From Bacteroidaceae bacterium (lineage in GTDB: Bacteria > Bacteroidota > Bacteroidia > Bacteroidales > Bacteroidaceae), in NCBI GenBank assembly GCA_024401275.1, contig JAKSLJ010000002.1, positions 62,001 to 126,000 of the forward strand: a stretch of 64,000 nt of DNA, written 5' to 3'. How positions within the stretch are numbered: the first letter of the stretch is position 1; each line of letters starts with the position of its first letter. Below the pieces are notes generated by a model. It saw only the letters and a program-made list of their open reading frames with translations, was not told where the DNA came from and made no database searches. Made by a program: the position numbers and the translations under genes. This document shows positions 1 through 64,000 of this stretch, one piece after another.

Positions 1-78
1 GTACATATCGTCCTGTGCCATCATGTTTGTGATGTTGGTTGTAAGGATGACGAGCAATGAAAGGATCAGTTTTTTCAT
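1..78 (-). CDS. Secreted protein, N-terminus only (truncated by window edge)
   Basis: An ATG at 78-76 on the minus strand opens a frame of 26 codons that runs off the window without a stop. The peptide starts with MKK, continues with a hydrophobic stretch (LILSLLVILTT) and ends MMAQDDMY, which looks like a type I signal peptide cleaved after MMA. No lipobox cysteine is visible. A promoter-like TAACTTTGC lies about 75 bp upstream. The mature protein is outside the window, so no function can be given. Confidence 0.6.
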   Translation of the reverse strand, partial: MKKLILSLLVILTTNITNMMAQDDMY

Positions 79-153
79 AATGATATGCTATTTGGTGTTT
101 TCTTATTTTAAGTTGCTGGTAGTAAAAGCGTGTATAAAGTAGCTTTTTCTGCT

Positions 154-162
154 GCAAAGTTA
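154..162 (-). promoter_or_regulatory. Bacteroidetes-type -7 box upstream of the truncated secreted gene
   Basis: The minus strand reads TAACTTTGC, the commonest -7 box in this window. No good TTG is present at the expected upstream distance, so the -33 half is weak. Confidence 0.45.
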
Positions 163-227
163 AAAGTTCTGTTTTTGTTTATGTGAGGAAAATCCCCACT
201 TTTGCAAAGGAAAAACCCTATTTATGC

Positions 228-1433
228 TTAATCCATACGATTTTTGTAGTCTTCATAGTCGAATTCCCGCAATATTTCCAGGCTTCCGTCTCTATGTTTC
301 ATCGCTATTGCTGGGTGAGAAATGCCGTTGAACATGTGGGTCTTCACAGTTGTGTAGTGAATCATGTCCTCGAAGATTATATCTTCGCCTATCTGGAGAT
401 CGTGGTCAAACAGCCATGAGCCGATAAAGTCACCGGAGAGGCAACTGTTGCCGCCTAGGCGGTAGCGGAAGGATTGGACGCCCGACGATGAATCGTCGGG
501 AACGGTGGTTGCTTTTTCTGCGACAGGAGCTTCTTCTTCTTCTTTGTTTATCGCTTTTGCGCCACGGACAGCCGGTTGGTATGGCATTTCTAGGCAGTCG
601 GGCATGTGGCAGGCGAAGCTTACGTTCAGTATGGCTGTTCGGATGCCGTGGTTCTCCACGATGTCTATGACCTTTGAAACTAACGGACCTGTCTGCCATG
701 CGAAGGCGGAGCCTGGTTCAAGGATTATATGAAGGTTAGGATAACGCTCATGAAGTCCGTTGAGAACGCGAATAAGATGCTCTGTGTCGTAGTCCTTTCT
801 AGTCATTAGATGACCGCCGCCGAGATTTAGCCATTCGAGCTGTGGCAGCCATTTGCCGAACTTCTCTTCAAGATGGGCAAGGGTGCGCTCAAGTGTATAG
901 GAGTCGTCCTCGCAATGGCAATGGCAATGGAAGCCACGTAAGTTAATTGATAATGGAGAATTGATAATTGATAATTCCAATTGATCTGCCGTCACGCCGA
1001 AGCGCGAACCTGGTGCGCAAGGGTTGTAGAGGGCTGTCTCTATCTCCGAATATTCGGGATTTACTCGTATGCCGCAGCTTATCTCGTGATCCGCTTTCAA
1101 GGTTTCAGGACAGAAACGCTCAAACTGCGAGAAAGAGTTGAATGTGATGTGGCTTGAGCAGCGCATGAATTCCGGGAAGTTTTCCTCTGTATAAGCCGGT
1201 GAATAGCTGTGTGCATAGCTGCCGAACTCCTCGTAGGCAAGGCGTGCCTCGTTTGGCGAGCTTGCCGTAGTATGGCTGATGTACTCGCGGAAGATTGGGA
1301 ATGTCTTCCAGAGCGCAAAGGCTTTGAAGGCAAGGATTATCTCAACGTTGGCGCGAGTGGCAACATCTTTTATCAAGGTGAGGTTCTTGCGTAGAAGGTC
1401 TTCCTCGATTATGTAGCAAGGATTAGGAGACAT
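228..1433 (-). CDS. nspC: Carboxynorspermidine/carboxyspermidine decarboxylase
   Basis: A PLP-dependent fold-III decarboxylase that converts carboxy(nor)spermidine to (nor)spermidine in the alternative polyamine pathway; cytoplasmic. The 401-residue protein has the PLP lysine in ILAFKAF (K37), the phosphate-binding GGGH (205-208), EPGSAFAW (239-246) and, near the C-terminus, RLGGNSCLSGDF and EDMIHYT, all typical of NspC. Two segments look inserted relative to the family as I know it: residues 152-166, encoded by an AT-rich repeat, and an acidic low-complexity stretch at about 297-322 (EEEE, then TTVPDDSSSG). The HCHCHCE at 169-175 is coded by a run of CAATGG-like hexamers. aguB lies upstream in the same orientation, 47 bp away, which supports a polyamine operon. 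The start ATG directly follows the repeat-filled spacer. Whether the inserts affect activity is unknown. Confidence 0.9.
   Translation of the reverse strand: MSPNPCYIIEEDLLRKNLTLIKDVATRANVEIILAFKAFALWKTFPIFREYISHTTASSPNEARLAYEEFGSYAHSYSPAYTEENFPEFMRCSSHITFNSFSQFERFCPETLKADHEISCGIRVNPEYSEIETALYNPCAPGSRFGVTADQLELSIINSPLSINLRGFHCHCHCEDDSYTLERTLAHLEEKFGKWLPQLEWLNLGGGHLMTRKDYDTEHLIRVLNGLHERYPNLHIILEPGSAFAWQTGPLVSKVIDIVENHGIRTAILNVSFACHMPDCLEMPYQPAVRGAKAINKEEEEAPVAEKATTVPDDSSSGVQSFRYRLGGNSCLSGDFIGSWLFDHDLQIGEDIIFEDMIHYTTVKTHMFNGISHPAIAMKHRDGSLEILREFDYEDYKNRMD
936..985. repeat. AT-rich ATTGATAAT-type repeat inside the nspC coding region
   Basis: The plus strand carries several close copies of ATTGATAATT/ATTGATAATGG in tandem. 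Closely similar sequence fills the atpH-atpA spacer near 57473-57550. Here it lies in frame within nspC and codes for about 12-15 residues (IINSPLSIN region) between the expected GVTADQL and GFHCHC motifs. Confidence 0.75.
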
Positions 1434-1480
1434 ATACGAATTTACGGATTTACAATTTACGGATTTGTGGATTTACAATT
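1434..1480. repeat. TTTACGGATT/TTTACAATT short-period repeat filling the aguB-nspC spacer
   Basis: The spacer between the aguB stop and the nspC start is almost entirely made of alternating TTTACGGATT and TTTACAATT units. It runs from stop codon to start codon, with no obvious promoter or terminator in it. Confidence 0.7.
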
Positions 1481-2353
1481 TTAGTCGATAAATCTGTTTG
1501 CGAGTGCGCCAAACTCTTCTATGCGACGGTCGCGAAGGAAAGGCCACCAGCGGCGGACGTTCTCCGAGCGCTTCATGTCAACGTCTATCACAACCACTTC
1601 CTCGTCAGTACCGGCGTCGTAGAGCATTTCGCCCTGTGGTCCTGCCACGAAGGAATGTCCCCAGAACTGTATGCCGTTTGTCTGACCGGAAGGGTCTTCC
1701 TCATGTCCGCAGCGGTTTACGGCTATTACAGGCAATCCGTTTGCTACAGCATGACCGCGCTGTACTGTCTGCCATGCTGTGAGCTGTCGCTGCTTCTCGT
1801 CGTCGGTGTCAGAGCTTTCCCAGCCGATGGCGGTAGGGTAGATGAGAAGTTCTGCGCCTTGCAGAGCCATCAGTCGTGCTCCTTCCGGATACCATTGGTC
1901 CCAGCAAACCTGTACGCCAAGTACGCCAACGGAAGTCTTTATTGGATGGAAACCGAGGTCGCCAGGTGTGAAGTAGAACTTCTCGTAGTAAGCAGGGTCA
2001 TCGGGAATGTGCATCTTGCGGTATTTTCCCGCTATGGTTCCGTCATTTTCAAAGACGACAGCCGTGTTGTGGTAAAGACCTGCAGCGCGACGCTCAAAAA
2101 GAGAAGTTACGAGCACGATGCCGAGTTCTTTAGCCAGAGCGCTAAAGTGTTCAGTGGAAGGTCCCGGAATCGGTTCTGCAAGGTTGCATAGCTCCACATT
2201 TTCCGTTTGGCAGAAATAGAGCGAGTTATGCAGTTCCTGCAGCACAACGAGTTTGGCACCTTTCTTGGCAGCCTCATTTATGGCTGTGTCAATGCGCGCG
2301 ATATTGTCGTTTATGTCAGCTGTTTTATACTGCTGTATTATGCCTATTTTCAT
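1481..2353 (-). CDS. aguB: N-carbamoylputrescine amidase
   Basis: A nitrilase-superfamily amidohydrolase that hydrolyses N-carbamoylputrescine to putrescine, CO2 and ammonia, the last step of the agmatine route to putrescine; cytoplasmic. The 290-residue length is typical. The Glu-Lys-Cys triad is visible at E40 (LQELH), K113 (KYRKMHIPDD) and C150 (VCWDQWYPE), and the CWDQWYPEGAR context is characteristic of AguB rather than of general nitrilases. It precedes nspC in the same orientation, and a good Bacteroidetes promoter lies about 45 bp upstream. The agmatine deiminase and arginine decarboxylase genes of the pathway are not in the window. Confidence 0.95.
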   Translation of the reverse strand: MKIGIIQQYKTADINDNIARIDTAINEAAKKGAKLVVLQELHNSLYFCQTENVELCNLAEPIPGPSTEHFSALAKELGIVLVTSLFERRAAGLYHNTAVVFENDGTIAGKYRKMHIPDDPAYYEKFYFTPGDLGFHPIKTSVGVLGVQVCWDQWYPEGARLMALQGAELLIYPTAIGWESSDTDDEKQRQLTAWQTVQRGHAVANGLPVIAVNRCGHEEDPSGQTNGIQFWGHSFVAGPQGEMLYDAGTDEEVVVIDVDMKRSENVRRWWPFLRDRRIEEFGALANRFID

Positions 2354-2395
2354 AATGATTATTCTTCTTTATTTTGGGAAGTCTTATTTTTCGCT

Positions 2396-2426
2396 GCAAA
2401 GTTACGCAAAAAAAAAGAAATAGCAA
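2396..2426 (-). promoter_or_regulatory. Promoter of aguB-nspC
   Basis: The minus strand has CTTG at about 2427-2424, 19 bp, then TAACTTTGC (2404-2396). This fits the Bacteroidetes primary-sigma consensus TTTG-N19-21-TAnnTTTG. The start codon follows about 40 bp downstream. Confidence 0.75.
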
Positions 2427-2542
2427 GTTTTTTGTGGTTATTTTTGATTGTTGTTTTTGGAAATATCTCAGATGTTGGTGGAATACTGGTCTTATGTGTT
2501 AGGATGTTTCCCAAACTAAAGCGGCTGCTATGTGGTTACGGT

Positions 2543-2582
2543 AAAAAAAGTAACGGGGGAGGACTTCACAGCCCTTCCCCGT
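2543..2582 (-). terminator. Intrinsic terminator after glnN
   Basis: On the minus strand the arms ACGGGGAAGG and CCTCCCCCGT pair with one mismatch around a 10-nt loop and are followed by TACTTTTTTT. It lies just beyond the glnN stop and before the aguB promoter. Confidence 0.8.
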
Positions 2583-2616
2583 CGCAAACTTAAACAACCA
2601 ATAAAAGAAATGTTTT

Positions 2617-4806
2617 TTATCTGATGAACAATAGTTCGCGGTACTTTGGAAGTGTCCAGAGTTCGTCGCTAACGATGAGCTCAAGCTTGTCTATCTGGTA
2701 GCGGATTTCGTCCATCTTAGGACAAACTGTGTCGTGATAAGCAACTGCCTTTTCACGCTCGCTGCCGATAATGTTAGCCTTCTTGCGTGCAGAGATGAGC
2801 TCTTCAACACCCTTCTCGATGAGTTCGATGCGCTCTGCAATCTCCTCGATAATCTTGAGGTTGCGTCCGCAGATTACAGCCACCTTCTCTTCTGGGAAGA
2901 TCTGACGCATAGACATTACGTTCTTTGCGAGCTGGCTCTGATAGTGAGTAGCAACCGGAATGATGTGGTTCATTGAAAGGTCGCCGAGTACGCGAGCTTC
3001 AATCTGGATCTTCTTAGTGTAAGTTTCCCACTTAACCTCGTTGCGTGCCTCAAGCTCCTTGAGAGAGAATACGTTCATCTTCTCGAACATCTTCACAGAA
3101 TCCATAGTGAGATACTGGTCGAAGATTACTGGGCAAGATGTCTCGCAGTCGAGTCCGCGTGAAGCTGCTTCCTTCTTCCATTCGTCAGAGTAGCCGTTGC
3201 CGTCGAAGCGGATAGGCTTACAAGTCTTGATGTCCTGACGGAGGATTTCGATGATAGCTGCTGTCTGGTCTTCACCCTTCTTGATGAGTTCGTCAACGCG
3301 CTGCTTGAAGCTTACGAGAGCCTCTGCTACGGCTGTGTTGAGGGCGATCATTGCTGATGCACAGTTAGCCTCAGAACCAACGGCACGGAACTCGAAGCGG
3401 TTACCTGTGAACGCGAATGGAGAAGTACGGTTACGGTCTGTGTTATCGATGAGGAGTTCTGGGATTTCAGGGATATCAAGCTTCATGCCCTTCTTGCCCT
3501 TAACATCGAAGAGATCCTTCTTGTCTGCCTTCTCGATGTGGTCGAGGAGCTCAGAGAGCTGCTTGCCAAGGAATGAAGAGATGATTGCAGGAGGGGCCTC
3601 GTTAGCGCCAAGACGGTGAGCATTTGTTGCGCTCATGATAGAAGCTTTGAGGAGTCCGTTGTGCTTGTAAACACCCATGAGTGTCTCAACAACGAAGACT
3701 GCGAACTGGAGGTTGCCTTCTGGTGTCTTTGCTGGAGCGTGAAGGAGAACGCCTGTATCTGTAGAGAGTGACCAGTTGTTGTGCTTACCAGAACCGTTGA
3801 TGCCTGCGAATGGCTTCTCGTGGAGGAGAACCTGGAAACCGTGCTTGCGAGCAACGCGCTTCATGAGAGACATGAGGAGCATGTTGTGGTCAACAGCGAG
3901 GTTAGTCTCTTCAAAGATAGGAGCAATCTCAAACTGGTTTGGTGCTACCTCGTTGTGGCGAGTCTTGCAAGGAATAGAGAGTTCAAGAGCCTGATACTCA
4001 AGATCCTTCATGAATGCCTGAACGCGCTCTGGAATAGTTCCGAAGTAGTGGTCATCCATCTGCTGGTTCTTTGCAGAGTCGTGGCCCATGAGTGTGCGAC
4101 CAGTAAGCATGAGGTCTGGGCGAGCAGCGTAGAGAGCTTCGTCAACGAGGAAGTACTCCTGCTCCCAACCGAGGTTAGAGATAACCTTTGTTACGCTTGG
4201 ATCAAAGTATTGGCAAACGGCTGTTGCTGCAACATTCACAGCGTGGAGAGCCTTCTTGAGAGGTGCCTTGTAGTCGAGAGCCTCACCTGTATAAGAAATG
4301 AATACTGTTGGAATACAGAGTGTGTCGTCGATGATGAAAACAGGAGATGTTGGGTCCCAAGCTGAGTAACCGCGAGCCTCGAAAGTGTTACGGATACCGC
4401 CTGATGGGAAAGAAGATGCGTCTGGCTCCTGCTGTGCGAGGAGTTTGCCTGAGAACTTCTCGAGCATACCGCCCTTGCCGTCATGCTCTACGAAGGCATC
4501 GTGCTTTTCGGCTGTACCTTCAGTAAGTGGCTGGAACCAGTGAGTATAGTGAGTGACGCCCATGTCCATTGCCCAGAGCTTCATGCCCTTTGCTACCTCG
4601 TCTGCGATAGAGCGGTCGAGAGCAGCGCCATTGTCCATTACGTCAACGAGCTTTGCATATACTTCGGCTGGAAGATACTTGAACATCTTCGCGCGGTCGA
4701 ACACGTACTTTGCGTAAAACTCAGAAGGGCGAGTTGATGCTTTTGCCACTTCTACTGCCTTCTTCTTAGAAGCTTCTTCTACTGCTTTGAATCTTAAGTT
4801 TGCCAT
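2617..4806 (-). CDS. glnN: Glutamine synthetase type III
   Basis: Makes glutamine from glutamate, ammonia and ATP in the cytoplasm. At 729 residues it has GSIII length; GSI and GSII are much shorter. Visible family blocks are RNTFEARGYSAWDPTSP (139-155), NLGWEQEYFLVDEAL (211-225), RHNEVAPNQFEIAPIFEETN (283-302), the glutamate/ATP region INGSGKHNNWSLST (336-349), and NRTSPFAFTGNRFEFRAVGS further on. A terminator follows the gene. The upstream gene in the same orientation encodes an outer-membrane barrel, with 97 bp between them and no clear promoter in that spacer, so co-transcription is possible. Together with asnA this is the ammonia-assimilating set in the window. Confidence 0.97.
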   Translation of the reverse strand: MANLRFKAVEEASKKKAVEVAKASTRPSEFYAKYVFDRAKMFKYLPAEVYAKLVDVMDNGAALDRSIADEVAKGMKLWAMDMGVTHYTHWFQPLTEGTAEKHDAFVEHDGKGGMLEKFSGKLLAQQEPDASSFPSGGIRNTFEARGYSAWDPTSPVFIIDDTLCIPTVFISYTGEALDYKAPLKKALHAVNVAATAVCQYFDPSVTKVISNLGWEQEYFLVDEALYAARPDLMLTGRTLMGHDSAKNQQMDDHYFGTIPERVQAFMKDLEYQALELSIPCKTRHNEVAPNQFEIAPIFEETNLAVDHNMLLMSLMKRVARKHGFQVLLHEKPFAGINGSGKHNNWSLSTDTGVLLHAPAKTPEGNLQFAVFVVETLMGVYKHNGLLKASIMSATNAHRLGANEAPPAIISSFLGKQLSELLDHIEKADKKDLFDVKGKKGMKLDIPEIPELLIDNTDRNRTSPFAFTGNRFEFRAVGSEANCASAMIALNTAVAEALVSFKQRVDELIKKGEDQTAAIIEILRQDIKTCKPIRFDGNGYSDEWKKEAASRGLDCETSCPVIFDQYLTMDSVKMFEKMNVFSLKELEARNEVKWETYTKKIQIEARVLGDLSMNHIIPVATHYQSQLAKNVMSMRQIFPEEKVAVICGRNLKIIEEIAERIELIEKGVEELISARKKANIIGSEREKAVAYHDTVCPKMDEIRYQIDKLELIVSDELWTLPKYRELLFIR

Positions 4807-4903
4807 AAGTTGTATTTAGTTTTTAGTTTTTGGTTTTTATTTTTTTTTGACCACGAGCTGATGTTCGTGACACTGGGGACTTTGAGTGGCTTGGGTGGGC
4901 TCT

Positions 4904-5602
4904 TTAAGGCTTCAGTGTGAAACCTACGACGAAGCCGAGTTTCTCTGTGCTTGGGTTGGCATGAAGACCTGCGAAGACTGGGAGCGAGAAGCTGTCTGTA
5001 ATCTTGAGGTCTTTGCTTGCCTGGAGTGAGATGTCTGTTACGGCAAATCCGTTAGCCTTCGCGTAGAATGATGTGGCGAAAGGAACTGCGCCGATTGATG
5101 CTTCCCAATCAAGTCCGCCAAGTGCGAATGGTGCTTTTGCCTCGATGAAGGTTGAGTAAGCGCGCTTACCATCCTTGTTCACTCCGTCAGCTCCGGCGAA
5201 GTTTGTGTATGCCTGGAGGTTTACTGGACCGAAGTCGTAGCCGATATTTGCTTCAAAGACATGAGCTGTCTTGTGAGCTTCGTATTCGAAGTATCTTGGA
5301 GAACCGACTACACAGAAATAGTCTGTTACGCCAATGTTGAAACCACCAGTGGAGTAGGCGAGGGTGAGATCAATTTCCTTGAGATCGTCGCCGCCCTTGA
5401 GTCCGTAGCTTCCCCAAGCGGAGAGTGATACTCCTTTGTATGAAACACCGAGTGTCGGCTGTATTGCTGCTTCGCCAAGTTCCTGACCACGCCAATGGTA
5501 TGAGCTTACGAAGTCGGCTGATATTTCTGCTTCTACTGTTTCCTGAGCCTTAGCACCTGTTATGAGAGCAAGTGCTGCAAGTGTAATAACAATCTTTTTC
5601 AT
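4904..5602 (-). CDS. Predicted outer-membrane beta-barrel protein
   Basis: 232 residues with a clear signal peptide (MKKIVITLAALALITGAKA, cleavage before QETVEAEI). The mature part alternates hydrophobic and polar residues in short strands rich in Gly, Tyr and Phe (for example SYHWRGQEL, GVSLSAWGSYGL, FEANIGYDF) and ends in a beta-strand-like GFVVGFTLKP, as in small outer-membrane barrels. I do not recognise a specific substrate. It has its own promoter at 5650-5681 and lies directly upstream of glnN, so a role in nitrogen-compound uptake or nitrogen status is a possibility inferred from position only. Confidence 0.75.
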   Translation of the reverse strand: MKKIVITLAALALITGAKAQETVEAEISADFVSSYHWRGQELGEAAIQPTLGVSYKGVSLSAWGSYGLKGGDDLKEIDLTLAYSTGGFNIGVTDYFCVVGSPRYFEYEAHKTAHVFEANIGYDFGPVNLQAYTNFAGADGVNKDGKRAYSTFIEAKAPFALGGLDWEASIGAVPFATSFYAKANGFAVTDISLQASKDLKITDSFSLPVFAGLHANPSTEKLGFVVGFTLKP

Positions 5603-5965
5603 ATTATATTATTGTTTTGGTGTTTTGTGCCATTGTTTTGTTTTCGGGTGCAAAGGTACGACTTTTTGAGTTACAAACAAAAGATTTCTATGGTAAAAAA
5701 CGACAAAAAATCTTACGATTTCGCAGATTGTAAGCATTCTAGGCGCTAAAACTTTACAGTGTGCATAAAAAATGATGAGAAAAGTAATAAATCGTAACTT
5801 TTCTCTCTCTGGTTGCTCTTTGTCAATGGGAAAATATGGATTTTGAGGCGTTGCTTACGGTGTGTGCTGGTTTTACTGTAGTGTTGACATGATTGGAAGT
5901 AGAATGGGTTGAAATGCTTTCAAAGTGAAAGTTAGGCTGCAAAAATGCTTATTTGCGGCACTGAT
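5603..5965. other. Non-coding gap between cdaA and the outer-membrane barrel gene
   Basis: 363 bp with no supportable gene. It holds the leftward promoter at 5650-5681 and a weak hairpin near 5704-5732 (CTTAC/GTAAG arms, followed on the minus strand by ATTTTTTG) that might end leftward transcription. I see nothing convincing in 5740-5940. Confidence 0.6.
5650..5681 (-). promoter_or_regulatory. Promoter of the outer-membrane barrel gene
   Basis: The minus strand shows TTTG (5681-5678), 19 bp, then TACCTTTGC (5658-5650). The start codon is about 48 bp downstream. Confidence 0.8.
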
Positions 5966-6733
5966 TTACTGTGCAACCATCTGTTCAAGCTGCTCTGGAG
6001 TGAGGCGAAGATGGAAACGACCACCTTCTGCAACGGCAATCTTACCGGTTTCCTCAGAAACAACAATGGCAAGTGCATCGCTTTCCTGAGAGATACCAAG
6101 TGCCGAACGATGGCGAAGTCCAAGCTCTTTTGGGATGTCATAGTCGTGACTGACAGGCAAGATACAGCTTGTGGCCTTGATTCTTCCGTTTGAGATAATG
6201 ACAGCTCCGTCGTGGAGTGGGGAGTTCTTAACGAAGATGTTTTCAAGCAGTCGTTGGTTAATCTTTGCGTCAATAACATCGCTTGACTGGATGTATTCGT
6301 CAAGCTTCTGCTCTTTCTCTATAACAATAAGTGCGCCAACCTTGTATCGTGCCATATTAATACATGCCATAACGACAGGCACAAGCTTCTGGTTTGCCTT
6401 TTCGATGTCTTCTTTCTGGTCGGAATGGAGCGAAGTGAGGAACTTCTTTACATTCTCGTTTGAGCCGAGATTGTAGAAGAATTTCTTTATTTCGTCCTGG
6501 AAAATGACAATGAGGGAAATGGCTCCAGCGCTCATGATACCATTCAAGAGAGCACCGAGCATCTTGAAGTTTAGCCATTGACTAAGCAGGTAGATAAGCA
6601 AGAATATGACAATTCCTACGAATACATAAAGCGTGCGCGAGCGACGGAGTATTCTGTATAAGTAGAAAAGTATCAAGGCAACCGCCAAGATGTCGAAGAG
6701 ATCTACCAAACCTATGTTCAGGGCTTTCAGCAT
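5966..6733 (-). CDS. cdaA: Membrane diadenylate cyclase (c-di-AMP synthase)
   Basis: Condenses two ATP into the second messenger c-di-AMP. The 255-residue protein has three N-terminal hydrophobic segments (about 8-26, 34-52 and 58-78), then a DAC (DisA_N) domain with the catalytic DGA motif (D175-A177, in LHDGAVII) and the RHR motif (207-209, in LGLRHRSALG). This is the CdaA layout. It starts 1 bp after the stop of folP, so the two are surely co-transcribed. In other bacteria c-di-AMP controls potassium and osmolyte transport; a trkH gene lies 33 kb away in this window. No CdaR or phosphodiesterase gene is adjacent. Confidence 0.96.
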   Translation of the reverse strand: MLKALNIGLVDLFDILAVALILFYLYRILRRSRTLYVFVGIVIFLLIYLLSQWLNFKMLGALLNGIMSAGAISLIVIFQDEIKKFFYNLGSNENVKKFLTSLHSDQKEDIEKANQKLVPVVMACINMARYKVGALIVIEKEQKLDEYIQSSDVIDAKINQRLLENIFVKNSPLHDGAVIISNGRIKATSCILPVSHDYDIPKELGLRHRSALGISQESDALAIVVSEETGKIAVAEGGRFHLRLTPEQLEQMVAQ

Positions 6734-6734
6734 A

Positions 6735-7523
6735 TTATTTGTATAAGCTTGCTGTTAGAATCTGGCATTCTTTGGCTTCTCTTACATCGTGTACGCGAAG
6801 AATGTCAGCAGCATTTTGCATGAGTGCGATTGTGTTTATTACAGAAGTTCCGTTGAGCGATTCGGTAGGAGTGCAACCGAGTGTCTTGAAAATCATTGAT
6901 TTACGCGAAACACCAACGAGTATCGGCAAATCAAGTTCTCGCAGGAAACTGAGATCTTTCAGTATCTCGAAGTTTTGTTGCAAGGTTTTTCCGAAACCAA
7001 AACCAGGGTCAAGGATGATGTCTTTTGCTCCGAGGTCTCTAAGGTTCTGTACTTTCTCGGCAAAACTGAGTGTCATTTCCTTGATTGTTGGCTTTGTTGA
7101 CATTAATATATAAGGAACACCAAGCTCAGCCACAAGCGGGAACATCTCAGGATCTTCTCCTTCGGAGACATCGTTTATTATCATATCGCCAAACTCCTTG
7201 ACACACATTCTTGCAACACTTGCGCGGAAAGTGTCAACGGAAAGTGGGGTGTTGGGTGCTGCTTCCTTGATGATAGGAAGAGCAAAACGCAAGCGCTCAA
7301 TCTCCTCTTCCTCTGTTGCGAGAATGCAACCAGGACGGGTAGAGCAAGCGCCTACATCTATTATGTCGCCTCCTTCTTTAACAATTTCCAAAGCGCGCTG
7401 GCGGATTTCGTCTTCCGTCTGTTTGCGCGATCCGGAAAAGAAAGAATCTGGAGTACAATTGAGAATGCCCATGATAAGGCATTCTCCTTTGTTTACATTT
7501 GCTATGAAATTAGACAAATTCAT
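6735..7523 (-). CDS. folP: Dihydropteroate synthase
   Basis: Joins p-aminobenzoate to 6-hydroxymethyl-dihydropterin pyrophosphate in folate synthesis; the sulfonamide target. The 262-residue TIM-barrel protein shows the family signatures GILNCTPDSFFSGSR (19-33), DVGACSTRPG (56-65), SVDTFR (95-100) and DPGFGFGK. It is directly upstream of cdaA with a 1-bp gap. No strong promoter is obvious in the 72 bp before it. Confidence 0.96.
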   Translation of the reverse strand: MNLSNFIANVNKGECLIMGILNCTPDSFFSGSRKQTEDEIRQRALEIVKEGGDIIDVGACSTRPGCILATEEEEIERLRFALPIIKEAAPNTPLSVDTFRASVARMCVKEFGDMIINDVSEGEDPEMFPLVAELGVPYILMSTKPTIKEMTLSFAEKVQNLRDLGAKDIILDPGFGFGKTLQQNFEILKDLSFLRELDLPILVGVSRKSMIFKTLGCTPTESLNGTSVINTIALMQNAADILRVHDVREAKECQILTASLYK

Positions 7524-7531
7524 TTACTTCG

Positions 7532-7552
7532 CAAAAATCTAGACTTGTCTAG
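7532..7552 (-). terminator. Possible terminator after the M6 protease
   Basis: The minus strand has CTAGA-CAAG-TCTAG followed by ATTTTTG. A larger dyad (GTAGAGC...GCTCTAC, 7567-7593) lies just before it. The stem is short, so efficiency is uncertain. Confidence 0.45.
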
Positions 7553-7595
7553 TTCGTTCTAGTTAGGTAGAGCATGAGTGAACTCAGCTCTACTC

Positions 7596-9764
7596 TTACT
7601 TAATCATGACCTTCTTGCCATTCTTTATGACGATGCCACGGAAATCTTTGTTTACCTTCTGACCGTTGAGGTTGAAGAACTTAGATGATGTAAACGGTGA
7701 GTTCGTTATAGTTCCGATAGCATCTGGATTTGGACCATCATCTCCAGAACCTGGTTCATCTGACTTAACGATAAGGATTTCATCAAGGAAGAAGCGTCCC
7801 TTTGAAGGAGCACGGAAACGGAGGCTTGCCGTTTGACCTTCTACGGTAATAGTTGTCTCACAATCGTTCCATTTGTCAGTAACGAGTTCGAAGGTCGTTT
7901 CCTTGAATGTCGTTGTAGTATTGCTTGGGTCGGAGATTGTTATCTTTGGAACCTCATTACCGTAGCGACCCGCCTTGAAAGTAAGTTTGTACTCACCTGG
8001 CTCAAGATCTATAGCGGCTGTTGTTGCGATACCCGCCTGAGTATTTGTTCCGACAATCATGCACTTGCGTGCGCCTTTACCTGTTGCTGTAACCCATTCA
8101 TTGTCAGGATTGAAATCAGCGAACATGATGTCTGACCAAATGTCGTCATTACCGCCGGTACCCGAACATTTGTTGAAAGATTCATAATAAAGCGCACCTT
8201 CTGGTGCCTCTGGTGGAAGAATCGATTCTGTTTTATAGGAAATGGTATTGTCAGAATTGAGCGTAATGTCATAAAGTCTAATTGGACATACTGTATTACC
8301 ATCCATGTCGCCTGTATTCCATTCTAGTTCCACATAGTTTGTGGTCTTGTAGGGATAGAGGTCGCCCTTAATCTGTGAAGTTGATGTACATAAATAGCTT
8401 CCGTCAGCAGGGATGTATGTATAACGAGAGTACTGGTTAATTCGTTTATTCTCTTTGCAGTTTACTCGATTGGCATCCCAAACACTGGCATTATAGTCAA
8501 TATGAAGCACGCGCAAACCCTTTGCTCCATAGAAACCAGTTGCCCAACTCCTGCTTTGGATAGGTTCGAAAGCATAGAATTCGTTCTGGTTGTTAGGATT
8601 TCTCATGATATACACATCGCCGCCATCCTTGTCGGTTATAGGACGAAGGTCGATGTATTCCTTGTCAACTTCAAGCTCTGCAGGAGAAATCCAACCAGCA
8701 GTCATCTTCTCGTAGATTGAGAAAGGTGCAGGACGGAAGCTGTCACCATTATAGCTACCAGCGTCAAGGAGGTCCCAGTAGTCCATTGCTGTCAATCCAC
8801 AGCCTTCGCTAGAATTGCCACATACATCATAAAGGTCAGGATAACCAAGGCAATGGGCAAACTCGTGGCAGAAAGTACCGATACCGCTATCACGGTCGCC
8901 TTCGCCGAAGTTCCAATTTATCTCGTTTGCACAAGCATAAGTATCGAAAACCTTACCGCCAGCAGTCGGCCTATTATATCCAATACTTGACTCGTGAGGC
9001 CAGATGATTGTTGTGTCATCCTGCTTTGTTGCCTGACCATAGCCAGCATAAAGCACGAAAACCATCTCAATCTCGCCGTCATTATCCCAGTCATATTGCG
9101 CCCAGTCGTAGCTTGGATCTTTCTTGAGCTCAGTTATGGCTGTGCGAATCATTGTGCGCACATCATTTGTGTAGGTGCCGTGAGCTTTAGGCATTCGAAT
9201 GATTGGAGCGACATCAAAATCAACGGTGAACTTGTCGTTTGACTGGTCAAGGAAATATTGCTTCACGCTTTCTCCATAGCCTCTTTCTGCAAGTTCAGGG
9301 TTGCCTTCACTGCCTTCGTTGAGAGCTTTCTTGTAGAATTCAGGTGTGTGCTCTGGAAGGAACTGAATGTCCTGGAACTCAATCATGAGCACGAGTCCTT
9401 TCTGTACTCCTGTAAGCTGCTTGAAACCTGGGAGTTTCTGCTTGCCATTAGACATTTCGCCAAACTTATTTCCGAAATACTTCTCAAAGCGAGCCGCACG
9501 ATTGGCATTTACTTCTTCGCGTAATTCTTCCGCAGCTTCAAAAAGTTTGTTTGCGTCAGTTTTTACATAAGTGTTGTTTACTTTTATGTAGGCATCGCCT
9601 GTAGCACTACGCCAAAAATGGCAGAATTCATCACCGACAGCCTCTACTCTTACCTGACTTCCGTTAGCAAGAGTAATGGTTTTCCATTGACCGCGTTGAG
9701 CTGGAACGGCCATGGCAAATATCGCCATGAGGGCTAATAATTGTGTTAAGAAAAGCTTTTTCAT
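7596..9764 (-). CDS. Secreted M6-family metalloprotease with type IX-like C-terminal tail
   Basis: A zinc protease predicted to be exported. The 722-residue protein has a signal peptide (MKKLFLTQLLALMAIFAMAVPA), a propeptide-like region to about residue 115, then an M6 (immune inhibitor A-like) catalytic domain with the zinc motif HEFAH (H300-E301-H304) followed by CLGYPDLYD. After about residue 500 comes a beta-rich region resembling a carbohydrate/protein-binding domain. The end (SSKFFNLNGQKVNKDFRGIVIKNGKKVMIK region) matches the type A sorting tails used by the type IX secretion system in Bacteroidetes, implying surface display or release. The -7 box sits only 4 bp upstream of the start codon, so the mRNA may be nearly leaderless. 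Its substrate is unknown. Confidence 0.88.
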   Translation of the reverse strand: MKKLFLTQLLALMAIFAMAVPAQRGQWKTITLANGSQVRVEAVGDEFCHFWRSATGDAYIKVNNTYVKTDANKLFEAAEELREEVNANRAARFEKYFGNKFGEMSNGKQKLPGFKQLTGVQKGLVLMIEFQDIQFLPEHTPEFYKKALNEGSEGNPELAERGYGESVKQYFLDQSNDKFTVDFDVAPIIRMPKAHGTYTNDVRTMIRTAITELKKDPSYDWAQYDWDNDGEIEMVFVLYAGYGQATKQDDTTIIWPHESSIGYNRPTAGGKVFDTYACANEINWNFGEGDRDSGIGTFCHEFAHCLGYPDLYDVCGNSSEGCGLTAMDYWDLLDAGSYNGDSFRPAPFSIYEKMTAGWISPAELEVDKEYIDLRPITDKDGGDVYIMRNPNNQNEFYAFEPIQSRSWATGFYGAKGLRVLHIDYNASVWDANRVNCKENKRINQYSRYTYIPADGSYLCTSTSQIKGDLYPYKTTNYVELEWNTGDMDGNTVCPIRLYDITLNSDNTISYKTESILPPEAPEGALYYESFNKCSGTGGNDDIWSDIMFADFNPDNEWVTATGKGARKCMIVGTNTQAGIATTAAIDLEPGEYKLTFKAGRYGNEVPKITISDPSNTTTTFKETTFELVTDKWNDCETTITVEGQTASLRFRAPSKGRFFLDEILIVKSDEPGSGDDGPNPDAIGTITNSPFTSSKFFNLNGQKVNKDFRGIVIKNGKKVMIK

Positions 9765-9768
9765 GGGT

Positions 9769-9777
9769 GCAAAGTTA
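9769..9777 (-). promoter_or_regulatory. -7 box of the M6 protease gene, abutting its start
   Basis: The minus strand reads TAACTTTGC, ending 4 bp before the ATG at 9764. With the usual offset, transcription would begin at or within a few bases of the start codon. Confidence 0.6.
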
Positions 9778-9900
9778 ATAATATTTTCCGACCTAACAAA
9801 TTTATTTGTTTATTTTTTGCTTTTATCATATGTGTTCCTTGGGAATTTCATTATTATTGCAAAGGAATATGAATTGCTTTCCCAAGGATTTTATAACGGT

Positions 9901-10008
9901 TTCTTATAAGAAAATTTTCGTTTTCTTATAAGAAATTTTCGGTTTTCTTATAAGAGATTTTTTATTTTCTAGAAAGAAACTTTCTGCTTCCCTATAAGAA
10001 ATCATGTC
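9901..10008. repeat. Five-unit array of palindromic 22-bp repeats
   Basis: The core TATAAG recurs at 9905, 9927 and 9949 and in degenerate form at about 9971 and 9993, an exact 22-bp step. Units 1-3 contain the palindrome TTTCTTATAAGAAA or a near copy, separated by ATTTTCGG-like spacers. Units 4 and 5 have diverged. The array lies between the pyrC stop and the M6 protease promoter; both genes are leftward. Confidence 0.85.
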
Positions 10009-10022
10009 GTAATCCTAAGGAT

Positions 10023-11360
10023 TTAATCAAATAAGAGCTGTTCTCCTTTGATGGAATCGTTGAAGATTCCGCTGTTTAGAATGTGATTTCCGTTGCAGAA
10101 TGTGTGTATAACTGACCAGTGGAATTCGTCGCCTTCAAGTGGGCTCCAACCGCATTTGCTTTGAATTGTTTCCTTTGTCAGTTTCCATGTTTCGGAACTC
10201 TTTTTTACAATAGTGATGTCCGCCTTGTAGCCTTCCTTGAGAAAACCGCGCTTTGAAATGTGGAAAAGCTTTGCCGGATTCTGCGACATGAGACGCGAAA
10301 CAAGCTGAATATCATCGAATTTCTCAAGCATGGAAACGAGTGAGAACTGGAGCATTGGCATACCGGAAGTGGCTTTCAGACAACCGCCTTGCTTCTCTTC
10401 CCAGGTGTGAGGAGCATGATCGGTAGCTACGGTTGCAATTTTTCCTTCTCGTATGGCATTTATTATTGCCTGCTGATCTTCTTCTGTCTTGACGGCTGGA
10501 TTGCATTTTATGCTTGAACCGCGAGTTTTATAGTCGCTGTCGTTGAAGACAATGTGTGGCAAGCAAGCTTCAAAAGTGATGGGAAGTTCAAGCTGCTTGG
10601 CTGATTCCGTGAAGATTTCCGCCTCTTCTTTTGTTGAGATGTGAGCTATGTGGAGCTTTGTGTTGTTCTGCTTTGCAAGTACCATTGCTTGAAGAGACGA
10701 TTTCTTGCAAGCTTCGCGATTGCGGATTATCGGATGCAAAGAAACATCGGCATCTTCACCATAGAGCATTTTGACTTCTTGTGTCTGCTCCTTTATGATG
10801 TCGTTGTCCTCGCAATGAGCCATTACAATAAGGTCGTTTTCGGCTGCTGTCTTGAATACTTTGTTCAAAGCCTCCTCGCCATCAACGAGCATATTTCCTG
10901 TAGAACTACCCATGAAAAGCTTCACGCCAGGAGTTGTCTTCTTGTCAATGTCCTTGAAAAGATGAGTGTTCTCAGTTGTTGCGCCAAAGAAGAAAGCGTA
11001 GTTTACATGACTTTTCTCTGCTGCAAGTTGCTGTTTTTGCTTAAGTGTCTCAAGGTCAGTGGTTTGCGGAACGCAGTTTGGCATGTCGAAATACGAGGTA
11101 ACACCACCAAAAGCGGCTGCTCTGCTTTCGCTTTCCATGTCAGCTTTTTGCGTAAGACCTGGTTCGCGGAAATGGACATGAGTGTCAATGACACCAGGCA
11201 TTACGCAGCAACCTGTAGCGTCTATAATTTCCGTGTTATCTGGAATACTTGCCATTTTTCCTTCGCAAATGGCTTGAATCTTGTCGTTTGAAATCAAAAT
11301 ATCGCCAACAAAGACTCTGTCTTCGCTGACGATATTTCCGTTTTGTATGAGGTAATTCAT
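10023..11360 (-). CDS. pyrC: Dihydroorotase
   Basis: Cyclises N-carbamoyl-aspartate to dihydroorotate, the third step of pyrimidine synthesis. The 445-residue amidohydrolase has the metal-binding HxH in DTHVHFREPG (H61, H63), further metal ligands in VMAHCED and LHIAHIST, and the catalytic aspartate region TDHAPHTWEEK. Length and motifs fit the class I (PyrC/AllB-like) dihydroorotases of Bacteroidetes. An allantoinase assignment is less likely given the FREPG motif and the absence of purine-catabolic neighbours. It follows the DUF4369 lipoprotein by 39 bp and probably shares its transcript. Confidence 0.93.
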   Translation of the reverse strand: MNYLIQNGNIVSEDRVFVGDILISNDKIQAICEGKMASIPDNTEIIDATGCCVMPGVIDTHVHFREPGLTQKADMESESRAAAFGGVTSYFDMPNCVPQTTDLETLKQKQQLAAEKSHVNYAFFFGATTENTHLFKDIDKKTTPGVKLFMGSSTGNMLVDGEEALNKVFKTAAENDLIVMAHCEDNDIIKEQTQEVKMLYGEDADVSLHPIIRNREACKKSSLQAMVLAKQNNTKLHIAHISTKEEAEIFTESAKQLELPITFEACLPHIVFNDSDYKTRGSSIKCNPAVKTEEDQQAIINAIREGKIATVATDHAPHTWEEKQGGCLKATSGMPMLQFSLVSMLEKFDDIQLVSRLMSQNPAKLFHISKRGFLKEGYKADITIVKKSSETWKLTKETIQSKCGWSPLEGDEFHWSVIHTFCNGNHILNSGIFNDSIKGEQLLFD

Positions 11361-11399
11361 ATAATGAATTTCTGAAAACTTTGTGAATCGTAATCTATT

Positions 11400-12233
11400 T
11401 TACTTTATACTGTCTGAAGGAGTTGCAAGTTCCTGTGGAGTAGGGACCTCTGCACTCGGAGCAGGTGCGCTTTCTGGCATGGCTTCGGCAGGTGCTTGTT
11501 GGTTTGGAAGTTCAATTGTTCCGTTCATTACTCCTTCAAAATATTCTGCTTTTTCCATGTAGAACTTCACGTAAGGATCGTTCTTGAACTCTTCGTTGGC
11601 TTTCATCAAGATTGATTCCACCCAATCGTTCTTTTCCGGATATCCGCCTTGCATGAGCATTGGCAAAGTGAAGTATTGGAAAGCGGCTGCTGCAAGAGGA
11701 GAATCGAAATTCTCGCTTATGAACTTTGTTATAATGGATTCTTTCTTTGTGACAAGCTTCTGGAATTCATTACTGAGCTTCATCTTGAGCGAATCTTCGT
11801 TTTCTCCGTTCATGATTCCCTGGCTTTCTTTGCGTGAAAGCTCCGAGATGTCGCTGTCTATCTTGTCGAGTTTCTTGCGGAAAGAAGTGAATTTGTCGTT
11901 GAGAACAGTTCCTGTTACATTCTGGTTTGCTGAGTTTAGCGAGATCAGAATTTCTCCATCTTCAAGGATAAGTGGCATGATAGGAGAATTCTCTATTGTG
12001 ATAAAAGCCAGGGCAACAGAATCTGTTTTGCCCGTAAACTTGAACTGGCCATGGAGAACATCGCAAGAATCAAGGTTTGCCATGTCCTCGTTCTTGAATG
12101 TCTTCAAATAGAATTTCTGACCGTCAAGATTTGAAACATCCGACGAACCTTTAATGTTATATGAAGCGCCGCAAGATGACAAAACGAATGCAACGGCACT
12201 ACACATTATTATATATAAGGAGTATCTGTTCAT
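11400..12233 (-). CDS. DUF4369-like lipoprotein
   Basis: 277 residues with a lipoprotein signal (VAFVLSSCGAS, Cys at about 21). Residues 25-125 resemble the beta-rich DUF4369 domain (IKGSSDVSNLDGQKFYLKTFKN, then ITIENSPIMPLILEDGEILISL), which in Bacteroidetes often precedes thioredoxin-like domains. Here no CxxC thioredoxin follows. Instead there is a charged helical region (about 130-235) and a Pro/Ala-rich C-terminus (QQAPAEAMPESAPAPSAE). It is probably anchored in a membrane facing the periplasm. Function unknown. Confidence 0.75.
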   Translation of the reverse strand: MNRYSLYIIMCSAVAFVLSSCGASYNIKGSSDVSNLDGQKFYLKTFKNEDMANLDSCDVLHGQFKFTGKTDSVALAFITIENSPIMPLILEDGEILISLNSANQNVTGTVLNDKFTSFRKKLDKIDSDISELSRKESQGIMNGENEDSLKMKLSNEFQKLVTKKESIITKFISENFDSPLAAAAFQYFTLPMLMQGGYPEKNDWVESILMKANEEFKNDPYVKFYMEKAEYFEGVMNGTIELPNQQAPAEAMPESAPAPSAEVPTPQELATPSDSIK

Positions 12234-12290
12234 ATTATTTTTGCAAAAGAATTAAGGACAGGGTTGTTGATTCTGTCTATTAAAACGCGT

Positions 12291-12321
12291 GCAAATTTAC
12301 TAACTTTCGCAATAATTACAA
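12291..12321 (-). promoter_or_regulatory. Promoter of the DUF4369 lipoprotein-pyrC unit
   Basis: The minus strand has TTG (12321-12319), 19 bp, then TAAATTTGC (12299-12291), about 57 bp before the start codon. Confidence 0.7.
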
Positions 12322-12322
12322 T

Positions 12323-12360
12323 GAAAATCCCCCATAATTTTCATTAAGGGGGAGAATTTT
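12323..12360 (-). terminator. Terminator after the small membrane protein gene
   Basis: Arms GAAAATCCCCC and GGGGGAGAATTTT (plus strand) pair around an AT-rich loop; on the minus strand the stem is followed by TTTTCATT. It overlaps the 3' end of the small membrane protein gene. Confidence 0.6.
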
Positions 12361-12811
12361 AAGATTTTTTAATAAGATTGGCTATTCTATGTGTGGTATA
12401 AACCTCCAAAATGGCTGCTATAAGTAGAAATACAATCCAATTATTGTTGATATATTGTGCATAGAAATTGAGCTGCTCGATACTGCCGCAAAAGAATGGA
12501 TAGGCAAAACGGAAAGTCTTTTCCATGAGGAAGATTCCTGCTAGAATAAAAGCTATGTCTCCTATGATCTGAATTTTGCGTATTCTGTTCAAAGTGATGT
12601 CGTTGCCCTCATATTTCTGCAATATCTGCATAAGAGCAAAGCAAATTGCACCAACGAGGAAGATGCAAGCGCCTGTTTTGTGCCAAATTTCTGCTGATTC
12701 AGTTGGTATAATGACAGGTATATCGGCAGCAAGATTAGCCAATGCGCCGATAACCATCATGATTCCTCCCGACAGAAAGATATATGTCTGGGACTTAGTT
12801 AATTCCTTCAT
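12359..12811 (-). CDS. Small integral membrane protein of unknown function
   Basis: 150 residues with four predicted membrane spans (about 9-30, 45-63, 82-98 and 123-140) and a basic C-terminus (HRIANLIKKS). I do not recognise a family. The start overlaps the end of divIC by 17 bp, so the two are translationally linked; a role at the cell envelope or division site is only a guess from that. Confidence 0.7.
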   Translation of the reverse strand: MKELTKSQTYIFLSGGIMMVIGALANLAADIPVIIPTESAEIWHKTGACIFLVGAICFALMQILQKYEGNDITLNRIRKIQIIGDIAFILAGIFLMEKTFRFAYPFFCGSIEQLNFYAQYINNNWIVFLLIAAILEVYTTHRIANLIKKS

Positions 12812-13115
12812 GCTTGTGGTCAGTTGAGAATACGAAGATATCCTCGTCGTCAGCCTTCATAAGATACTTCTCGCGTGCAATCTTTGTGATGGCATGCGGG
12901 TCAGTTTGAATCATCTTAATAGTGTGCTGACTCTCATCATAGATTTTGTTGTAATCGCTGATTTCGTTCTCTAGATTATCAATTTCGTTTTGATACTCCA
13001 GATGCTGCAAGATACTGTTGTCGCCTGTAAAGCCGACAACCAATACACCAATTACAATTACAATCCAGTATTTGTTGTGTAAGATAAAACTTCCTATTTT
13101 ATTTATTAATGTCAT
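12795..13115 (-). CDS. divIC: Septum formation initiator family protein (FtsB/DivIC-like)
   Basis: A 106-residue bitopic membrane protein of the divisome. It has a short cytoplasmic N-terminus, one membrane span (about 16-30, YWIVIVIGVLVVGF), a coiled coil (about 38-66) and the family C-terminal block DPHAITKIAREKYLMKADDEDIFVF. FtsB/DivIC proteins bridge FtsL and FtsQ. A TAATTTTGC box (13131-13123) sits only about 8 bp before the start, giving a very short leader. It is transcribed away from dnaX. Confidence 0.85.
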   Translation of the reverse strand: MTLINKIGSFILHNKYWIVIVIGVLVVGFTGDNSILQHLEYQNEIDNLENEISDYNKIYDESQHTIKMIQTDPHAITKIAREKYLMKADDEDIFVFSTDHKHEGIN

Positions 13116-13122
13116 TTCAAGT

Positions 13123-13131
13123 GCAAAATTA
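13123..13131 (-). promoter_or_regulatory. -7 box of divIC
   Basis: The minus strand reads TAATTTTGC, 7 bp from the start codon. No matching -33 TTG is clear. Confidence 0.45.
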
Positions 13132-13175
13132 CAAAGTTTTTTTTATTTAAGCACTAATAATTGAAAAAAAAATCA

Positions 13176-13184
13176 TAAATTTGC
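13176..13184 (+). promoter_or_regulatory. -7 box of dnaX
   Basis: TAAATTTGC lies about 31 bp before the dnaX ATG. The nearest TTG (13161) is too close, so the -33 half is not convincing. Confidence 0.45.
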
Positions 13185-13215
13185 CACAATTTTTAAGATA
13201 TAGCACCTAAATATC

Positions 13216-15072
13216 ATGGAATATATAGTATCTGCTAGAAAATATCGCCCCTTGACGTTCGACTCTGTAGTCGGACAAAGTTCGTTGACTTCTACTCTGA
13301 AGAATTCAGTCAAGACAGGCAAACTTGCACATGCTTACCTTTTCTGCGGACCTCGCGGAGTAGGTAAGACAACTTGCGCCCGTATCTTCGCAAAAGTCAT
13401 AAACTGTACGAATCCAACAGGCGACGGTGATGCTTGCGGAGAATGTGAAAGCTGTCAGGCATTCAACGAGCAGCGTTCGTTCAATATTTTTGAACTTGAT
13501 GCGGCTTCAAACAATGGCGTAGAGCACATCAAGACACTGATGGAGCAGACGCGCATTCCGCCTCAGGTCGGTAAATACAAGGTATTTATCATAGATGAGG
13601 TCCATATGCTTTCAACTGCTGCCTTCAACGCTTTCCTGAAGACTCTTGAGGAACCACCTTCATACGTAATATTCATTCTTGCAACAACAGAGAAGCACAA
13701 GCTTCTGCCAACAATCATTTCTCGCTGTCAGATTTACGACTTCGAGCGAATGACTGTGCCAAATATTGTCAATCACCTTAAGATGGTGGCAGACAAGGAA
13801 GGCATAACTTATGAGGAAGAAGCGCTTAATGTAATTGCAGAAAAGGCGGATGGAGGTATGCGTGACGCTCTTTCTGTGTTTGATCAGGTGGCAAGTTTCT
13901 GTCAGGGCAACATAACATACGATAAGGTTATCGAAGACCTTAATGTGCTTGCGTCAGATACTTATTTCCAGATTGTAGATCTTTCGCTTCAGAACAATGT
14001 ATATGACATTATGGTTCTCGTAAACCAAACGCTTGCAAAAGGCTTTGACGGCGGCCAGCTTGTCAACGGACTTTCTGCTCATCTGCGTAATATCATGATG
14101 GCGAAAGATCAGAGAACTGTTGGTATGTTGCAGGCAAGTGCGGCTCAGAAGGAGAAGTATGTGGCTCAAGCTCAGAAGTGTTCTCCTACATTCATATATA
14201 AAGCTCTCAAGATATTGAATAGTTGCGATGTGAACTATCGCCAAAGCAGTAACAAGCGTTTGCTCGTGGAACTGACTCTCATAGAGGTGGCGCAGATAAC
14301 GCAGCCAGAAGAACCGGGATCGGGGCGTCGCCCTAACATGCTGAAAACCCTATTCAAAATCTTCATGAAACATAGGCAGTCGGGAACAGAAATGCCAGCG
14401 GAAAAGAAACAGATTTCCGTGACTGCTCAACCAAATGTTACGACTAACGTTTCTGCGCCGGTTAGCCAGCAGCCTTCGTCAAATGCAACTAATGTTGCCT
14501 CAAACTTGAAAACAGAGAAGCCTGCTACTGTACAAAGTGCAAACAACATTGATGTTGTTAAGGAAACTCCAAATCCAAAACCTCAGTCACCACAATCCGT
14601 TAACTTTACAAAAATTGCAACAGGAAGCGGTTTTTCGCTTAATGGATTGAAGAAAAGCGGGCAAAATCAACCAACTACTCAGGCAGCGGAAAACATCGTT
14701 GACGAAGATGAGAAGTTCACAGACGAGCAGCTTCTTCAAGAATGGTTTGCTATGTGCAACAGAATGCCAGAAAAGTTTACTGCCATGGCATCAAGATTGC
14801 GTAATCTGCTACCTGTCATTACGGAATTTCCGAAGGTTGAACTGGTGTTTACAAATCAGATGTTCCATGATGAGGTTTCCATAATTCGCTCGCGTATTCA
14901 GGCTACTTTGAGGAATTGCCTCCATAACAAGAACATAGTCCTTGAATTCCGAATTGCAAAACCGTCTATAAAGCCAATACTCTCGCAAAGAGAACGCTTC
15001 GAAAAAATCAAAGCAGAGAATGGTGCTCTTAAGGAGTTGTTTGAAACGCTCGGAATGACAATCGTCACGTAA
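13216..15072 (+). CDS. dnaX: DNA polymerase III subunit gamma/tau
   Basis: The clamp-loader ATPase of the replisome. The 618-residue protein has Walker A GPRGVGKTT (45-53), the zinc-binding cysteines C64, C74, C77 and C80, Walker B-like IIDEVHML, sensor SRCQIYDF and a C-terminal Pro/Gln/Asn-rich linker (about 385-515) before a tau-like domain. I did not find an obvious A-rich slippery site that would yield a short gamma form, so production of gamma is undecided. asnA and purN follow in the same direction; the gap to asnA is 53 bp. Confidence 0.95.
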   Translation: MEYIVSARKYRPLTFDSVVGQSSLTSTLKNSVKTGKLAHAYLFCGPRGVGKTTCARIFAKVINCTNPTGDGDACGECESCQAFNEQRSFNIFELDAASNNGVEHIKTLMEQTRIPPQVGKYKVFIIDEVHMLSTAAFNAFLKTLEEPPSYVIFILATTEKHKLLPTIISRCQIYDFERMTVPNIVNHLKMVADKEGITYEEEALNVIAEKADGGMRDALSVFDQVASFCQGNITYDKVIEDLNVLASDTYFQIVDLSLQNNVYDIMVLVNQTLAKGFDGGQLVNGLSAHLRNIMMAKDQRTVGMLQASAAQKEKYVAQAQKCSPTFIYKALKILNSCDVNYRQSSNKRLLVELTLIEVAQITQPEEPGSGRRPNMLKTLFKIFMKHRQSGTEMPAEKKQISVTAQPNVTTNVSAPVSQQPSSNATNVASNLKTEKPATVQSANNIDVVKETPNPKPQSPQSVNFTKIATGSGFSLNGLKKSGQNQPTTQAAENIVDEDEKFTDEQLLQEWFAMCNRMPEKFTAMASRLRNLLPVITEFPKVELVFTNQMFHDEVSIIRSRIQATLRNCLHNKNIVLEFRIAKPSIKPILSQRERFEKIKAENGALKELFETLGMTIVT

Positions 15073-15125
15073 CAAATAAACTAATAAATAATTAAGTAGG
15101 TAAAACCACATAAAACTAAACAAAT

Positions 15126-16163
15126 ATGTCTCAATTACTTAAACCAGCCAACTATCAAGCATTGCTTGACGCTCGTAAGACAGAGCAAGGCATTAAGCTC
15201 GTAAAGGATTTCTTTCAGCAGAACCTTTCTACAGAGCTTCGTTTGCATCGTGTAACAGCACCACTCTTCGTGATGCAAGGCCTCGGTATAAACGACAATC
15301 TTAACGGTACAGAACGCCCTGTAACTTTCCCAATCAAGGATCTCGGTGACAAGAAGGCTGAGGTAGTTCATTCGCTTGCAAAGTGGAAGCGTCTTTCGCT
15401 TGCAGAGCAGCAGATTCCAGAGGGATACGGCATCTATACTGATATGAACGCTATTCGTGCCGACGAAGAGCTTGATAATCTTCATTCTCTTTATGTTGAT
15501 CAATGGGATTGGGAAGCTGTAATAAATGAAGATCAGCGCAATCTTGATTTCCTTAAGGATGTCGTTCGTCGCATTTATGCTGCTATTCGTCGTACAGAGT
15601 TCCTTGTTTCTGAACATTACGACAATATCATACCATTCCTTCCTCGTGACATCCATTTCATCCATGCCGAAGAACTTCTTGAAATGTATCCAGAGCTCTC
15701 TCCAAAGGAGCGTGAAGACAAGATTGCCAAAGCTTATGGTGCAGTTTTCATTATTGGTATTGGTGGCAAACTTGCAAACGGTGAGAAACATGACGGTCGT
15801 TCTCCTGACTATGACGACTGGTCAACACCATCAGCTCCTGGTAAGAAGGGATTGAACGGCGACATCCTTATTTGGTATCCTGTTCTAAATCGTGCAGTTG
15901 AACTCTCTTCTATGGGTATCCGTGTTGACAAGGAGGCTCTTCTCCGTCAGCTTGATATCTGTGGTGACAACGATCGCAAGGAACTCTATTTCCACCAGCA
16001 GCTTCTCAACGATAAGCTTCCGCTTTCTATCGGTGGTGGTATCGGCCAGAGCCGTCTTTGTATGGTAATGCTTCACAAAGCTCACGTTGGCGAAATCCAG
16101 GCTTCTATCTGGCCTGAGGAAATGCGCAAGGAATGTAAGGAAGCAGGAATGCCTCTTATCTAA
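15126..16163 (+). CDS. asnA: Aspartate-ammonia ligase (asparagine synthetase A)
   Basis: Makes asparagine from aspartate, ammonia and ATP; related to class II aminoacyl-tRNA synthetases. At 345 residues it is close to E. coli AsnA. Recognisable parts are TAPLFVMQGLGINDNLNGTERPV, VHSLAKWKR, DQWDWE and the class II motif 3-like SIGGGIGQSRLCMVML. The start is set by MSQLLKPANYQALLDARKTEQGI, as in homologues. It is followed after 8 bp by purN. Confidence 0.96.
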   Translation: MSQLLKPANYQALLDARKTEQGIKLVKDFFQQNLSTELRLHRVTAPLFVMQGLGINDNLNGTERPVTFPIKDLGDKKAEVVHSLAKWKRLSLAEQQIPEGYGIYTDMNAIRADEELDNLHSLYVDQWDWEAVINEDQRNLDFLKDVVRRIYAAIRRTEFLVSEHYDNIIPFLPRDIHFIHAEELLEMYPELSPKEREDKIAKAYGAVFIIGIGGKLANGEKHDGRSPDYDDWSTPSAPGKKGLNGDILIWYPVLNRAVELSSMGIRVDKEALLRQLDICGDNDRKELYFHQQLLNDKLPLSIGGGIGQSRLCMVMLHKAHVGEIQASIWPEEMRKECKEAGMPLI

Positions 16164-16171
16164 ACTTTGCC

Positions 16172-16741
16172 ATGAAGAATATTGCTATTTTTGCCTCTGG
16201 ACATGGAACAAATGCCAGAGCGATAATGAAGTATTTCTCTGGCAATGAAGATGTTAAGGTTTCCCTTGTTGTTGCAACAAAGCCTGGAATAGGCGTTATC
16301 GAATTTGCCGCAGAAGCAAACGTCCCTTGCGAAGTCTGCTTGTCAAAGACCGACTTTGGACAGGGCGGTAAACTTGATTCTCTCTTGAAGGAGAACGAGA
16401 TTACTCACATCGTTCTTGCCGGTTGCCTTGCTTTCATACCTGCTTGGCTTACAACGCTTTATGAAGGCAAGATCGTTAATATCCATCCTTCTCTCTTGCC
16501 TAAGTACGGTGGTAAGGGTATGTATGGAGATCGAGTGCACGAAGCGGTTCTTGCAGCAAAGGAAAAAGAGTCGGGAATTACTATCCACATCGTGAACGAA
16601 GAGTTTGACTCTGGTCCTATCATCTTCCAAGCAAAATGCGAGGTAAAGGAAGACGATACTCCGGATTCACTTGCCACACGCATTCATGCACTTGAGCATA
16701 AACACTTCCCAGAAGTAATTGAGAAGTGGGTGATGGAGTAA
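16172..16741 (+). CDS. purN: Phosphoribosylglycinamide formyltransferase
   Basis: Transfers a formyl group from 10-formyl-THF to GAR in purine synthesis. The 189-residue protein shows the N-terminal ASGHGTNARAI loop, the catalytic NIHPSLLPKYGG (about 108-119) and DSGPIIFQ (Asp near 146), all expected of PurN. It is coupled to asnA with an 8-bp gap. The stop codon merges into a GC-rich palindromic element, and a strong bidirectional terminator follows. Confidence 0.95.
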   Translation: MKNIAIFASGHGTNARAIMKYFSGNEDVKVSLVVATKPGIGVIEFAAEANVPCEVCLSKTDFGQGGKLDSLLKENEITHIVLAGCLAFIPAWLTTLYEGKIVNIHPSLLPKYGGKGMYGDRVHEAVLAAKEKESGITIHIVNEEFDSGPIIFQAKCEVKEDDTPDSLATRIHALEHKHFPEVIEKWVME

Positions 16742-16780
16742 AAGCCCACCCAAGCCCTCCCGAATGGAGGGATGTTTAAT
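16741..16780 (+). repeat. Gene-boundary palindromic element, copy A
   Basis: AAAGCCCACCCAAG leads into a CCCTCCC...GGAGGGA hairpin and ends ATGTTTAAT. The first A is the last base of the purN stop codon. The layout is shared with copies at 16882, 32949, 33069, 48296, 48371 and 49148. Confidence 0.75.
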
Positions 16781-16814
16781 AGAATTGTAGGTTTATTGGA
16801 ACCAGATTAACTAA

Positions 16815-16853
16815 AAAAGTGCACAAAAGAGTTCGACTCCTTTGTGCACTTTT
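16815..16853. terminator. Bidirectional terminator between purN and htpG
   Basis: Seventeen-base arms (AAAAGTGCACAAAAGAG and CTCCTTTGTGCACTTTT) pair with one mismatch around TTCGA. A/T tracts on both sides serve the converging purN and htpG transcripts. Confidence 0.92.
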
Positions 16854-16881
16854 CGTATATTATATATAATACCCGCAAATC

Positions 16882-16974
16882 TATTAAAAGTTCCCCCTTG
16901 TGCTGCGCATCCTTTCGGACTCGCAATCGCTCGCGACTGGCCTTCGGCAAGTTTGGGGGCTAGGGGGCTACTTT
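16882..16974 (-). repeat. Gene-boundary palindromic element, copy B (with about 50-nt insert)
   Basis: On the minus strand AGCCCCCTAGCCCCC directly follows the htpG stop, and CAAGGGGGAACTTTTAAT closes the element, nearly identical to copy C at 48296. Between the arms lies about 50 nt of unrelated GC-rich sequence. Confidence 0.7.
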
Positions 16975-18833
16975 AACAATTCCAGTGATCGCTTAATGAA
17001 CTTCTCGAGCTGTGCGCCCTTGAGAAGATTGTTCTGAAGGAGAGCGAGGTCGATAACCTGAGAGAGTTTCTCTTCGTTGGTAGGAGTTTCAACCTTCTCC
17101 TGAATTTCAGCCATCCAACCCTTGATAAGCTTGTTCTCTGTATTTACTACAACAGTATAAGAGTCTGGCATTTGACCATAGAAGCCCATGCCGCTTTGGA
17201 ACTTGCTCATGTCCTTCATGCGTCGCATCCACTCGTTTTGTGTGATGATGAGCGGAGTCTGTTCGTCAGACATAGGCTGGAAGTCAACGGCAAAGTCAAC
17301 CTTATCCATCTTTGGCATCATGTTCTTCATAGCCTCTGAGAGAGTCTTTGTCTGCTCTTCTGTAAGGTCGGCTTTCTTCGCTTCTTCCTTGACAATCAAG
17401 CGGTCGGCAATGTCTGAGTCAACTCGAACGAAGCGAGTCTTCTCAAGTTTCTGCTCAAGCATTGATGCTGCCGGAACGTCAAGCTGTCCGTCAAGGTTGA
17501 GTACGCTGTAGCCCTTTGCCTTAGCAGCTTCAACGAATGAGTACTGCTCTTCCTTGTTATCCGTGTAGAGATAAACAAGGTTTCCGTCCTTGTCAGTCTG
17601 CTCTGAAGAGATGAGTGTCTTGTACTCTTCGAGAGTGAATGCCTTGTCCTCAACATCCTTTACGAGACAGAAATCCTTTGCACGGTTGTAGAAGTCCTCC
17701 TGAGAAAGCATTCCGTAGTTGATGAAAAGCTTCAGGTCGTTCCACTTCTCTTCGAAATCCTTGCGGTCGTCCTTGAAGAGCTGGTTCAGACGGTCAGCAA
17801 CCTTCTTTGTGATATATGTGGAAATCTTCTTCACATCACGGTCGCTCTGGAGGTAAGAACGGCTAACATTCAGCGGAATGTCCGGAGAATCAATCACGCC
17901 ATGAAGGAGAGTAAGGAACTCTGGCACGATGCCGTCAACTTGGTCAGTAACGAACACTTGGTTGCAATAGAGCTGAATCTTGCCTTTCTGGAGGTCAACG
18001 CTTGAGTTAACGCGAGGGAAGTAGAGAATACCAGTGAGGTTAAATGGATAGTCAACATTGAGGTGAATCCAGAAAAGAGGATCATCCTGCATAGGGTAGA
18101 GTAGGTGGTAGAACTTCTTGTAGTCTTCGTCTGTGAGAGAAGAAGGAGTCTTTGCCCACATTGGCTCATTGCCGTTTATTACGTTGTCTTCCTCTGTTTC
18201 AACCTGCTTGCCTTCCTTCCATTCTGTCTTCTTTCCGAATACGATGTTCACTGGCATGAAGAGACAGTATTTCTTCAGCAGGCCTTCAATCTTGTCCTTC
18301 TCAAGAAACTCCTTGCAGTCCTCGGCAATGTGGAGAATGATGTCTGTTCCGCGACCTTCCTTCTCTGCGTCAGAGAGCTCGTATTCAGGCGAACCGTCGC
18401 AACTCCATTTCACAGCCTTTGAGCCTTCCTTATAGCTCTTAGTGATGATTTCCACCTTGTCGCTGACCATGAATGAACTGTAGAAGCCAAGTCCGAAATG
18501 ACCAATAATGGCATTTGCCGAGTCCTTGTATTTCTCAATGAAGTCAGTAACGCCAGAGAACGCAATCTGGTTAATGTATTTCTCAATCTCCTCTTCAGTC
18601 ATACCGATACCGCGGTCAGAGATTGTTATTGTTCCAGCATCCTTGTTCAGCGCAACGCGAACGGCAAGGTCTTCGCCTTCGAGTGCGTCTGAGCCGAGGA
18701 TAGTCTTGAGTTTCTGTGTAGCGTCAACAGCGTTGGAAACCATCTCGCGAAGAAAGATTTCGTGATCGCTGTATAAGAATTTTTTGATTACCGGGAAGAT
18801 GTTCTCGGTGGTTACTCCAATATTTCCTTTCAT
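16968..18833 (-). CDS. htpG: Molecular chaperone HtpG (Hsp90)
   Basis: An ATP-dependent cytosolic chaperone. The 621-residue protein has the GHKL ATPase domain with FLREMVSNAVDAT (28-40), TISDRGIGMTEEEI, IGHFGLGFYSSFMV and GRGTDIILHI, then the middle and C-terminal dimerisation domains. The start MKGNIGVTTENIFPVIKKFLYSDHEIF fits homologues. A nested inverted repeat at 18854-18898 overlaps the likely promoter and may be a stress operator. A palindromic element begins at the stop codon. Confidence 0.97.
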   Translation of the reverse strand: MKGNIGVTTENIFPVIKKFLYSDHEIFLREMVSNAVDATQKLKTILGSDALEGEDLAVRVALNKDAGTITISDRGIGMTEEEIEKYINQIAFSGVTDFIEKYKDSANAIIGHFGLGFYSSFMVSDKVEIITKSYKEGSKAVKWSCDGSPEYELSDAEKEGRGTDIILHIAEDCKEFLEKDKIEGLLKKYCLFMPVNIVFGKKTEWKEGKQVETEEDNVINGNEPMWAKTPSSLTDEDYKKFYHLLYPMQDDPLFWIHLNVDYPFNLTGILYFPRVNSSVDLQKGKIQLYCNQVFVTDQVDGIVPEFLTLLHGVIDSPDIPLNVSRSYLQSDRDVKKISTYITKKVADRLNQLFKDDRKDFEEKWNDLKLFINYGMLSQEDFYNRAKDFCLVKDVEDKAFTLEEYKTLISSEQTDKDGNLVYLYTDNKEEQYSFVEAAKAKGYSVLNLDGQLDVPAASMLEQKLEKTRFVRVDSDIADRLIVKEEAKKADLTEEQTKTLSEAMKNMMPKMDKVDFAVDFQPMSDEQTPLIITQNEWMRRMKDMSKFQSGMGFYGQMPDSYTVVVNTENKLIKGWMAEIQEKVETPTNEEKLSQVIDLALLQNNLLKGAQLEKFIKRSLELLK

Positions 18834-18853
18834 ATTAGTTTTAATTTGTTAAG

Positions 18854-18898
18854 GTTTGCATTATGCGTTTATATAATATACGCATTTTTATTGCAAAC
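18854..18898 (-). promoter_or_regulatory. Nested inverted repeat over the htpG promoter
   Basis: GTTTGCA...TTGCAAAC (outer arms) encloses ATGCGT...ACGCAT (inner arms, 11-nt AT centre). On the minus strand TTTG within the outer arm is followed after 20 bp by TATAAACG, a possible weak promoter, so the dyad would overlap RNA polymerase. It is a candidate heat-shock operator; it does not match the CIRCE sequence. Confidence 0.55.
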
Positions 18899-18910
18899 TC
18901 CGTGCCAAAC

Positions 18911-21421
18911 TTATTTCGTTTCTTTGTTGGATGCTTGCTTTTTGATGAAGAAAACAACAAGTAGGAAGAATATCAGCAGAAGTGCATAGCCAATGTATGC
19001 AATTGTTTCTGTAGTGTCAATAGATGTTGGATAGAACATTAATTCTACCTTATGCTTGCCTTGAGGCACAACTATAGCGCGAAGAATATAGTTCACGCGA
19101 CCTACAGGAACTTCTTTGCCATCAATTGTTGCAGTCCATCCTGGATAGTAAATTTCAGAGAACACAAGAGTTGATTTCTTGTCTGTTTCTACATCGTAGG
19201 TCAGATGGTTTGGCTTGTAGTCTGTAATCTGAACCGAACCTTTGACAGAGTCGTTTGCGGTACATTCCAGTTCTGCTGCAAACTTCTTGTCGGCAACAGC
19301 TTCATTGTGAAGGTTTATTTTGCCGATAGCTGATAGTTCTTGGTCAGCATTCTCTACGAAAGTAACCTTGTTTACGAACCATGCATTGCCCATGGCATGT
19401 GGATTCTTTTGTATGGTGCGCTTGTTGTCTTGAAGCGGAAGAATCATGTAGCGCATGTTGAGCATATCAAGTATAGGCATAACGCTATCAGCATTCACAG
19501 CATCAATGTCACCTTCTGCCTTAATAAGTGCATTGAGGGAAGTGCTCATCTCAGGCGAGATGTAGGTGTTGATCATGTCTTGATAACGCTGGAGTTTCGC
19601 AGCATGGTAGCCACCAATAGACTTATGGTAGTAAGAAGTCTCGTTTTCGTTGAAAGTGTTAGAAGCATAGTTTAGCACTCGGTAGTTTCCGCAGTCGCTC
19701 TTATCCTTCAATATTTCTGCATCCTCTGCTGTCATAGGCTGTGCATTGTCGCGTACTTCTGGCTCAACGAACATGTCATTATGGAGATAGCGCTTGTTTA
19801 TCTGCCACATATCTACAAGGCAAAGCACGATAAGTGCTGCTGTCATATAGTCAGCCTTCAACCAATTCTTTATGTATGCGAAGACAATTGCTACGCCAAT
19901 AAGGATAATAATTACCGAACGCCATGCGTCAGCTGAGAACATAGCCTCGCGCATCTCTGTCAGATTGGCAATTATTGCGCCGCGATACTCGTCAGGAATC
20001 TGCTGGAGACTTGCCATCTCAGAAGTTGAAATCACGCTTCCGAGCATGCTTGGAGCAATGGCAAAGAGTAGGGCGATGCCTGCGGTTAATGCTGTGCTTA
20101 CCCAGAGCCAACGGTAGTTCTTTCCTAGACATTCAGGTTCCTCTACAACTTTCTTCAAGGCAAGCATGCCAAGGAGAGGCATCGTGAATTCTGCGATAAC
20201 GAGTATTGATGCTACCGTACGGAACTTAGAATACATTGGGAAGTAGTCAATGAAGAAGTCTGTCAGCGGCATGAAATTCTTTCCCCACGAGAGAAGAACG
20301 CTGACAATAGTAGCTGCAAGCAGAGCCCACTTAAGCGGTCCTTTTACAACGATAAGTCCAAGAATGAACAGCAAGCATACGAAAGCACCTATATAAACAG
20401 GGCCAGAAGTACCAGGTTGTTCGCCCCAATACTGTCCAATTTGCTGATAAATCTGCTCAAACTGTGGATCAGCCTTTGCCATCGCAGTTTTGTTGGCAGA
20501 AAGTGGAACCGAAGCACCACCTTTTGCGTTCGGCACGAGAAGAGTCCATGTTTCATCTATGCCGTAACTCCATTGTGTGATGTATGCACGATCAAGGCCT
20601 GAACGACCAGCCTGAGCTTCATCCGTGTTCTTTTTCTGTGTCAGTTCCGAGCCGCCGCGCATGGTTTCCTTTTGATATTCCCATGTGTGGTAAAGGTTGC
20701 TGGCATTGAGCATAAGAGCTATAACTGCCGACGCAAAGCAAACTCCAAGTGCCTTGCCTATGTGGGCATACTCCTTTTTCTTAACAGCATCAATTATAAA
20801 CGCTATTACCATGAAGACGATGATAAACATGTAGTAGTATGTCATCTGTACATGGTTTGCCTGGATTTCAAAACCTGCAAAGAGCGATGTAACGAGCAAG
20901 GCAAGCAGATATTTCTTCTTGAATGCCAATACTATACCTGCGATCATTGGTGGCAGGTAGGCAAGTGCCCAAACCTTCCATATATGTCCCGCCGCAATAA
21001 TGATGAAGAAATAGCTCGAGAATGCCCATACAATAGCTCCAAGAGCTGCCATCCATTCCTTGAAGTTAAAAGCTCGCATCAAGATGTAGAAGCCAAGAAG
21101 ATAGACAAAAACATACCACACATAGTCAGGCATCCACAGGTGGTAAGCTTTTACGAAAACATCCAGCGGCTTCTGCGAGTCGTAGGCTGGGGTCGTTTGG
21201 TAAGTAGGCATGCCGCTGAATACAGAACCAGTCCATCGAGACTGTTCGCCTGTTTTTTCCTTATACTCACTTGTCTCCTGTCCACCTCCACGACCCGCAG
21301 AAGCGTCGTGTTGGAATAGAATCTTGCCGTCCATGACAGCTGGAGAGAAGTAAGCAAACGAGATGGCAGCAAAGAATACTACCACCAGAATGTCAAAAAT
21401 ACGATTCTTCAGTATTTTCAT
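18911..21421 (-). CDS. YfhO-family integral membrane protein
   Basis: 836 residues with about a dozen hydrophobic spans in residues 8-550, then a periplasmic beta-rich domain (LVFSEIYYPGWTATIDGKEVPVGRVNYILRAIVVPQGKHKVELMFYP region) and a final span before KKQASNKETK. This is the layout of the YfhO/GT-C-like family, thought to act in cell-surface polysaccharide or lipoteichoic glycosylation in Gram-positives; in Bacteroidetes the role is not known to me. pgeF is upstream with 81 bp between them. Confidence 0.85.
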   Translation of the reverse strand: MKILKNRIFDILVVVFFAAISFAYFSPAVMDGKILFQHDASAGRGGGQETSEYKEKTGEQSRWTGSVFSGMPTYQTTPAYDSQKPLDVFVKAYHLWMPDYVWYVFVYLLGFYILMRAFNFKEWMAALGAIVWAFSSYFFIIIAAGHIWKVWALAYLPPMIAGIVLAFKKKYLLALLVTSLFAGFEIQANHVQMTYYYMFIIVFMVIAFIIDAVKKKEYAHIGKALGVCFASAVIALMLNASNLYHTWEYQKETMRGGSELTQKKNTDEAQAGRSGLDRAYITQWSYGIDETWTLLVPNAKGGASVPLSANKTAMAKADPQFEQIYQQIGQYWGEQPGTSGPVYIGAFVCLLFILGLIVVKGPLKWALLAATIVSVLLSWGKNFMPLTDFFIDYFPMYSKFRTVASILVIAEFTMPLLGMLALKKVVEEPECLGKNYRWLWVSTALTAGIALLFAIAPSMLGSVISTSEMASLQQIPDEYRGAIIANLTEMREAMFSADAWRSVIIILIGVAIVFAYIKNWLKADYMTAALIVLCLVDMWQINKRYLHNDMFVEPEVRDNAQPMTAEDAEILKDKSDCGNYRVLNYASNTFNENETSYYHKSIGGYHAAKLQRYQDMINTYISPEMSTSLNALIKAEGDIDAVNADSVMPILDMLNMRYMILPLQDNKRTIQKNPHAMGNAWFVNKVTFVENADQELSAIGKINLHNEAVADKKFAAELECTANDSVKGSVQITDYKPNHLTYDVETDKKSTLVFSEIYYPGWTATIDGKEVPVGRVNYILRAIVVPQGKHKVELMFYPTSIDTTETIAYIGYALLLIFFLLVVFFIKKQASNKETK

Positions 21422-21502
21422 TTTTATGCTTTTATTTATGTTTTTCGCAATAAATCGCGTGCGAAATTACGCAATTCTCAGTAAATATACAATTATATAG
21501 TG

Positions 21503-22183
21503 TTATTGCAGCTTTATTGTATTTATTATGCGCTGGCGGTCGAATTGTTTTCCAAGACGTCGAGCGGAGAAGAACTGATCGTGAAGTGTCCAAGTACATT
21601 CCGGACGAACCTCGATGTTGTCTTCATTTACACCTGAGAGAAGTAGTTCTATGCGGCAAACTGCAGGAAGGTCAATGTGCCACTTCAAGTTTGATTCTTG
21701 CTCAGACATGGACATTGGCTTCATGCGTTTTGCAGGAACTCCGCTGCTTTTCAACTCTTCCATGGCTGCAAACTTTTCGTAAACCTCATCGCCTACTTCA
21801 AAGGCATCAACATGAATGCATGGCCCGATGACGGCGCATATATCGGCAGGATTGGTAGAGAACTCTTCCTTCATGCGAGTTATTGTAGCGGAGATAATGT
21901 TCTGTACAGTTCCTTTCCAACCGGAATGAATTGCGGCAATAGCTTGGTGTCCAGCATCGTAAAGGAGAATAGGCACGCAGTCGGCTGTCTTAACACCAAT
22001 ACGAAGGCCATGTTCGTTGGTGATAAGAGCGTCAATGCCTGTGCTGTCGTCAATCTCTTGCGGAACACGGCGGACAAAAGCTGTATGCGCCTGATGAGCA
22101 GGGAGAATGACAGGAAAGTCTATTTCATCTGATATGTTGGTAGAAAAGGCAGAGACACCTTCTCCTATATTGTAATGGAGCAC
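21503..22183 (-). CDS. pgeF: Peptidoglycan editing factor, YfiH/laccase-domain family
   Basis: A zinc-containing protein of the multicopper-polyphenol-oxidase-like family; E. coli PgeF removes wrongly incorporated residues from peptidoglycan precursors, and relatives act as purine nucleoside phosphorylases. The 226-residue protein has the zinc-site motifs HQAH, TADCVPILLYD and AIHSGWKGTV, then GPCIHVDAFEVGDEVYEKF. The start is GTG at 22183: an in-frame stop lies upstream and no ATG is available before the conserved region. It is 37 bp downstream of pepD. Confidence 0.88.
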   Translation of the reverse strand: MLHYNIGEGVSAFSTNISDEIDFPVILPAHQAHTAFVRRVPQEIDDSTGIDALITNEHGLRIGVKTADCVPILLYDAGHQAIAAIHSGWKGTVQNIISATITRMKEEFSTNPADICAVIGPCIHVDAFEVGDEVYEKFAAMEELKSSGVPAKRMKPMSMSEQESNLKWHIDLPAVCRIELLLSGVNEDNIEVRPECTWTLHDQFFSARRLGKQFDRQRIINTIKLQ

Positions 22184-22220
22184 CTTTGAGATTTCTATTT
22201 TGGGGATTTATAATCTGCAA

Positions 22221-23660
22221 TTATACCTTCTTCAAAATTGCGAGCAAATGCTTCCAAACCATATCAACAGTAGGGATAAGGAGTCGCTCGTCTGGAGAAT
22301 GGACGCCGCGAAGAGTTGGGCCGAAGCTTACCATATCAAGGTTAGGATAGCGTTCAGAGAAAAGTCCGCACTCAAGTCCTGCATGAATGCCAAGAACGAG
22401 AGGTTCTTTGCCGAAGAGTTCCTTATATGTCTGTACAGTGATGTCGGTCAGTTTGCTGTTTGGATTCATCTTCCATGCTGGATAGCCATCACCTTGAACG
22501 ACCTCTGCGCCAGCAAGTTGGAAGCAAGCCTTGACTGTTGCTGCCATGTTTCGTAGGTTACTCATAACGTTTGAACGCTGTGAAGCAACAACCTTTATCT
22601 CTGTATTTGTCGTATCAACGGAAGCAACGTTGCTTGATGTCTCTACAAGCCATGCGATAGCCTCATCTTGACAGTTTGTGTAAACGCCGTTGTCAATAGC
22701 TTGAAGAGCGCGGATAACATTTGTGCTCACTGCTTTAGGAAGCACAGGTTCTGCGTCGCAGCTCTCCATATGAAACTGCATGTTTGGCTCTGTTACATGG
22801 AACTCTTCTTCGAACTCTGAAACCATAATATTCCAATCTACACGAACATTTTCCTTTTCTGAGAAAGGTACTGCGAAGACGATAATGCCATCACGAGGAA
22901 TTGCATTGTGCATACGACCAGAAGCGAATGAAGCGAGACGAAGATCCGTCTTCTCCTGTTCCGCATAGAGGAAGCGAGAGAGAAGTTTTATGGCGTTGGC
23001 GCGTTTCTTGTTGATGTCATCGCCGCTATGACCGCCAGTCAAACCCTGTATCTGTGCCTTCAAGAAGAAGTACTTTTCTGGAGCAGCCTCTTTTTCGAAG
23101 CGGAAGAAAGCCTCTGTGTTGATGCCACCTGCACAAGATACGAAAATTTGTCCTTCATCCTCGCTGTCAAGGTTGATGAGCATAGAGCCAGTCATGAAAT
23201 CGCCCTTCATGCCCATAGCGCCTGTAAGACCAGTTTCTTCATCGCGTGTGAAGACGCACTCAAGAGGACCATGCTCGAAATTTCCGTCGAGAATTGCGAG
23301 TTCCATTGCGACGCCGATACCATCGTCAGCACCGAGAGTTGTTCCCTTTGCCTTCATCCATTCTCCGTCGATGTAAGTCTGAATAGGATCATTGTTGAAG
23401 TCTATCTCACAGTCAGGGAGTTTCTCGCATACCATGTCCATATGGCTCTGGAGAATGACTGTCGGTTTGTCTTCCATACCAGTAGAAGCTGGTTTGCGGA
23501 TAATAACGTTACCTGTTTCATCGACTACAGTTTCAAGACCGCGACTTTCACCGAATTGCTTAAGGAAATCAATCATTTTCTCCTCGTGCTTTGAAGGGCG
23601 TGGTATGCTGTTTATCTTTGCGAATTGTTCAAATACGCAAGTTGGTTGTAAATTTGTCAT
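22221..23660 (-). CDS. pepD: Aminoacyl-histidine dipeptidase (beta-Ala-His dipeptidase)
   Basis: A zinc peptidase of family M20 that splits dipeptides such as Xaa-His in the cytoplasm. The 479-residue length is typical of PepD. Metal and catalytic motifs are visible: LQSHMDMVCEK, GADDGIGVAMELA, TRDEETGLTGAMG and, near the end, GIHAGLECGLF. It precedes pgeF in the same orientation. Confidence 0.95.
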   Translation of the reverse strand: MTNLQPTCVFEQFAKINSIPRPSKHEEKMIDFLKQFGESRGLETVVDETGNVIIRKPASTGMEDKPTVILQSHMDMVCEKLPDCEIDFNNDPIQTYIDGEWMKAKGTTLGADDGIGVAMELAILDGNFEHGPLECVFTRDEETGLTGAMGMKGDFMTGSMLINLDSEDEGQIFVSCAGGINTEAFFRFEKEAAPEKYFFLKAQIQGLTGGHSGDDINKKRANAIKLLSRFLYAEQEKTDLRLASFASGRMHNAIPRDGIIVFAVPFSEKENVRVDWNIMVSEFEEEFHVTEPNMQFHMESCDAEPVLPKAVSTNVIRALQAIDNGVYTNCQDEAIAWLVETSSNVASVDTTNTEIKVVASQRSNVMSNLRNMAATVKACFQLAGAEVVQGDGYPAWKMNPNSKLTDITVQTYKELFGKEPLVLGIHAGLECGLFSERYPNLDMVSFGPTLRGVHSPDERLLIPTVDMVWKHLLAILKKV

Positions 23661-23710
23661 TTTGTTTTTGTTTTTGAGTATTTAAGTTTTTTTGCTTTCA
23701 CACACATTAA

Positions 23711-25276
23711 TTAATATTTAACCTTGATCTTTACACCCTTACTCTCGTTCTGCATACGGTCAAGAGCCGTAACGCAATAATACAAAACTTGTTTCTTGTG
23801 TCCTCTTGGAACAGCAGGCAACTTGTAGAAGGTGTTTGTTGTATAGGCTACGATTTTCGACTGATCGTTTAGGTCAATCTTATCGCCATCCTTGAATCTA
23901 TAGATAATGTATCTTACTGCTTTGTCCTTCCAGTTCTTTCCGCTTGGTGCTGTCCAGAACAGAACATTGTCAGCACCGGAGTTTATGAACTTAAGAGCAG
24001 AAACCTCGTTTGGTCCTTTGCCGTCAATGAAAGGCATCTTCGGCTGTAGAACAGGATCGTTCCAATACTGTTGCTGGAGACGGTTGCCGTAGTTCCCATA
24101 ATTGTCCACGGCGCGTCGTGAATACCAGAGAACAGTACCTTTTACATTTTTCATCTTCTCATGAAGTTGATATTTTGCTGCCATCTGGTCTTGAGAAGGA
24201 TTGCTCAAGTCCTTATTATCAACGGTACGCTCAATATCTTCACCAATGTATAGCGGACGATTTGTGAAGTTCTTGTCCCACCATCCGATAAGTGTCTTGT
24301 AGTCAGCAGCCTTATGTCCAATCTGCCAATATAGCTGAGGAACGGTATAATCTACCCAACCTTTCTTGTCCCAAAGAAGACAGTCGGCATAAAGATCATC
24401 GTAGTTCTGAGTTCCGTTTGTCTCGCTTCCGTTCGGATCGTTGCGTTTGTTGCGGTAAATTCCAAAAGGAGATACGCCGAATTTTACCCAAGGCTTTACA
24501 TTCTTGATGGTAGAAGAAAGCTGTTGTATGAATATGTTAACATTGTTACGACGCCAATCTCCAAGAGACATTGGCTGTCCCTGACAATGCTGAACATAGT
24601 AATTATAGTTGTTGCTGTCAGGAATAGGCTGACCGCCAGCAGGATATGGGTAGAAATAATCGTCTATATGTATGCCATCGACATCATATCTTCCTACGAT
24701 GTCAGCCACAACTTTGCAAGTATAGTCGCGACACTCTTTGTACGCAGGATTCAATATTGTCAGTCCGTCGTACTTGAAGCAATATTCAGGATGGAGAACA
24801 GCAATATGGTTTGAAGCAAGGTCTTTTGTGGATTTCGTCAGCGCACGATAAGGATTTATCCAGGCATGAAGTTCCATATTGCGTTTATGACATTCGGTTA
24901 TCATCCATTGCAAAGGATCCCAGAACGGTTCCGGAGCTTTTCCTTGTTTGCCTGTAAGGAATTTGCTCCAAGGCTCGATGTTGCTCTGATAGAGTGCATC
25001 ACATTCTGGGCGAACCTGAAATATGATGGCATTTGCACCCTGACTCTTCAGCACATTAAGCTGCTTGAGAAGATTCATTTGCATCTCTGCTGTTGACATC
25101 CCCTGGAACTGGCCGTTCACACATTGAATCCATGCAGCACGGAACTCGCGTTTCTTGGTATCATCTCCCAAGGAAACGACAGAGGTCTTTGTCTTGCAAG
25201 AATTCAATAATAAGGCAACTGCAACCAATGAGAGCAGGAAATATATCTTTGAACTTTTTTTCAACATATTATACAT
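23711..25276 (-). CDS. GHL10 (DUF187) family lipoprotein, putative glycoside hydrolase
   Basis: 521 residues with a lipobox (ALLLNSCKTK, Cys near 27), so predicted to be membrane-anchored outside the cytoplasm. A TIM-barrel domain of the glycosyl-hydrolase-like 10 (DUF187) type follows: REFRAAWIQCVNGQ, NAIIFQVRPECDALY, ELHAWINPYRAL, DGIHIDDYFYPYP and VSPFGIYRN. Members such as E. coli YddW (DigH) cleave denuded peptidoglycan glycans. The C-terminal about 100 residues look like a fibronectin III-type module. A second ATG nine bases downstream (MLKKSSK) is an equally good start. Confidence 0.88.
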   Translation of the reverse strand: MYNMLKKSSKIYFLLSLVAVALLLNSCKTKTSVVSLGDDTKKREFRAAWIQCVNGQFQGMSTAEMQMNLLKQLNVLKSQGANAIIFQVRPECDALYQSNIEPWSKFLTGKQGKAPEPFWDPLQWMITECHKRNMELHAWINPYRALTKSTKDLASNHIAVLHPEYCFKYDGLTILNPAYKECRDYTCKVVADIVGRYDVDGIHIDDYFYPYPAGGQPIPDSNNYNYYVQHCQGQPMSLGDWRRNNVNIFIQQLSSTIKNVKPWVKFGVSPFGIYRNKRNDPNGSETNGTQNYDDLYADCLLWDKKGWVDYTVPQLYWQIGHKAADYKTLIGWWDKNFTNRPLYIGEDIERTVDNKDLSNPSQDQMAAKYQLHEKMKNVKGTVLWYSRRAVDNYGNYGNRLQQQYWNDPVLQPKMPFIDGKGPNEVSALKFINSGADNVLFWTAPSGKNWKDKAVRYIIYRFKDGDKIDLNDQSKIVAYTTNTFYKLPAVPRGHKKQVLYYCVTALDRMQNESKGVKIKVKY

Positions 25277-25288
25277 TATAAATATAAA

Positions 25289-26737
25289 CTATTTGTTTTG
25301 TGATAAATACAGTTCTGAGAGATAGAATTTGTCATCTTCAATAACTGTAAATCTCTTTAAGATGTCAAACTTCAAGGTGTTGCAAATACTTAATCTGTTG
25401 GTCTTAGGGAATATTTCAAGTACCTTCGGCATGATTTCATCAAGAGACATAGGCTTGCCATTCTCAGATAGAATCTTGATGAGAAGCTCTTTTATGTTTC
25501 CAAAGAAAAGGTTGTCCCATTCGGTAAGAGCATAAATGGAAGTCATTCCAAGACTGCGGATTTCGGGTTTTCTTATCATCCATGAGCGTAGTCTTTTCGG
25601 ATATTTGTACTTATGTTTCGGGTGTCTTTTCTTGAATTCAACAAAAATGTCGTAGATTGACATTGGCTTACCGTTGTTCTTGAGGATATCAATAATGACT
25701 TCTCCAGGATTGATGCAATTTGCCGAGAATATCACCTTGTGGTCTTCCGTTGTCTTGAGATTGTATCTGGTTTCAACGACAAAGGCAAAAAGTCCTAGTG
25801 TTTCTTCCTTTATGTCTTCTTCAATGCCAGGGAACAGGTCTTCTATCGGCAAGTAATAGTCCTTACTTTGCTTCATTACGACAATTCGTTCCATTTCTCT
25901 CAGAGCATATCCAAAGGAAATTCGCTTGATGAAACTTTCCTTTGCTAGAACCATTATCGGATAATGAGAACCAATAACATTTACCTTTAAGTCAGAGAAG
26001 AACTGACAGAGTGCGGCAAATTGTTTGTAGCTTTTGCTAAGATGTTCCCGTGAAATGATTCGGGTAATTTCTCTATTTTTTAATGTAAGGTAGTTGTTTG
26101 CGTTAAGATGTCTGTAATAGTCGAGAGTAACTTGGTTAAATTCAAGGTCTAAAGCGGCAAGCGTTTGGTGCTTTGTTACAATCTGTCGGCAACGCTCTGT
26201 AGTAAGACTATACTTTTTTGCCAATTCTTGCTGGCTGTAATATTTGCCGTCTGAAATGCCGAAATAGTCAGAAAATATCTTGAATTCTTTCTCTTCTGTA
26301 GTCTTCAGTCTTTTGCGAAGGATATAAAACGCAGGGACATACTTGTATTTTTCATAGAAACTGACGACAAATCGTATGTCCTCATCATCTAGGAAATCAT
26401 AATCCATTTTGAATAAAACAGGTAAAACCTCGTCTAATGGAATGTCCTTCAATTGCATGTATTCTGGCTTGAAAAACGTTTCGTTAAACTCTTGGATATC
26501 AGCCAGCGTTTTTTGCAATTTCGCACCAGGACAAAGCACAAAATAGTCTTTCAGTTCCTTGCCGAAAAGAATTACAAGAGATTTGTATGAAACATGATAA
26601 TTCTTCAGCAGATTACATGCTCTTGTACTAAGATGCTTTTGGGCAAGAAACTCTAATTTCTTGTTGACGAGTTCTGTTTTTTTTGACAAATAATCAAACG
26701 GCTTCTGTTGCAAATTGTCTTTTGCTGCGTTCTTCAT
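25289..26737 (-). CDS. Putative RNA-polymerase-associated DNA-binding protein (RpoA-CTD-like, sigma-4-like, HARE-like domains)
   Basis: 482 residues, no signal peptide. Residues 30-85 resemble the C-terminal domain of RNA polymerase alpha: LSTRACNLLKNYHV aligns with LTVRSANCLKAEAI of E. coli, keeping the DNA-contacting Arg, Asn and Lys at the same spacing (R39, N42, K45). Residues 168-190 (YSQQELAKKYSLTTERCRQI) look like the helix-turn-helix of sigma region 4. Two C-terminal segments (about 345-406 and 413-478, each with ILKNNGKPMS- or ILSENGKPMS-like starts) resemble HARE/RpoE-delta winged helices. I infer a transcription factor that contacts DNA or RNA polymerase. I do not know a named family with this whole layout. 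Neighbours are a GHL10 lipoprotein (12 bp downstream) and a Skp-like lipoprotein upstream. Confidence 0.65.
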   Translation of the reverse strand: MKNAAKDNLQQKPFDYLSKKTELVNKKLEFLAQKHLSTRACNLLKNYHVSYKSLVILFGKELKDYFVLCPGAKLQKTLADIQEFNETFFKPEYMQLKDIPLDEVLPVLFKMDYDFLDDEDIRFVVSFYEKYKYVPAFYILRKRLKTTEEKEFKIFSDYFGISDGKYYSQQELAKKYSLTTERCRQIVTKHQTLAALDLEFNQVTLDYYRHLNANNYLTLKNREITRIISREHLSKSYKQFAALCQFFSDLKVNVIGSHYPIMVLAKESFIKRISFGYALREMERIVVMKQSKDYYLPIEDLFPGIEEDIKEETLGLFAFVVETRYNLKTTEDHKVIFSANCINPGEVIIDILKNNGKPMSIYDIFVEFKKRHPKHKYKYPKRLRSWMIRKPEIRSLGMTSIYALTEWDNLFFGNIKELLIKILSENGKPMSLDEIMPKVLEIFPKTNRLSICNTLKFDILKRFTVIEDDKFYLSELYLSQNK

Positions 26738-26823
26738 ACATCAAAAAATAGATATATTAAAAAAGAAAACTACCTGCAGGACTTTTCATCCTACATGGTA
26801 GTTCTCCCATATAAATCATTTAA

Positions 26824-27399
26824 TTACTTTGCAGGCTTGTATTCCTTGTTAAGTCCCTTGATTACTTCATCAGTGATGTTGTAAGCCTGTCCAGCATAAA
26901 GAATGTTGTCACCAGACTTAGAGAAGATAAATGCGTAACCCTTCTGCTTGTTGTAGCGCTCGATGAAGTGGTGGATAGTGTCTGTAAGAGCTTCATTGAA
27001 CTTCTGCTCTTCCTCTGCAAACTCTGCAGACAAGCGTTGCTGAAGAGCCTGAAGGTCCTGACCCTGCTTCTGAAGACCTGCCTGAACATTCTGTGCCTGC
27101 TGCTGAGTGTACTTGTTTGACTGCACATCCTGCTGGAACTTAGCAGCTGCGTTCTCAAGTGACTGCTGCTTGTTAGCGAGAGTTGTCTGGATGTTCTTGC
27201 CTTTCTTCTCAAGTTCAGCCTTTGCATTAACGCACATTGTATACTGAGTCATGATAGAGTCGATCTCTACATAAGCAATTTTCTGACTTGCATTTCCTGC
27301 AGCTTCAGGAGCTGCTGTAGCATCAACTTTCTTTGCTTCGTTATTGCAAGAAGCAAGTGTAAGAGCAGCAAATGCTGCCATAATAAAGAACTTCTTCAT
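26824..27399 (-). CDS. OmpH/Skp-like lipoprotein
   Basis: 191 residues with a lipoprotein signal (AALTLASCNNE, Cys at 18). After an Ala-rich linker comes an OmpH (Skp) domain: KIAYVEIDSIMTQYTMCVNA, a long coiled coil rich in Gln and Lys (about 60-145), then KQKGYAFIFSKSGDNILYAGQAYNITDEVIKGLN. Skp chaperones outer-membrane proteins in the periplasm; here the protein would be tethered by its lipid. It is followed on the left by the putative polymerase-associated gene, and 20 bp separate it from the small membrane protein upstream. Confidence 0.88.
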   Translation of the reverse strand: MKKFFIMAAFAALTLASCNNEAKKVDATAAPEAAGNASQKIAYVEIDSIMTQYTMCVNAKAELEKKGKNIQTTLANKQQSLENAAAKFQQDVQSNKYTQQQAQNVQAGLQKQGQDLQALQQRLSAEFAEEEQKFNEALTDTIHHFIERYNKQKGYAFIFSKSGDNILYAGQAYNITDEVIKGLNKEYKPAK

Positions 27400-27419
27400 A
27401 TTTTATAATTATTTGTTTT

Positions 27420-27632
27420 CTACAATTTGTCAACTCGCAACTTCTTTTCTGCAGCAGCTCGTGCCTCCTTATCTTGCTTCATGACGCAATGGATTCCTTT
27501 CTTTTTCAAAGCAGGATTATCGCTTACATGCTGCGAAGAAAAAGTTCCCTTCGGCTTAAGCAGGATCTTTACTGAAAGCAAGAGTATTGATACTGCAACT
27601 ATGGCGAGAGCGAGAAGTATCGGTTTTAACAT
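27420..27632 (-). CDS. Small conserved membrane protein
   Basis: 70 residues from the ATG at 27632: one N-terminal membrane span (about 4-22), then SSQHVSDNPALKKKGIHCVMKQDKEARA. Proteins of this kind (HVxDNxALKKKGI near a single span) are common in Bacteroidetes and of unknown function. The frame is open for 34 more codons upstream, but those run through the promoter box at 27683-27691 and have no family-like sequence, so the internal ATG is chosen. Confidence 0.75.
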   Translation of the reverse strand: MLKPILLALAIVAVSILLLSVKILLKPKGTFSSQHVSDNPALKKKGIHCVMKQDKEARAAAEKKLRVDKL

Positions 27633-27682
27633 TCTGAATGTATTATTTTGTTTTTTTGCAATAAAAAATGCATATTTCGCGT

Positions 27683-27715
27683 GCAAAGTTATAAAAACTC
27701 GCGCAATAAAACAAA
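27683..27715 (-). promoter_or_regulatory. Promoter of the small membrane protein-ompH unit
   Basis: The minus strand has TTTG (27715-27712), 20 bp, then TAACTTTGC (27691-27683), about 50 bp before the start. Confidence 0.8.
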
Positions 27716-27784
27716 CTTTTGTGATAAAAAACACTGTTTTTGAATATTTTTGCCCTTTTATGGTTATTTACAAATATTATAAAT

Positions 27785-27793
27785 TAACTTTGC
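27785..27793 (+). promoter_or_regulatory. -7 box of fhs
   Basis: TAACTTTGC lies 26 bp before the fhs ATG. The -33 half is weak (TGG about 21 bp upstream). Confidence 0.6.
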
Positions 27794-27818
27794 ACAGTAA
27801 AAACAGCCTAAAATAACT

Positions 27819-29486
27819 ATGAAAAGCGATATTGAAATTGCAAGAGAATGTAAACTTAAACCTATCAAAAAAATTGCACAGAGCATCGGCATAGCCGAAA
27901 GTGACATTGAACCTTACGGGCAATTCATTGCAAAAGTACCCGAAAAACTTATCGACGAAGAGAAAGTCAGTAAAAGTAATCTTATACTTGTTACTGCTAT
28001 TACCCCTTGTAAAGCTGGAAACGGAAAGACGACTGTCAGCATAGGTCTTGCTCTCGGTATGAACAAGATCGGCAAGAAAACTGTTGTCGCCCTTCGTGAA
28101 CCTTCTCTCGGACCTTGTTTCGGAATGAAGGGTGGAGCTGCTGGTGGCGGCTATGCGCAGGTGTTGCCTATGGAGAAAATCAACCTTCATTTCACAGGCG
28201 ATTTCCATGCCATAACATCTGCCCACAACATGATAGCAGCCTTGCTGGACAATTATATATATCAGCACAAGGAGGAAGGCTTTGCTTTGCGTGAAAAACT
28301 CTGGAAACGCGTGCTTGATGTCAACGACCGCTGCCTCAGAAACATCGTAACCGGCATTGGTGCAAAGACGAATGGCGGAGTCATGGAGAGCGGTTTTGAC
28401 ATTACTCCTGCAAGTGAGATCATGGCAATACTTTGCCTTTCTACTAGCTTGGACGATTTGCGTCGCCGTATAGACAACATTCTTCTCGGTATAACTATTG
28501 AAGGCAAGCCTTTCTATGTAAAAGACATGGGAGTTAGCGGAAGCATCACAGTTCTTCTTCTTGATGCAATACGACCAAATCTCGTGCAGACAACGGAAAA
28601 TACCCCTGCTTTTGTTCATGGTGGTCCTTTTGCAAACATCGCCCATGGATGTAATTCCATTCTTGCCACAAAAATGGCCATGACATACGGTGATTATGTT
28701 ATCACCGAAGCTGGCTTTGGTGCAGACCTTGGTGCAGAGAAGTTCTTCAACATCAAGTGTCGTAAGGCAGGCTTACAGCCTAAGCTCACAATTATCGTTG
28801 CTGCCACACAAGCCTTGAAGATGCATGGTGATGTTGCTCTTGACGACATAAAGAAACCTAATAAGGAAGGTCTTATTCGCGGCTTGGCTAATCTTCAGAA
28901 GCATATTGACAACATGAAGTCTTTTGGCCAGTCCGTACTGGTTGCCTTCAATCGTTTTGCTACAGATACGGATGAGGAAATCCAAATCGTGCGTGATTAC
29001 TGTGAAGAACAAGGCGTAGGCTTTGCTGTGAACAATGCATTCATTGAAGGCGGAAGCGGAGCAGTTGAACTTGCCAATAAGGTTGTTGAAATGATCGAGC
29101 ATAATCCTTCTGCTCTTATTTCTCACACTTATGCTAACACCGATGATGTCGTAACGAAAATAGAAAGTGTTTGTAAGGAAATATACGGTGCAAAATCAGT
29201 CTCTTTCGGCAAGTCTGCAATACAGCAAATGACTCGAATAAAGGAGCTTGGTCTTTCCCACTTCCCAGTCTGCATTGCAAAGACTCAGTACTCTTTCTCT
29301 GCCGATCAAACTCGCTACGGTGTCCCTACAGGATTCAATATCCATATTCGCGACTTGGTCATCAATGCAGGAGCGGAGATGATTGTTGCCATTGCTGGCG
29401 ACATCATGCGTATGCCTGGTCTTCCTAAATCGCCTCAAGCCGAACGCATTGACTACATCAATGGTAACATTGAAGGACTGAGCTAA
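27819..29486 (+). CDS. fhs: Formate-tetrahydrofolate ligase
   Basis: Uses ATP to join formate to THF, giving 10-formyl-THF for purine and formyl-Met synthesis. The 555-residue length and blocks are standard: a P-loop variant [14 protein letters not shown] (about 65-78), [50 protein letters not shown] and [11 protein letters not shown]. The P-loop carries AGNGKTT where most relatives have AGEGKTT. It stands alone, divergent from the leftward cluster, with purN elsewhere in the window as a likely consumer of its product. Confidence 0.97.
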
Positions 29487-29628
29487 AGAGTCCGTTGCGA
29501 AAAGAAGCAAGATGTCCCAAATCATCCCAAATCAGTTAAAAACATGTTAAAAAATGTGTCATATTAACTGCTTTTTTGCAAAAATGGTGTAAAATTTAGT
29601 TCATTTTGATATTTTTTCGCGGATTCTC

Positions 29629-29659
29629 TTGCAGAATGTCAAGAATAGTATTAATTTTG
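29629..29659 (+). promoter_or_regulatory. Promoter of the glycogen cluster
   Basis: TTG (29629-29631), 20 bp, then TAATTTTG (29652-29659), about 60 bp before the first gene. Confidence 0.75.
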
Positions 29660-29718
29660 TAGTGCAAAAATCACCAAATAAATCACCAAATACTGGAAAA
29701 ACAATCTAAACAAATTTC

Positions 29719-31665
29719 ATGAGTTATATTAAATTTGAGAAGGCTCTGATGACCAATCTGGAAGAATCGTTGCAGCGAGAACTGCTGCGTACGAATCGTT
29801 CTGGAGCTTACTCTTGTTCGACAATCGTTGATTGTAACACACGAAAGTATCATGGTCTCCTTGTTGTGCCAGTTCCTGAATTGGACGACGAAAACCATGT
29901 CTTGCTTTCTTCGCTCGACTGTACTGTTGTGCAGCATGGCGTAGAGTTCAATCTCGGATTGCACAAGTATCAGGGCAACAACTATGCCCCTAAGGGACAT
30001 AAGTACATTCGCGAATTCTCTTGCGATTTAATGCCGACGACTATCTATCGCGTTGGTGGTGTTATTCTTAAGAAGGAAGTTATCTTCCAGACTTTCGAAG
30101 ACCGTATTCTTCTTCGTTATACTCTGGAGGATGCTCATTCTCCTACGAAGCTTCGCCTTCGTCCGTTCCTCGCTTTCCGTAGCGTACGCCAGTTTACTCA
30201 CGAGAACAATGTTGCTTCTCGCGAGTATAAGCACGTGCCTAACGGTATCAAGACTTGCATGTATGCTGGTTATCCAGAGCTCTTCATGCAGCTTTCAAAG
30301 AAGAATGAGTTCGTGTTCCAGCCTGACTGGTATCGTGGCATTGAGTATCCTAAGGAGCAGGAGCGTGGCTACGCTTCTAACGAGGATCTCTACGTACCAG
30401 GATATTTCGAGGTAAACATGAAGAAGGGCGACAGCATTGTCTTTGCAGCTTCTACTTCCGAGTACAAGAGCTCACAGCTCAGCAAGCTTTTCGATGACGA
30501 ATGCAAGCATCGTGTTCCTCGCGACAACTTCTATGACTGCCTCGTTGGTGCAGCCCACCAGTTCTCTAACTACGATGGCGAAGAGAGCTACATCCTTGCC
30601 GGTTATCCTTGGTTCAAGGCTCGTGCGCGCGATACATTTATTTCTCTTCCAGGTCTCACGCTTTCAATTGATGAGGTTGAAAAGTTCGAGCGCTTCATGA
30701 AGACTGGCGAGAAAGCCATTCGCGAGTTCATGGAAGGCAAGCCTCTCTCTGTGAAGATCTATGAGATTGAGCAGCCTGATGTAATGCTTTGGGCTATCTG
30801 GGCTCTCCAGCAGTACAACAAGGTTGTTGGCGACGCAAAGACATTCGAGAAGTACGGAAAACTCATTACCGACATTGCTCATTACATCCACGACAATAAG
30901 CATCCATTCCTTCGCTACGACGACAACGGTCTTGTTTGGGTTGATGGCAAGGAGCGTGCTATGACATGGATGAACTCTACTGCAAATGGTCGTCCTGTTG
31001 TTCCTCGTACAGGCTATTGCGTAGAGATCAATGCTCTCTGGTATAATGCCCTGAAGTATTGCGCAAAGCTTGCCGTTTTCAACAACGATGCCAAGAATGC
31101 TCAGATGGTTGAGGAGCTTGCTTCTCTTACCAAGCAGTCGTTCATTTCTACATTCGTAAACGACTACGGCTATCTCTTCGACTATGTTGATGGCAACTAT
31201 GTTGACTGGAGCGTTCGTCCTAACATGATCTTCGCAACAGCTCTCGACTACTCTCCACTTTCTCAGGAACAGAAGAAGAGCGTTGTTGACTACTGTACAC
31301 GCGAGCTCCTCACTCCTCGTGGTCTTCGTTCGCTCTCTCCAAAGAGTGGCGGCTACAACCCAATGTATGTAGGTCCTCAGCATCAGCGTGATTACGCTTA
31401 CCATCAGGGTACAGCTTGGCCTTGGCTCGGTTGCTTCTATCTTGAAGCCGTACTTCGTCTCTACAAGAAGTCACGCCTCAGCTTCATCCAGCGCCAGATG
31501 GCTGGCTACGAAGATGACATGACGCTCAACTGTGTTACTACAATTCCTGAGCTCTCTGACGGTAACCCACCATTCCGCGCTCGTGGTGCTGTTTCATTCG
31601 CTATGAACGTGGCAGAGATTCTTCGTACTATGAGTATCATCGGAAAATACACATATAATAAATAA
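29719..31665 (+). CDS. Glycogen debranching enzyme (amylo-alpha-1,6-glucosidase, GH133-like)
   Basis: Removes alpha-1,6 branch stubs from glycogen in the cytoplasm. The 648-residue protein has an N-terminal beta-rich domain (RTNRSGAYSCSTIVDCNTRKYHGLLV) and a C-terminal (alpha/alpha)6 barrel with AGYPWFKARARDTFISLPGL, RPGTGYCVEINALWYNAL-like sequence, SVRPNMIFATAL and HQGTAWPWLGCFYLEAV. It is 15 bp upstream of the glycosyltransferase and leads the three-gene glycogen cluster. Its codon use is strongly biased (many CTC, ATC, AAC and CGT), as in well-expressed genes. Confidence 0.93.
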   Translation: MSYIKFEKALMTNLEESLQRELLRTNRSGAYSCSTIVDCNTRKYHGLLVVPVPELDDENHVLLSSLDCTVVQHGVEFNLGLHKYQGNNYAPKGHKYIREFSCDLMPTTIYRVGGVILKKEVIFQTFEDRILLRYTLEDAHSPTKLRLRPFLAFRSVRQFTHENNVASREYKHVPNGIKTCMYAGYPELFMQLSKKNEFVFQPDWYRGIEYPKEQERGYASNEDLYVPGYFEVNMKKGDSIVFAASTSEYKSSQLSKLFDDECKHRVPRDNFYDCLVGAAHQFSNYDGEESYILAGYPWFKARARDTFISLPGLTLSIDEVEKFERFMKTGEKAIREFMEGKPLSVKIYEIEQPDVMLWAIWALQQYNKVVGDAKTFEKYGKLITDIAHYIHDNKHPFLRYDDNGLVWVDGKERAMTWMNSTANGRPVVPRTGYCVEINALWYNALKYCAKLAVFNNDAKNAQMVEELASLTKQSFISTFVNDYGYLFDYVDGNYVDWSVRPNMIFATALDYSPLSQEQKKSVVDYCTRELLTPRGLRSLSPKSGGYNPMYVGPQHQRDYAYHQGTAWPWLGCFYLEAVLRLYKKSRLSFIQRQMAGYEDDMTLNCVTTIPELSDGNPPFRARGAVSFAMNVAEILRTMSIIGKYTYNK

Positions 31666-31680
31666 AGAAAGGACGCACAA

Positions 31681-32949
31681 ATGAAAGTATTAATGTTCGG
31701 TTGGGAGTACCCACCTCACGTATTTGGCGGACTTGCTACTGCTAACTATGGTATCACTCAAGGCCTCAAGGCGCAGAGTGATCTTGAAATAACCCTCTGT
31801 CTGCCACATCCTTTCGGCGACGAGGAGAAGAATGCTGCAAAGATTATCGACCTCGGTAATGTGCCTATCGCATGGCGCGACCCTGCTTGGGATACCGTTG
31901 TGGAGCGAATTGGCACAAAGATGGATCCGCAAATCTATTTCCAGATGCGCGACCATATCTATGCCGACTTCAACTACATGCCTGTAAACGACATGGGTTG
32001 TCTCTATTTCTCTCCTGGTTACACAGGTAATCTGCCAGAGGAAATCAACAACTATTCCATCGTTGCCGGCGTAGTTGCCCGCGCAGAGGAGTTCGACATC
32101 ATCCACGCTCACGACTGGCTCACATATCCTGCCGGCATCCATGCTAAGCAGGTCAGCGGAAAGCCACTCTGTATCCATGTTCATGCAACAGACTTCGACC
32201 GCTCTCGTGGTAACGTAAACCCAACGGTTTACTCTATCGAGAAGAACGGTATGGACAATGCCGACTGCATCATGTGCGTGTCAGAGCTTACACGCCAGAC
32301 AGTCATCAACCATTACCATCAGGATCCAGCGAAGTGCTTTGCCGTACACAATGCCGTTTATCCTCTCAACGAAGAGTATCAGGCTATTCCTCGTCCTGAC
32401 CATACAGGTAAGGAGAAGGTTGTTACCTTCCTTGGTCGTCTGACTATGCAGAAGGGTCCTGAGTATTTCGTGGAAGCTGCAAAGATGGTGCTCGACCGTA
32501 CTCACAACGTACGCTTCTGCATGGCAGGTTCTGGCGATATGATGGAAGCTATGATTCAGATGGTTGCCGATCGCGGTATTGCTGATCGTTTCCACTTCCC
32601 TGGCTTTATGCGCGGAAAGCAGGTTTACGAGTGTCTGAAGGATTCTGACGTTTACGTAATGCCTTCTGTTTCAGAGCCTTTCGGTATCTCTCCACTTGAG
32701 GCTATGCAGTGTGGAACACCTACCATCATCTCTTATCAGTCTGGTTGCGGCGAAATCCTCACCAACTGTATCAAGACAGACTATTGGGACATCCACGCCA
32801 TGGCAGATGCCATCTACTCTATCTGCGCCAACGACTCTCTCTTCGAGTACCTCTCTGTCGAGGGCAAGAAGGAAGTTGACCAGATCACATGGGAGAAGGT
32901 TGGTCTCTGGATTCGCGAACTCTACGATAGAACTTTAGGTTTGAAATAG
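31681..32949 (+). CDS. Glycogen synthase-like glycosyltransferase (GT-B fold)
   Basis: 422 residues beginning MKVLMFGWEYPPHVFGGLATANYGITQGL, the glucose-binding N-terminal loop seen in glycogen/starch synthase-like GT4/GT5 enzymes. Further blocks are IIHAHDWLTYPAGI, VSELTRQTVINHY, VTFLGRLTMQKGPEYFVEAA and the donor-site EPFGISPLEAMQCGTP. Set between a debranching enzyme and a GH57 protein, it most likely elongates glycogen with an NDP-glucose. The stop codon runs straight into palindromic element F. Confidence 0.9.
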   Translation: MKVLMFGWEYPPHVFGGLATANYGITQGLKAQSDLEITLCLPHPFGDEEKNAAKIIDLGNVPIAWRDPAWDTVVERIGTKMDPQIYFQMRDHIYADFNYMPVNDMGCLYFSPGYTGNLPEEINNYSIVAGVVARAEEFDIIHAHDWLTYPAGIHAKQVSGKPLCIHVHATDFDRSRGNVNPTVYSIEKNGMDNADCIMCVSELTRQTVINHYHQDPAKCFAVHNAVYPLNEEYQAIPRPDHTGKEKVVTFLGRLTMQKGPEYFVEAAKMVLDRTHNVRFCMAGSGDMMEAMIQMVADRGIADRFHFPGFMRGKQVYECLKDSDVYVMPSVSEPFGISPLEAMQCGTPTIISYQSGCGEILTNCIKTDYWDIHAMADAIYSICANDSLFEYLSVEGKKEVDQITWEKVGLWIRELYDRTLGLK

Positions 32950-32998
32950 GCCTCTCACCCCTTACCCCCTCCCCATATAATGGGAGGGGGAGGAATTA
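32949..32998 (+). repeat. Gene-boundary palindromic element, copy F
   Basis: Begins at the glycosyltransferase stop (TAG then GCCTCTCACCCC) and forms CCCCCTCCCC-atataat-GGGAGGGGGAGG. It is the mirror partner of copy G, which abuts the next gene. Confidence 0.75.
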
Positions 32999-33068
32999 CC
33001 CTTCAAGGACAGAGGCAATAATAACTATAATTAGAATTTAAGTGATATAACTTCCCCCACAAAATCAT

Positions 33069-33116
33069 ATCACTCCCCCTCCCATTATACGGGGAGGGGG
33101 CTGGGGGGAGAGGCTT
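33069..33116 (-). repeat. Gene-boundary palindromic element, copy G
   Basis: On the minus strand AAGCCTCTCCCCCCAG precedes CCCCTCCCC-gtataat-GGGAGGGGGAG. Its AAGCC end lies 5 bp from the start codon of the GH57-like gene. F and G together form a very large inverted repeat in the 172-bp spacer. Confidence 0.75.
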
Positions 33117-33121
33117 GTATT

Positions 33122-34588
33122 ATGAAAACAATACAATTATATTTTGAGATTCACCAGATAACACATCTCAAGCGCTACCGTTTCTTCGACATCGGTACCG
33201 ACCATTACTACTACGACGACTATGAGAACGAGCGTAGCATCGCTGAGATTGCAGAGCGTTCTTACATGCCTGCTCTCACTACATTCCAGGAAATGATCAA
33301 GGAGAACGGCAAGTTCTTCAAGCTCGCATTCTCTATCTCAGGCGTTGGTATGGAGCAGCTCGAAATGCACGCTCCTCAGGTTATCGCAAAGCTTCAGGAA
33401 CTCAACGACACTGGTTGCGTGGAATTCCTCGCTGAGCCATACTCTCACGGCCTTTCTTCACTCGCTGATCCAGAGTGTTTCGCTGAGGACGTAAAGAAGC
33501 AGGCAGAGAAGATGAAGGAATACTTCGGCAAGTATCCTACTGTACTTCGCAACTCTTCACTCATCTACTCTGACGACATCGCTATGCAGGCTCAGGCTAT
33601 GGGCTTCAAGGGCATGCTCACAGAGGGTGCTAAGCACGTACTCGGTTGGAAGTCTCCACACTATGTATATAGCTCAGCCGTTGCTCCAGACCTCAAGCTC
33701 CTTCTCCGTGATGTAGAGCTTTCTGACGACATCTCTCTCCGCTTCAACAACCCAGAATGGTCTGGCTATCCACTCTTTGCCGACACATACATCCAGCGCA
33801 TAGCAGATACTCCAAAGGAAGAGCAGATCATCAACATCTTCATGGAGCTTTCTGCTCTCGGCATGGCTCAGCCACTCTCTTCAAACATCCTCGACTTCTT
33901 CCGCGCTCTTCCACTCTGCGCAAAGGAGAAGGGCATCGAGTTTGCTACTCCAACAGAAGTGTTCAGCAAGGTAAATGCTGTTGACCATATCTCAGTTCCT
34001 GACACACTCTCATGGGTTGACGAGGAGCGCGACTGCTCTTGCTGGCTTGGCAACAACATGCAGCGCGAGGCGTTCAACAAGCTCTATTCTATTGCTGACC
34101 GCGTACGCATCATGCAGGACCCAGCCATCACTCAGGACTGGTACTATCTCCAGGCTTCAAACAACTTCCGCTTCATGACAACCAAGGCTTCCAACGTAGG
34201 TCTTGACCGCGGCATCTACATCACTCCGTTCGATGCTTTCACAAACTACATGAACATCCTCGGCGACTTCATGCACAGAGTGAAGAGCAAGTTCCAGTCA
34301 CTCGACGACGACGAGCTCAACGATCTTCTCACTACTATCCGCAACCAGGGTGAGGAAATCACAATGAAGGATCAGGAGATTGAGCGCCTCAAGGCAATGA
34401 TCAACAAGATTGCTCCAGACGCACTTGCTGAGAAGAAGCCAGCTGCAAAGAAGGCACCTGCAAAGAAGGCACCTGCAAAGAAAGCCCCAGCGAAAAAGGC
34501 TCCTGCAAAGAAGGTCGAGGCAAAGAAGGTCGAGGCAAAGAAGATTCTCGCTAAGAAGTCAGAAGTAAAGGCAGAAGAAAAGAAGTAA
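33122..34588 (+). CDS. GH57 alpha-amylase-like protein, probably catalytically inactive, with Lys/Ala/Pro-rich tail
   Basis: 488 residues of the GH57 fold: FEIHQITHLKRYRFFDIG at the N-terminus, CVEFLAEPYSHGL (99-111), GFKGMLTEGAKHVLGWKSP (161-179). Active GH57 amylases of this group have FRNTELIY with a nucleophile Glu and FMDYETFGEH with the acid/base Asp. Here these read LRNSSLIY (Ser at 146) and FMELSALGMAQ (240-250), so both catalytic residues appear replaced; HQP is HQI. From about residue 438 to the end the chain is APAKK/VEAKK repeats, highly basic. It is third in the glycogen cluster. I infer a glycogen-binding or regulatory role, not hydrolysis. Confidence 0.85.
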   Translation: MKTIQLYFEIHQITHLKRYRFFDIGTDHYYYDDYENERSIAEIAERSYMPALTTFQEMIKENGKFFKLAFSISGVGMEQLEMHAPQVIAKLQELNDTGCVEFLAEPYSHGLSSLADPECFAEDVKKQAEKMKEYFGKYPTVLRNSSLIYSDDIAMQAQAMGFKGMLTEGAKHVLGWKSPHYVYSSAVAPDLKLLLRDVELSDDISLRFNNPEWSGYPLFADTYIQRIADTPKEEQIINIFMELSALGMAQPLSSNILDFFRALPLCAKEKGIEFATPTEVFSKVNAVDHISVPDTLSWVDEERDCSCWLGNNMQREAFNKLYSIADRVRIMQDPAITQDWYYLQASNNFRFMTTKASNVGLDRGIYITPFDAFTNYMNILGDFMHRVKSKFQSLDDDELNDLLTTIRNQGEEITMKDQEIERLKAMINKIAPDALAEKKPAAKKAPAKKAPAKKAPAKKAPAKKVEAKKVEAKKILAKKSEVKAEEKK

Positions 34589-34613
34589 TATTACACTTCA
34601 TACAATAAATCGA

Positions 34614-34656
34614 GTAGGAGGTAAACGCTAATAATAGGTGTTTATCTCCTACTTTT
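34614..34656 (+). terminator. Terminator of the glycogen cluster
   Basis: GTAGGAGGTAAAC and GTTTATCTCCTAC pair with one mismatch around an AT-rich loop and are followed by TTTTGCGTTT. The rest of the spacer to 34778 shows nothing notable. Confidence 0.8.
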
Positions 34657-34778
34657 GCGTTTACCTATCTCTCACACTACCTTACATACGGTTCTTGTTT
34701 TGGGTTCTATCCAAGGTTACGAATCCATTATGCAAGGCTATTTAAAAGTTCAAATGGTAAAAGTTGGGCTAAGCTCGT

Positions 34779-36185
34779 TTATACCATTCCGTAAACGATG
34801 TCGATGATCTTTTGTGCTACAGCATTTGCTTCATCCATAGTTGCTGCTTCTGAATAAACGCGAATGATAGGCTCTGTATTTGACTTGCGGAGATGTACCC
34901 AAGAATCTGCAAAGTCAATCTTCACACCGTCAATATCGTTTATTTCCTCTTCCTTGTAAAGTTCCTTAACTTTAGCGAGAATAGCGTCAACATCTGTAGA
35001 AGCAGTAAGATCAATACGGTTCTTTGCTATGCTATACTCTGGGAGAGTCTTGCGGAGTTCAGAAACCTTGATTTGCTTTTCTGCGAGCATTGTGAGGAAG
35101 AGAGCGATGCCAACGAGAGCGTCACGACCGTAGTGGCTCTCTGGGTAGATGACTCCACCGTTGCCTTCGCCGCCGATAATAGCGCCAACAGCCTTCATCT
35201 TTGTTGTAACATTAACCTCACCTACAGCAGCTGCTGCATACTGGCAACCTTCGTACTTATTTGTGACATCACGAAGAGCGCGAGTTGAAGAAAGGTTGCT
35301 TACGGTATTTCCTGGAGTCTTTGAGAGAACATGATCTGCAATAGAAACGAGTGTATATTCTTCGCCGAACATGGTTCCGTCTTCAGAAATGAATGCAAGG
35401 CGGTCAACATCTGGGTCAACCACGATACCGAGGTCGTACTTGCCAGATTTCATTTCGTTCATAATGCCCTGAAGATTCTTCTCAAGAGGCTCTGGATTAT
35501 GGGCGAAATCACCATTTGGTTCTGCGTTAAGTACAGTAGCTTCTACGCCAAGCTGTGCAAGAAGTTCAGGAAGAATAACGCCGCCAACAGAGTTGATTGC
35601 ATCAACGCAAACCTTGAAGCCCTGCTTCTTAATAGCCTCTACATCAACAAGGTTAAGAGCCTTAACTGAGTCGATATGGCGCTGATTGTAAGTGTCGTCG
35701 TATGTAATCTTGCCAAGACCGTCAACCTCAGCATACTGGAAGTTCTCTTCCTCGGCTACGCGAAGAACTTCGTTTCCTGCCTCTTTATCAAGGAATTCAC
35801 CCTCATTATTAAGAAGTTTAAGTGCGTTCCATTGGCGTGGATTGTGGGAAGCTGTTATGATGATACCGCCATCTGCTCCTGACATTTGAACGGCAAGTTC
35901 TGTTGTAGGAGTTGTGGCAAGTCCTATGTTGAGTACGTCAAAGCCGCAGCCTACAAGAGTTCCTGTAACTACCTGGTCAACCATCTGACCTGATATACGA
36001 GCGTCGCGACCGACAACAATCTTATTTGAAGGCTGACGACCATTTGCCTTAAGCGCTTCATTATTCTTGCGGATATAGGCAGAATATGATGTTACGAACT
36101 TGACTATGTCAAGCGGATTAAGTGTGTCGCCTGTTGCTCCGCCAATAGTTCCGCGGATACCTGAGATAGATTTAATTAAAGTCAT
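34779..36185 (-). CDS. glmM: Phosphoglucosamine mutase
   Basis: Interconverts glucosamine-6-P and glucosamine-1-P for UDP-GlcNAc and peptidoglycan synthesis. The 468-residue alpha-D-phosphohexomutase has GIRGTIGG near the start, VVGRDARISG, the phosphoserine loop TASHNPRQWN (S113), the metal loop DPDVDRLAF and the sugar loop GGEGNGGVIYP, and ends with RKSNTEPIIRVYSEA. Substrate specificity between GlcN and other hexoses cannot be proven by eye, but this is the usual GlmM of Bacteroidetes. It is 7 bp downstream of the DUF4827 lipoprotein. Confidence 0.9.
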   Translation of the reverse strand: MTLIKSISGIRGTIGGATGDTLNPLDIVKFVTSYSAYIRKNNEALKANGRQPSNKIVVGRDARISGQMVDQVVTGTLVGCGFDVLNIGLATTPTTELAVQMSGADGGIIITASHNPRQWNALKLLNNEGEFLDKEAGNEVLRVAEEENFQYAEVDGLGKITYDDTYNQRHIDSVKALNLVDVEAIKKQGFKVCVDAINSVGGVILPELLAQLGVEATVLNAEPNGDFAHNPEPLEKNLQGIMNEMKSGKYDLGIVVDPDVDRLAFISEDGTMFGEEYTLVSIADHVLSKTPGNTVSNLSSTRALRDVTNKYEGCQYAAAAVGEVNVTTKMKAVGAIIGGEGNGGVIYPESHYGRDALVGIALFLTMLAEKQIKVSELRKTLPEYSIAKNRIDLTASTDVDAILAKVKELYKEEEINDIDGVKIDFADSWVHLRKSNTEPIIRVYSEAATMDEANAVAQKIIDIVYGMV

Positions 36186-36192
36186 AATGTCA

Positions 36193-36879
36193 TTATTTTC
36201 CTTCTTGATAACTTATTTCGTAGAGGCAAGGAATAACACCTTGTGAAGCAGATGCTTGTCCTTGTGAATGTGGAACGATAAGCTTTACTTGCGCAATCTC
36301 ATCGTACTCTGTACCACAACGGCTTATGTTGAGGTATGGCAGTGGAACAAGCCATCCAGTAGGAATGGAAAGTGTTCCGTATGTTGCATACATATTACTA
36401 TGTCCAGAAACGAATGAACCTGTATATGTGTCGGAAGAACGTGTTACGGTCATCATCTCAGGAATAGCAATTGAAGCAAAGTCGTAATTTGTTGATGTTA
36501 CATTATTTGTAAATAGGTTTGTCTCCTTGTAACGGCAGAGTATTGTACGAGATTGTCCAGGCTGCATCTTGCGATCAAGTTCCACCTTACGACCTTCTGT
36601 CTCAAGAATCTTTTGATCGTAGAATGTACCCTTGTTGATAACCTGCATATAGACGCTTGACTTGGCAAGCAATACCCATTCCTGCTTTGCTGTATCCGTA
36701 ACACATCCGCGTGCCTTGAACTCGTCTTCAGTCATGGTTTTTGCTCCGATCTTCTTAAGATATGCGCTAATGGCATCACGCTCAGCCTCTTTCTTCTCGG
36801 CATACGTTTCGTAGTCGTTACAAGAAGTGATTGTTGCAATAGCAACCAGAGCAAATAATATGGTTTTGAGTTTGTTCAT
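36193..36879 (-). CDS. DUF4827 lipoprotein
   Basis: 228 residues with a lipobox (ATITSCNDYETYAEKK, Cys at 20). The remainder (SAYLKKIGAKTMTEDEFKARG, then a region with YLNISRCGTEYDEIAQVKLIVPHSQGQ) matches the DUF4827 lipoproteins that are found next to glmM in Bacteroidales. Some features (acidic turn after GCVTDTAKQEWVL, IPTGWLVPLPY, VPHSQG) suggest an FKBP-like fold, but function is unknown. It precedes glmM by 7 bp. Confidence 0.8.
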   Translation of the reverse strand: MNKLKTILFALVAIATITSCNDYETYAEKKEAERDAISAYLKKIGAKTMTEDEFKARGCVTDTAKQEWVLLAKSSVYMQVINKGTFYDQKILETEGRKVELDRKMQPGQSRTILCRYKETNLFTNNVTSTNYDFASIAIPEMMTVTRSSDTYTGSFVSGHSNMYATYGTLSIPTGWLVPLPYLNISRCGTEYDEIAQVKLIVPHSQGQASASQGVIPCLYEISYQEGK

Positions 36880-36948
36880 TTGTTTTTGTATGTTCGTTAA
36901 TATGGAACTATCTTTTGAGGGGGCAAATGTTAAACTAATTTATTTGAA

Positions 36949-37968
36949 CTATTTTAGTTCGCTAATAGCTTTCTTTGCAATTTCTTCAGCCTCTTGGATA
37001 GAACAGTTAAGAGAACCACCAGCTGCGTTAAAGTGCCCGCCGCCGTTGAAGAATTTTTCTGCTATTTCTATGCAGTTCATATCGTCAACAGAACGAAGGC
37101 TTACCCAAACCTTGTTCTCTATCTTTGTGTCCTCACGAAGCGAGATGCTCAGGCGGCAACCTTTTATCTGCAGCGGTTGGTTAACGAGTCCCTCGCTATA
37201 GCCCTTGATGTAATGGTAGCGGGCCAATTCTTCTTTCGTTATGCAGAAATATGATGCGCCCTTTGCTTCAATATAATGCATTTTCTCGTTTAGGACATAG
37301 CCCCAGAATTTCAACTTGAATACCGAGAAATTGTTGAATACATTACGATAGATCTTATCCTTGTCTATGCCCTTTGTGAGAAGTCTGCCGATTGCCTCGT
37401 AGATTTCTGGACGAGTAGAAGCATATGTGAAAGCTCCTGTATCGGTCATCATTCCGCAATAGAGGCAAGTGGCACCACGCTTAGTGATCTTGTCCTCTCC
37501 ACCCATTTCGCAGATAAGTCGGAACGTGAGTTCGCAAGCGCTTGAAAGTTCTGGGAATGAGAAGAGCCAAGGTGTCTCGATAGTTGGGTCTTCATGATGG
37601 TCGAATACAACTTTCTGTGCCTTAGACTTCTCAAGTATTTCGCCAAGATCGTCCACACGAGAGTATTGTGCGAAGTCTAGACAGCAGATTGTGTCGGCAT
37701 TTTCTATCTGGTCTTTTACGAGGTTTGGAACCTTGTCATAGCGAATAACCTTTTCTATCGTAGGCAACCATTTGAGGAAATCAGGGTATTGGTCTGGCAC
37801 AACGACAATAGGCATCTTGCCGATTTCGCGAAGATAATCGGCAAAACCGAGAATAGAACCCATAGCATCTCCGTCAGGACTGCGATGGCAAATGATGACA
37901 ATTTTGCGAGAACTACGCAGAAGTGTTTTTAGTTCTTCTGCGCGTTCGGTAGTGATCAGATTCTTCAT
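36949..37968 (-). CDS. DHH-family phosphoesterase (NrnA-like)
   Basis: 339 residues. Visible DHH motifs are HRSPDGDAMGS (about 29-39), CCLDFAQYSRVDD, VVFDHHEDP (the DHH motif), and MMTDTGAFTY; the C-terminal DHHA1 domain has NGGGHFNAAGG. NrnA proteins degrade short oligoribonucleotides and can dephosphorylate pAp; related enzymes (GdpP, PgpH-independent DhhP) cleave pApA or c-di-AMP, which is of interest beside the cdaA in this window. The start codon is adjacent to the stop of the nucleotidyltransferase, so they are coupled. Confidence 0.88.
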   Translation of the reverse strand: MKNLITTERAEELKTLLRSSRKIVIICHRSPDGDAMGSILGFADYLREIGKMPIVVVPDQYPDFLKWLPTIEKVIRYDKVPNLVKDQIENADTICCLDFAQYSRVDDLGEILEKSKAQKVVFDHHEDPTIETPWLFSFPELSSACELTFRLICEMGGEDKITKRGATCLYCGMMTDTGAFTYASTRPEIYEAIGRLLTKGIDKDKIYRNVFNNFSVFKLKFWGYVLNEKMHYIEAKGASYFCITKEELARYHYIKGYSEGLVNQPLQIKGCRLSISLREDTKIENKVWVSLRSVDDMNCIEIAEKFFNGGGHFNAAGGSLNCSIQEAEEIAKKAISELK

Positions 37969-38880
37969 TTAGTAAAGTGGAGATGGATAAACGCCTTCGT
38001 TTACAAGGTTCTGAATGCGTTCTACTGTACCTGGACGGTCTTCAGTGTAAGTTACGCCAAACCATTTAGATGTTGTGTCAAGAACCTTGACTGTAGCTGT
38101 ACCTTCGTTTATGAGCTTGTTTACCATGAGTGGAATGAAGAACTCACTCTTAATGTTCTCCATATTCTTCGGATCAGAAAGGAACTCTTTGAAATATTCC
38201 TCAGAGTACTCGAAGTAATCAGGTGTGAAGCCCCAAACATTCATGGAAACAGGAGTGTTGTCTTCTACTGATGTCCACTCGTCGTTATCGTCAATATATT
38301 GAACCTTGCCGTCACGACGTTCTATCTTTGTGCGCTCAACAACGGTTGTAAGGTTGCCGCTTTCGTCTGTAGAGCAGATGCCACGAGAAACGGTTCCGTT
38401 CTCAGATAGAGTATTGCCAACGCGGAAACCGACCATGGCATACTTGTTCTTTGCTCCTTCCTCAAGTTCTGAGAGGAATTTTCCTATAACCATGAAGCAG
38501 TCGCGATTGTAGAAATCGTCGCAGTTTATTACGCAGAAAGGTTCCTTAACGACATCCTTTGCCATAAGAACTGCGTGGTTTGTACCCCAAGGCTTAACGC
38601 GTCCTTTTGGTACGGAAAAACCTTCTGGAAGACAATCTATACCCTGGAAGCAAAGCTCGCAAGGAATCTTACCTTCATACTTGGAAAGAACCTGCTTGCG
38701 GAAATCTTCTTCAAAGTCCTTGCGGATAATCCATACAATCTTGCCGAATCCTGCCTGGATAGCGTCGTAGATTGAGTAATCCATTATTGTTTCACCATTA
38801 GGGCCTAATGTGTCAAGCTGCTTGAGACCGCCATAACGGCTTCCCATACCTGCTGCGAGTAGAACGAGTGTTGGTTTCAT
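37969..38880 (-). CDS. Nucleotidyltransferase, sugar-1-phosphate type
   Basis: 303 residues starting MKPTLVLLAAGMGSRYGGLKQLDTLGPNGE, the nucleotide-binding signature of NTP_transferase enzymes such as glucose-1-phosphate uridylyl/thymidylyltransferases, followed by INCDDFYN (metal-binding Asp) and VVERTKIERRDG. No hexapeptide acyltransferase domain is attached. Which sugar and NTP it uses cannot be told. It lies just upstream of the DHH gene. Confidence 0.85.
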   Translation of the reverse strand: MKPTLVLLAAGMGSRYGGLKQLDTLGPNGETIMDYSIYDAIQAGFGKIVWIIRKDFEEDFRKQVLSKYEGKIPCELCFQGIDCLPEGFSVPKGRVKPWGTNHAVLMAKDVVKEPFCVINCDDFYNRDCFMVIGKFLSELEEGAKNKYAMVGFRVGNTLSENGTVSRGICSTDESGNLTTVVERTKIERRDGKVQYIDDNDEWTSVEDNTPVSMNVWGFTPDYFEYSEEYFKEFLSDPKNMENIKSEFFIPLMVNKLINEGTATVKVLDTTSKWFGVTYTEDRPGTVERIQNLVNEGVYPSPLY

Positions 38881-38953
38881 ATTATTTCTTGTTGTTTTGT
38901 TTTTTTGATGCTTTTGTTTGCTTTGATGTGGATTTATGTATTCATAAATCTGT

Positions 38954-38962
38954 GCAAAGTTA
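38954..38962 (-). promoter_or_regulatory. -7 box of the nucleotidyltransferase-DHH unit
   Basis: The minus strand reads TAACTTTGC about 75 bp before the start. No clear TTG at -33. Confidence 0.5.
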
Positions 38963-39056
38963 GTATTTTTTTATAAAAAAAGAGTAATATGTGGCATAAA
39001 AAACAGAAAAAAGCAAAAATGTTGTCCTATAATGTGCTTTTTTGTGTGTAATTTAT

Positions 39057-39065
39057 TAATTTTGC
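39057..39065 (+). promoter_or_regulatory. -7 box of trkH
   Basis: TAATTTTGC lies 19 bp before the trkH start; TGTG 20 bp upstream is a weak -33. Confidence 0.5.
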
Positions 39066-39084
39066 ACAGCTTTTTGACCTTATA

Positions 39085-40587
39085 ATGTCCACAATAAACT
39101 ATAAACTGATACTGAAAATCATAAGCCAGATTCTTCTTATAGAAGCTGGTGCTATGCTGTTGCCGTTGTTTGTTGCAATAGGAAGCCATGACCCAAGTAG
39201 CATGGGTAATGGTGTTTTCCCTTTCCTCATCTCGGTTCTTATAACGGCCATGGCGGGTTTCCTCTTGCGATATTTCGGAGATCCAGATCGTAACAGTTTT
39301 GGCGTTAAGGAGGCTCCTTTGCTCGTGACTCTTTTGTGGATTGTGCTAACTATGTTTGGCTCTCTGCCTTTTCTCTTTTTGGGAGATTTTGGTGTAACAG
39401 ATGCTTTCTTCGAAACCATGTCTGGTTTTACTACTACAGGCTCTACCGTAATTGAAGATATAGAAAAATGTCCTTTCAGCATAAAACTTTGGCGTTCCAT
39501 TACCCAATGGATTGGCGGATTAGGTATTGTGTTCTTTATTGTAGCCGTTTTGCCGAGTCTTGTAAAAGGTGGAAGGGTGAGAGTCTTCACGGCTGAAGCT
39601 ACTGGCCCGTTCAGAATGAAACTCCATCCTAAGATTTCAACAAGCGGACATTATCTTCTTTGCGTTTATGCCGTTCTTACAATCCTTTGTGCATTAGGCT
39701 TTTGGGCATGTGGAATGTCTTGGTTTGATTCCGTAAATCATGCCATGACAACTACGGCAACAGGCGGATTTTCAACCTTTAACGATACAACTTCGCTTTT
39801 CAATAAAGTTTCTACCGGATCAGTAATGTTGGTATTCATGTTCCTCTCAGGTGCTAATTTTACGGCTCTTTATGGAACAGCCATGCGAAAGCAAGGCATG
39901 CAGATATGGAGGAATTCAGAGTTTCTTTTCTATGTGAAAATGATTGGCTTAGCTACCGTTTTTGTTACCATAGCACTTATGTTCGGAAAGAATACGGACT
40001 ACAATTTCTTCAAGGCTTTTGGTCAGGCATTTTTCCATGTTGTTTCTTTTGCTACGACAACAGGCTCGTATGGAGATAATATCCAGAACTGGCCACGTTT
40101 TGCCTGGTTTGTATTATTTGTCTTAATGTTTATCGGAGGTTGTGCTGGTAGTACGGCGGGCGGATTGAAATGTATTCGCGCCTTAATGCTTTGGAAAATC
40201 GTAAAGAACGAACTGAAGCGAATCATGCATCCCAATGCAATTCTTCCACTAAAAGTTAGCGGAGAAAATGTCTCTCATGTACAAATGTCCACTTTGACTG
40301 GTTTTTGTGTCGTCTATATGCTACTTTGTGTTGTTACATATGGAATACTTATGGTATTTGAAAGTGGCAATAATAACATAGATACAGTTGATGGAATGAC
40401 AATTGCACTTAGCAGTGCTTGTAATGTGGGACCTTCGCTCCTGCATACTCCGGACGATTCGATTTCTTGGGCTTCTTTGTCTGTTCCATCTAAGTGGATT
40501 TGCTCTTTCCTTATGCTTCTTGGTCGTTTGGAAATTCTTAATGTTCTTGTTCTCTTTACGCCTTCTTTCTGGAAAGAACAGCAGTAA
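39085..40587 (+). CDS. trkH: Potassium uptake protein, TrkH/KtrB superfamily
   Basis: The pore-forming subunit of a K+ uptake system in the inner membrane. The 500-residue protein has many hydrophobic spans and the four P-loop filter sequences of the family: GFTTTGSTV (114-122), TATGGFSTFN (near 222), TTTGSYGDN (near 327) and ACNVGPSLL (near 440). No trkA or other RCK-domain gene is adjacent, though TrkH normally needs one. c-di-AMP, made by the CdaA of this window, inhibits K+ uptake systems in other bacteria. Confidence 0.93.
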   Translation: MSTINYKLILKIISQILLIEAGAMLLPLFVAIGSHDPSSMGNGVFPFLISVLITAMAGFLLRYFGDPDRNSFGVKEAPLLVTLLWIVLTMFGSLPFLFLGDFGVTDAFFETMSGFTTTGSTVIEDIEKCPFSIKLWRSITQWIGGLGIVFFIVAVLPSLVKGGRVRVFTAEATGPFRMKLHPKISTSGHYLLCVYAVLTILCALGFWACGMSWFDSVNHAMTTTATGGFSTFNDTTSLFNKVSTGSVMLVFMFLSGANFTALYGTAMRKQGMQIWRNSEFLFYVKMIGLATVFVTIALMFGKNTDYNFFKAFGQAFFHVVSFATTTGSYGDNIQNWPRFAWFVLFVLMFIGGCAGSTAGGLKCIRALMLWKIVKNELKRIMHPNAILPLKVSGENVSHVQMSTLTGFCVVYMLLCVVTYGILMVFESGNNNIDTVDGMTIALSSACNVGPSLLHTPDDSISWASLSVPSKWICSFLMLLGRLEILNVLVLFTPSFWKEQQ

Positions 40588-40687
40588 TTTGCAAACTAAA
40601 GGAAAACTTTTTGTTTTTTGCGTTGACCTTGCACAATCTTATATTAAAAATATAATAATGTGTAAAAAGAGAACCATTTTATTTGTA

Positions 40688-40696
40688 TAACTTTGC
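40688..40696 (+). promoter_or_regulatory. -7 box of maeB
   Basis: TAACTTTGC about 90 bp before the maeB ATG. A -33 TTG is not clear. Confidence 0.5.
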
Positions 40697-40787
40697 GCAA
40701 AATTTTGTGGTCAAGTGGGGGTTATATAAAGCGGCCCTTTGGCTATGGAATTTGGAATTTAACAACACAAAAAATCTTCAATAGACT

Positions 40788-43067
40788 ATGGTAAAGATTA
40801 CGAAAGAGGCTGCTCTCGAATACCACGAGAGTGGACGCCCTGGTAAGATTGAGGTTAAACCAACCAAAGCTTATCGCACACAAACTGACCTCTCGCTGGC
40901 ATATTCGCCAGGTGTGGCCTTCCCTTGTAAAGAGATTGAGGCAGACCCTTCTACAGCTTACAAATATACTGCTAAGGGAAATCTTGTAGCAGTTATAAGT
41001 AACGGTACAGCCGTTCTTGGTCTTGGCGATATTGGCGCTATGAGTGGTAAGCCTGTTATGGAAGGTAAAGGCTTGCTTTTCAAGATATATGGTGGCATTG
41101 ACGTGTTCGACATCGAGGTTGCTGAGAAGGACCCAGAGAAGTTCTGCGAGGCAGTAGAGAAGATAGCTCCTACTTTCGGTGGTATCAATCTCGAAGACAT
41201 CAAGGCTCCTGAATGTTTCTACATCGAAGAGCGCCTCAAGAGAACTCTCGACATCCCTGTAATGCACGACGACCAGCATGGTACAGCCATCATCTCTGCA
41301 GCCGGCTTGAAGAATGCCCTTGAAGTTAATGGCAAGGACATCAAGAATGTAAAGATCGTGGTAAACGGCGCTGGCGCTGCTGCCATCTCTTGTACTAAGC
41401 TCTACATGGCTCTTGGTGCACAGAAGGAGAACATCCTTATGCTCGACTCAAAGGGTGTAATCACATCTGACCGTGAAGGCCTCAACGAGCAGAAGAAGTT
41501 CTTCGCTACTGACCGTCGCGATGCTCACACTCTCGCAGAAGCTGTTAAGGACGCTGACGTATTCGTAGGTCTCTCTAAGGGTAACGTTCTCTCTCAGGAT
41601 ATGGTCCGCTCTATGGCAAAGGACCCAATCGTGTTCGCACTCGCAAACCCTGTTCCTGAAATCAGCTACGAGGACGCTATGGCTTCTCGCCCTGACGTTC
41701 TCATGTCAACAGGTCGTTCTGACTATCCAAACCAGATAAACAATGTAATCGGTTTCCCTTACATCTTCCGTGGTGCGCTTGATGTTAACGCAACAGCCAT
41801 CAACGAGGAGATGAAACTTGCTGCCGTTCACGCTATCGCAGACCTCGCCAAGCAGCCTGTTCCTGACGTGGTGAACGACGTTTACAACAACGACGACCTC
41901 AAGTTCGGTCCTGCTTACTTCATTCCAAAACCAGTTGACCCACGCCTCATCACAGAGGTTTCTGCTGCCGTTGCAAAGGCTGCCATGGATTCTGGTGTTG
42001 CCCGTAACCCTATCAAGGATTGGGATGCTTACAAGAATGGTCTTCGTCAGCTCCTCGGTCAGGAGACAAAGCTTACTCAGCAGCTCTACGACCGTGCCCG
42101 CAAGCACCCACAGCGCGTAGTGTTCGCAGAAGGTATTGACCCAACAATGCTCAAGGCTGCTGTTCAGGCAAAGGCAGAAGGCATCTGTCAGCCAATCGTT
42201 CTCGGCAACGACGAGCGTATTGCAAAGCTTGCAGCAGAACTCGACCTTTCTCTTGAAGGTATAGAGGTGGTAAACCTCCGTCACGACCGTGAGGCAGAGC
42301 GTCGCGAGAAGTATGCAAAGATTCTTGCAGAGAAGCGTCAGCGCGAGGGCTACACATTCCCAGAGGCTAACGATAAGATGTTTGAGCGCAACTACTTCGG
42401 TATGATGATGGTAGAGACTGGAGATGCTGACGCATTCATCACAGGTCTTTACACTAAGTACTCAAATACCATCAAGGTTGCAAAGGAAGTTATCGGCATT
42501 CAGCCACAGTTCAACCACTTTGGTACAATGCACATCCTTAACACTCGCAAAGGTATCTTCTACATTGCCGACACTCTCATCAACCGTCACCCTAACAAGG
42601 AAACCGTTAAGGACATCGCACACCTTGCAGCTCATACAGTTCGCTTCTTCAACGAGGAGCCTGTAATAGCTATGCTCAGCTACTCTAACTTCGGTACTTC
42701 AAAGGACGGTAGCGCAGCAACTGTGCATGAGGCAGTAGCAGAACTTCAGGCAGAATATCCTGATCTTCCTATCGATGGCGAGATGCAGGTGAACTTCGCT
42801 CTCAACCAGAAGATGCGCGACGAGCGTTATCCGTTCACACGTCTCAAGGGCAAGAAGGTCAACACTCTTATCTTCCCTAACCTTTCTTCTGCAAACAGTG
42901 GCTACAAGCTCCTTCAGGCTATCGATGAGGATGCTGAAATTATCGGCCCTATCCAGATGGGTCTTAACAAGCCAATCCACTTCACAGACTTTGGCTCTTC
43001 AGTTCGTGACGTCGTAACAACAGCAGCAGTAGCTGCTATCGACGCTTACGTTGCAAAGAAGAAATAA
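40788..43067 (+). CDS. maeB: NADP-dependent malic enzyme with phosphotransacetylase-like C-terminal domain
   Basis: Oxidatively decarboxylates malate to pyruvate, making NADPH. The 759-residue protein combines a malic-enzyme domain ([55 protein letters not shown] and the NAD(P) site [12 protein letters not shown]) with a PTA-like domain from about residue 430 ([16 protein letters not shown]). In E. coli MaeB the latter lets acetyl-CoA regulate the enzyme. Codon use is highly biased, suggesting strong expression. It is monocistronic, followed by a repeat-rich gap. Confidence 0.96.
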
Positions 43068-43181
43068 GAGGATAAAAACTTTTTTCCCGCTTTCATTCTT
43101 GTTGGTTCCAAAAACACAAGACTGTCGGCTTGAATGATAGCTGGAAGCCAAAGTGCTAAAACTGTGTAAGACATTATTTTG

Positions 43182-43261
43182 TTTGTCCGTCCGTTTGTCC
43201 GTCCGTCTGTCCGTCCGTTTTGACCGCTTTTTAGCGGACGGACGGACAGACGGACGGACGC
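43182..43261. repeat. (GTCC)n tetranucleotide inverted repeat
   Basis: The left arm is a run of GTCCGTCCGTTT/GTCCGTCCGTCT units ending GACCGCT; a TTTT loop follows; the right arm AGCGGACGGACGGACAGACG and so on is its complement. The hairpin is followed by CTTTTTAAAAAACTTTTTT and could terminate maeB transcription. Confidence 0.85.
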
Positions 43262-43501
43262 TTTTTAAAAAACTTTTTTCCGCTTACACATCTTTATATA
43301 TAATATAATTAAGGAAATATGATAATAATGGAAATGGAGCCATAGGGGTAAAACTTTTTTTTTCGTGTCCGTCCGTCCGCCTGTCCGCTTTTTGCTTACA
43401 AATTGTAAGTTTGCCCTTTGTCGGGATTTTCCTTCAGATAAATCCTCCAGCCTTCTAATTTTTGATTTTTAATCTTTAATTTTACCCTATTTTGGCCTTC
43501 C

Positions 43502-43590
43502 AGCACAAAACTCCCAGCGAAACGATTCGTCTCCCTAGGACTTTTAATACAAAACTGCCGCGATTTTAGTGCAAAACTGACCGCCAAAAT
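43502..43590. repeat. Degenerate 22-nt tandem array
   Basis: ACAAAACT or GCAAAACT cores recur at 43502, 43546 and 43568, with a decayed unit at 43524: a constant 22-nt register. The sequence is unrelated to the 22-bp array at 9901. Confidence 0.65.
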
Positions 43591-43674
43591 CGTCATATTT
43601 AAGCCGCAGAGCGACGTTTTTCTTGCCACCTAAAATCTAACCGCTTGATAGTCAGTACATCCCCGAATTTTGCT

Positions 43675-43786
43675 CCTTTCCATATTTCCATCCAAATATC
43701 TTATAGCCCGAAATAAGCTCTTCTTGCGCACATATGCGAAAGCAGAGTGTAAGCAAAACCGCCATTTTTGTTACAATATGGAAAGG
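43675..43786. repeat. Exact 11-bp inverted repeats 90 bp apart
   Basis: CCTTTCCATAT (43675-43685) and ATATGGAAAGG (43776-43786) are perfect complements flanking about 90 bp without an open frame. This could be a small degenerate transposable unit or RNA stem. Confidence 0.5.
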
Positions 43787-43955
43787 CGACTATATAGCAG
43801 TTTTTTTCAAATAAAACACGAATAAAACGAATTTAGGTTCTCTGAATATTCGTGATTATTCGAGAAAATTCGTGGTTTAATCTTTGGGGACAACACATAT
43901 ATGGTTTCCATTTCTTTCTAAATGTTTTAAACTTTCTTAAATAATTTACTTTTTT

Positions 43956-43987
43956 TTTGGTAGAAAGAAAAAGTTTTATAACTTTGC
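43956..43987 (+). promoter_or_regulatory. Promoter of the fucose/arabinose isomerase-family gene
   Basis: TTTG (43956-43959), 19 bp, TAACTTTGC (43979-43987). It is one of the best matches in the window and shows that translation must start downstream, at 44026. Confidence 0.85.
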
Positions 43988-44025
43988 ACACAGAAATACC
44001 TTATATTAAACAAAAACATTATCGT

Positions 44026-45504
44026 ATGATTAATCAACCAACTGTAAAACTTGGTATCGTTGGCGTTAGCCGCGACTGTTTCCCAATTACACTTACTAAG
44101 GCTCGTCTCGCAGCTCTCATGGAGGCTGTTGGTAAGGCAGGTCTTCCTGAAGTTTATGATTGCCCTGTAGTAATCGAAAACGACGTAGACACAATGAAGG
44201 CTCTTGACTGGGCTAAGGAAAATGGCATCAACGCAGTTTGTATGTTCCTTGGTAACTTCGGTCCAGAAGGTCCTACTACTATGTTCTGCCAGAAGTTCGA
44301 TGGCCCTTCAATGGTGCTCGCTGCTAAGGAAGAAGGCAAGGCTAACCTTGCTAACGACCGTGGTGACGCTCTCTGCGGTGTGCTCAACTTCTCTTACAGC
44401 GTAGGTCTCCGTCGCCTCAAGGTTTACATTCCAGAATATCCAAACGTAACTCCAGAAGAGGCTGTTAAGGAACTCGCTGACTTCCGTGACATCGCTCGCG
44501 TAGTTATCGGCGTTAAGAACCTCAAGGTTATCGGCTTCGGTCCACGTCCTTGGGACTTCCTCGCTTGTAACGCACCTATCCAGCCAATGTACGACCTCGG
44601 CATCGAAGTTCAGGAGAACTCTGAGCTCGACCTCAAGAAGGCATTCGACGAGACTGCTTGCAAGACTGCTGAAATCGAGGCTGTTGCTAAGGATATGGAA
44701 GCTGAACTCGGCGCTTCTCGCAACACATACCCAGAAATCATCAAGAAGATGGCTCAGCTTGAGGTTACTCTCATGGACTGGTACGAGAACCAGAAGGGTG
44801 CTTCTAAGTACGCTGTATTCGCTAACAAGTGCTGGCCAGCATGGCAGCCTATCTTCGAGTTCGAGCCTTGCTACGTAAACTCTCGTCTCACTGGTCGCGG
44901 TATTCCTGTAGCTTGTGAGGTTGACCTCTACGGTGCTCTCTCTGAGTTCATGGCTGAGTGCGCTACTGAGAAGCCAGCTACTCTCCTCGACATCAACAAC
45001 TCTGTTCCTGCTGACGTTATCCCTGCTGGCGCTAACCTCGCTGGTGCAGACCTCAAGGACCTCTACATGGGCTTCCACTGCGGTAACACTTGCTCACAGT
45101 GCATGAAGGACTGCAAGATCAAGTATCAGCTCATCCAGGCTCGTCTCATGAGCCCAGAAATCACAAAGGGTACTCTCGAAGGTCAGATCATGCCTTCTGC
45201 AACTACAATGTTCCGCATCCAGTCTAACTCTGATGCTAAGCTTGTTTCTTACATCGCTGAAGGTCACTTCCTCGACATCGATCCTTGCTCATTCGGTGGT
45301 ATCGGTATCGCAGCTATCCCTGGCTTCGCTCGCTTCTATCGCCACGTCCTCGTTGGCAAGCGCTTCCCACACCATGGTGCTTACGCATTCAAGAAGTCTG
45401 GCAAGGTTCTCTTCGAGGCTCTCAAGATGCTCGGCGTAGACGACATCAACACTCCTCTCCCAGCTGGACAGCTCTACCCAGGCGAGAACCCATTCGCAAT
45501 CTAA
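44026..45504 (+). CDS. L-fucose/L-arabinose isomerase family protein
   Basis: 492 residues from MINQPTVKLGIVGVSRDCFP. The sequence has the fucose/arabinose isomerase-like fold: an N-terminal substrate-domain (CPVVIENDVDTMKALDWAKENGINAVCMFLGNFGPE), a middle part with GFGPRPWDFLACNAPIQ and a C-terminal domain with ACEVDLYGAL, HCGNTC, EGQIMPSATTMFRIQ. The exact sugar is not evident. The frame is open upstream to 43957, but the promoter overlaps that stretch, so the ATG at 44026 is used. Codon bias is extreme (CTC, GCT, AAC, CGC), implying very high expression. It is monocistronic and ends in a strong terminator. Confidence 0.85.
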   Translation: MINQPTVKLGIVGVSRDCFPITLTKARLAALMEAVGKAGLPEVYDCPVVIENDVDTMKALDWAKENGINAVCMFLGNFGPEGPTTMFCQKFDGPSMVLAAKEEGKANLANDRGDALCGVLNFSYSVGLRRLKVYIPEYPNVTPEEAVKELADFRDIARVVIGVKNLKVIGFGPRPWDFLACNAPIQPMYDLGIEVQENSELDLKKAFDETACKTAEIEAVAKDMEAELGASRNTYPEIIKKMAQLEVTLMDWYENQKGASKYAVFANKCWPAWQPIFEFEPCYVNSRLTGRGIPVACEVDLYGALSEFMAECATEKPATLLDINNSVPADVIPAGANLAGADLKDLYMGFHCGNTCSQCMKDCKIKYQLIQARLMSPEITKGTLEGQIMPSATTMFRIQSNSDAKLVSYIAEGHFLDIDPCSFGGIGIAAIPGFARFYRHVLVGKRFPHHGAYAFKKSGKVLFEALKMLGVDDINTPLPAGQLYPGENPFAI

Positions 45505-45552
45505 AATGTTCTTAGGTAGAAAAAGTATCTTTTCTGCCTGAAACCAATAGAT

Positions 45553-45623
45553 AAAAGTAGGACGAGGATTTCTGAGCCGCAAATTTGCGGAATTATCTCG
45601 GAAATCTTCGCCCTACTGCTTTT
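45553..45623. terminator. Long bidirectional hairpin between the isomerase gene and menA
   Basis: AAAAGTAGGACGAGGATTTC pairs with GAAATCTTCGCCCTACTGCTTTT with a few mismatches, and the loop contains a second hairpin (CCGCAAATTTGCGG). A-rich and T-rich flanks allow it to serve both converging genes. Confidence 0.8.
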
Positions 45624-45654
45624 CTTAATATCTTGTTAAGGGGAGTTTATTATC

Positions 45655-46593
45655 TTAAATGAAATTCAGTAGAATTCCAATGGCTATTAGAATACCATAT
45701 ATTAAGATGTTCTTGCCGTTTCGTGCCAACTGTTTATTCAATTCAGGACCTTCCCATATTGCTCCCATAGTTCGGTAGATTCGCATGTGCATTATGAGAT
45801 AGATGATCTGAAGGTTGAAAGCCATGGAATAGCCGTACATACTGTAACAGAAATAACCTAATCCGCCGCAAATGAATCCGATAGCCATATAAAACTGCAA
45901 CATGCGCTTTCTTCCAAGAATATGTGATAAGGTGTGTTTCCCGGTTTGCAAGTCTTCGTCATGGTCGCGGAAGTTGTTGATAACAAGCATACTATCTATC
46001 TCAAATCCGCAGGCAATAGATGCAATAAAAACATACCAGTTAATGGCACCTGTAAGTACATAGTATGTAACGCAGACTGGTACAATACCGAAAAATAGAA
46101 GTACAAGGACATCTCCAAGTGCTCGTTTTGAGAAAAGTGTGGTATAGAGTAGAGAGAACACCATACAAAGAGCACCCGTACCGAAAAGAATTCTCCAGTC
46201 GCCATAAAACAAAGTTGGTAATCCTACTATTGCTGCCAAAACATTTGTGCCAAGTATTACCTTTTTCATGAACGGCTGGGTCATCCATCCATTAGTGGTA
46301 ACGCGAGCATTTCCCTTTCGTTCCTTGCTGTCATGTCCGCTCTTGAAGTCAAGATAGTCGTTTATGTAGTTCGCATTTATCTGCATTATTTCTGCAAAAA
46401 GGAAGCAGAGTAGGGCAGGGATGATATGGAAATCAGCTAAGTTTCCACTACGGCACATGTCGCCAGCGGCTAGAGCTATGGCAATAATAACCGGCACGGC
46501 TGCACCAGGTAGAGTCTCCAATCTGGCGCCCTTCACTATTGCCTTCCATGAGTTTTGCTTGATACGAGGGCTTTTATCAATATCTACAACCAT
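45655..46593 (-). CDS. menA: 1,4-dihydroxy-2-naphthoate polyprenyltransferase
   Basis: Attaches the prenyl tail to DHNA to form demethylmenaquinone in the membrane. The 312-residue UbiA-superfamily protein has the prenyl-diphosphate/Mg motif NYINDYLDFKSGHD (about 75-88), a second aspartate motif INNFRDHDEDLQTGKHTL, and about eight membrane spans. No other men genes lie in the window. It diverges from cysS. Confidence 0.93.
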   Translation of the reverse strand: MVVDIDKSPRIKQNSWKAIVKGARLETLPGAAVPVIIAIALAAGDMCRSGNLADFHIIPALLCFLFAEIMQINANYINDYLDFKSGHDSKERKGNARVTTNGWMTQPFMKKVILGTNVLAAIVGLPTLFYGDWRILFGTGALCMVFSLLYTTLFSKRALGDVLVLLFFGIVPVCVTYYVLTGAINWYVFIASIACGFEIDSMLVINNFRDHDEDLQTGKHTLSHILGRKRMLQFYMAIGFICGGLGYFCYSMYGYSMAFNLQIIYLIMHMRIYRTMGAIWEGPELNKQLARNGKNILIYGILIAIGILLNFI

Positions 46594-46646
46594 TTTTTAT
46601 GTTTTTCCAAGTGATAATCTTCAGTCAAAATGAAGTAATAATCTTT

Positions 46647-46655
46647 GCAAAGTTA
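46647..46655 (-). promoter_or_regulatory. -7 box of menA
   Basis: The minus strand reads TAACTTTGC about 54 bp before the start codon. Confidence 0.55.
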
Positions 46656-46771
46656 TAAAAAGATAGCGTATTTTTCACTTGAATCATGCATTATTAAGTT
46701 AAAGATTGATAAATGTTTGTATTATATATATAAATGTGTAAAAAAGATTTTTAAGTGTTATTTTTTTTGTA

Positions 46772-46780
46772 TAACTTTGC
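46772..46780 (+). promoter_or_regulatory. -7 box of cysS
   Basis: TAACTTTGC about 37 bp before the cysS ATG, within the divergent menA-cysS spacer. Confidence 0.6.
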
Positions 46781-46817
46781 AACGCAAAATACTGAACTTA
46801 CAAACTTTTTATAATAG

Positions 46818-48296
46818 ATGAATTTTTATATTTATAATACTCTTTCCCGCCGCAAGGAAATCTTCAAGCCTATTGCGGAGAACCATGTAGGTATGTATGT
46901 GTGCGGTCCAACCGTTTACGGCGATCCACACCTTGGACACGCTCGTCCTGCAATCACTTTCGACCTTCTTTACCGTTATCTCCAGCACCTCGGCTACAAG
47001 GTGCGCTATGTTCGCAACATAACCGACGTTGGTCATCTTGAGCACGATGCTGACGAAGGCGAGGACAAGATAGCAAAAAAGGCTAAGCTCGAACAGCTTG
47101 AGCCAATGGAAATTGCGCAATATTACACAAACCGTTACCATCAGGCTATGGAAGCTCTCAATGTGCTTCCGCCAAGCATAGAGCCTCACGCAACTGGTCA
47201 TATCATAGAGCAGATTAAGCTTGTTGAAGAGATTATGGCTAACGGCTATGCGTACGAGAGTAATGGCTCGGTTTATTTTGATATTGAGAAATATAACAAA
47301 GACCATAAGTATGGCAAGCTTTCTGGCCGTAATCTTGATGATGTTATCAATAACTCCCGCGAACTCGATGGAGTAGGAGAGAAGAAGAACCAAGTAGATT
47401 TCGCCCTTTGGAAGAAGGCACAGCCAGAGCACATCATGCGTTGGCCATCACCATGGAGCGACGGCTTCCCAGGATGGCATTGCGAATGTACTGCCATGGG
47501 ACGCAAGTATCTTGGCAACCATTTTGATATTCATGGCGGCGGAATGGACCTTGTATTCCCTCACCATGAGTGCGAGATTGCTCAGGCTACGGCTTCTCAG
47601 GGCGACGATATGGTGAAGTACTGGATGCATAACAATATGCTTACCATCAACGGACAGAAGATGGGTAAGTCACTTGGTAACTTCATTACGCTCAACCAGT
47701 TCTTCAATGGCGAGCATGAGCTTCTCACTCAGCCATATTCGCCAATGGTTATCCGTTTCTTCATTCTCTCGGCTCATTATCGCAGCCCTGTTGATTTCTC
47801 AGACGAGGCTCTACAGGCAAGTCAGAAAGGTCTTGACCGTCTGCTTACTGCCATTGCTGATATTGATCGCATCCAGGCAGCGAAGACTACGGACGACGCA
47901 ACGAAGAAGGTCGTTTCTGAGCTGAAACAGAAGTGCTACGATGCAATGAACGACGATATGCAGAGTCAGGTGGTTATCTCCAACCTCTTTGATGCATGCC
48001 GCGTGATAAACTCTCTCGTTGACCATAAGGGAACTATTTCCGAATCAGATCTCGCAGAACTCAAGGAGACTATGAATCTTTTCACTTTCGATATCCTCGG
48101 ATTGAAGAACGAGGCTTCTGGCGGAAATGAAGCCCGCGAGGAAGCTTTTGGAAAAGTTGTTGATATGGTTCTTGAACTTCGTGCTAAGGCTAAAGCAAAC
48201 AAGGATTGGGCAACATCAGACCTTATCCGTGACCAACTTGCAGCTCTTGGTTTCCAAGTAAAGGATACAAAGGACGGAGCAGTTTGGAAACTGTAA
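46818..48296 (+). CDS. cysS: Cysteine-tRNA ligase
   Basis: Charges tRNA-Cys. The 492-residue class I synthetase has the first zinc Cys and HIGH motif in [18 protein letters not shown] (28-45), the zinc-site block [30 protein letters not shown], and the KMSKS variant KMGKSLGN. Its stop codon runs into palindromic element C. dapB and lepB follow in the same direction and may be co-transcribed. Confidence 0.97.
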
Positions 48297-48332
48297 AAGC
48301 CCCCTATCCCCCCCCAAGGGGGAACTTTTAAT
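48296..48332 (+). repeat. Gene-boundary palindromic element, copy C
   Basis: Starts at the cysS stop as AAAGCCCCCTATCC, forms CCCCC-caa-GGGGG and ends AACTTTTAAT. It is nearly the same as the arms of copy B. Confidence 0.75.
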
Positions 48333-48370
48333 ACTTTTTTTGGTAGAATAATTTAACAAATAAAACATAT

Positions 48371-48408
48371 AAACATCCTTCCCTTGGGAAGGCTTGGTTA
48401 GGCTTTTT
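48371..48408 (-). repeat. Gene-boundary palindromic element, copy D
   Basis: On the minus strand AAAAAGCCTAACCAAGCC is followed by CTTCCC-AA-GGGAAG and GATGTTT. The AAAGCC end touches the dapB ATG. Confidence 0.75.
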
Positions 48409-49128
48409 ATGAAAATAGCACTTATTGGCTACGGCAAGATGGGTAAGATGATTGAGCAGATTGCTCTATCTCGCGGCCACGAAATAGTAAGCAAAATAGA
48501 TATCGACAATCAGGAAGACTTTGAGAGCGACGCTTTCGCTTCTGCTGATGTCGCTATCGAGTTCACAACTCCTTGGACTGCATACGATAACTACCTTAAG
48601 GCTTTCGCTAAGAATGTGAAGGTGGTAAGTGGTTCTACTGGTTGGATGAAAGAACATGGCGAGGATGTGAAGAAGCTTTGTACAGAAGGCGGTCAGACTC
48701 TCTTCTGGGCTTCAAACTTCTCTGTAGGTATGGCTATGTTCTCTGCCGTAAACAAGTATCTTGCTAAGCTTATGAACCAGTTCCCACAGTACGACGTTAC
48801 AATGGAGGAAACTCATCACGTTCACAAGCTTGATGCTCCTTCTGGCACAGCCATCACTCTTGCCGAGGGCATCCTTGAAAACCTTGACCGCAAAGAGCGT
48901 TGGGGACTTCACGAGACTGCCGAAGGCGTTCTCCGTATTGACGATCTCCGTCGTGGCGAAGTTCCTGGCATTCATACAATTACATACGACTCTCCTGAAG
49001 AAGACATCATCAAGATTACTCACGACGCTCACTCTCGCAAGGGCTTTGCTCTCGGCGCAGTTCTCGCTGCAGAATATACAGCACAGCACAACGGTATGCT
49101 TACCATGAGCGATCTCTTTGACTTCTAG
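48409..49128 (+). CDS. dapB: 4-hydroxy-tetrahydrodipicolinate reductase
   Basis: Reduces HTPA to tetrahydrodipicolinate in lysine and diaminopimelate synthesis. 239 residues from MKIALIGYGKMGKMIEQ (NAD(P)-binding GYGKMG). Family blocks are FTTPWTAYDNY, SGSTGWMKEH, ASNFSVGMAMF, and the catalytic MEETHHVHKLDAPSGTAITLAEGI. The frame extends 15 bases upstream to a TTG, but that part is palindromic element D, so the ATG is the start. lepB follows 57 bp on. Confidence 0.95.
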   Translation: MKIALIGYGKMGKMIEQIALSRGHEIVSKIDIDNQEDFESDAFASADVAIEFTTPWTAYDNYLKAFAKNVKVVSGSTGWMKEHGEDVKKLCTEGGQTLFWASNFSVGMAMFSAVNKYLAKLMNQFPQYDVTMEETHHVHKLDAPSGTAITLAEGILENLDRKERWGLHETAEGVLRIDDLRRGEVPGIHTITYDSPEEDIIKITHDAHSRKGFALGAVLAAEYTAQHNGMLTMSDLFDF

Positions 49129-49147
49129 AAATAAACTTCCAATCATT

Positions 49148-49185
49148 TTAACATCCTTCCTTTTTTGAAGGCTTGGTTAGACTTT
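49148..49185 (-). repeat. Gene-boundary palindromic element, copy E
   Basis: On the minus strand AAAGTCTAACCAAGCC is followed by TTC-AAAAAA-GGAAGG and ATGTTAAAA. It touches the lepB ATG, just as copy D touches dapB. Confidence 0.75.
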
Positions 49186-50637
49186 ATGAAACCAAAGAAA
49201 CAACCTAATAAGAAGTTACAGTGGGCGAAGTTCATTGTTGTTCTCGTCCTATATCTCCTCTTCCTGTACTGGCTTGAAAGCTGGCTCGGCTTAATCGTCA
49301 TACCATTTATTTTTGACGTATATATAACGAAGAAGATAAATTGGCAATGGTGGAAAGACTCAGAAGGCTTGACTCCACATATCATGTCGTGGGTTGACGC
49401 CATAGTTTTTGCCCTCGTTGCAGTCTATTTTATCAACTTGTTCTTCTTCCAGAACTACGTCATTCCGTCTTCTTCACTTGAGAAATCACTTCTTACTGGC
49501 GACTATCTCTTTGTGAGCAAGGTGAGCTATGGTCCTCGTATTCCTAATACTCCGCTTACGATGCCGCTAACTCAGCACACAATGCCAATCATCAATACGA
49601 AGTCTTACATTGAGTGGCCACAATGGGATTACAAGCGAGCAAAGGGGCTAGGCAAGGTGGAACTAAATGATATTGTAGTCTTCAACTATCCTTCCGGCGA
49701 TACAATAGTTAGCGAATTGAAATATCAGGCTCAGGACTTTTATGGTCTTTGCATGGATCTTGGTATGCAGCAGTATGAGGGAAGTCGTAACATCGACTCG
49801 CTCTCTGCCCAGCAGCAGCGTGATCTTTTCAAGTTTGTTTATGATCTCGGTCATAAAGCCGTTGAGAACAATCCTAACGAGTTTGGTATGATTGATTGGC
49901 GTCCTGTTGACCGACGTGAGAATTATGTAAAGCGTTGTGTTGGTCTTCCTGGTCAAACTCTTCAGATAAAAGATCGCAAAATTTATCTTGACGGTAAGGA
50001 AAACAAGGATCCAGAGAATGCTCAGTTCACTTATAAAGTTGAGCTTGCTATTCCTACAATGAGCTTTGTAGGTGAGGAATTTGATGAGTTCCGTAAGGAA
50101 AATGGCATTACAAACGAGGATCTCCAACAACTTACTTCATATGGTTTCATGCCTATGACAAAGAAGGCAGCTGAGGTCATGAAGTCTCGCAAGGATATAT
50201 GCAAGAGTATTACCATCAATACCGATTCTCCTGCGTGGGGACTTTTCCCACTTACGATGTACACAGGCTGGACTCGCGACAACTACGGACCTATCTGGAT
50301 TCCAAAAAAAGGCGAGAAGATTGACATTGACATCAAGAACATCGGACTCTATGAGCGCTGTATAAAGGAATATGAAGGCAATCAGCTTGAGGTAAAAGAC
50401 AGCAAAATCTACATTAACGGTAAGGAAGCAAAGTCATATACATTCAAGATGGACTACTACTGGATGATGGGTGACAATCGCCATAACTCAGCCGACTCTC
50501 GCTATTGGGGCTTCGTTCCTGAAGATCATATCGTTGGTAAGCCAATCTTCATCTGGTTCTCTTCTGACCCTGATCGCGGAGGCTTCTCTGGTATTCGCTG
50601 GAATCGTCTCTTCCGTTTTGTTGACAATATTAAGTAG
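49186..50637 (+). CDS. lepB: Signal peptidase I
   Basis: Cleaves signal peptides on the outer face of the inner membrane. 483 residues from MKPKKQPNKKLQWAKF, with two N-terminal spans and a third at about 75-95. The catalytic Ser block reads YVIPSSSLEKSLLTGDYLFVSKVSYG (Leu replaces the usual Met after the Ser), and the Lys is in NYVKRCVGLPGQTLQI. GDNRHNSADSRYWGFVPEDHIVG is the C-terminal box. It is about twice the length of many SPases because of a long insert, as is usual in Bacteroidetes. A TTG 21 bases upstream lies in element E and is rejected as a start. Confidence 0.93.
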   Translation: MKPKKQPNKKLQWAKFIVVLVLYLLFLYWLESWLGLIVIPFIFDVYITKKINWQWWKDSEGLTPHIMSWVDAIVFALVAVYFINLFFFQNYVIPSSSLEKSLLTGDYLFVSKVSYGPRIPNTPLTMPLTQHTMPIINTKSYIEWPQWDYKRAKGLGKVELNDIVVFNYPSGDTIVSELKYQAQDFYGLCMDLGMQQYEGSRNIDSLSAQQQRDLFKFVYDLGHKAVENNPNEFGMIDWRPVDRRENYVKRCVGLPGQTLQIKDRKIYLDGKENKDPENAQFTYKVELAIPTMSFVGEEFDEFRKENGITNEDLQQLTSYGFMPMTKKAAEVMKSRKDICKSITINTDSPAWGLFPLTMYTGWTRDNYGPIWIPKKGEKIDIDIKNIGLYERCIKEYEGNQLEVKDSKIYINGKEAKSYTFKMDYYWMMGDNRHNSADSRYWGFVPEDHIVGKPIFIWFSSDPDRGGFSGIRWNRLFRFVDNIK

Positions 50638-50662
50638 TTTTAGAACTGCATTTAAACTTATA

Positions 50663-50730
50663 GATTGATAATTAAAGATTAAAGATGGTTTCTTGTTCCG
50701 GGGAGCCACCTTTAATCTTTTTTTAATCAT
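50663..50730. repeat. GATTAAAG-type inverted repeat in the lepB-helicase spacer
   Basis: ATTAAAGATTAAAGATGG on the left pairs with CCACCTTTAATCTTTTTTT on the right. This is the same style of short-period inverted repeat as in the atp operon spacers, and it may terminate lepB transcription. Confidence 0.65.
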
Positions 50731-50813
50731 AAGAGAAAAACGTAAGATTGTCGCGACCAAAGTAGCTGGATCTATTTTATTAATGAAGAACTCGCTTTTG
50801 CGAAAAAACAAAT

Positions 50814-52715
50814 ATGGAAATTACAACCAATACCACATTTACTCAACTTGGTGTAAATGAACAAATACTTAGGGCAATTACTGAAATGGGCTTTGAACAT
50901 CCAATGCCTGTTCAAGAAGCCGTTATCCCTGTTCTTCTAGGGGAATCTTCTGCCCATGATCTCATTGCACTTGCCCAGACAGGTACCGGCAAGACCGCTG
51001 CCTTTGGCATCCCACTTCTTCAGCGCATTGACCCTAAGGGCAGATATACTCAGGCGCTTGTCCTTGCACCTACTCGTGAGCTCTGCTTGCAGATAGCCGA
51101 TGACATCCGCGATTTTGGAAAGTATTGCGACGAGATAAACATCTGTGCCGTTTATGGCGGTACCTCCCTCGAACCACAAATACGACAGCTGAAGAAAGGT
51201 GCGCAGATTGTCGTGGCTACTCCAGGCCGACTCCTTGACCTCATGGAGCGCCGCTGTGCCGACCTTTCAAACGTGAAGAACGTCGTTCTGGACGAAGCTG
51301 ACGAAATGCTCAACATGGGTTTCTCGGACAGCATAAACGCCATTCTTGAAGGCGTTCCAGAGCAGCGTCATATCCTTCTCTTCTCTGCTACAATGAGTCG
51401 CGAGATTGAGAAAATTGCCAAGTCTTATCTGAAGGACTATCAGGAGATTGTCGTTGGCTCAAGAAACGAGGGTGCTGAGCATGTCAACCACGTTTACTAC
51501 ATGGTAAATGCGAAGGACAAATACTTGGCTCTCAAGCGTATTGTCGATTTCAATCCTAAGATTTACGCCATCGTCTTCTGTCGCACAAAGCTTGAAACTC
51601 AGGAGATTGCCGACAAGCTTATCCGCGATGGCTATAACGCGGAGTCGCTCCATGGCGACCTCTCCCAGCAGCAGCGTGACCTTACCATGCAGAAGTTCCG
51701 CAACCATCTTACGCAGCTTCTCGTTGCTACAGATGTTGCAGCTCGTGGTTTGGACGTTGATGAACTTACCCACGTCATAAACTACGGTCTGCCAGACGAC
51801 ATTGAAAGCTACACCCACCGTTCCGGTCGTACTGGTCGTGCAGGCAGAAAGGGTACTTCCATCGCCATCATCCACACTCGCGAGCGCGGCAAGATGCGCA
51901 ATATCGAGAAGGAAATCGGCAAGAAGTTTGTAGAGGGCGAGATACCTACGCCACAGGAAATCTGCAAGAAGCAGCTCTACAAGGTGATGGATCAGATAGT
52001 GAAGACCGATGTCGATGAGGAGCAGATTGCTCCTTTCATGCAAGACATCAGTCGCTATTTTGACTATATCGACAAGGATGATGTCATCAAGAAAATCGTG
52101 CAGATGCAGTTCGGCCATTTCCTTGAATACTACAAGAACGCTCCTGTCATTGAGAAACCGATGGTGGAGAAAGAGCGCAAGAATGCTCGTGACAATCACC
52201 ACACAAGCGGAAAGTTCAACGGCAAGACTTACCAGGCAGAGAAGGGCTATGCCAAGCTCTTCATCAATCTCGGCAAGATGGACGGCTTCTACCCAGGCGA
52301 GGTTATGCAGTATCTGAACAAGCATGTTCAAGGTCGTCAGGCTGTCGGTCACATTGAACTGCTCCGTAACATCTCTTACATTGAGGTTCCTGAGCATGAT
52401 GCACAGAAGGTAATGGAAGCCCTCAACGGCACATACTACAAGAATCGAGAGGTTCGCTGCAACCGTGCCGATGGTGGTGGTCGTGCAGATGGTGGTAAAC
52501 GTGCCGAAGGTGTTGGCCGTAAACGTGCCGATGGTGACAGCGGCAAGAAAAATTATGCTAAGTTAGAGAAGAAAAGCAAGGCTCCTAAGCGCGACAAGAG
52601 TCGCCAGAAGCGCAATGCCTTTGACGATAATGAGAATCCGTTTGCCATTTTCGACAAGAAACTCAAGAACAAGAATCTGCCTGAAGGCCATGCGCGCCGT
52701 AGGCCTAAAAAGTAA
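50814..52715 (+). CDS. DEAD-box ATP-dependent RNA helicase with DbpA-like RNA-binding domain
   Basis: 633 residues. The helicase core shows the Q motif (FEHPMPVQEAVIP), AQTGTGKT (motif I), PTRELCLQ (Ia), TPGRLLD (Ib), DEAD (II), SAT (III), ATDVAARGLDVD (V) and HRSGRTGRAGRKG (VI). A region at about 475-545 (YAKLFINLGKMDGFYPGEVMQYLNKHV) is the DbpA/CsdA RNA-binding fold. The tail is a repeat of RADGG/KRAEG units (about 552-580) then a basic end. Likely roles are ribosome assembly or cold-shock RNA remodelling. Confidence 0.93.
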   Translation: MEITTNTTFTQLGVNEQILRAITEMGFEHPMPVQEAVIPVLLGESSAHDLIALAQTGTGKTAAFGIPLLQRIDPKGRYTQALVLAPTRELCLQIADDIRDFGKYCDEINICAVYGGTSLEPQIRQLKKGAQIVVATPGRLLDLMERRCADLSNVKNVVLDEADEMLNMGFSDSINAILEGVPEQRHILLFSATMSREIEKIAKSYLKDYQEIVVGSRNEGAEHVNHVYYMVNAKDKYLALKRIVDFNPKIYAIVFCRTKLETQEIADKLIRDGYNAESLHGDLSQQQRDLTMQKFRNHLTQLLVATDVAARGLDVDELTHVINYGLPDDIESYTHRSGRTGRAGRKGTSIAIIHTRERGKMRNIEKEIGKKFVEGEIPTPQEICKKQLYKVMDQIVKTDVDEEQIAPFMQDISRYFDYIDKDDVIKKIVQMQFGHFLEYYKNAPVIEKPMVEKERKNARDNHHTSGKFNGKTYQAEKGYAKLFINLGKMDGFYPGEVMQYLNKHVQGRQAVGHIELLRNISYIEVPEHDAQKVMEALNGTYYKNREVRCNRADGGGRADGGKRAEGVGRKRADGDSGKKNYAKLEKKSKAPKRDKSRQKRNAFDDNENPFAIFDKKLKNKNLPEGHARRRPKK

Positions 52716-52774
52716 TCAGTATTGCTTCAAAAGCGTTACAATTTTAACTTTTTTTTGATTTTTTTATCGATTTA

Positions 52775-52806
52775 TTTGCGTAATATAAAACAATTTTATA
52801 ATTTTG
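52775..52806 (+). promoter_or_regulatory. Promoter of the ATP synthase operon
   Basis: TTTG (52775-52778), 20 bp, TAATTTTG (52799-52806), about 108 bp before atpD. The leader is long and AT-rich. Confidence 0.8.
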
Positions 52807-52911
52807 CCCTCGTAAATTATTAAAACTTTGTTTGTATAATACGCAGAAAAACGCAATTCAATACACTCAAACTCTAATTTAGTACGTAGATAACACATTA
52901 ATAATATATAG

Positions 52912-54423
<1,512 letters not shown>

Positions 54424-54433
54424 TCCGCTTTTT

Positions 54434-54676
54434 ATGCTTACATTAAGAATAATATCACCAGAAAAGATACTCTTTGAAGGCGGCGCTTCGCTTGTCAAGG
54501 TGCCGGGAGTAAGTGGTGAATTCGAGATTCTCGACAACCATGCTCCTATCATTTCCGCTCTGCAGGCAGGCACTGTGGAAGTGGAAAGCAACGGCGAGCG
54601 TAATTCGTTCAGCATCATGGGTGGCTTTGTGGAAGTACATAAGAACATGGTGGATCTCTGTGTAGAGATGGAATAA
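54434..54676 (+). CDS. atpC: ATP synthase F1 subunit epsilon (short form)
   Basis: 80 residues from MLTLRIISPEKILFEGGASLV. Only the N-terminal beta-sandwich domain is present (VPGVSGEFEILDNHAPIISALQAGTVEV, then GGFVEVHKNMVDLCVE); the C-terminal helical hairpin that in E. coli can inhibit rotation is absent. The frame is open far upstream into atpD, so the ATG ten bases after the atpD stop is used. Short epsilons are usual in Bacteroidetes. Confidence 0.93.
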   Translation: MLTLRIISPEKILFEGGASLVKVPGVSGEFEILDNHAPIISALQAGTVEVESNGERNSFSIMGGFVEVHKNMVDLCVEME

Positions 54677-54686
54677 GCAGGAAAAG

Positions 54687-55013
54687 ATGAACATTGCTGT
54701 AATCATTATCACGGTGCTTATGCATCTGATACTTACGGGCATGGCATTCTTTATTCTGAAGACCGTCATGAAGTCGAACCCTTCGGCTGTGTTGAAGTCC
54801 ATCTTCGCCATCATGGGTGTACGCTTCGTTTTCCCGCTTGCGTTCTATGCAGCATGCCTCTTCGGATGGAAAGACTACGGTTGGGAATTGGGAGAAATAA
54901 AGGTTTTCACAATCTTCTACCTCATCCTTTACCTTCTTTTCCTTGCTATTGACACCGTGTACTTCTATTTTACTCTTAAGAATTCAGACAAAAACAATAA
55001 AGAAGAAAAATGA
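54687..55013 (+). CDS. Small membrane protein in the atp operon (AtpI position)
   Basis: 108 residues with three predicted spans (about 3-25, 43-60 and 73-97) and a charged tail (KNSDKNNKEEK). It sits between atpC and atpB, where other bacteria carry AtpI or AtpZ, which help assemble the c-ring. I see no clear sequence match to AtpI, so this is a positional inference. Its stop overlaps the atpB start (ATGA). Confidence 0.75.
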   Translation: MNIAVIIITVLMHLILTGMAFFILKTVMKSNPSAVLKSIFAIMGVRFVFPLAFYAACLFGWKDYGWELGEIKVFTIFYLILYLLFLAIDTVYFYFTLKNSDKNNKEEK

Positions 55014-56110
55014 AATATCTCAAATCCATAACACTTATACTGGCACTTGCTTTCTTTGCATGCACAGCAGCCTTTGCGCAGGAGCATGGCGAGGAGGCCG
55101 AAAAGGAAGGTATAAGCTTGAAGGAGATATTGTTCGGACACGTTCAGGACTCCTACAACTGGCATCTCTTTGATGTTAATGGGCATCCTGTCGTGATAGA
55201 TCTTCCGATGATTTTCTACAGTCAGCAGAGCGGATTCCACGTTCTTTGCACATCGCAGTTTGAGCATCATCCAAATGCAGAACTGCTTCGTGAAGGTCCT
55301 GACGGATTCGCTATCCAGGGCTCTGCAGAAGAGAAAGGCAAGATTGTGGAGAATGTTAATGGCGAATGGCAGCCTGTCTGCTTCGACATTTCCATCACAA
55401 AGCAGGTTTGCGTGGTGTTCATCGACGCCATCATCCTCCTTCTCTGCATCCTTATCCCTGCACGCTGGTGCAAGAAGCATAAGATTGACGACGAAGCTCC
55501 AAAGGGTTTCACTGGTTTGATGCACATGTTTATCATGTCGGTCTATGACGACCTTATCAAATCTACCCTTGGCGAGAAAGCTGACAAGTATGCTCCTTAC
55601 CTTCTCACTTGCTTCTTCTTCATCTTCTTCGCAAACCTCATGGGTGTTATGCCTTTCCCTCCAGGCGGCGGTAACATCACGGGTAACATTGCGGTGACTG
55701 CTTTCCTTGCCATCTGTACTTTCCTCATCACGAATGCTACAGGCAACAAGCATTACTGGATGGAGATCTTCTGGCCTGAAGTGCCAACATGGTTGAAGTG
55801 CCCAGTGCCTTTGATGCCGGTTATCGAGCTCTTCGGTGTGTTCATCAAGCCTATCGTGCTCTGTGTCCGACTCTTCGCAAACATGCTTGCAGGCCACGCC
55901 ATTGCAATCTCGCTTACTTGTATGATTTTCATCATGTTCGCAATTGGTGGTTTCATGGGCAATCTCCTCGGAGGATTCATAACTCCTGTCAGCGTACTCA
56001 TGAGCATCTTCATGATGGCTCTTGAACTCCTTGTCTGCTACATCCAGGCAATGGTATTTACTCTCCTTAGTGCGATTTACATCCAGATGTCGCACGCAAC
56101 TCATCATTAA
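55010..56110 (+). CDS. atpB: ATP synthase F0 subunit a
   Basis: The proton-channel subunit. 366 residues, longer than most, with a cleavable-looking signal sequence (ALAFFACTAAFAQEHGEE) and an N-terminal periplasmic extension to about 135. The conserved helix has LCVRLFANMLAGHAIAISL with the essential Arg, and a late helix has ALELLVCYIQAMVFTLLSAIYI. The ATGA overlap with the previous gene indicates coupled translation. Confidence 0.95.
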   Translation: MKYLKSITLILALAFFACTAAFAQEHGEEAEKEGISLKEILFGHVQDSYNWHLFDVNGHPVVIDLPMIFYSQQSGFHVLCTSQFEHHPNAELLREGPDGFAIQGSAEEKGKIVENVNGEWQPVCFDISITKQVCVVFIDAIILLLCILIPARWCKKHKIDDEAPKGFTGLMHMFIMSVYDDLIKSTLGEKADKYAPYLLTCFFFIFFANLMGVMPFPPGGGNITGNIAVTAFLAICTFLITNATGNKHYWMEIFWPEVPTWLKCPVPLMPVIELFGVFIKPIVLCVRLFANMLAGHAIAISLTCMIFIMFAIGGFMGNLLGGFITPVSVLMSIFMMALELLVCYIQAMVFTLLSAIYIQMSHATHH

Positions 56111-56147
56111 AAACAAATAATAAACAATAATTTAATACATTACGACT

Positions 56148-56387
56148 ATGATTTCAATGTTTTTAGCAGAAGCACTGGCAACGCTCGGTGCAACTATCGG
56201 TGGTGGTTTGGCAGTTATCGGTGCAGGTCTTGGTATCGGTAGAATTGGTGGACAGGCTATGGACGCTATGGCTCGCCAGCCAGAGATTCAGGGTAAGCTC
56301 CAGTCTTCAATGATTGTTGCTGCTGCTCTCGTTGAGGGTGCTACATTCTTTACGCTGATTATCTCACTCCTCGCACTCTTCGTATAA
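56148..56387 (+). CDS. atpE: ATP synthase F0 subunit c
   Basis: 79 residues forming the two-helix hairpin of the rotor ring. It has GAGLGIGRIGGQAM in helix 1, the polar loop ARQPE (42-46), and the ion-binding Glu at E63 in LVEGATFF. The Gln and Ser/Thr ligands that mark Na+-binding c-subunits are not present at the equivalent places (Ile about 16 residues before the loop end, Gly after the Glu), so I infer proton coupling. Confidence 0.95.
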   Translation: MISMFLAEALATLGATIGGGLAVIGAGLGIGRIGGQAMDAMARQPEIQGKLQSSMIVAAALVEGATFFTLIISLLALFV

Positions 56388-56406
56388 TACCCAACAAAAA
56401 TCCAAC

Positions 56407-56895
56407 ATGTCATTATTAACGCCTGATTTTGGTTTGTTCTTTTGGATGACTGTCGTCTTCCTCTGTGTGCTCGGCATACTCTGGAAGTGGGGATTTCCTG
56501 TGATCATCAACATGGTTAATGAGCGCAAGGAATACATCGACGGCAGCCTGAAGAAGGCACACGAGGCAACAGAACGTCTCGCCAATATACAAAAGGAGGG
56601 CGAAGAACTTTTACGTGAGGCTCGTGAGAAGCAGGCTTCTATTCTTAAGGAGGCTAAGGAAACTCACGACACCATCGTAGCAAAGGCTGAAAGCGATGCA
56701 CGCGAACAGGCAAACAAGATGATTGCCGAAGCTAAGTCGCAGATAGAGGCTGAGAAAGCAGCAGCTATCCGTGAGATACGTTCGCAGGTTGCCGAGCTTT
56801 CAGTGCAGATTGCAGAGAAGGTGATTCGCCAGAATCTGAGCAGCGACAAGGCTCAGATGCAGCTTATTGACAAACTGCTGGATGAGGTGAAATAA
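56407..56895 (+). CDS. atpF: ATP synthase F0 subunit b
   Basis: 162 residues: an N-terminal span (FGLFFWMTVVFLCVLGILWKWGFPVI) then a long charged helix (about 35-162) that forms the peripheral stalk. It follows atpE by 19 bp. Confidence 0.95.
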   Translation: MSLLTPDFGLFFWMTVVFLCVLGILWKWGFPVIINMVNERKEYIDGSLKKAHEATERLANIQKEGEELLREAREKQASILKEAKETHDTIVAKAESDAREQANKMIAEAKSQIEAEKAAAIREIRSQVAELSVQIAEKVIRQNLSSDKAQMQLIDKLLDEVK

Positions 56896-56938
56896 AAATT
56901 GGCTCATTAAACTAAAAAATAAAACCTAAAACCTTAAA

Positions 56939-57472
56939 ATGGACATAGGTGTAATATCTGTCAGATATGCGAGAGCACTTCTCAAAAGTGCCACTCAACA
57001 GAAGGTTCAGGCTGATGTATATAAGGATATGCAACAGCTCGCCGATTCCTTCATGCAGCTGCCAAGGCTGCGTCAGGTCATCGACAACCCTATGCTGAGT
57101 GCCGACAAGAAGGAGTCTCTCCTGCTTGCTGCTGTTGGAGAGAAACCGGCAGAACTTTCAGCAAAGTTCGTAAAGCTGATTCTCAAAGAAGGCAGAGAGG
57201 CGATGGCGCAGTTTATTGCCAATTCGTATATCACTCTGTACAGAAAACAGCAGAACCTCATTCGTGGACGTCTCATCACTGCCACAGAAGTTGCTCCGGA
57301 AACGGAAGCCAAACTGCGTGGCATGGTGGAGAGCAGAACAAACGGCAAGGTTGAGTTCAAGTCGGAAGTGAACCCTGATATCATCGGCGGTTTCATCCTT
57401 GAATACGATACTTACCGTATGGATGCCAGTGTGAAAAGTCAGTTGAGAAATATTCTCAATGCTCTAAACTAA
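56939..57472 (+). CDS. atpH: ATP synthase F1 subunit delta
   Basis: 177 residues, starting MDIGVISVRYARALLKSA, with the helical N-terminal domain and the C-terminal NPDIIGGFILEYDTYRMDASVKSQLRNI block typical of OSCP/delta. It links the stalk to the F1 head. The stop codon runs into an AT-rich inverted repeat. Confidence 0.95.
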   Translation: MDIGVISVRYARALLKSATQQKVQADVYKDMQQLADSFMQLPRLRQVIDNPMLSADKKESLLLAAVGEKPAELSAKFVKLILKEGREAMAQFIANSYITLYRKQQNLIRGRLITATEVAPETEAKLRGMVESRTNGKVEFKSEVNPDIIGGFILEYDTYRMDASVKSQLRNILNALN

Positions 57473-57550
57473 TGGATAATTGATAATGGATAATGGATAA
57501 TTCATTCGCAATGTCCAATTATCAATTTTCAATTATCAATTTTCAATTAA
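57473..57550. repeat. ATTGATAATGG / CAATTATCAATTTT inverted repeat between atpH and atpA
   Basis: The left half is GATAATTGATAATGGATAAT-type repeats, and the right half CAATTATCAATTTTCAATTA is their complement. It begins directly at the atpH stop and ends 6 bases before the atpA start. The left half resembles the repeat inside nspC. Confidence 0.8.
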
Positions 57551-57556
57551 ATATTT

Positions 57557-59137
57557 ATGTCAGACAAAATAAAACCAAGTGAAGTCTCTGAAGTTCTTCT
57601 CCAGCAGCTCAACGGCATTGAGGGCGGACAGGACTTTGATGAAGTAGGTACAGTGCTTACTGTCAGCGATGGTGTGGCTCGTATCTACGGACTCCGCAAC
57701 GCAGAGGCTAACGAACTTCTTGAGTTTGAGAATGGCACGATGGCGATTGTGATGAACCTTGAGGAAGACAACGTTGGTTGTGTCCTTCTCGGTCCTACAA
57801 GCGGAATCAAGGAGGGTCAAGTTGTGAAGCGTACAAAGCGTATCGCTTCCATTCGCGTGAACGACAATATGCTCGGTCGCGTTATCAACCCTATCGGTCA
57901 GGCTATCGACGGTCTTGGCGACATCGACCTCACAAACTCATTCGAAATGCCACTCGACCGCAAGGCTCCTGGTGTGATCTATCGTCAGCCGGTAAAGGAA
58001 CCTTTGCAGACTGGTCTTAAGGCTGTCGATTCAATGATTCCTATCGGACGTGGTCAGCGTGAGCTTATCATCGGCGACCGTCAGACAGGTAAGACTGCTA
58101 TTGCCATCGATACTATCATCAACCAGAAGAGCTTCTATGAGGCTGGCGAACCTGTTTACTGTATCTATGTTGCCATCGGTCAGAAGGCTTCTACAGTAGC
58201 TGCCCTCGTACAGAACCTCAAAGAGCACGGCGCTCTTCCTTATACTATCATCGTTGCCGCTACAGCTGCTGATCCTGCTGCTATGCAGTATTACGCACCT
58301 TTCGCTGGTGCTGCCATCGGTGAGTATTTCCGCGACCGTGGTTTCTCTGCACTCGTAGTATATGATGACCTCTCAAAGCAGGCTGTTGCTTATCGTGAGG
58401 TTTCTTTGATCCTTCGTCGTCCTTCTGGTCGTGAAGCTTACCCTGGTGATGTGTTCTACCTTCACTCTCGTCTCCTCGAGCGTGCTGCAAAAATCAACGC
58501 TCAGCAAGAAGTGGCAGAGAAGATGAACGACCTCCCAGAATGTCTCAAGGGACATGTCAAGGGTGGCGGTTCGCTTACAGCGCTCCCAATCATCGAGACT
58601 CAGGCTGGCGACGTTTCGGCTTACATCCCTACAAACGTAATCTCTATCACAGACGGTCAGATCTTCCTTGAGTCAGACCTCTTCAACCAGGGCTTCCGTC
58701 CAGCCATCAATGTAGGTATCTCCGTATCTCGTGTGGGTGGTTCTGCACAGATCAAGTCTATGAAGAAGGTTGCTGGTACCTTGAAGATCGACCAGGCACA
58801 GTATCGTGAGCTTGAGTCGTTCGCAAAGTTCTCAAGCGATATGGATGCCGTTACAGCCATGACTCTCGACCGTGGTCGTAAGAACAATCAGCTCCTCATC
58901 CAGTCACAGTATTCTCCAATGCCTGTAGGCGAGCAGATTGCCATCCTCTACTGCGGTGTTCACGGTCTTATGGCAAAGGTGCCAATCGAGAAGGTTCGTG
59001 AGTGTCAGGACTCATTCCTTGAGACAATGCGCACTTCTCACGCTGATGTTATCGCTACTCTCGGCAGCGGTAAGATCGACGACGATGTAACAAAGGTTAT
59101 CGAGGAAGTGATGGCTAACGTAGCAGGACAATACTAA
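57557..59137 (+). CDS. atpA: ATP synthase F1 subunit alpha
   Basis: The non-catalytic nucleotide-binding subunit, 526 residues. It has Walker [15 protein letters not shown] (about 171-184), [32 protein letters not shown] and the arginine-finger block [20 protein letters not shown]. Codon bias is strong. It is flanked on both sides by short-period inverted repeats. Confidence 0.97.
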
Positions 59138-59218
59138 TCATTTGCTGATTTGCTGACTTGTTGATTTATTGATTTTAAGTTGATAAATCATCAAATCGTC
59201 AAATCGTCAAATCGAAAA
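59138..59218. repeat. GATTTG/CAAATC inverted repeat between atpA and atpG
   Basis: TTTGCTGATTTGCTGACTTG-type units on the left are mirrored by ATCAAATCGTCAAATCGTCA on the right. The repeat starts directly after the atpA stop and ends near the atpG start. Confidence 0.8.
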
Positions 59219-59226
59219 ATGACAAG

Positions 59227-60198
59227 ATGTCTTCATTAAAAGAAATAAAAACTCGAATAGGTTCTGTCAACAACACTCGCAAGATTACGAGTGCCATGAA
59301 GATGGTTGCCTCATCAAAACTGCACCATGCGCAGCGAATGATTGAGAACATGTACCCTTACGCTACATTGCTCAAGGGTATGCTCAAGACATTCCTCCAG
59401 GCGGAAGTAGATGTGGAGAGCGACCTTGTTCGTGAGCGTCAGGAGATCAAGCGCATTGCCATCATTGCATTCTCAAGCAATTCCAGCATGTGTGGCGGTT
59501 ACAACAACAATGTAATCAAGCTCGCCATGCAAGTTGCAGAGGAATACGCTCATCTTGGCAAGGAGAACATACTGATCTATCCTATTGGCAGAAAGATTGC
59601 GGAAAAGGTCACCAAGTTAGGTTACAAGCCTGCTGGCAATTTCGTTCAGCTTGCCGACAAACCTAATGCACAGCAGTGTGCAGAGATAGCACGCGAAGTG
59701 GCTGACATGTACCGCAACCACGAGATAGACCGCGTGGAGCTCATTTTCCACCACTTCAAAAGTGCCGGTTCGCAGATTCTCACTCGCGACACGCTCCTTC
59801 CTATCGACCTCAAGAAGGAACTTGACAAGAACATCTATCGCGACCTCACTTCTACTGTTACCACAAAGGATGCGCAGCAGTATATTCGTGAGAATGGTCC
59901 TGGAGAAGAGAAGCACGAGAAGGTTAAGGCATTCGAGGTGAACGACTATTATCTCATTGAGCCAGACCGCGAGACTGTTTTGAGCACCCTTATTCCTAAG
60001 GTCATCAACCTTCAGGTGTATGTGGCACTTCTTGATAGTAATGCTTCTGAACACGCTGCCAGAATGGTGGCAATGCAGACAGCTACTGACAATGCAGACG
60101 AACTGCTCCGTCAGCTCAACCTGCAGTACAACAAGTCGCGTCAGCAAGCTATCACAAGCGAACTTCTTGACATCGTCGGCGGTTCTATCAACAACTAA
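59227..60198 (+). CDS. atpG: ATP synthase F1 subunit gamma
   Basis: The central shaft, 323 residues. It starts MSSLKEIKTRIGSVNNTRKITSAMKMVASSKLHHAQ and ends with ASEHAARMVAMQTATDNADELLRQLNLQYNKSRQQAITSELLDIVGG, both diagnostic. It is about 35 residues longer than the E. coli protein, from an insert in the middle. Last gene of the operon, followed by a strong terminator. Confidence 0.96.
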   Translation: MSSLKEIKTRIGSVNNTRKITSAMKMVASSKLHHAQRMIENMYPYATLLKGMLKTFLQAEVDVESDLVRERQEIKRIAIIAFSSNSSMCGGYNNNVIKLAMQVAEEYAHLGKENILIYPIGRKIAEKVTKLGYKPAGNFVQLADKPNAQQCAEIAREVADMYRNHEIDRVELIFHHFKSAGSQILTRDTLLPIDLKKELDKNIYRDLTSTVTTKDAQQYIRENGPGEEKHEKVKAFEVNDYYLIEPDRETVLSTLIPKVINLQVYVALLDSNASEHAARMVAMQTATDNADELLRQLNLQYNKSRQQAITSELLDIVGGSINN

Positions 60199-60236
60199 TT
60201 TACTTTTTATTACCACGAATAGACTTTAGATTAAGT

Positions 60237-60275
60237 GAAACGAGACTCCCTACAAGGAGCCTCGTTTCCTTTTTT
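60237..60275 (+). terminator. Terminator of the ATP synthase operon
   Basis: GAAACGAGACTCC pairs with GGAGCCTCGTTTC (one mismatch) around CTACAA, then CTTTTTT. Confidence 0.92.
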
Positions 60276-60533
60276 ACAAATTCAAGTGAATAGGCCAAAT
60301 CTCGTGATACGCTAAAGCAAAGTGTTAGCAAATGTGCAAATTAGCTTACAATTTGTGCAAATTTATTGAGGTGTCCTTATAGGAGATGTCCTCCCCTCAG
60401 GACAGATACCGCAAAAACTAATCTAAGTAAGGAAGGAAGTATATAATAAGTAGATAAGGCTACAAGATAATAAAGTAAGGAAGGAAGTGGGAAAAAGATA
60501 GGTAATGACACTCTTGAATTAACAGAAACAAAG
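60276..60533. other. Non-coding gap after the atp operon
   Basis: About 260 bp without a gene. A 16-base direct repeat (AAGTAAGGAAGGAAGT) occurs at 60425 and 60473, 48 bp apart, and a small dyad TGTCCTCC...GAGGACA-like lies near 60386-60402. I see no promoter for the leftward gene here. Confidence 0.55.
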
Positions 60534-60560
60534 AAGGGATGCCCATGTGGACATCCCTTT
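60534..60560 (-). terminator. Terminator after the GH31 gene
   Basis: AAGGGATGCCCATGTGGACATCCCTT forms a tight hairpin; on the minus strand CTTTGTTTCTG follows, a weak T tract. Confidence 0.7.
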
Positions 60561-60586
60561 GTTTATTGATTGTCAGAAAAATCAAC

Positions 60587-63481
60587 TTAGAGCTTTACGC
60601 TAACTACCTTGCCGCTATAGTCAACAGACTTCATCTGCTTTGCAGCGTTTGCTGAAGTCTCGCCCTTCTTCTGAAGGATGACATTGAACTTGCGGTTCTT
60701 GAGCTGACCAGGGAATGAACCCTTTGTGTCGCCGATTGTTACTGTCTTTGAAGCGTTGTCGTAAGAGATGAGGATTGTAGCGTACTTACCCTTTTCGTAG
60801 TTGTAGTTAGTACCCTCGTCCTCGTAGATCTCGAACTGACCGTTAGCGCCGTCGTAGATAGTGATAGTGATGACCTCGCCCTTTTTCTGGTCACTCCATT
60901 CCATATCCTCGCCCATAGGAAGGATAGCGCCTTCTGGTGCGAATACAGGGATTGACTCGTAAGGAGCATCAGCCTCGATAGTCTGACCACCAGCATAGAA
61001 CTTGCCGTCGCGGATGTCATACCAACCCTTCTGCTTTGGAAGGTAAACTTCACGAGAGCGAGCGCCGTAGTAACCTACAGGACAAGCCATGAGCGATGGA
61101 CCGAACATCCACTGATCCTTGATGTTCTCTACATTCTTGTCGCCGTTGAAGTCCATTATGAGACCGCGCATCATTGTGTAGTCCTTGAAGTGTACCCAAC
61201 CAGCCATAGAGTAGATGTAAGGCATCATGCGGTAGCGGAGCTTGTGGTACTTCACGATAGATTCGTAGCAAGGATGTCCCTGAGGAGCGATGTTCCAAAC
61301 CTCACGGAGAGGCCACTGACCGTGAGCACGATAGAGAGGGATGAAGCAGCCGAACTGGTTCCAGCGGTTCTGGAGTTCGCGCCATTCCTTGAGGTCTTCT
61401 GTCTCAACGCCTGTCTGGTCAAACTCACGCTGTGCAGCCTCGTAGCGCTTCTCTACGCAGAAACCACCCTGGTCCATACCCCACATTGGGAGACCAGCGA
61501 GAGAGTAGTTGATACCGGCAGTCATCTGAGCACGCATATCTTCCCAACGAGTACCGATGTCGCCAGACCAAGTGGCAGTAGAGTAACGCTGCTCACCAGC
61601 GAAACCAGAACGAGTGAGGAGGAATACACGAGTATTGTTGTTTACAGAGCGCTGTCCGTTGTAGATAGCGTCAGCATTTACGATAGAATAAGCGTTGAAG
61701 TACTCTGTAGAAGAACCGAGAGCAGTAGGACCACAGAGAGCCTTGCGATACCACATTGGCGTACAGTCGCGAACATTAGGCTCAGAAGCATCCATCCACC
61801 AAGCGTCGATGCCCTGCTTGTACTTTGTGTAGAGGTTGTCGTTCATCTGCTTCCAGAAGAGCTTGCGAGCGCCTGCTGAGTAAGCATCATAGAAAGAACC
61901 AACATAACCAGGACCTACCCAGTCCTTAATCTGGTCCTTAACAGCCTGACCGTACATCCAACCCTTAGCGTCGAGAGCCTTGTAGTTGTCTGTGTTGCAG
62001 TAGAACTTAGGCCAAACAGAGATCATGAAACGACCGTTCATAGCGTGAACAGAGTCGAGCATAGCCTGTGGATTAGGGAAACGAGACTTCTCGAACTCAT
62101 GGCTACCCCACTGATCCTCTGGCCAGTAGTTCCAGTCCTGAACGATAACATCGATTGGAATATGACGCTTGCGGAACTCGCCGAGAGTCTGCTCAATATC
62201 CTCTGAAGTCTTGTAACGCTCGCGTGACTGCCAGAAACCGTAAGACCACTTTGGATAAACAGAAGCCTTACCAGTAAGAGTACGATAGCCAGAGATAACC
62301 TCGTCAGCATTCTGACCAGCGATGAAGTAGTAGTCCATGTCGCGTGACATCTCGCTCCAGATGCTCATCATGCCCTGCTCCTTCTCTGTGCGAGGAGTAG
62401 CAGCACGGAGAGAACAGTAAGCAGCGCCTCCGTCTGGTTCCCACTCGATGCGGATAGGAGTCTTCTTGCCCTTCTTGAGGGCGCAAACGAACTTGTATGA
62501 GTTAGGGTTCCAAGCTGTACGCCAACGCTCAGTAACAACCTCCTTGTTGTCGATGAACATGCGAACATAGCCTGAATAGTAAGCGAGCCAACGATAGTTG
62601 CAGTCAACAGGTGACTCGATGAAACCTTCGAAAGTTACCTTTGAACCGTCGAGAGTGATCTCCTTTGGAAGACGGTCAAGTTCGAAAGCGTGGTCGTAAT
62701 AAACAGAATCTTCTTCACGAACAACCTTCTTGCCCTTTGCATCCTTGTAAGTTACCGTAAGACCGCCACGAGAACCGCCACGGTTGTAAACCTTGAATGC
62801 CTTAGAGAGCTGCTGATAGTCATCAGGATTACCCCAACGGCAGTAAGAGTAGCTGTCCCAAAGCACACCGTAGTTCTTGTTTGAAACCACGAAAGGAACA
62901 CTCACCTTTGTGTTGTACTGGAAGAGTTCCTCGTTTACGCCCTTGTAGTTGATGTCCTCTGACTGGTGCTGACCGAGACCATAGAAAGCCTCGTCGTCAG
63001 GAGATTCGAAGAGAGCGTGCCATGTCCAAGCGTTGCGCTCCTTGTCTGTAAGTGTTCCTACGCCAACTTCGTTCTCAGGAACAGAAAAGCGCTTGAAGGT
63101 CTTGCCCTTTGCAGCCTCGTCGAGAAGAACTTTTCCGGAAGCGTCCTTGAAAGTGATGCGACCAGTCTGCTTGTCAACTACAGCCTGGACATTCTTTGCC
63201 TTTACGATTACGTTGTTGCCATCTTCTTCCACAGTGTAGTTTGCCTTAGCCTTCTGTGGAACGATAATCAGGCTCTTCTTTGTTGGGAACTGAGCTTCAG
63301 GAGTAGCGACAACGCGGATGATGTTGTCGTTTACAACCTCCAGCTTTACGAGTTTTACAGCTTCGTCAGCCTGATTGTCCAGCTTCACAGTAATGCCGTT
63401 TGCCGACTTGCTGTAGTTTGCCGCATTGGCTATTGAAACCGATGCAAGCAAGATTGCGGTTAGAAATGTTTTTATTTTCAT
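60587..63481 (-). CDS. Glycoside hydrolase family 31 (alpha-xylosidase/alpha-glucosidase type) with PA14-like domain
   Basis: 964 residues with a signal peptide (MKIKTFLTAILLASVSIANA), so exported. An N-terminal GH31 galactose-mutarotase-like domain contains, at about 215-345, an inserted PA14-like module (ESPVDCNYRWLAYYSGYVRMFIDNKEVV). The (beta/alpha)8 barrel has the nucleophile D564 in DAWWMDASEPN and the acid/base D641 in WSGDIGTRWEDM. A C-terminal DUF5110-like domain ends the protein. GH31 with PA14 often means xyloglucan alpha-xylosidase, but the substrate is not proven. No SusC/SusD genes are nearby. Confidence 0.93.
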   Translation of the reverse strand: MKIKTFLTAILLASVSIANAANYSKSANGITVKLDNQADEAVKLVKLEVVNDNIIRVVATPEAQFPTKKSLIIVPQKAKANYTVEEDGNNVIVKAKNVQAVVDKQTGRITFKDASGKVLLDEAAKGKTFKRFSVPENEVGVGTLTDKERNAWTWHALFESPDDEAFYGLGQHQSEDINYKGVNEELFQYNTKVSVPFVVSNKNYGVLWDSYSYCRWGNPDDYQQLSKAFKVYNRGGSRGGLTVTYKDAKGKKVVREEDSVYYDHAFELDRLPKEITLDGSKVTFEGFIESPVDCNYRWLAYYSGYVRMFIDNKEVVTERWRTAWNPNSYKFVCALKKGKKTPIRIEWEPDGGAAYCSLRAATPRTEKEQGMMSIWSEMSRDMDYYFIAGQNADEVISGYRTLTGKASVYPKWSYGFWQSRERYKTSEDIEQTLGEFRKRHIPIDVIVQDWNYWPEDQWGSHEFEKSRFPNPQAMLDSVHAMNGRFMISVWPKFYCNTDNYKALDAKGWMYGQAVKDQIKDWVGPGYVGSFYDAYSAGARKLFWKQMNDNLYTKYKQGIDAWWMDASEPNVRDCTPMWYRKALCGPTALGSSTEYFNAYSIVNADAIYNGQRSVNNNTRVFLLTRSGFAGEQRYSTATWSGDIGTRWEDMRAQMTAGINYSLAGLPMWGMDQGGFCVEKRYEAAQREFDQTGVETEDLKEWRELQNRWNQFGCFIPLYRAHGQWPLREVWNIAPQGHPCYESIVKYHKLRYRMMPYIYSMAGWVHFKDYTMMRGLIMDFNGDKNVENIKDQWMFGPSLMACPVGYYGARSREVYLPKQKGWYDIRDGKFYAGGQTIEADAPYESIPVFAPEGAILPMGEDMEWSDQKKGEVITITIYDGANGQFEIYEDEGTNYNYEKGKYATILISYDNASKTVTIGDTKGSFPGQLKNRKFNVILQKKGETSANAAKQMKSVDYSGKVVSVKL

Positions 63482-63522
63482 TATTAGAATAATTGGTTGC
63501 TATTGATATCTGATAGTTGGTT

Positions 63523-63531
63523 GCAAAGTTA
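63523..63531 (-). promoter_or_regulatory. -7 box of the GH31 gene
   Basis: The minus strand reads TAACTTTGC about 42 bp before the start codon. No clear -33. Confidence 0.55.
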
Positions 63532-63667
63532 CAAAAGTTTATTGAGAGTAGGAGAATTTTTGCTAAAAAAGTATCAATTGGCATCTAAATACCTTGCTTT
63601 TGGTCATTATTACTCTTGCAATAATCATTAAAAAGTGTGGAAAATGTTAAATTGTGTTGCAATTATT

Positions 63668-63698
63668 TTTGTATTATTTTCAATTTTAGTAACTTTGC
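63668..63698 (+). promoter_or_regulatory. Promoter of the DUF4199-like gene
   Basis: TTTG (63668-63671), 18 bp, TAACTTTGC (63690-63698), 27 bp before the start. Confidence 0.65.
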
Positions 63699-63725
63699 CG
63701 CGATTATTATATTAATAAAGAACGC

Positions 63726-64000
63726 ATGACATTAGAACAATATAAAGAACTAAAGTCCAAGGCTTCATTCGAAGGTTTTTATGTAGGTCTTCTGTGGCTC
63801 TTTTCTTTCGCGGCATTCGTGATGCAATTTTCCATTCCGAATCTCTCGCTGATATCCATGGGATCAGCAGCAGTTTCCGTTGTGTTGGTGATTGTAAGAT
63901 TGAGGCGCCACCGTAATGAACACCTTGACGAATTGCCATATTTCAAGGCCTTTATGTATAGCTTGCTGGTGTTTTTCTATGCTTCGCTGGTAATGGCACT
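63726..64000 (+). CDS. DUF4199-like membrane protein, N-terminus (truncated by window edge)
   Basis: An ATG at 63726 opens a frame that stays open to the window end (91 codons). The peptide MTLEQYKELKSKASFEGFYVGLLWLFSFAAFVMQF continues with a second hydrophobic stretch, a basic loop (RLRRHRNEHLDELPYFKAFMYS) and the start of a third span. This is the pattern of DUF4199 inner-membrane proteins of Bacteroidetes, whose function is unknown; in that phylum they often precede a family 2 glycosyltransferase. Confidence 0.75.
   Translation, partial: MTLEQYKELKSKASFEGFYVGLLWLFSFAAFVMQFSIPNLSLISMGSAAVSVVLVIVRLRRHRNEHLDELPYFKAFMYSLLVFFYASLVMA

Follow-up and report, generated by a model that had tools for sequence, protein, structure and literature searches.

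REP/REPIN-RAYT systems comprise short GC-rich palindromes that occur in high copy number and in inverted pairs near gene ends, and one published account (Di Nocera et al. 2013, PMC3733652) places REPs less than 20 bp from the 3' ends of genes and notes that a stop codon can be supplied by the end of a REP. The same account reports CGTC-tagged REPs that lack a dedicated transposase and also occur within genes, as well as Rickettsia palindromic elements (RPE), which are tolerated in frame within proteins (PMC3733652). MITEs are elements with inverted termini that carry no gene and have their ends in common with a gene-bearing element of the same genome. RPE are not known to have a nuclease partner. 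The homing endonuclease I-Bth0305I is located in a group I intron, and the molecule name of its PDB entry 3r3p is 'Mobile intron protein'. A description of DUF559 proteins together with palindromes was not found in searches of an open-access library.

The window, a stretch of 64,000 nucleotides from a Bacteroidaceae bacterium, contains seven GC-rich palindromes that are probably the terminal hairpins and the cut-down (MITE-like or solo-end) copies of small mobile elements carrying a DUF559 gene. All seven are present with the ends and at the positions given by an earlier note on this DNA (Table 1). In the sequence, the AAGCC end overlaps or directly abuts the stop codons of purN, htpG, the glycosyltransferase gene and cysS, and it lies 5 bp from the ATG of the GH57 gene, 3-4 bp from that of dapB and 0 bp from that of lepB. 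The common plan proposed for the seven copies holds for their ends, but instead of a single family three subfamilies, A, B and C, were distinguished. Their consensus ends consist of AAGCC.. on one side and of ..TTTAATAG, AATTAC or GATATG on the other; the far end of the A and B types runs beyond TTTAAT to ..AATAG, which is followed by TTGCGGG in many copies. The copy at the htpG stop carries a longer GC-rich insert in place of the hairpin loop, which is also found in L384 and L397, and contributes part of the htpG stop codon. The predicted spurious TTG extensions of neighbouring reading frames are present at 48394 (dapB) and 49165 (lepB). The window and a set of 18 loci contained no match to any Rfam family at gathering scores.

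Table 1. Hairpin elements of the window and their host genes
Feature	Position	Strand	Basis
A-type stop-side element end, AAGCCCACCCAAGCC-hairpin-ATGTTTAATAG, purN stop	16741..16790	+	sequence
B-type element end, htpG stop (L385)	16882..16974	-	sequence
C-type stop-end of complete miniature, after glycosyltransferase stop; linker TTA, tail AGGAATTA	32949..33000	+	
C-type start-end of glycosyltransferase-GH57 miniature (L126), tail AGTGATATGATTTTG, 5 bp upstream of GH57 ATG	33060..33117	-	
Complete C-type miniature (MITE-like), occupying the entire glycosyltransferase-GH57 spacer	32950..33121	+	
B-type stop-end, cysS stop (L396)	48296..48334	+	sequence
A-type start-end, AAGCCTAACCAAGCC-hairpin-ATGTTTA, directly upstream of dapB ATG	48361..48408	-	
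Diverged A-type start-end, touching lepB ATG	49142..49185	-	sequence
purN (formyl transferase), host gene	16172..16741	+	ORF, Pfam
htpG (HSP90), host gene	16968..18833	-	ORF, Pfam
Glycosyltransferase, host gene	31681..32949	+	ORF, Pfam
GH57 gene, host gene	33122..34588	+	ORF, Pfam
cysS (cysteinyl-tRNA synthetase), host gene	46818..48296	+	ORF, Pfam
dapB, host gene; listed ORF begins at a TTG within the element	48409..49128	+	ORF, Pfam
lepB-like signal peptidase (S26) gene, host gene	49186..50637	+	ORF, Pfam

Searches of the same genome with three subfamily patterns yielded 45 matches (one in the reversed control), 53 matches (seven in the control, and hence partly chance matches) and 40 matches (none in the control). 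Across 60 genomes, the A-type pattern was found in 66, 33, 11 and 4 copies in four genomes and in 0-1 copies in every other. The preference for gene boundaries was examined in 455 kb of the genome that were picked regardless of elements and contain 65 hairpins, among them 44 intergenic GC hairpins, 32 of which could be oriented by the C-rich linker alone. The rule that the AAGCC end lies at a gene boundary extends beyond the window, since the linker side is nearer to the gene in 29 of these 32 hairpins (sign test, 2.6e-6) and lies at most 25 bp from it in 26, compared with a mean of 6.4 and a maximum of 15 in 10,000 trials of random placement. The B-type set (30 of the 40 pattern matches) gave a similar picture, with 27 intergenic members, a distance of at most 25 bp in 25 of the 27 and the linker side nearer in all 27. 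The rule has exceptions: 21 of the 65 hairpins are located inside called genes, 13 of which were judged by eye to be element copies read through in frame, and in-frame insertions lie deep in LeuRS, MetH, HsdR, ABC-F and helicase genes. Moreover, the DUF559 element L150 of this genome has its start-end away from a boundary, with 225 bp separating it from the following called gene. Stop-side and start-side ends differ in sequence, as the TTA linker characterises C-type ends on the stop side (12 of 16) but not those on the start side (0 of 13; P 6e-5), and spacers with two elements contain one stop end and one start end in eight of eight cases in the 455-kb sample.

The hairpins resemble REP/REPIN-RAYT systems as high-copy palindromes between genes, often arranged as inverted dimers, and in sometimes supplying stop codons, which PMC3733652 already reports for REPs along with a location near 3' ends; to this extent the boundary rule is not stricter than that of ordinary REPs, contrary to the earlier claim. 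Distinctive are the anchoring at start codons as well as at stops and the polarity of stop-ends and start-ends. In contrast to REP/REPIN-RAYT systems, the GTAG/CGTC tag is missing from the A, B and C consensus, and none of the RAYT genes seen in eight loci had these palindromes immediately around it. With CGTC-tagged REPs the hairpins share the palindromic structure, the lack of a RAYT and the occurrence also within genes, the tag being the difference.

The only partner gene seen with the hairpins is that of DUF559, which is located outside the window. All three DUF559 genes of the genome, which stand against more than 100 hairpins according to the pattern counts, are flanked on both sides by such hairpins. 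Further DUF559 loci were picked by similarity (the best 30, one per genome, in one search and the best 80 of 210 in another), and 92 of 112 loci chosen in this way from relatives and the same genome (84 of 103 distinct ones) reached an inverted-flank score of at least 16, as did 2 of 321 control genes and none of 214 shifted windows. Clear inverted flanks at this threshold are lacking in 19 of the 103 distinct loci, including L148 of the same genome (14.0) and the in-frame locus L168 (8.5). The association is weaker phylum-wide (11 of 28 scored loci), and in a plasmid collection the threshold was reached by three of eight loci. All hairpin types of the window were found as ends of DUF559 elements: an end of the same A type as that at the purN stop bounds a DUF559 gene in G028 (L302), with a close variant in G034 (L299), B ends were found in L148, L294 and L295, and C ends in L149, L150, L291 and L296, in addition to other C-rich variants. 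A complete element measures approximately 0.5-0.7 kb and consists of a stop-end hairpin with AAGCC.. facing outward, a single DUF559 open reading frame and a start-end hairpin with ..GGCTT facing outward, a size that probably leaves little space for a second enzyme gene. The elements are inserted along the direction of transcription of the preceding gene, and among the similarity-chosen distinct loci the left neighbour was on the same strand in 113 of 114 and the right neighbour in 99 of 110, compared with a baseline of 245 of 322.

DUF559 was assigned by Pfam, and its nearest characterised relative is I-Bth0305I (profile, 3.3e-7; Foldseek, 1.5e-4). By these comparisons, DUF559 is a predicted nuclease of the Vsr/EDxHD type related to this homing endonuclease; an alignment of 38 DUF559 sequences contains 20 invariant columns, which include acidic and histidine residues typical of such nucleases. 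Conserved positions of the alignment comprise D71, E82 and D84. In PMC9403480, a DUF559 gene is assigned to the EDxHD homing endonuclease family. DUF559 elements and I-Bth0305I have the fold of the catalytic domain and the use of recurrent sites in common, but the DUF559 gene is flanked by hairpins, Rfam indicated no intron RNA, and no intein domain was reported in interrupted proteins: a Hint/intein domain was found neither in two of them at E<=0.001 nor in six at E<=1e-10, a cut-off too strict for weak matches to appear. DUF559 was detected in 87 of 150 genomes of the genus and in 78 of 148 genomes of the phylum that were searched; its elements were seen in Bacteroidota, with examples in Alphaproteobacteria, Deinococcus and probably cyanobacteria. 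Among the similarity-chosen loci, 16 insertion sites are common to several species, the most frequently used one being occupied in 14 distinct loci. In a tree of 108 distinct DUF559 proteins, the proteins group by insertion site (25 changes, compared with a mean of 46.8 and a minimum of 42 in 300 shuffles; 27 against a mean of 59 with duplicate loci included), a grouping that could reflect plain vertical inheritance.

The suggestion that the element is dispersed is borne out by near-identical copies at unrelated gene pairs and by orthologous junctions that occur both filled and unfilled. In filled alleles the element stands in place of the spacer, and sometimes of terminal codons, and brings a stop codon and an in-frame start. 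At five korA-korB loci it replaces the korA tail, the spacer and the N-terminal codons of korB, with the korA stop and the korB start both inside the element; from species to species its ends are shifted by several codons, and the host DNA is absent. In 9 of 29 genomes, the present one included, the glycosyltransferase-GH57 spacer is occupied by an element built along these general lines, and several element types are used across the genomes. The filled spacers have the element starting at the stop codon and are devoid of the 18-90 bp that make up the 20 unfilled ones, an observation that led us to reject simple insertion into tight spacers as a full account. A target-site duplication was not apparent at either junction. 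The dapB-lepB spacer is only 3-4 bp long in some relatives. In G120, the nearest relative sampled, cysS-dapB and dapB-lepB are filled by different inverted repeats and provide no empty site; the contig compared is common to the sample only over a three-gene stretch, at approximately 80-87% DNA identity.

Copying of a miniature within the genome is documented by L129 and L133, which are located at unrelated gene pairs and are 98% identical in their interior and 52% outside. The 28 pairs of C-type miniatures have a median interior identity of 0.59, compared with 0.55 in the flanks, and most of these miniatures are therefore old or do not represent a single unit. Like MITEs, the C-type miniatures have inverted termini, contain no gene and share their ends with gene-bearing elements of the same genome, L149 and L150 (the same sites as L125 and L123); unlike MITEs, they have a homing-type nuclease rather than a known transposase as partner, and host DNA is missing at the insertions.

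The correlation with DUF559 and the fold of this protein suggest that it mobilises the elements. The nuclease, possibly recognising the hairpins or the junction, would cut a gene junction or its close vicinity. Repair would then copy in the element, or a miniature with the same ends, and the host DNA separating the two coding ends would often be lost. The element ends can be translated and contain stop codons and ATGs, and the element can thus provide the stop of the left gene and the start of the right one. Selection would retain only insertions that leave both neighbours functional, and for this reason AAGCC ends would abut stop or start codons or, more rarely, lie in frame within a gene. 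The element as a processing or translation signal, another earlier suggestion, is tenable only insofar as it can provide the stop and start codons of its neighbours.

The rule might alternatively reflect true target specificity, an enzyme or complex recognising stop/start junctions by sequence or by transcription-linked structure and inserting there on purpose. The reuse of junctions across species and the several element types in one glycosyltransferase-GH57 spacer would fit such a choice, but it appears unlikely in view of the korA-korB end points, which lie several codons apart between species with host DNA missing, and of the in-frame copies deep inside genes. These two observations do not sustain the defined target choice put forward earlier; the boundary rule would follow at least equally well from selection that keeps the neighbouring genes intact. 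It is likewise improbable that DUF559 travels as a passenger, its homing endonuclease gene having entered existing palindromic dimers that are moved in trans by a RAYT or another transposase. Such a history would account for the excess of hairpins over DUF559 genes, and RAYT-type Y1_Tnp genes are indeed present in the same genome (four, E<=0.001) and in G034, G028 and G011 (four), a B-type pair lying approximately 0.5 kb from that of L054. However, the A-type model had no match in these eight Y1_Tnp loci, other palindromes were read directly around the Y1_Tnp gene in L051, L052, L081 and L082, and DUF559 genes were found bounded by each of the A, B and C end types as well as by other C-rich variants. 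A RAYT origin was rejected on the A-type result, with B and C ends judged by reading only.

A role as RNA elements beneficial to the host (terminators, mRNA stabilisers or translation-coupling hairpins), held by function and with no need of mobility, would agree with the strict position, with stems that are preserved though the subfamily sequences differ, with the frequent location between co-directional genes and with pairs able to fold across the spacer. It is rendered very unlikely by the patchy A-type distribution over the 60 genomes, by unfilled alleles with short spacers, by the near-identical miniature at two unrelated loci, by in-frame copies within genes and by the lack of an Rfam match at gathering scores. 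Intrinsic terminators in particular would be confined to positions downstream of genes, but a start codon lies on the linker side of 10 of the 32 oriented hairpins and, among 30 C-type ends, of 13. A merely accidental resemblance among GC-rich terminators, to which the location of some copies after stops and their T-rich tails might point, is practically negligible given the pattern counts against reversed controls, the start-side copies and the common interior of miniatures. An invertible promoter is not favoured, because stop-end and start-end types mostly stay on their own sides. With respect to anti-phage defence, the PADLOC match was weak only (4e-4), and this reading was dropped.

Beyond the present genome, we tentatively consider, as a possibility somewhat short of an even case, that palindromic repeats lacking a RAYT are moved by DUF559 proteins as their hitherto missing mobility enzymes. 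Such elements would then form a widespread, separate class of mobile elements, each consisting of a Vsr/EDxHD homing-type nuclease with hairpin ends. They would enter gene junctions as well as in-frame loops within essential genes, take the place of the junction while restoring its stop and start codons, and give rise to miniatures that occupy many operon spacers. Annotators should be aware of spurious starts inside such elements. If the proposal is true, it would give a role to DUF559, a 'protein of unknown function' in Pfam, and would account for odd N- and C-terminal extensions, for fusions such as that of DUF559 with a guanylate-kinase-like protein, and for the insertions that LeuRS and MetH carry in frame; such in-frame inserts recall RPE, for which no nuclease partner is known. 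Many bacterial genomes are rich in short palindromes without a known mover, and a partner nuclease makes this question testable for the DUF559-associated class. In the gut Prevotella-like bacterium analysed here, the DUF559 partner may explain the spread of hairpin repeats that lack a transposase.

The genome under study comprises 3.2 Mb in 71 contigs, is 91% complete and is called Prevotella-like here because it is most closely matched, in the named collection, by MAGs of Prevotella and Bacteroidaceae. The window covers bases 62001-126000 of its contig C12. All seven GC-rich palindromes that the earlier note had placed at stop or start codons are present at the positions given, and the host genes contain the Pfam domains expected from the names given to them. 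When read from the AAGCC end, these hairpins represent three subfamilies, designated A, B and C. With up to two mismatches, the A pattern yielded 45 matches in this genome versus 1 in the reversed control, the C-end pattern 53 versus 7 and the B-tail pattern 40 versus 0. Additionally, a 5' module (AAGCCCACCCAA or AGCCTAACCAG) occurs in two to three tandem copies between hairpin and gene at loci L003, L008, L013, L016 and L024, resembling older ends that were overrun.

Hairpin subfamilies and further features with their coordinates
Feature	Location	Sequence or description
Subfamily A	window 16741, 48371, 49148	AAGCC(CACCC or TAACC)AAGCC-YTCCC-loop-GGGARGG-ATGTTTAATAG
Subfamily B	window 16882, 48296	AAGCCCCCTAGCCCCC-loop-GGGGGAACTTTTAATAG
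Subfamily C	window 32949, 33069	AAGCCTCTCCCCCC-(TTA or AG)-CCCCCTCCCC-loop-GGGGAGGGGG-AG..
Insert in some B-type hairpins	window 16895-16955; L384; L397; L054:170-250	~55 bp, GC-rich, nearly the same in each, replaces the loop; TTGCCGAAGGCC...GCGCAGCACAAG
Further hairpin, loosely B-like	window 12328-12353	TCCCCC..GGGGGA, 5 bp from the stop of gene 12359-12811
Called genes with several in-frame palindromes	own genome C1:28518-29798, C67:13630-15813	reading SPTGGGVGGG or SPTPTLPPVGG
Split dapB matches in two relatives	G034:C27:12373-13215; G096:C17:15865-16683	split by ~130 bp inside one open frame

The position of the hairpins was analyzed in 455 kb of the genome, chosen regardless of elements, with genes predicted by a simple purpose-made hexamer caller. 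Among 65 pyrimidine/purine GC hairpins, 44 were intergenic, and 32 of these could be oriented, by the C-rich linker on the AAGCC side alone. Coding sequence was nearer on the linker side in 29 of the 32, and the linker side was located within 25 bp of it in 26, whereas 10,000 random placements averaged 6.4 and never exceeded 15. The six more distant hairpins include four that, on reading, resemble unrelated hairpins and two element copies, which lie 28 and 30 bp away. Where a spacer contains only one oriented hairpin (n=16), the linker side was nearer in 13, and all eight spacers with two oriented elements contain one stop end and one start end. In a second set, consisting of 30 of the 40 B-type matches, 25 of the 27 intergenic copies were within 25 bp, with the linker side nearer in every case (27/27). 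The anchoring proposed in the earlier note is supported by these 29/32 and 27/27 copies, but the rule is not absolute, as copies also occur in frame within genes: by eye, 13 of the 21 hairpins in called genes of the 455-kb sample are apparent element copies that are read through.

With respect to the C-type ends (L118-L146, n=30), 29 had a coding end no more than 40 bp away. A TTA linker was present in 12 of 16 stop-side ends versus none of 13 start-side ends (Fisher 6e-5). The tail sequences divide less cleanly, with 10 S, 1 T and 5 unclassed tails on the stop side and 9 T, 1 S and 3 unclassed on the start side. The split of linker and tail between the two sides indicates that the C-type ends belong to a polar unit with a distinct stop-end and start-end.

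At two loci (L123 and L125, the places of L150 and L149), a C-type pair encloses an open reading frame that encodes a DUF559 protein (PF04480), an assignment also made for the 81%-identical protein of L181. All three DUF559 genes of the genome (L148, L149, L150) are located between such hairpins; the flanking genes were read as trpA and trpB in L148 and as glyA and a glutaminyl-tRNA synthetase gene in L150, where 225 bp separate the start-end from the next called gene. DUF559 is present in 87 of 150 genus genomes. The inverted similarity between the 350 bp on each side of the DUF559 domain was scored for 112 loci, comprising the three own loci, the 30 best one-per-genome loci of genus genomes and 79 from the best 80 of 210 in the named collection, L191 being too short. 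A score of at least 16 was reached by 92 of these loci (84 of 103 after removal of near-identical ones). Of the controls, none of 70 similarly sized genes, two of 321 genes taken irrespective of size and none of 214 shifted windows did so. On reading, all three end types of the window bound DUF559 elements: A ends in L302 (G028), with a close variant in L299 (G034), B ends in L148, L294 and L295, and C ends in L149, L150, L291 and L296. The gene to the left shares the strand of DUF559 in 113 of 114 distinct loci, as does the gene to the right in 99 of 110; the baseline for neighbouring genes in the 455-kb sample is 245 of 322. Near-duplicate 133-aa open reading frames, by reading similar to HU-type DNA-binding proteins, adjoin elements at L002, L005, L007 and L017.

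An alignment of 38 DUF559 proteins revealed 20 invariant columns, including E43, Q62-H63, D71, E82, D84, H88, D97 and R100. The AlphaFold2 model (mean pLDDT 80.7) matched PDB 3hrl (E 1.1e-5), the homing endonuclease I-Bth0305I (1.5e-4) and, weakly, Vsr (0.066-0.12); profile searches yielded 3hrl (1.7e-27) and I-Bth0305I (3.3e-7). From these matches DUF559 was taken as a predicted nuclease of the EDxHD/Vsr type. In PMC9403480, a single sentence places one DUF559 gene among the EDxHD homing endonucleases; a report describing DUF559 together with palindromes was not found in the open-access library searched.

The comparison of orthologous spacers with and without the element, envisaged in the earlier note, revealed filled and unfilled alleles at two junctions. 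At korA-korB (30 kept loci and L167; gene names by reading; no korA in L278), five loci are filled (L261, L262, L264, L267, L167), and L276 has a longer AT-rich spacer without an element. The typical unfilled junction reads ..EAL-KKVM-stop-GCT-ATG-DRNQIVQPENI-VCKK. Filled loci lack the korA tail, the spacer and the codons with which korB usually begins; korA enters the element and stops inside, and korB has an in-frame ATG within it. The left end point varies from one to four codons past EAL, and six korB codons are retained in L262 and L167 and absent from the other three. The second junction is the window's own C-type spacer, between the glycosyltransferase and GH57 genes, the former being upstream in 29 of 30 loci. 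Twenty of the 29 are unfilled (18-90 bp, median 43), and nine contain an element of the general plan of the C-type miniature, a probable cut-down copy with the same ends: the own locus, G120 with the stop-end only, and seven others, which represent several types and of which three or four have a common interior. By eye, all nine start at the stop codon, leaving 4-11 bp before the ATG where the start-end is present. The dapB-lepB spacer is reduced to 3-4 bp in some relatives. In the closest relative sampled (G120, L086), the cysS-dapB and dapB-lepB spacers are occupied almost completely, from stop to start, by inverted repeats of a quite different, more AT-rich sequence.

DUF559 together with hairpin-encoded peptides was also detected inside proteins, namely an ABC-F protein (L168) and an AAA helicase (L171) in the genus, and LeuRS (L351, L353, L375), MetH (L364, L369) and HsdR (L356) elsewhere in the phylum. 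In further loci an in-frame fusion places it in front of guanylate kinase-, ArgB-, RNase H- and TrmH-like proteins, identified by reading. No intein domain was listed in the domain search of the interrupted proteins. The split matches in G034 and G096 suggest that dapB carries an in-frame insert in these relatives.

An origin of the window hairpins from a RAYT, the Y1_Tnp-type transposase partner of REP palindromes, was considered as an alternative. For REPs, Di Nocera et al. 2013 (PMC3733652) report positions less than 20 bp from gene 3' ends and palindrome ends that supply stop codons. Four Y1_Tnp matches were detected in the own genome and four more in G034, G028 and G011, and a B-type pair is located about 0.5 kb from one such gene (L054). 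The A-type model had no match in these eight loci, and in L051, L052, L081 and L082 quite different palindromes, by reading, surround the Y1_Tnp gene, which speaks against this origin. A second palindrome family (TTGTAGGGCGAACATTTGTGAGCCG...) occurs in the interior of some spacers (L052, L005, L136); since it flanks the Y1_Tnp gene in L052, it represents a RAYT-type repeat nested in or beside the DUF559-type ones.

Phylum-wide, DUF559 is present in 78 of 148 genomes; of 30 loci kept, 28 were scored and 11 reached the flank threshold of 16. Among eight loci examined out of 35 records in the plasmid collection, three reached it (Sphingomonas, Deinococcus, Azospirillum lipoferum), one shifted control scoring 18.5. 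A Synechocystis locus scored 12.5, yet has matching C-rich hairpins by eye; the remaining four, also by eye, show GC palindromes on one side only.

The C-type miniatures L129 and L133, at unrelated gene pairs, have 98% identical interiors and flanks at background identity (52%). Over 28 pairs, the median identity was 0.59 in the interior versus 0.55 outside, so most copies are either old or of mixed composition. The A-type pattern has a patchy distribution: four of 60 genomes contain 66, 33, 11 and 4 copies, and each of the others none or one. Sixteen shared insertion sites take in 65 of 108 distinct DUF559 proteins, and these 65 require 25 insertion-site changes on the tree, whereas shuffling gave a mean of 46.8 and never fewer than 42. 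The DUF559 proteins thus follow insertion sites, a pattern compatible with homing and also with vertical descent. In the mechanism that we propose, the DUF559 nuclease would open a gene junction by cutting a recognised sequence, and repair, by whichever route, would copy the element or a miniature into it, the native spacer being lost at once or through repeated rounds. The neighbouring genes would survive the insertion because the element ends can be translated and include stop and start codons, and selection would leave these ends against coding sequence.
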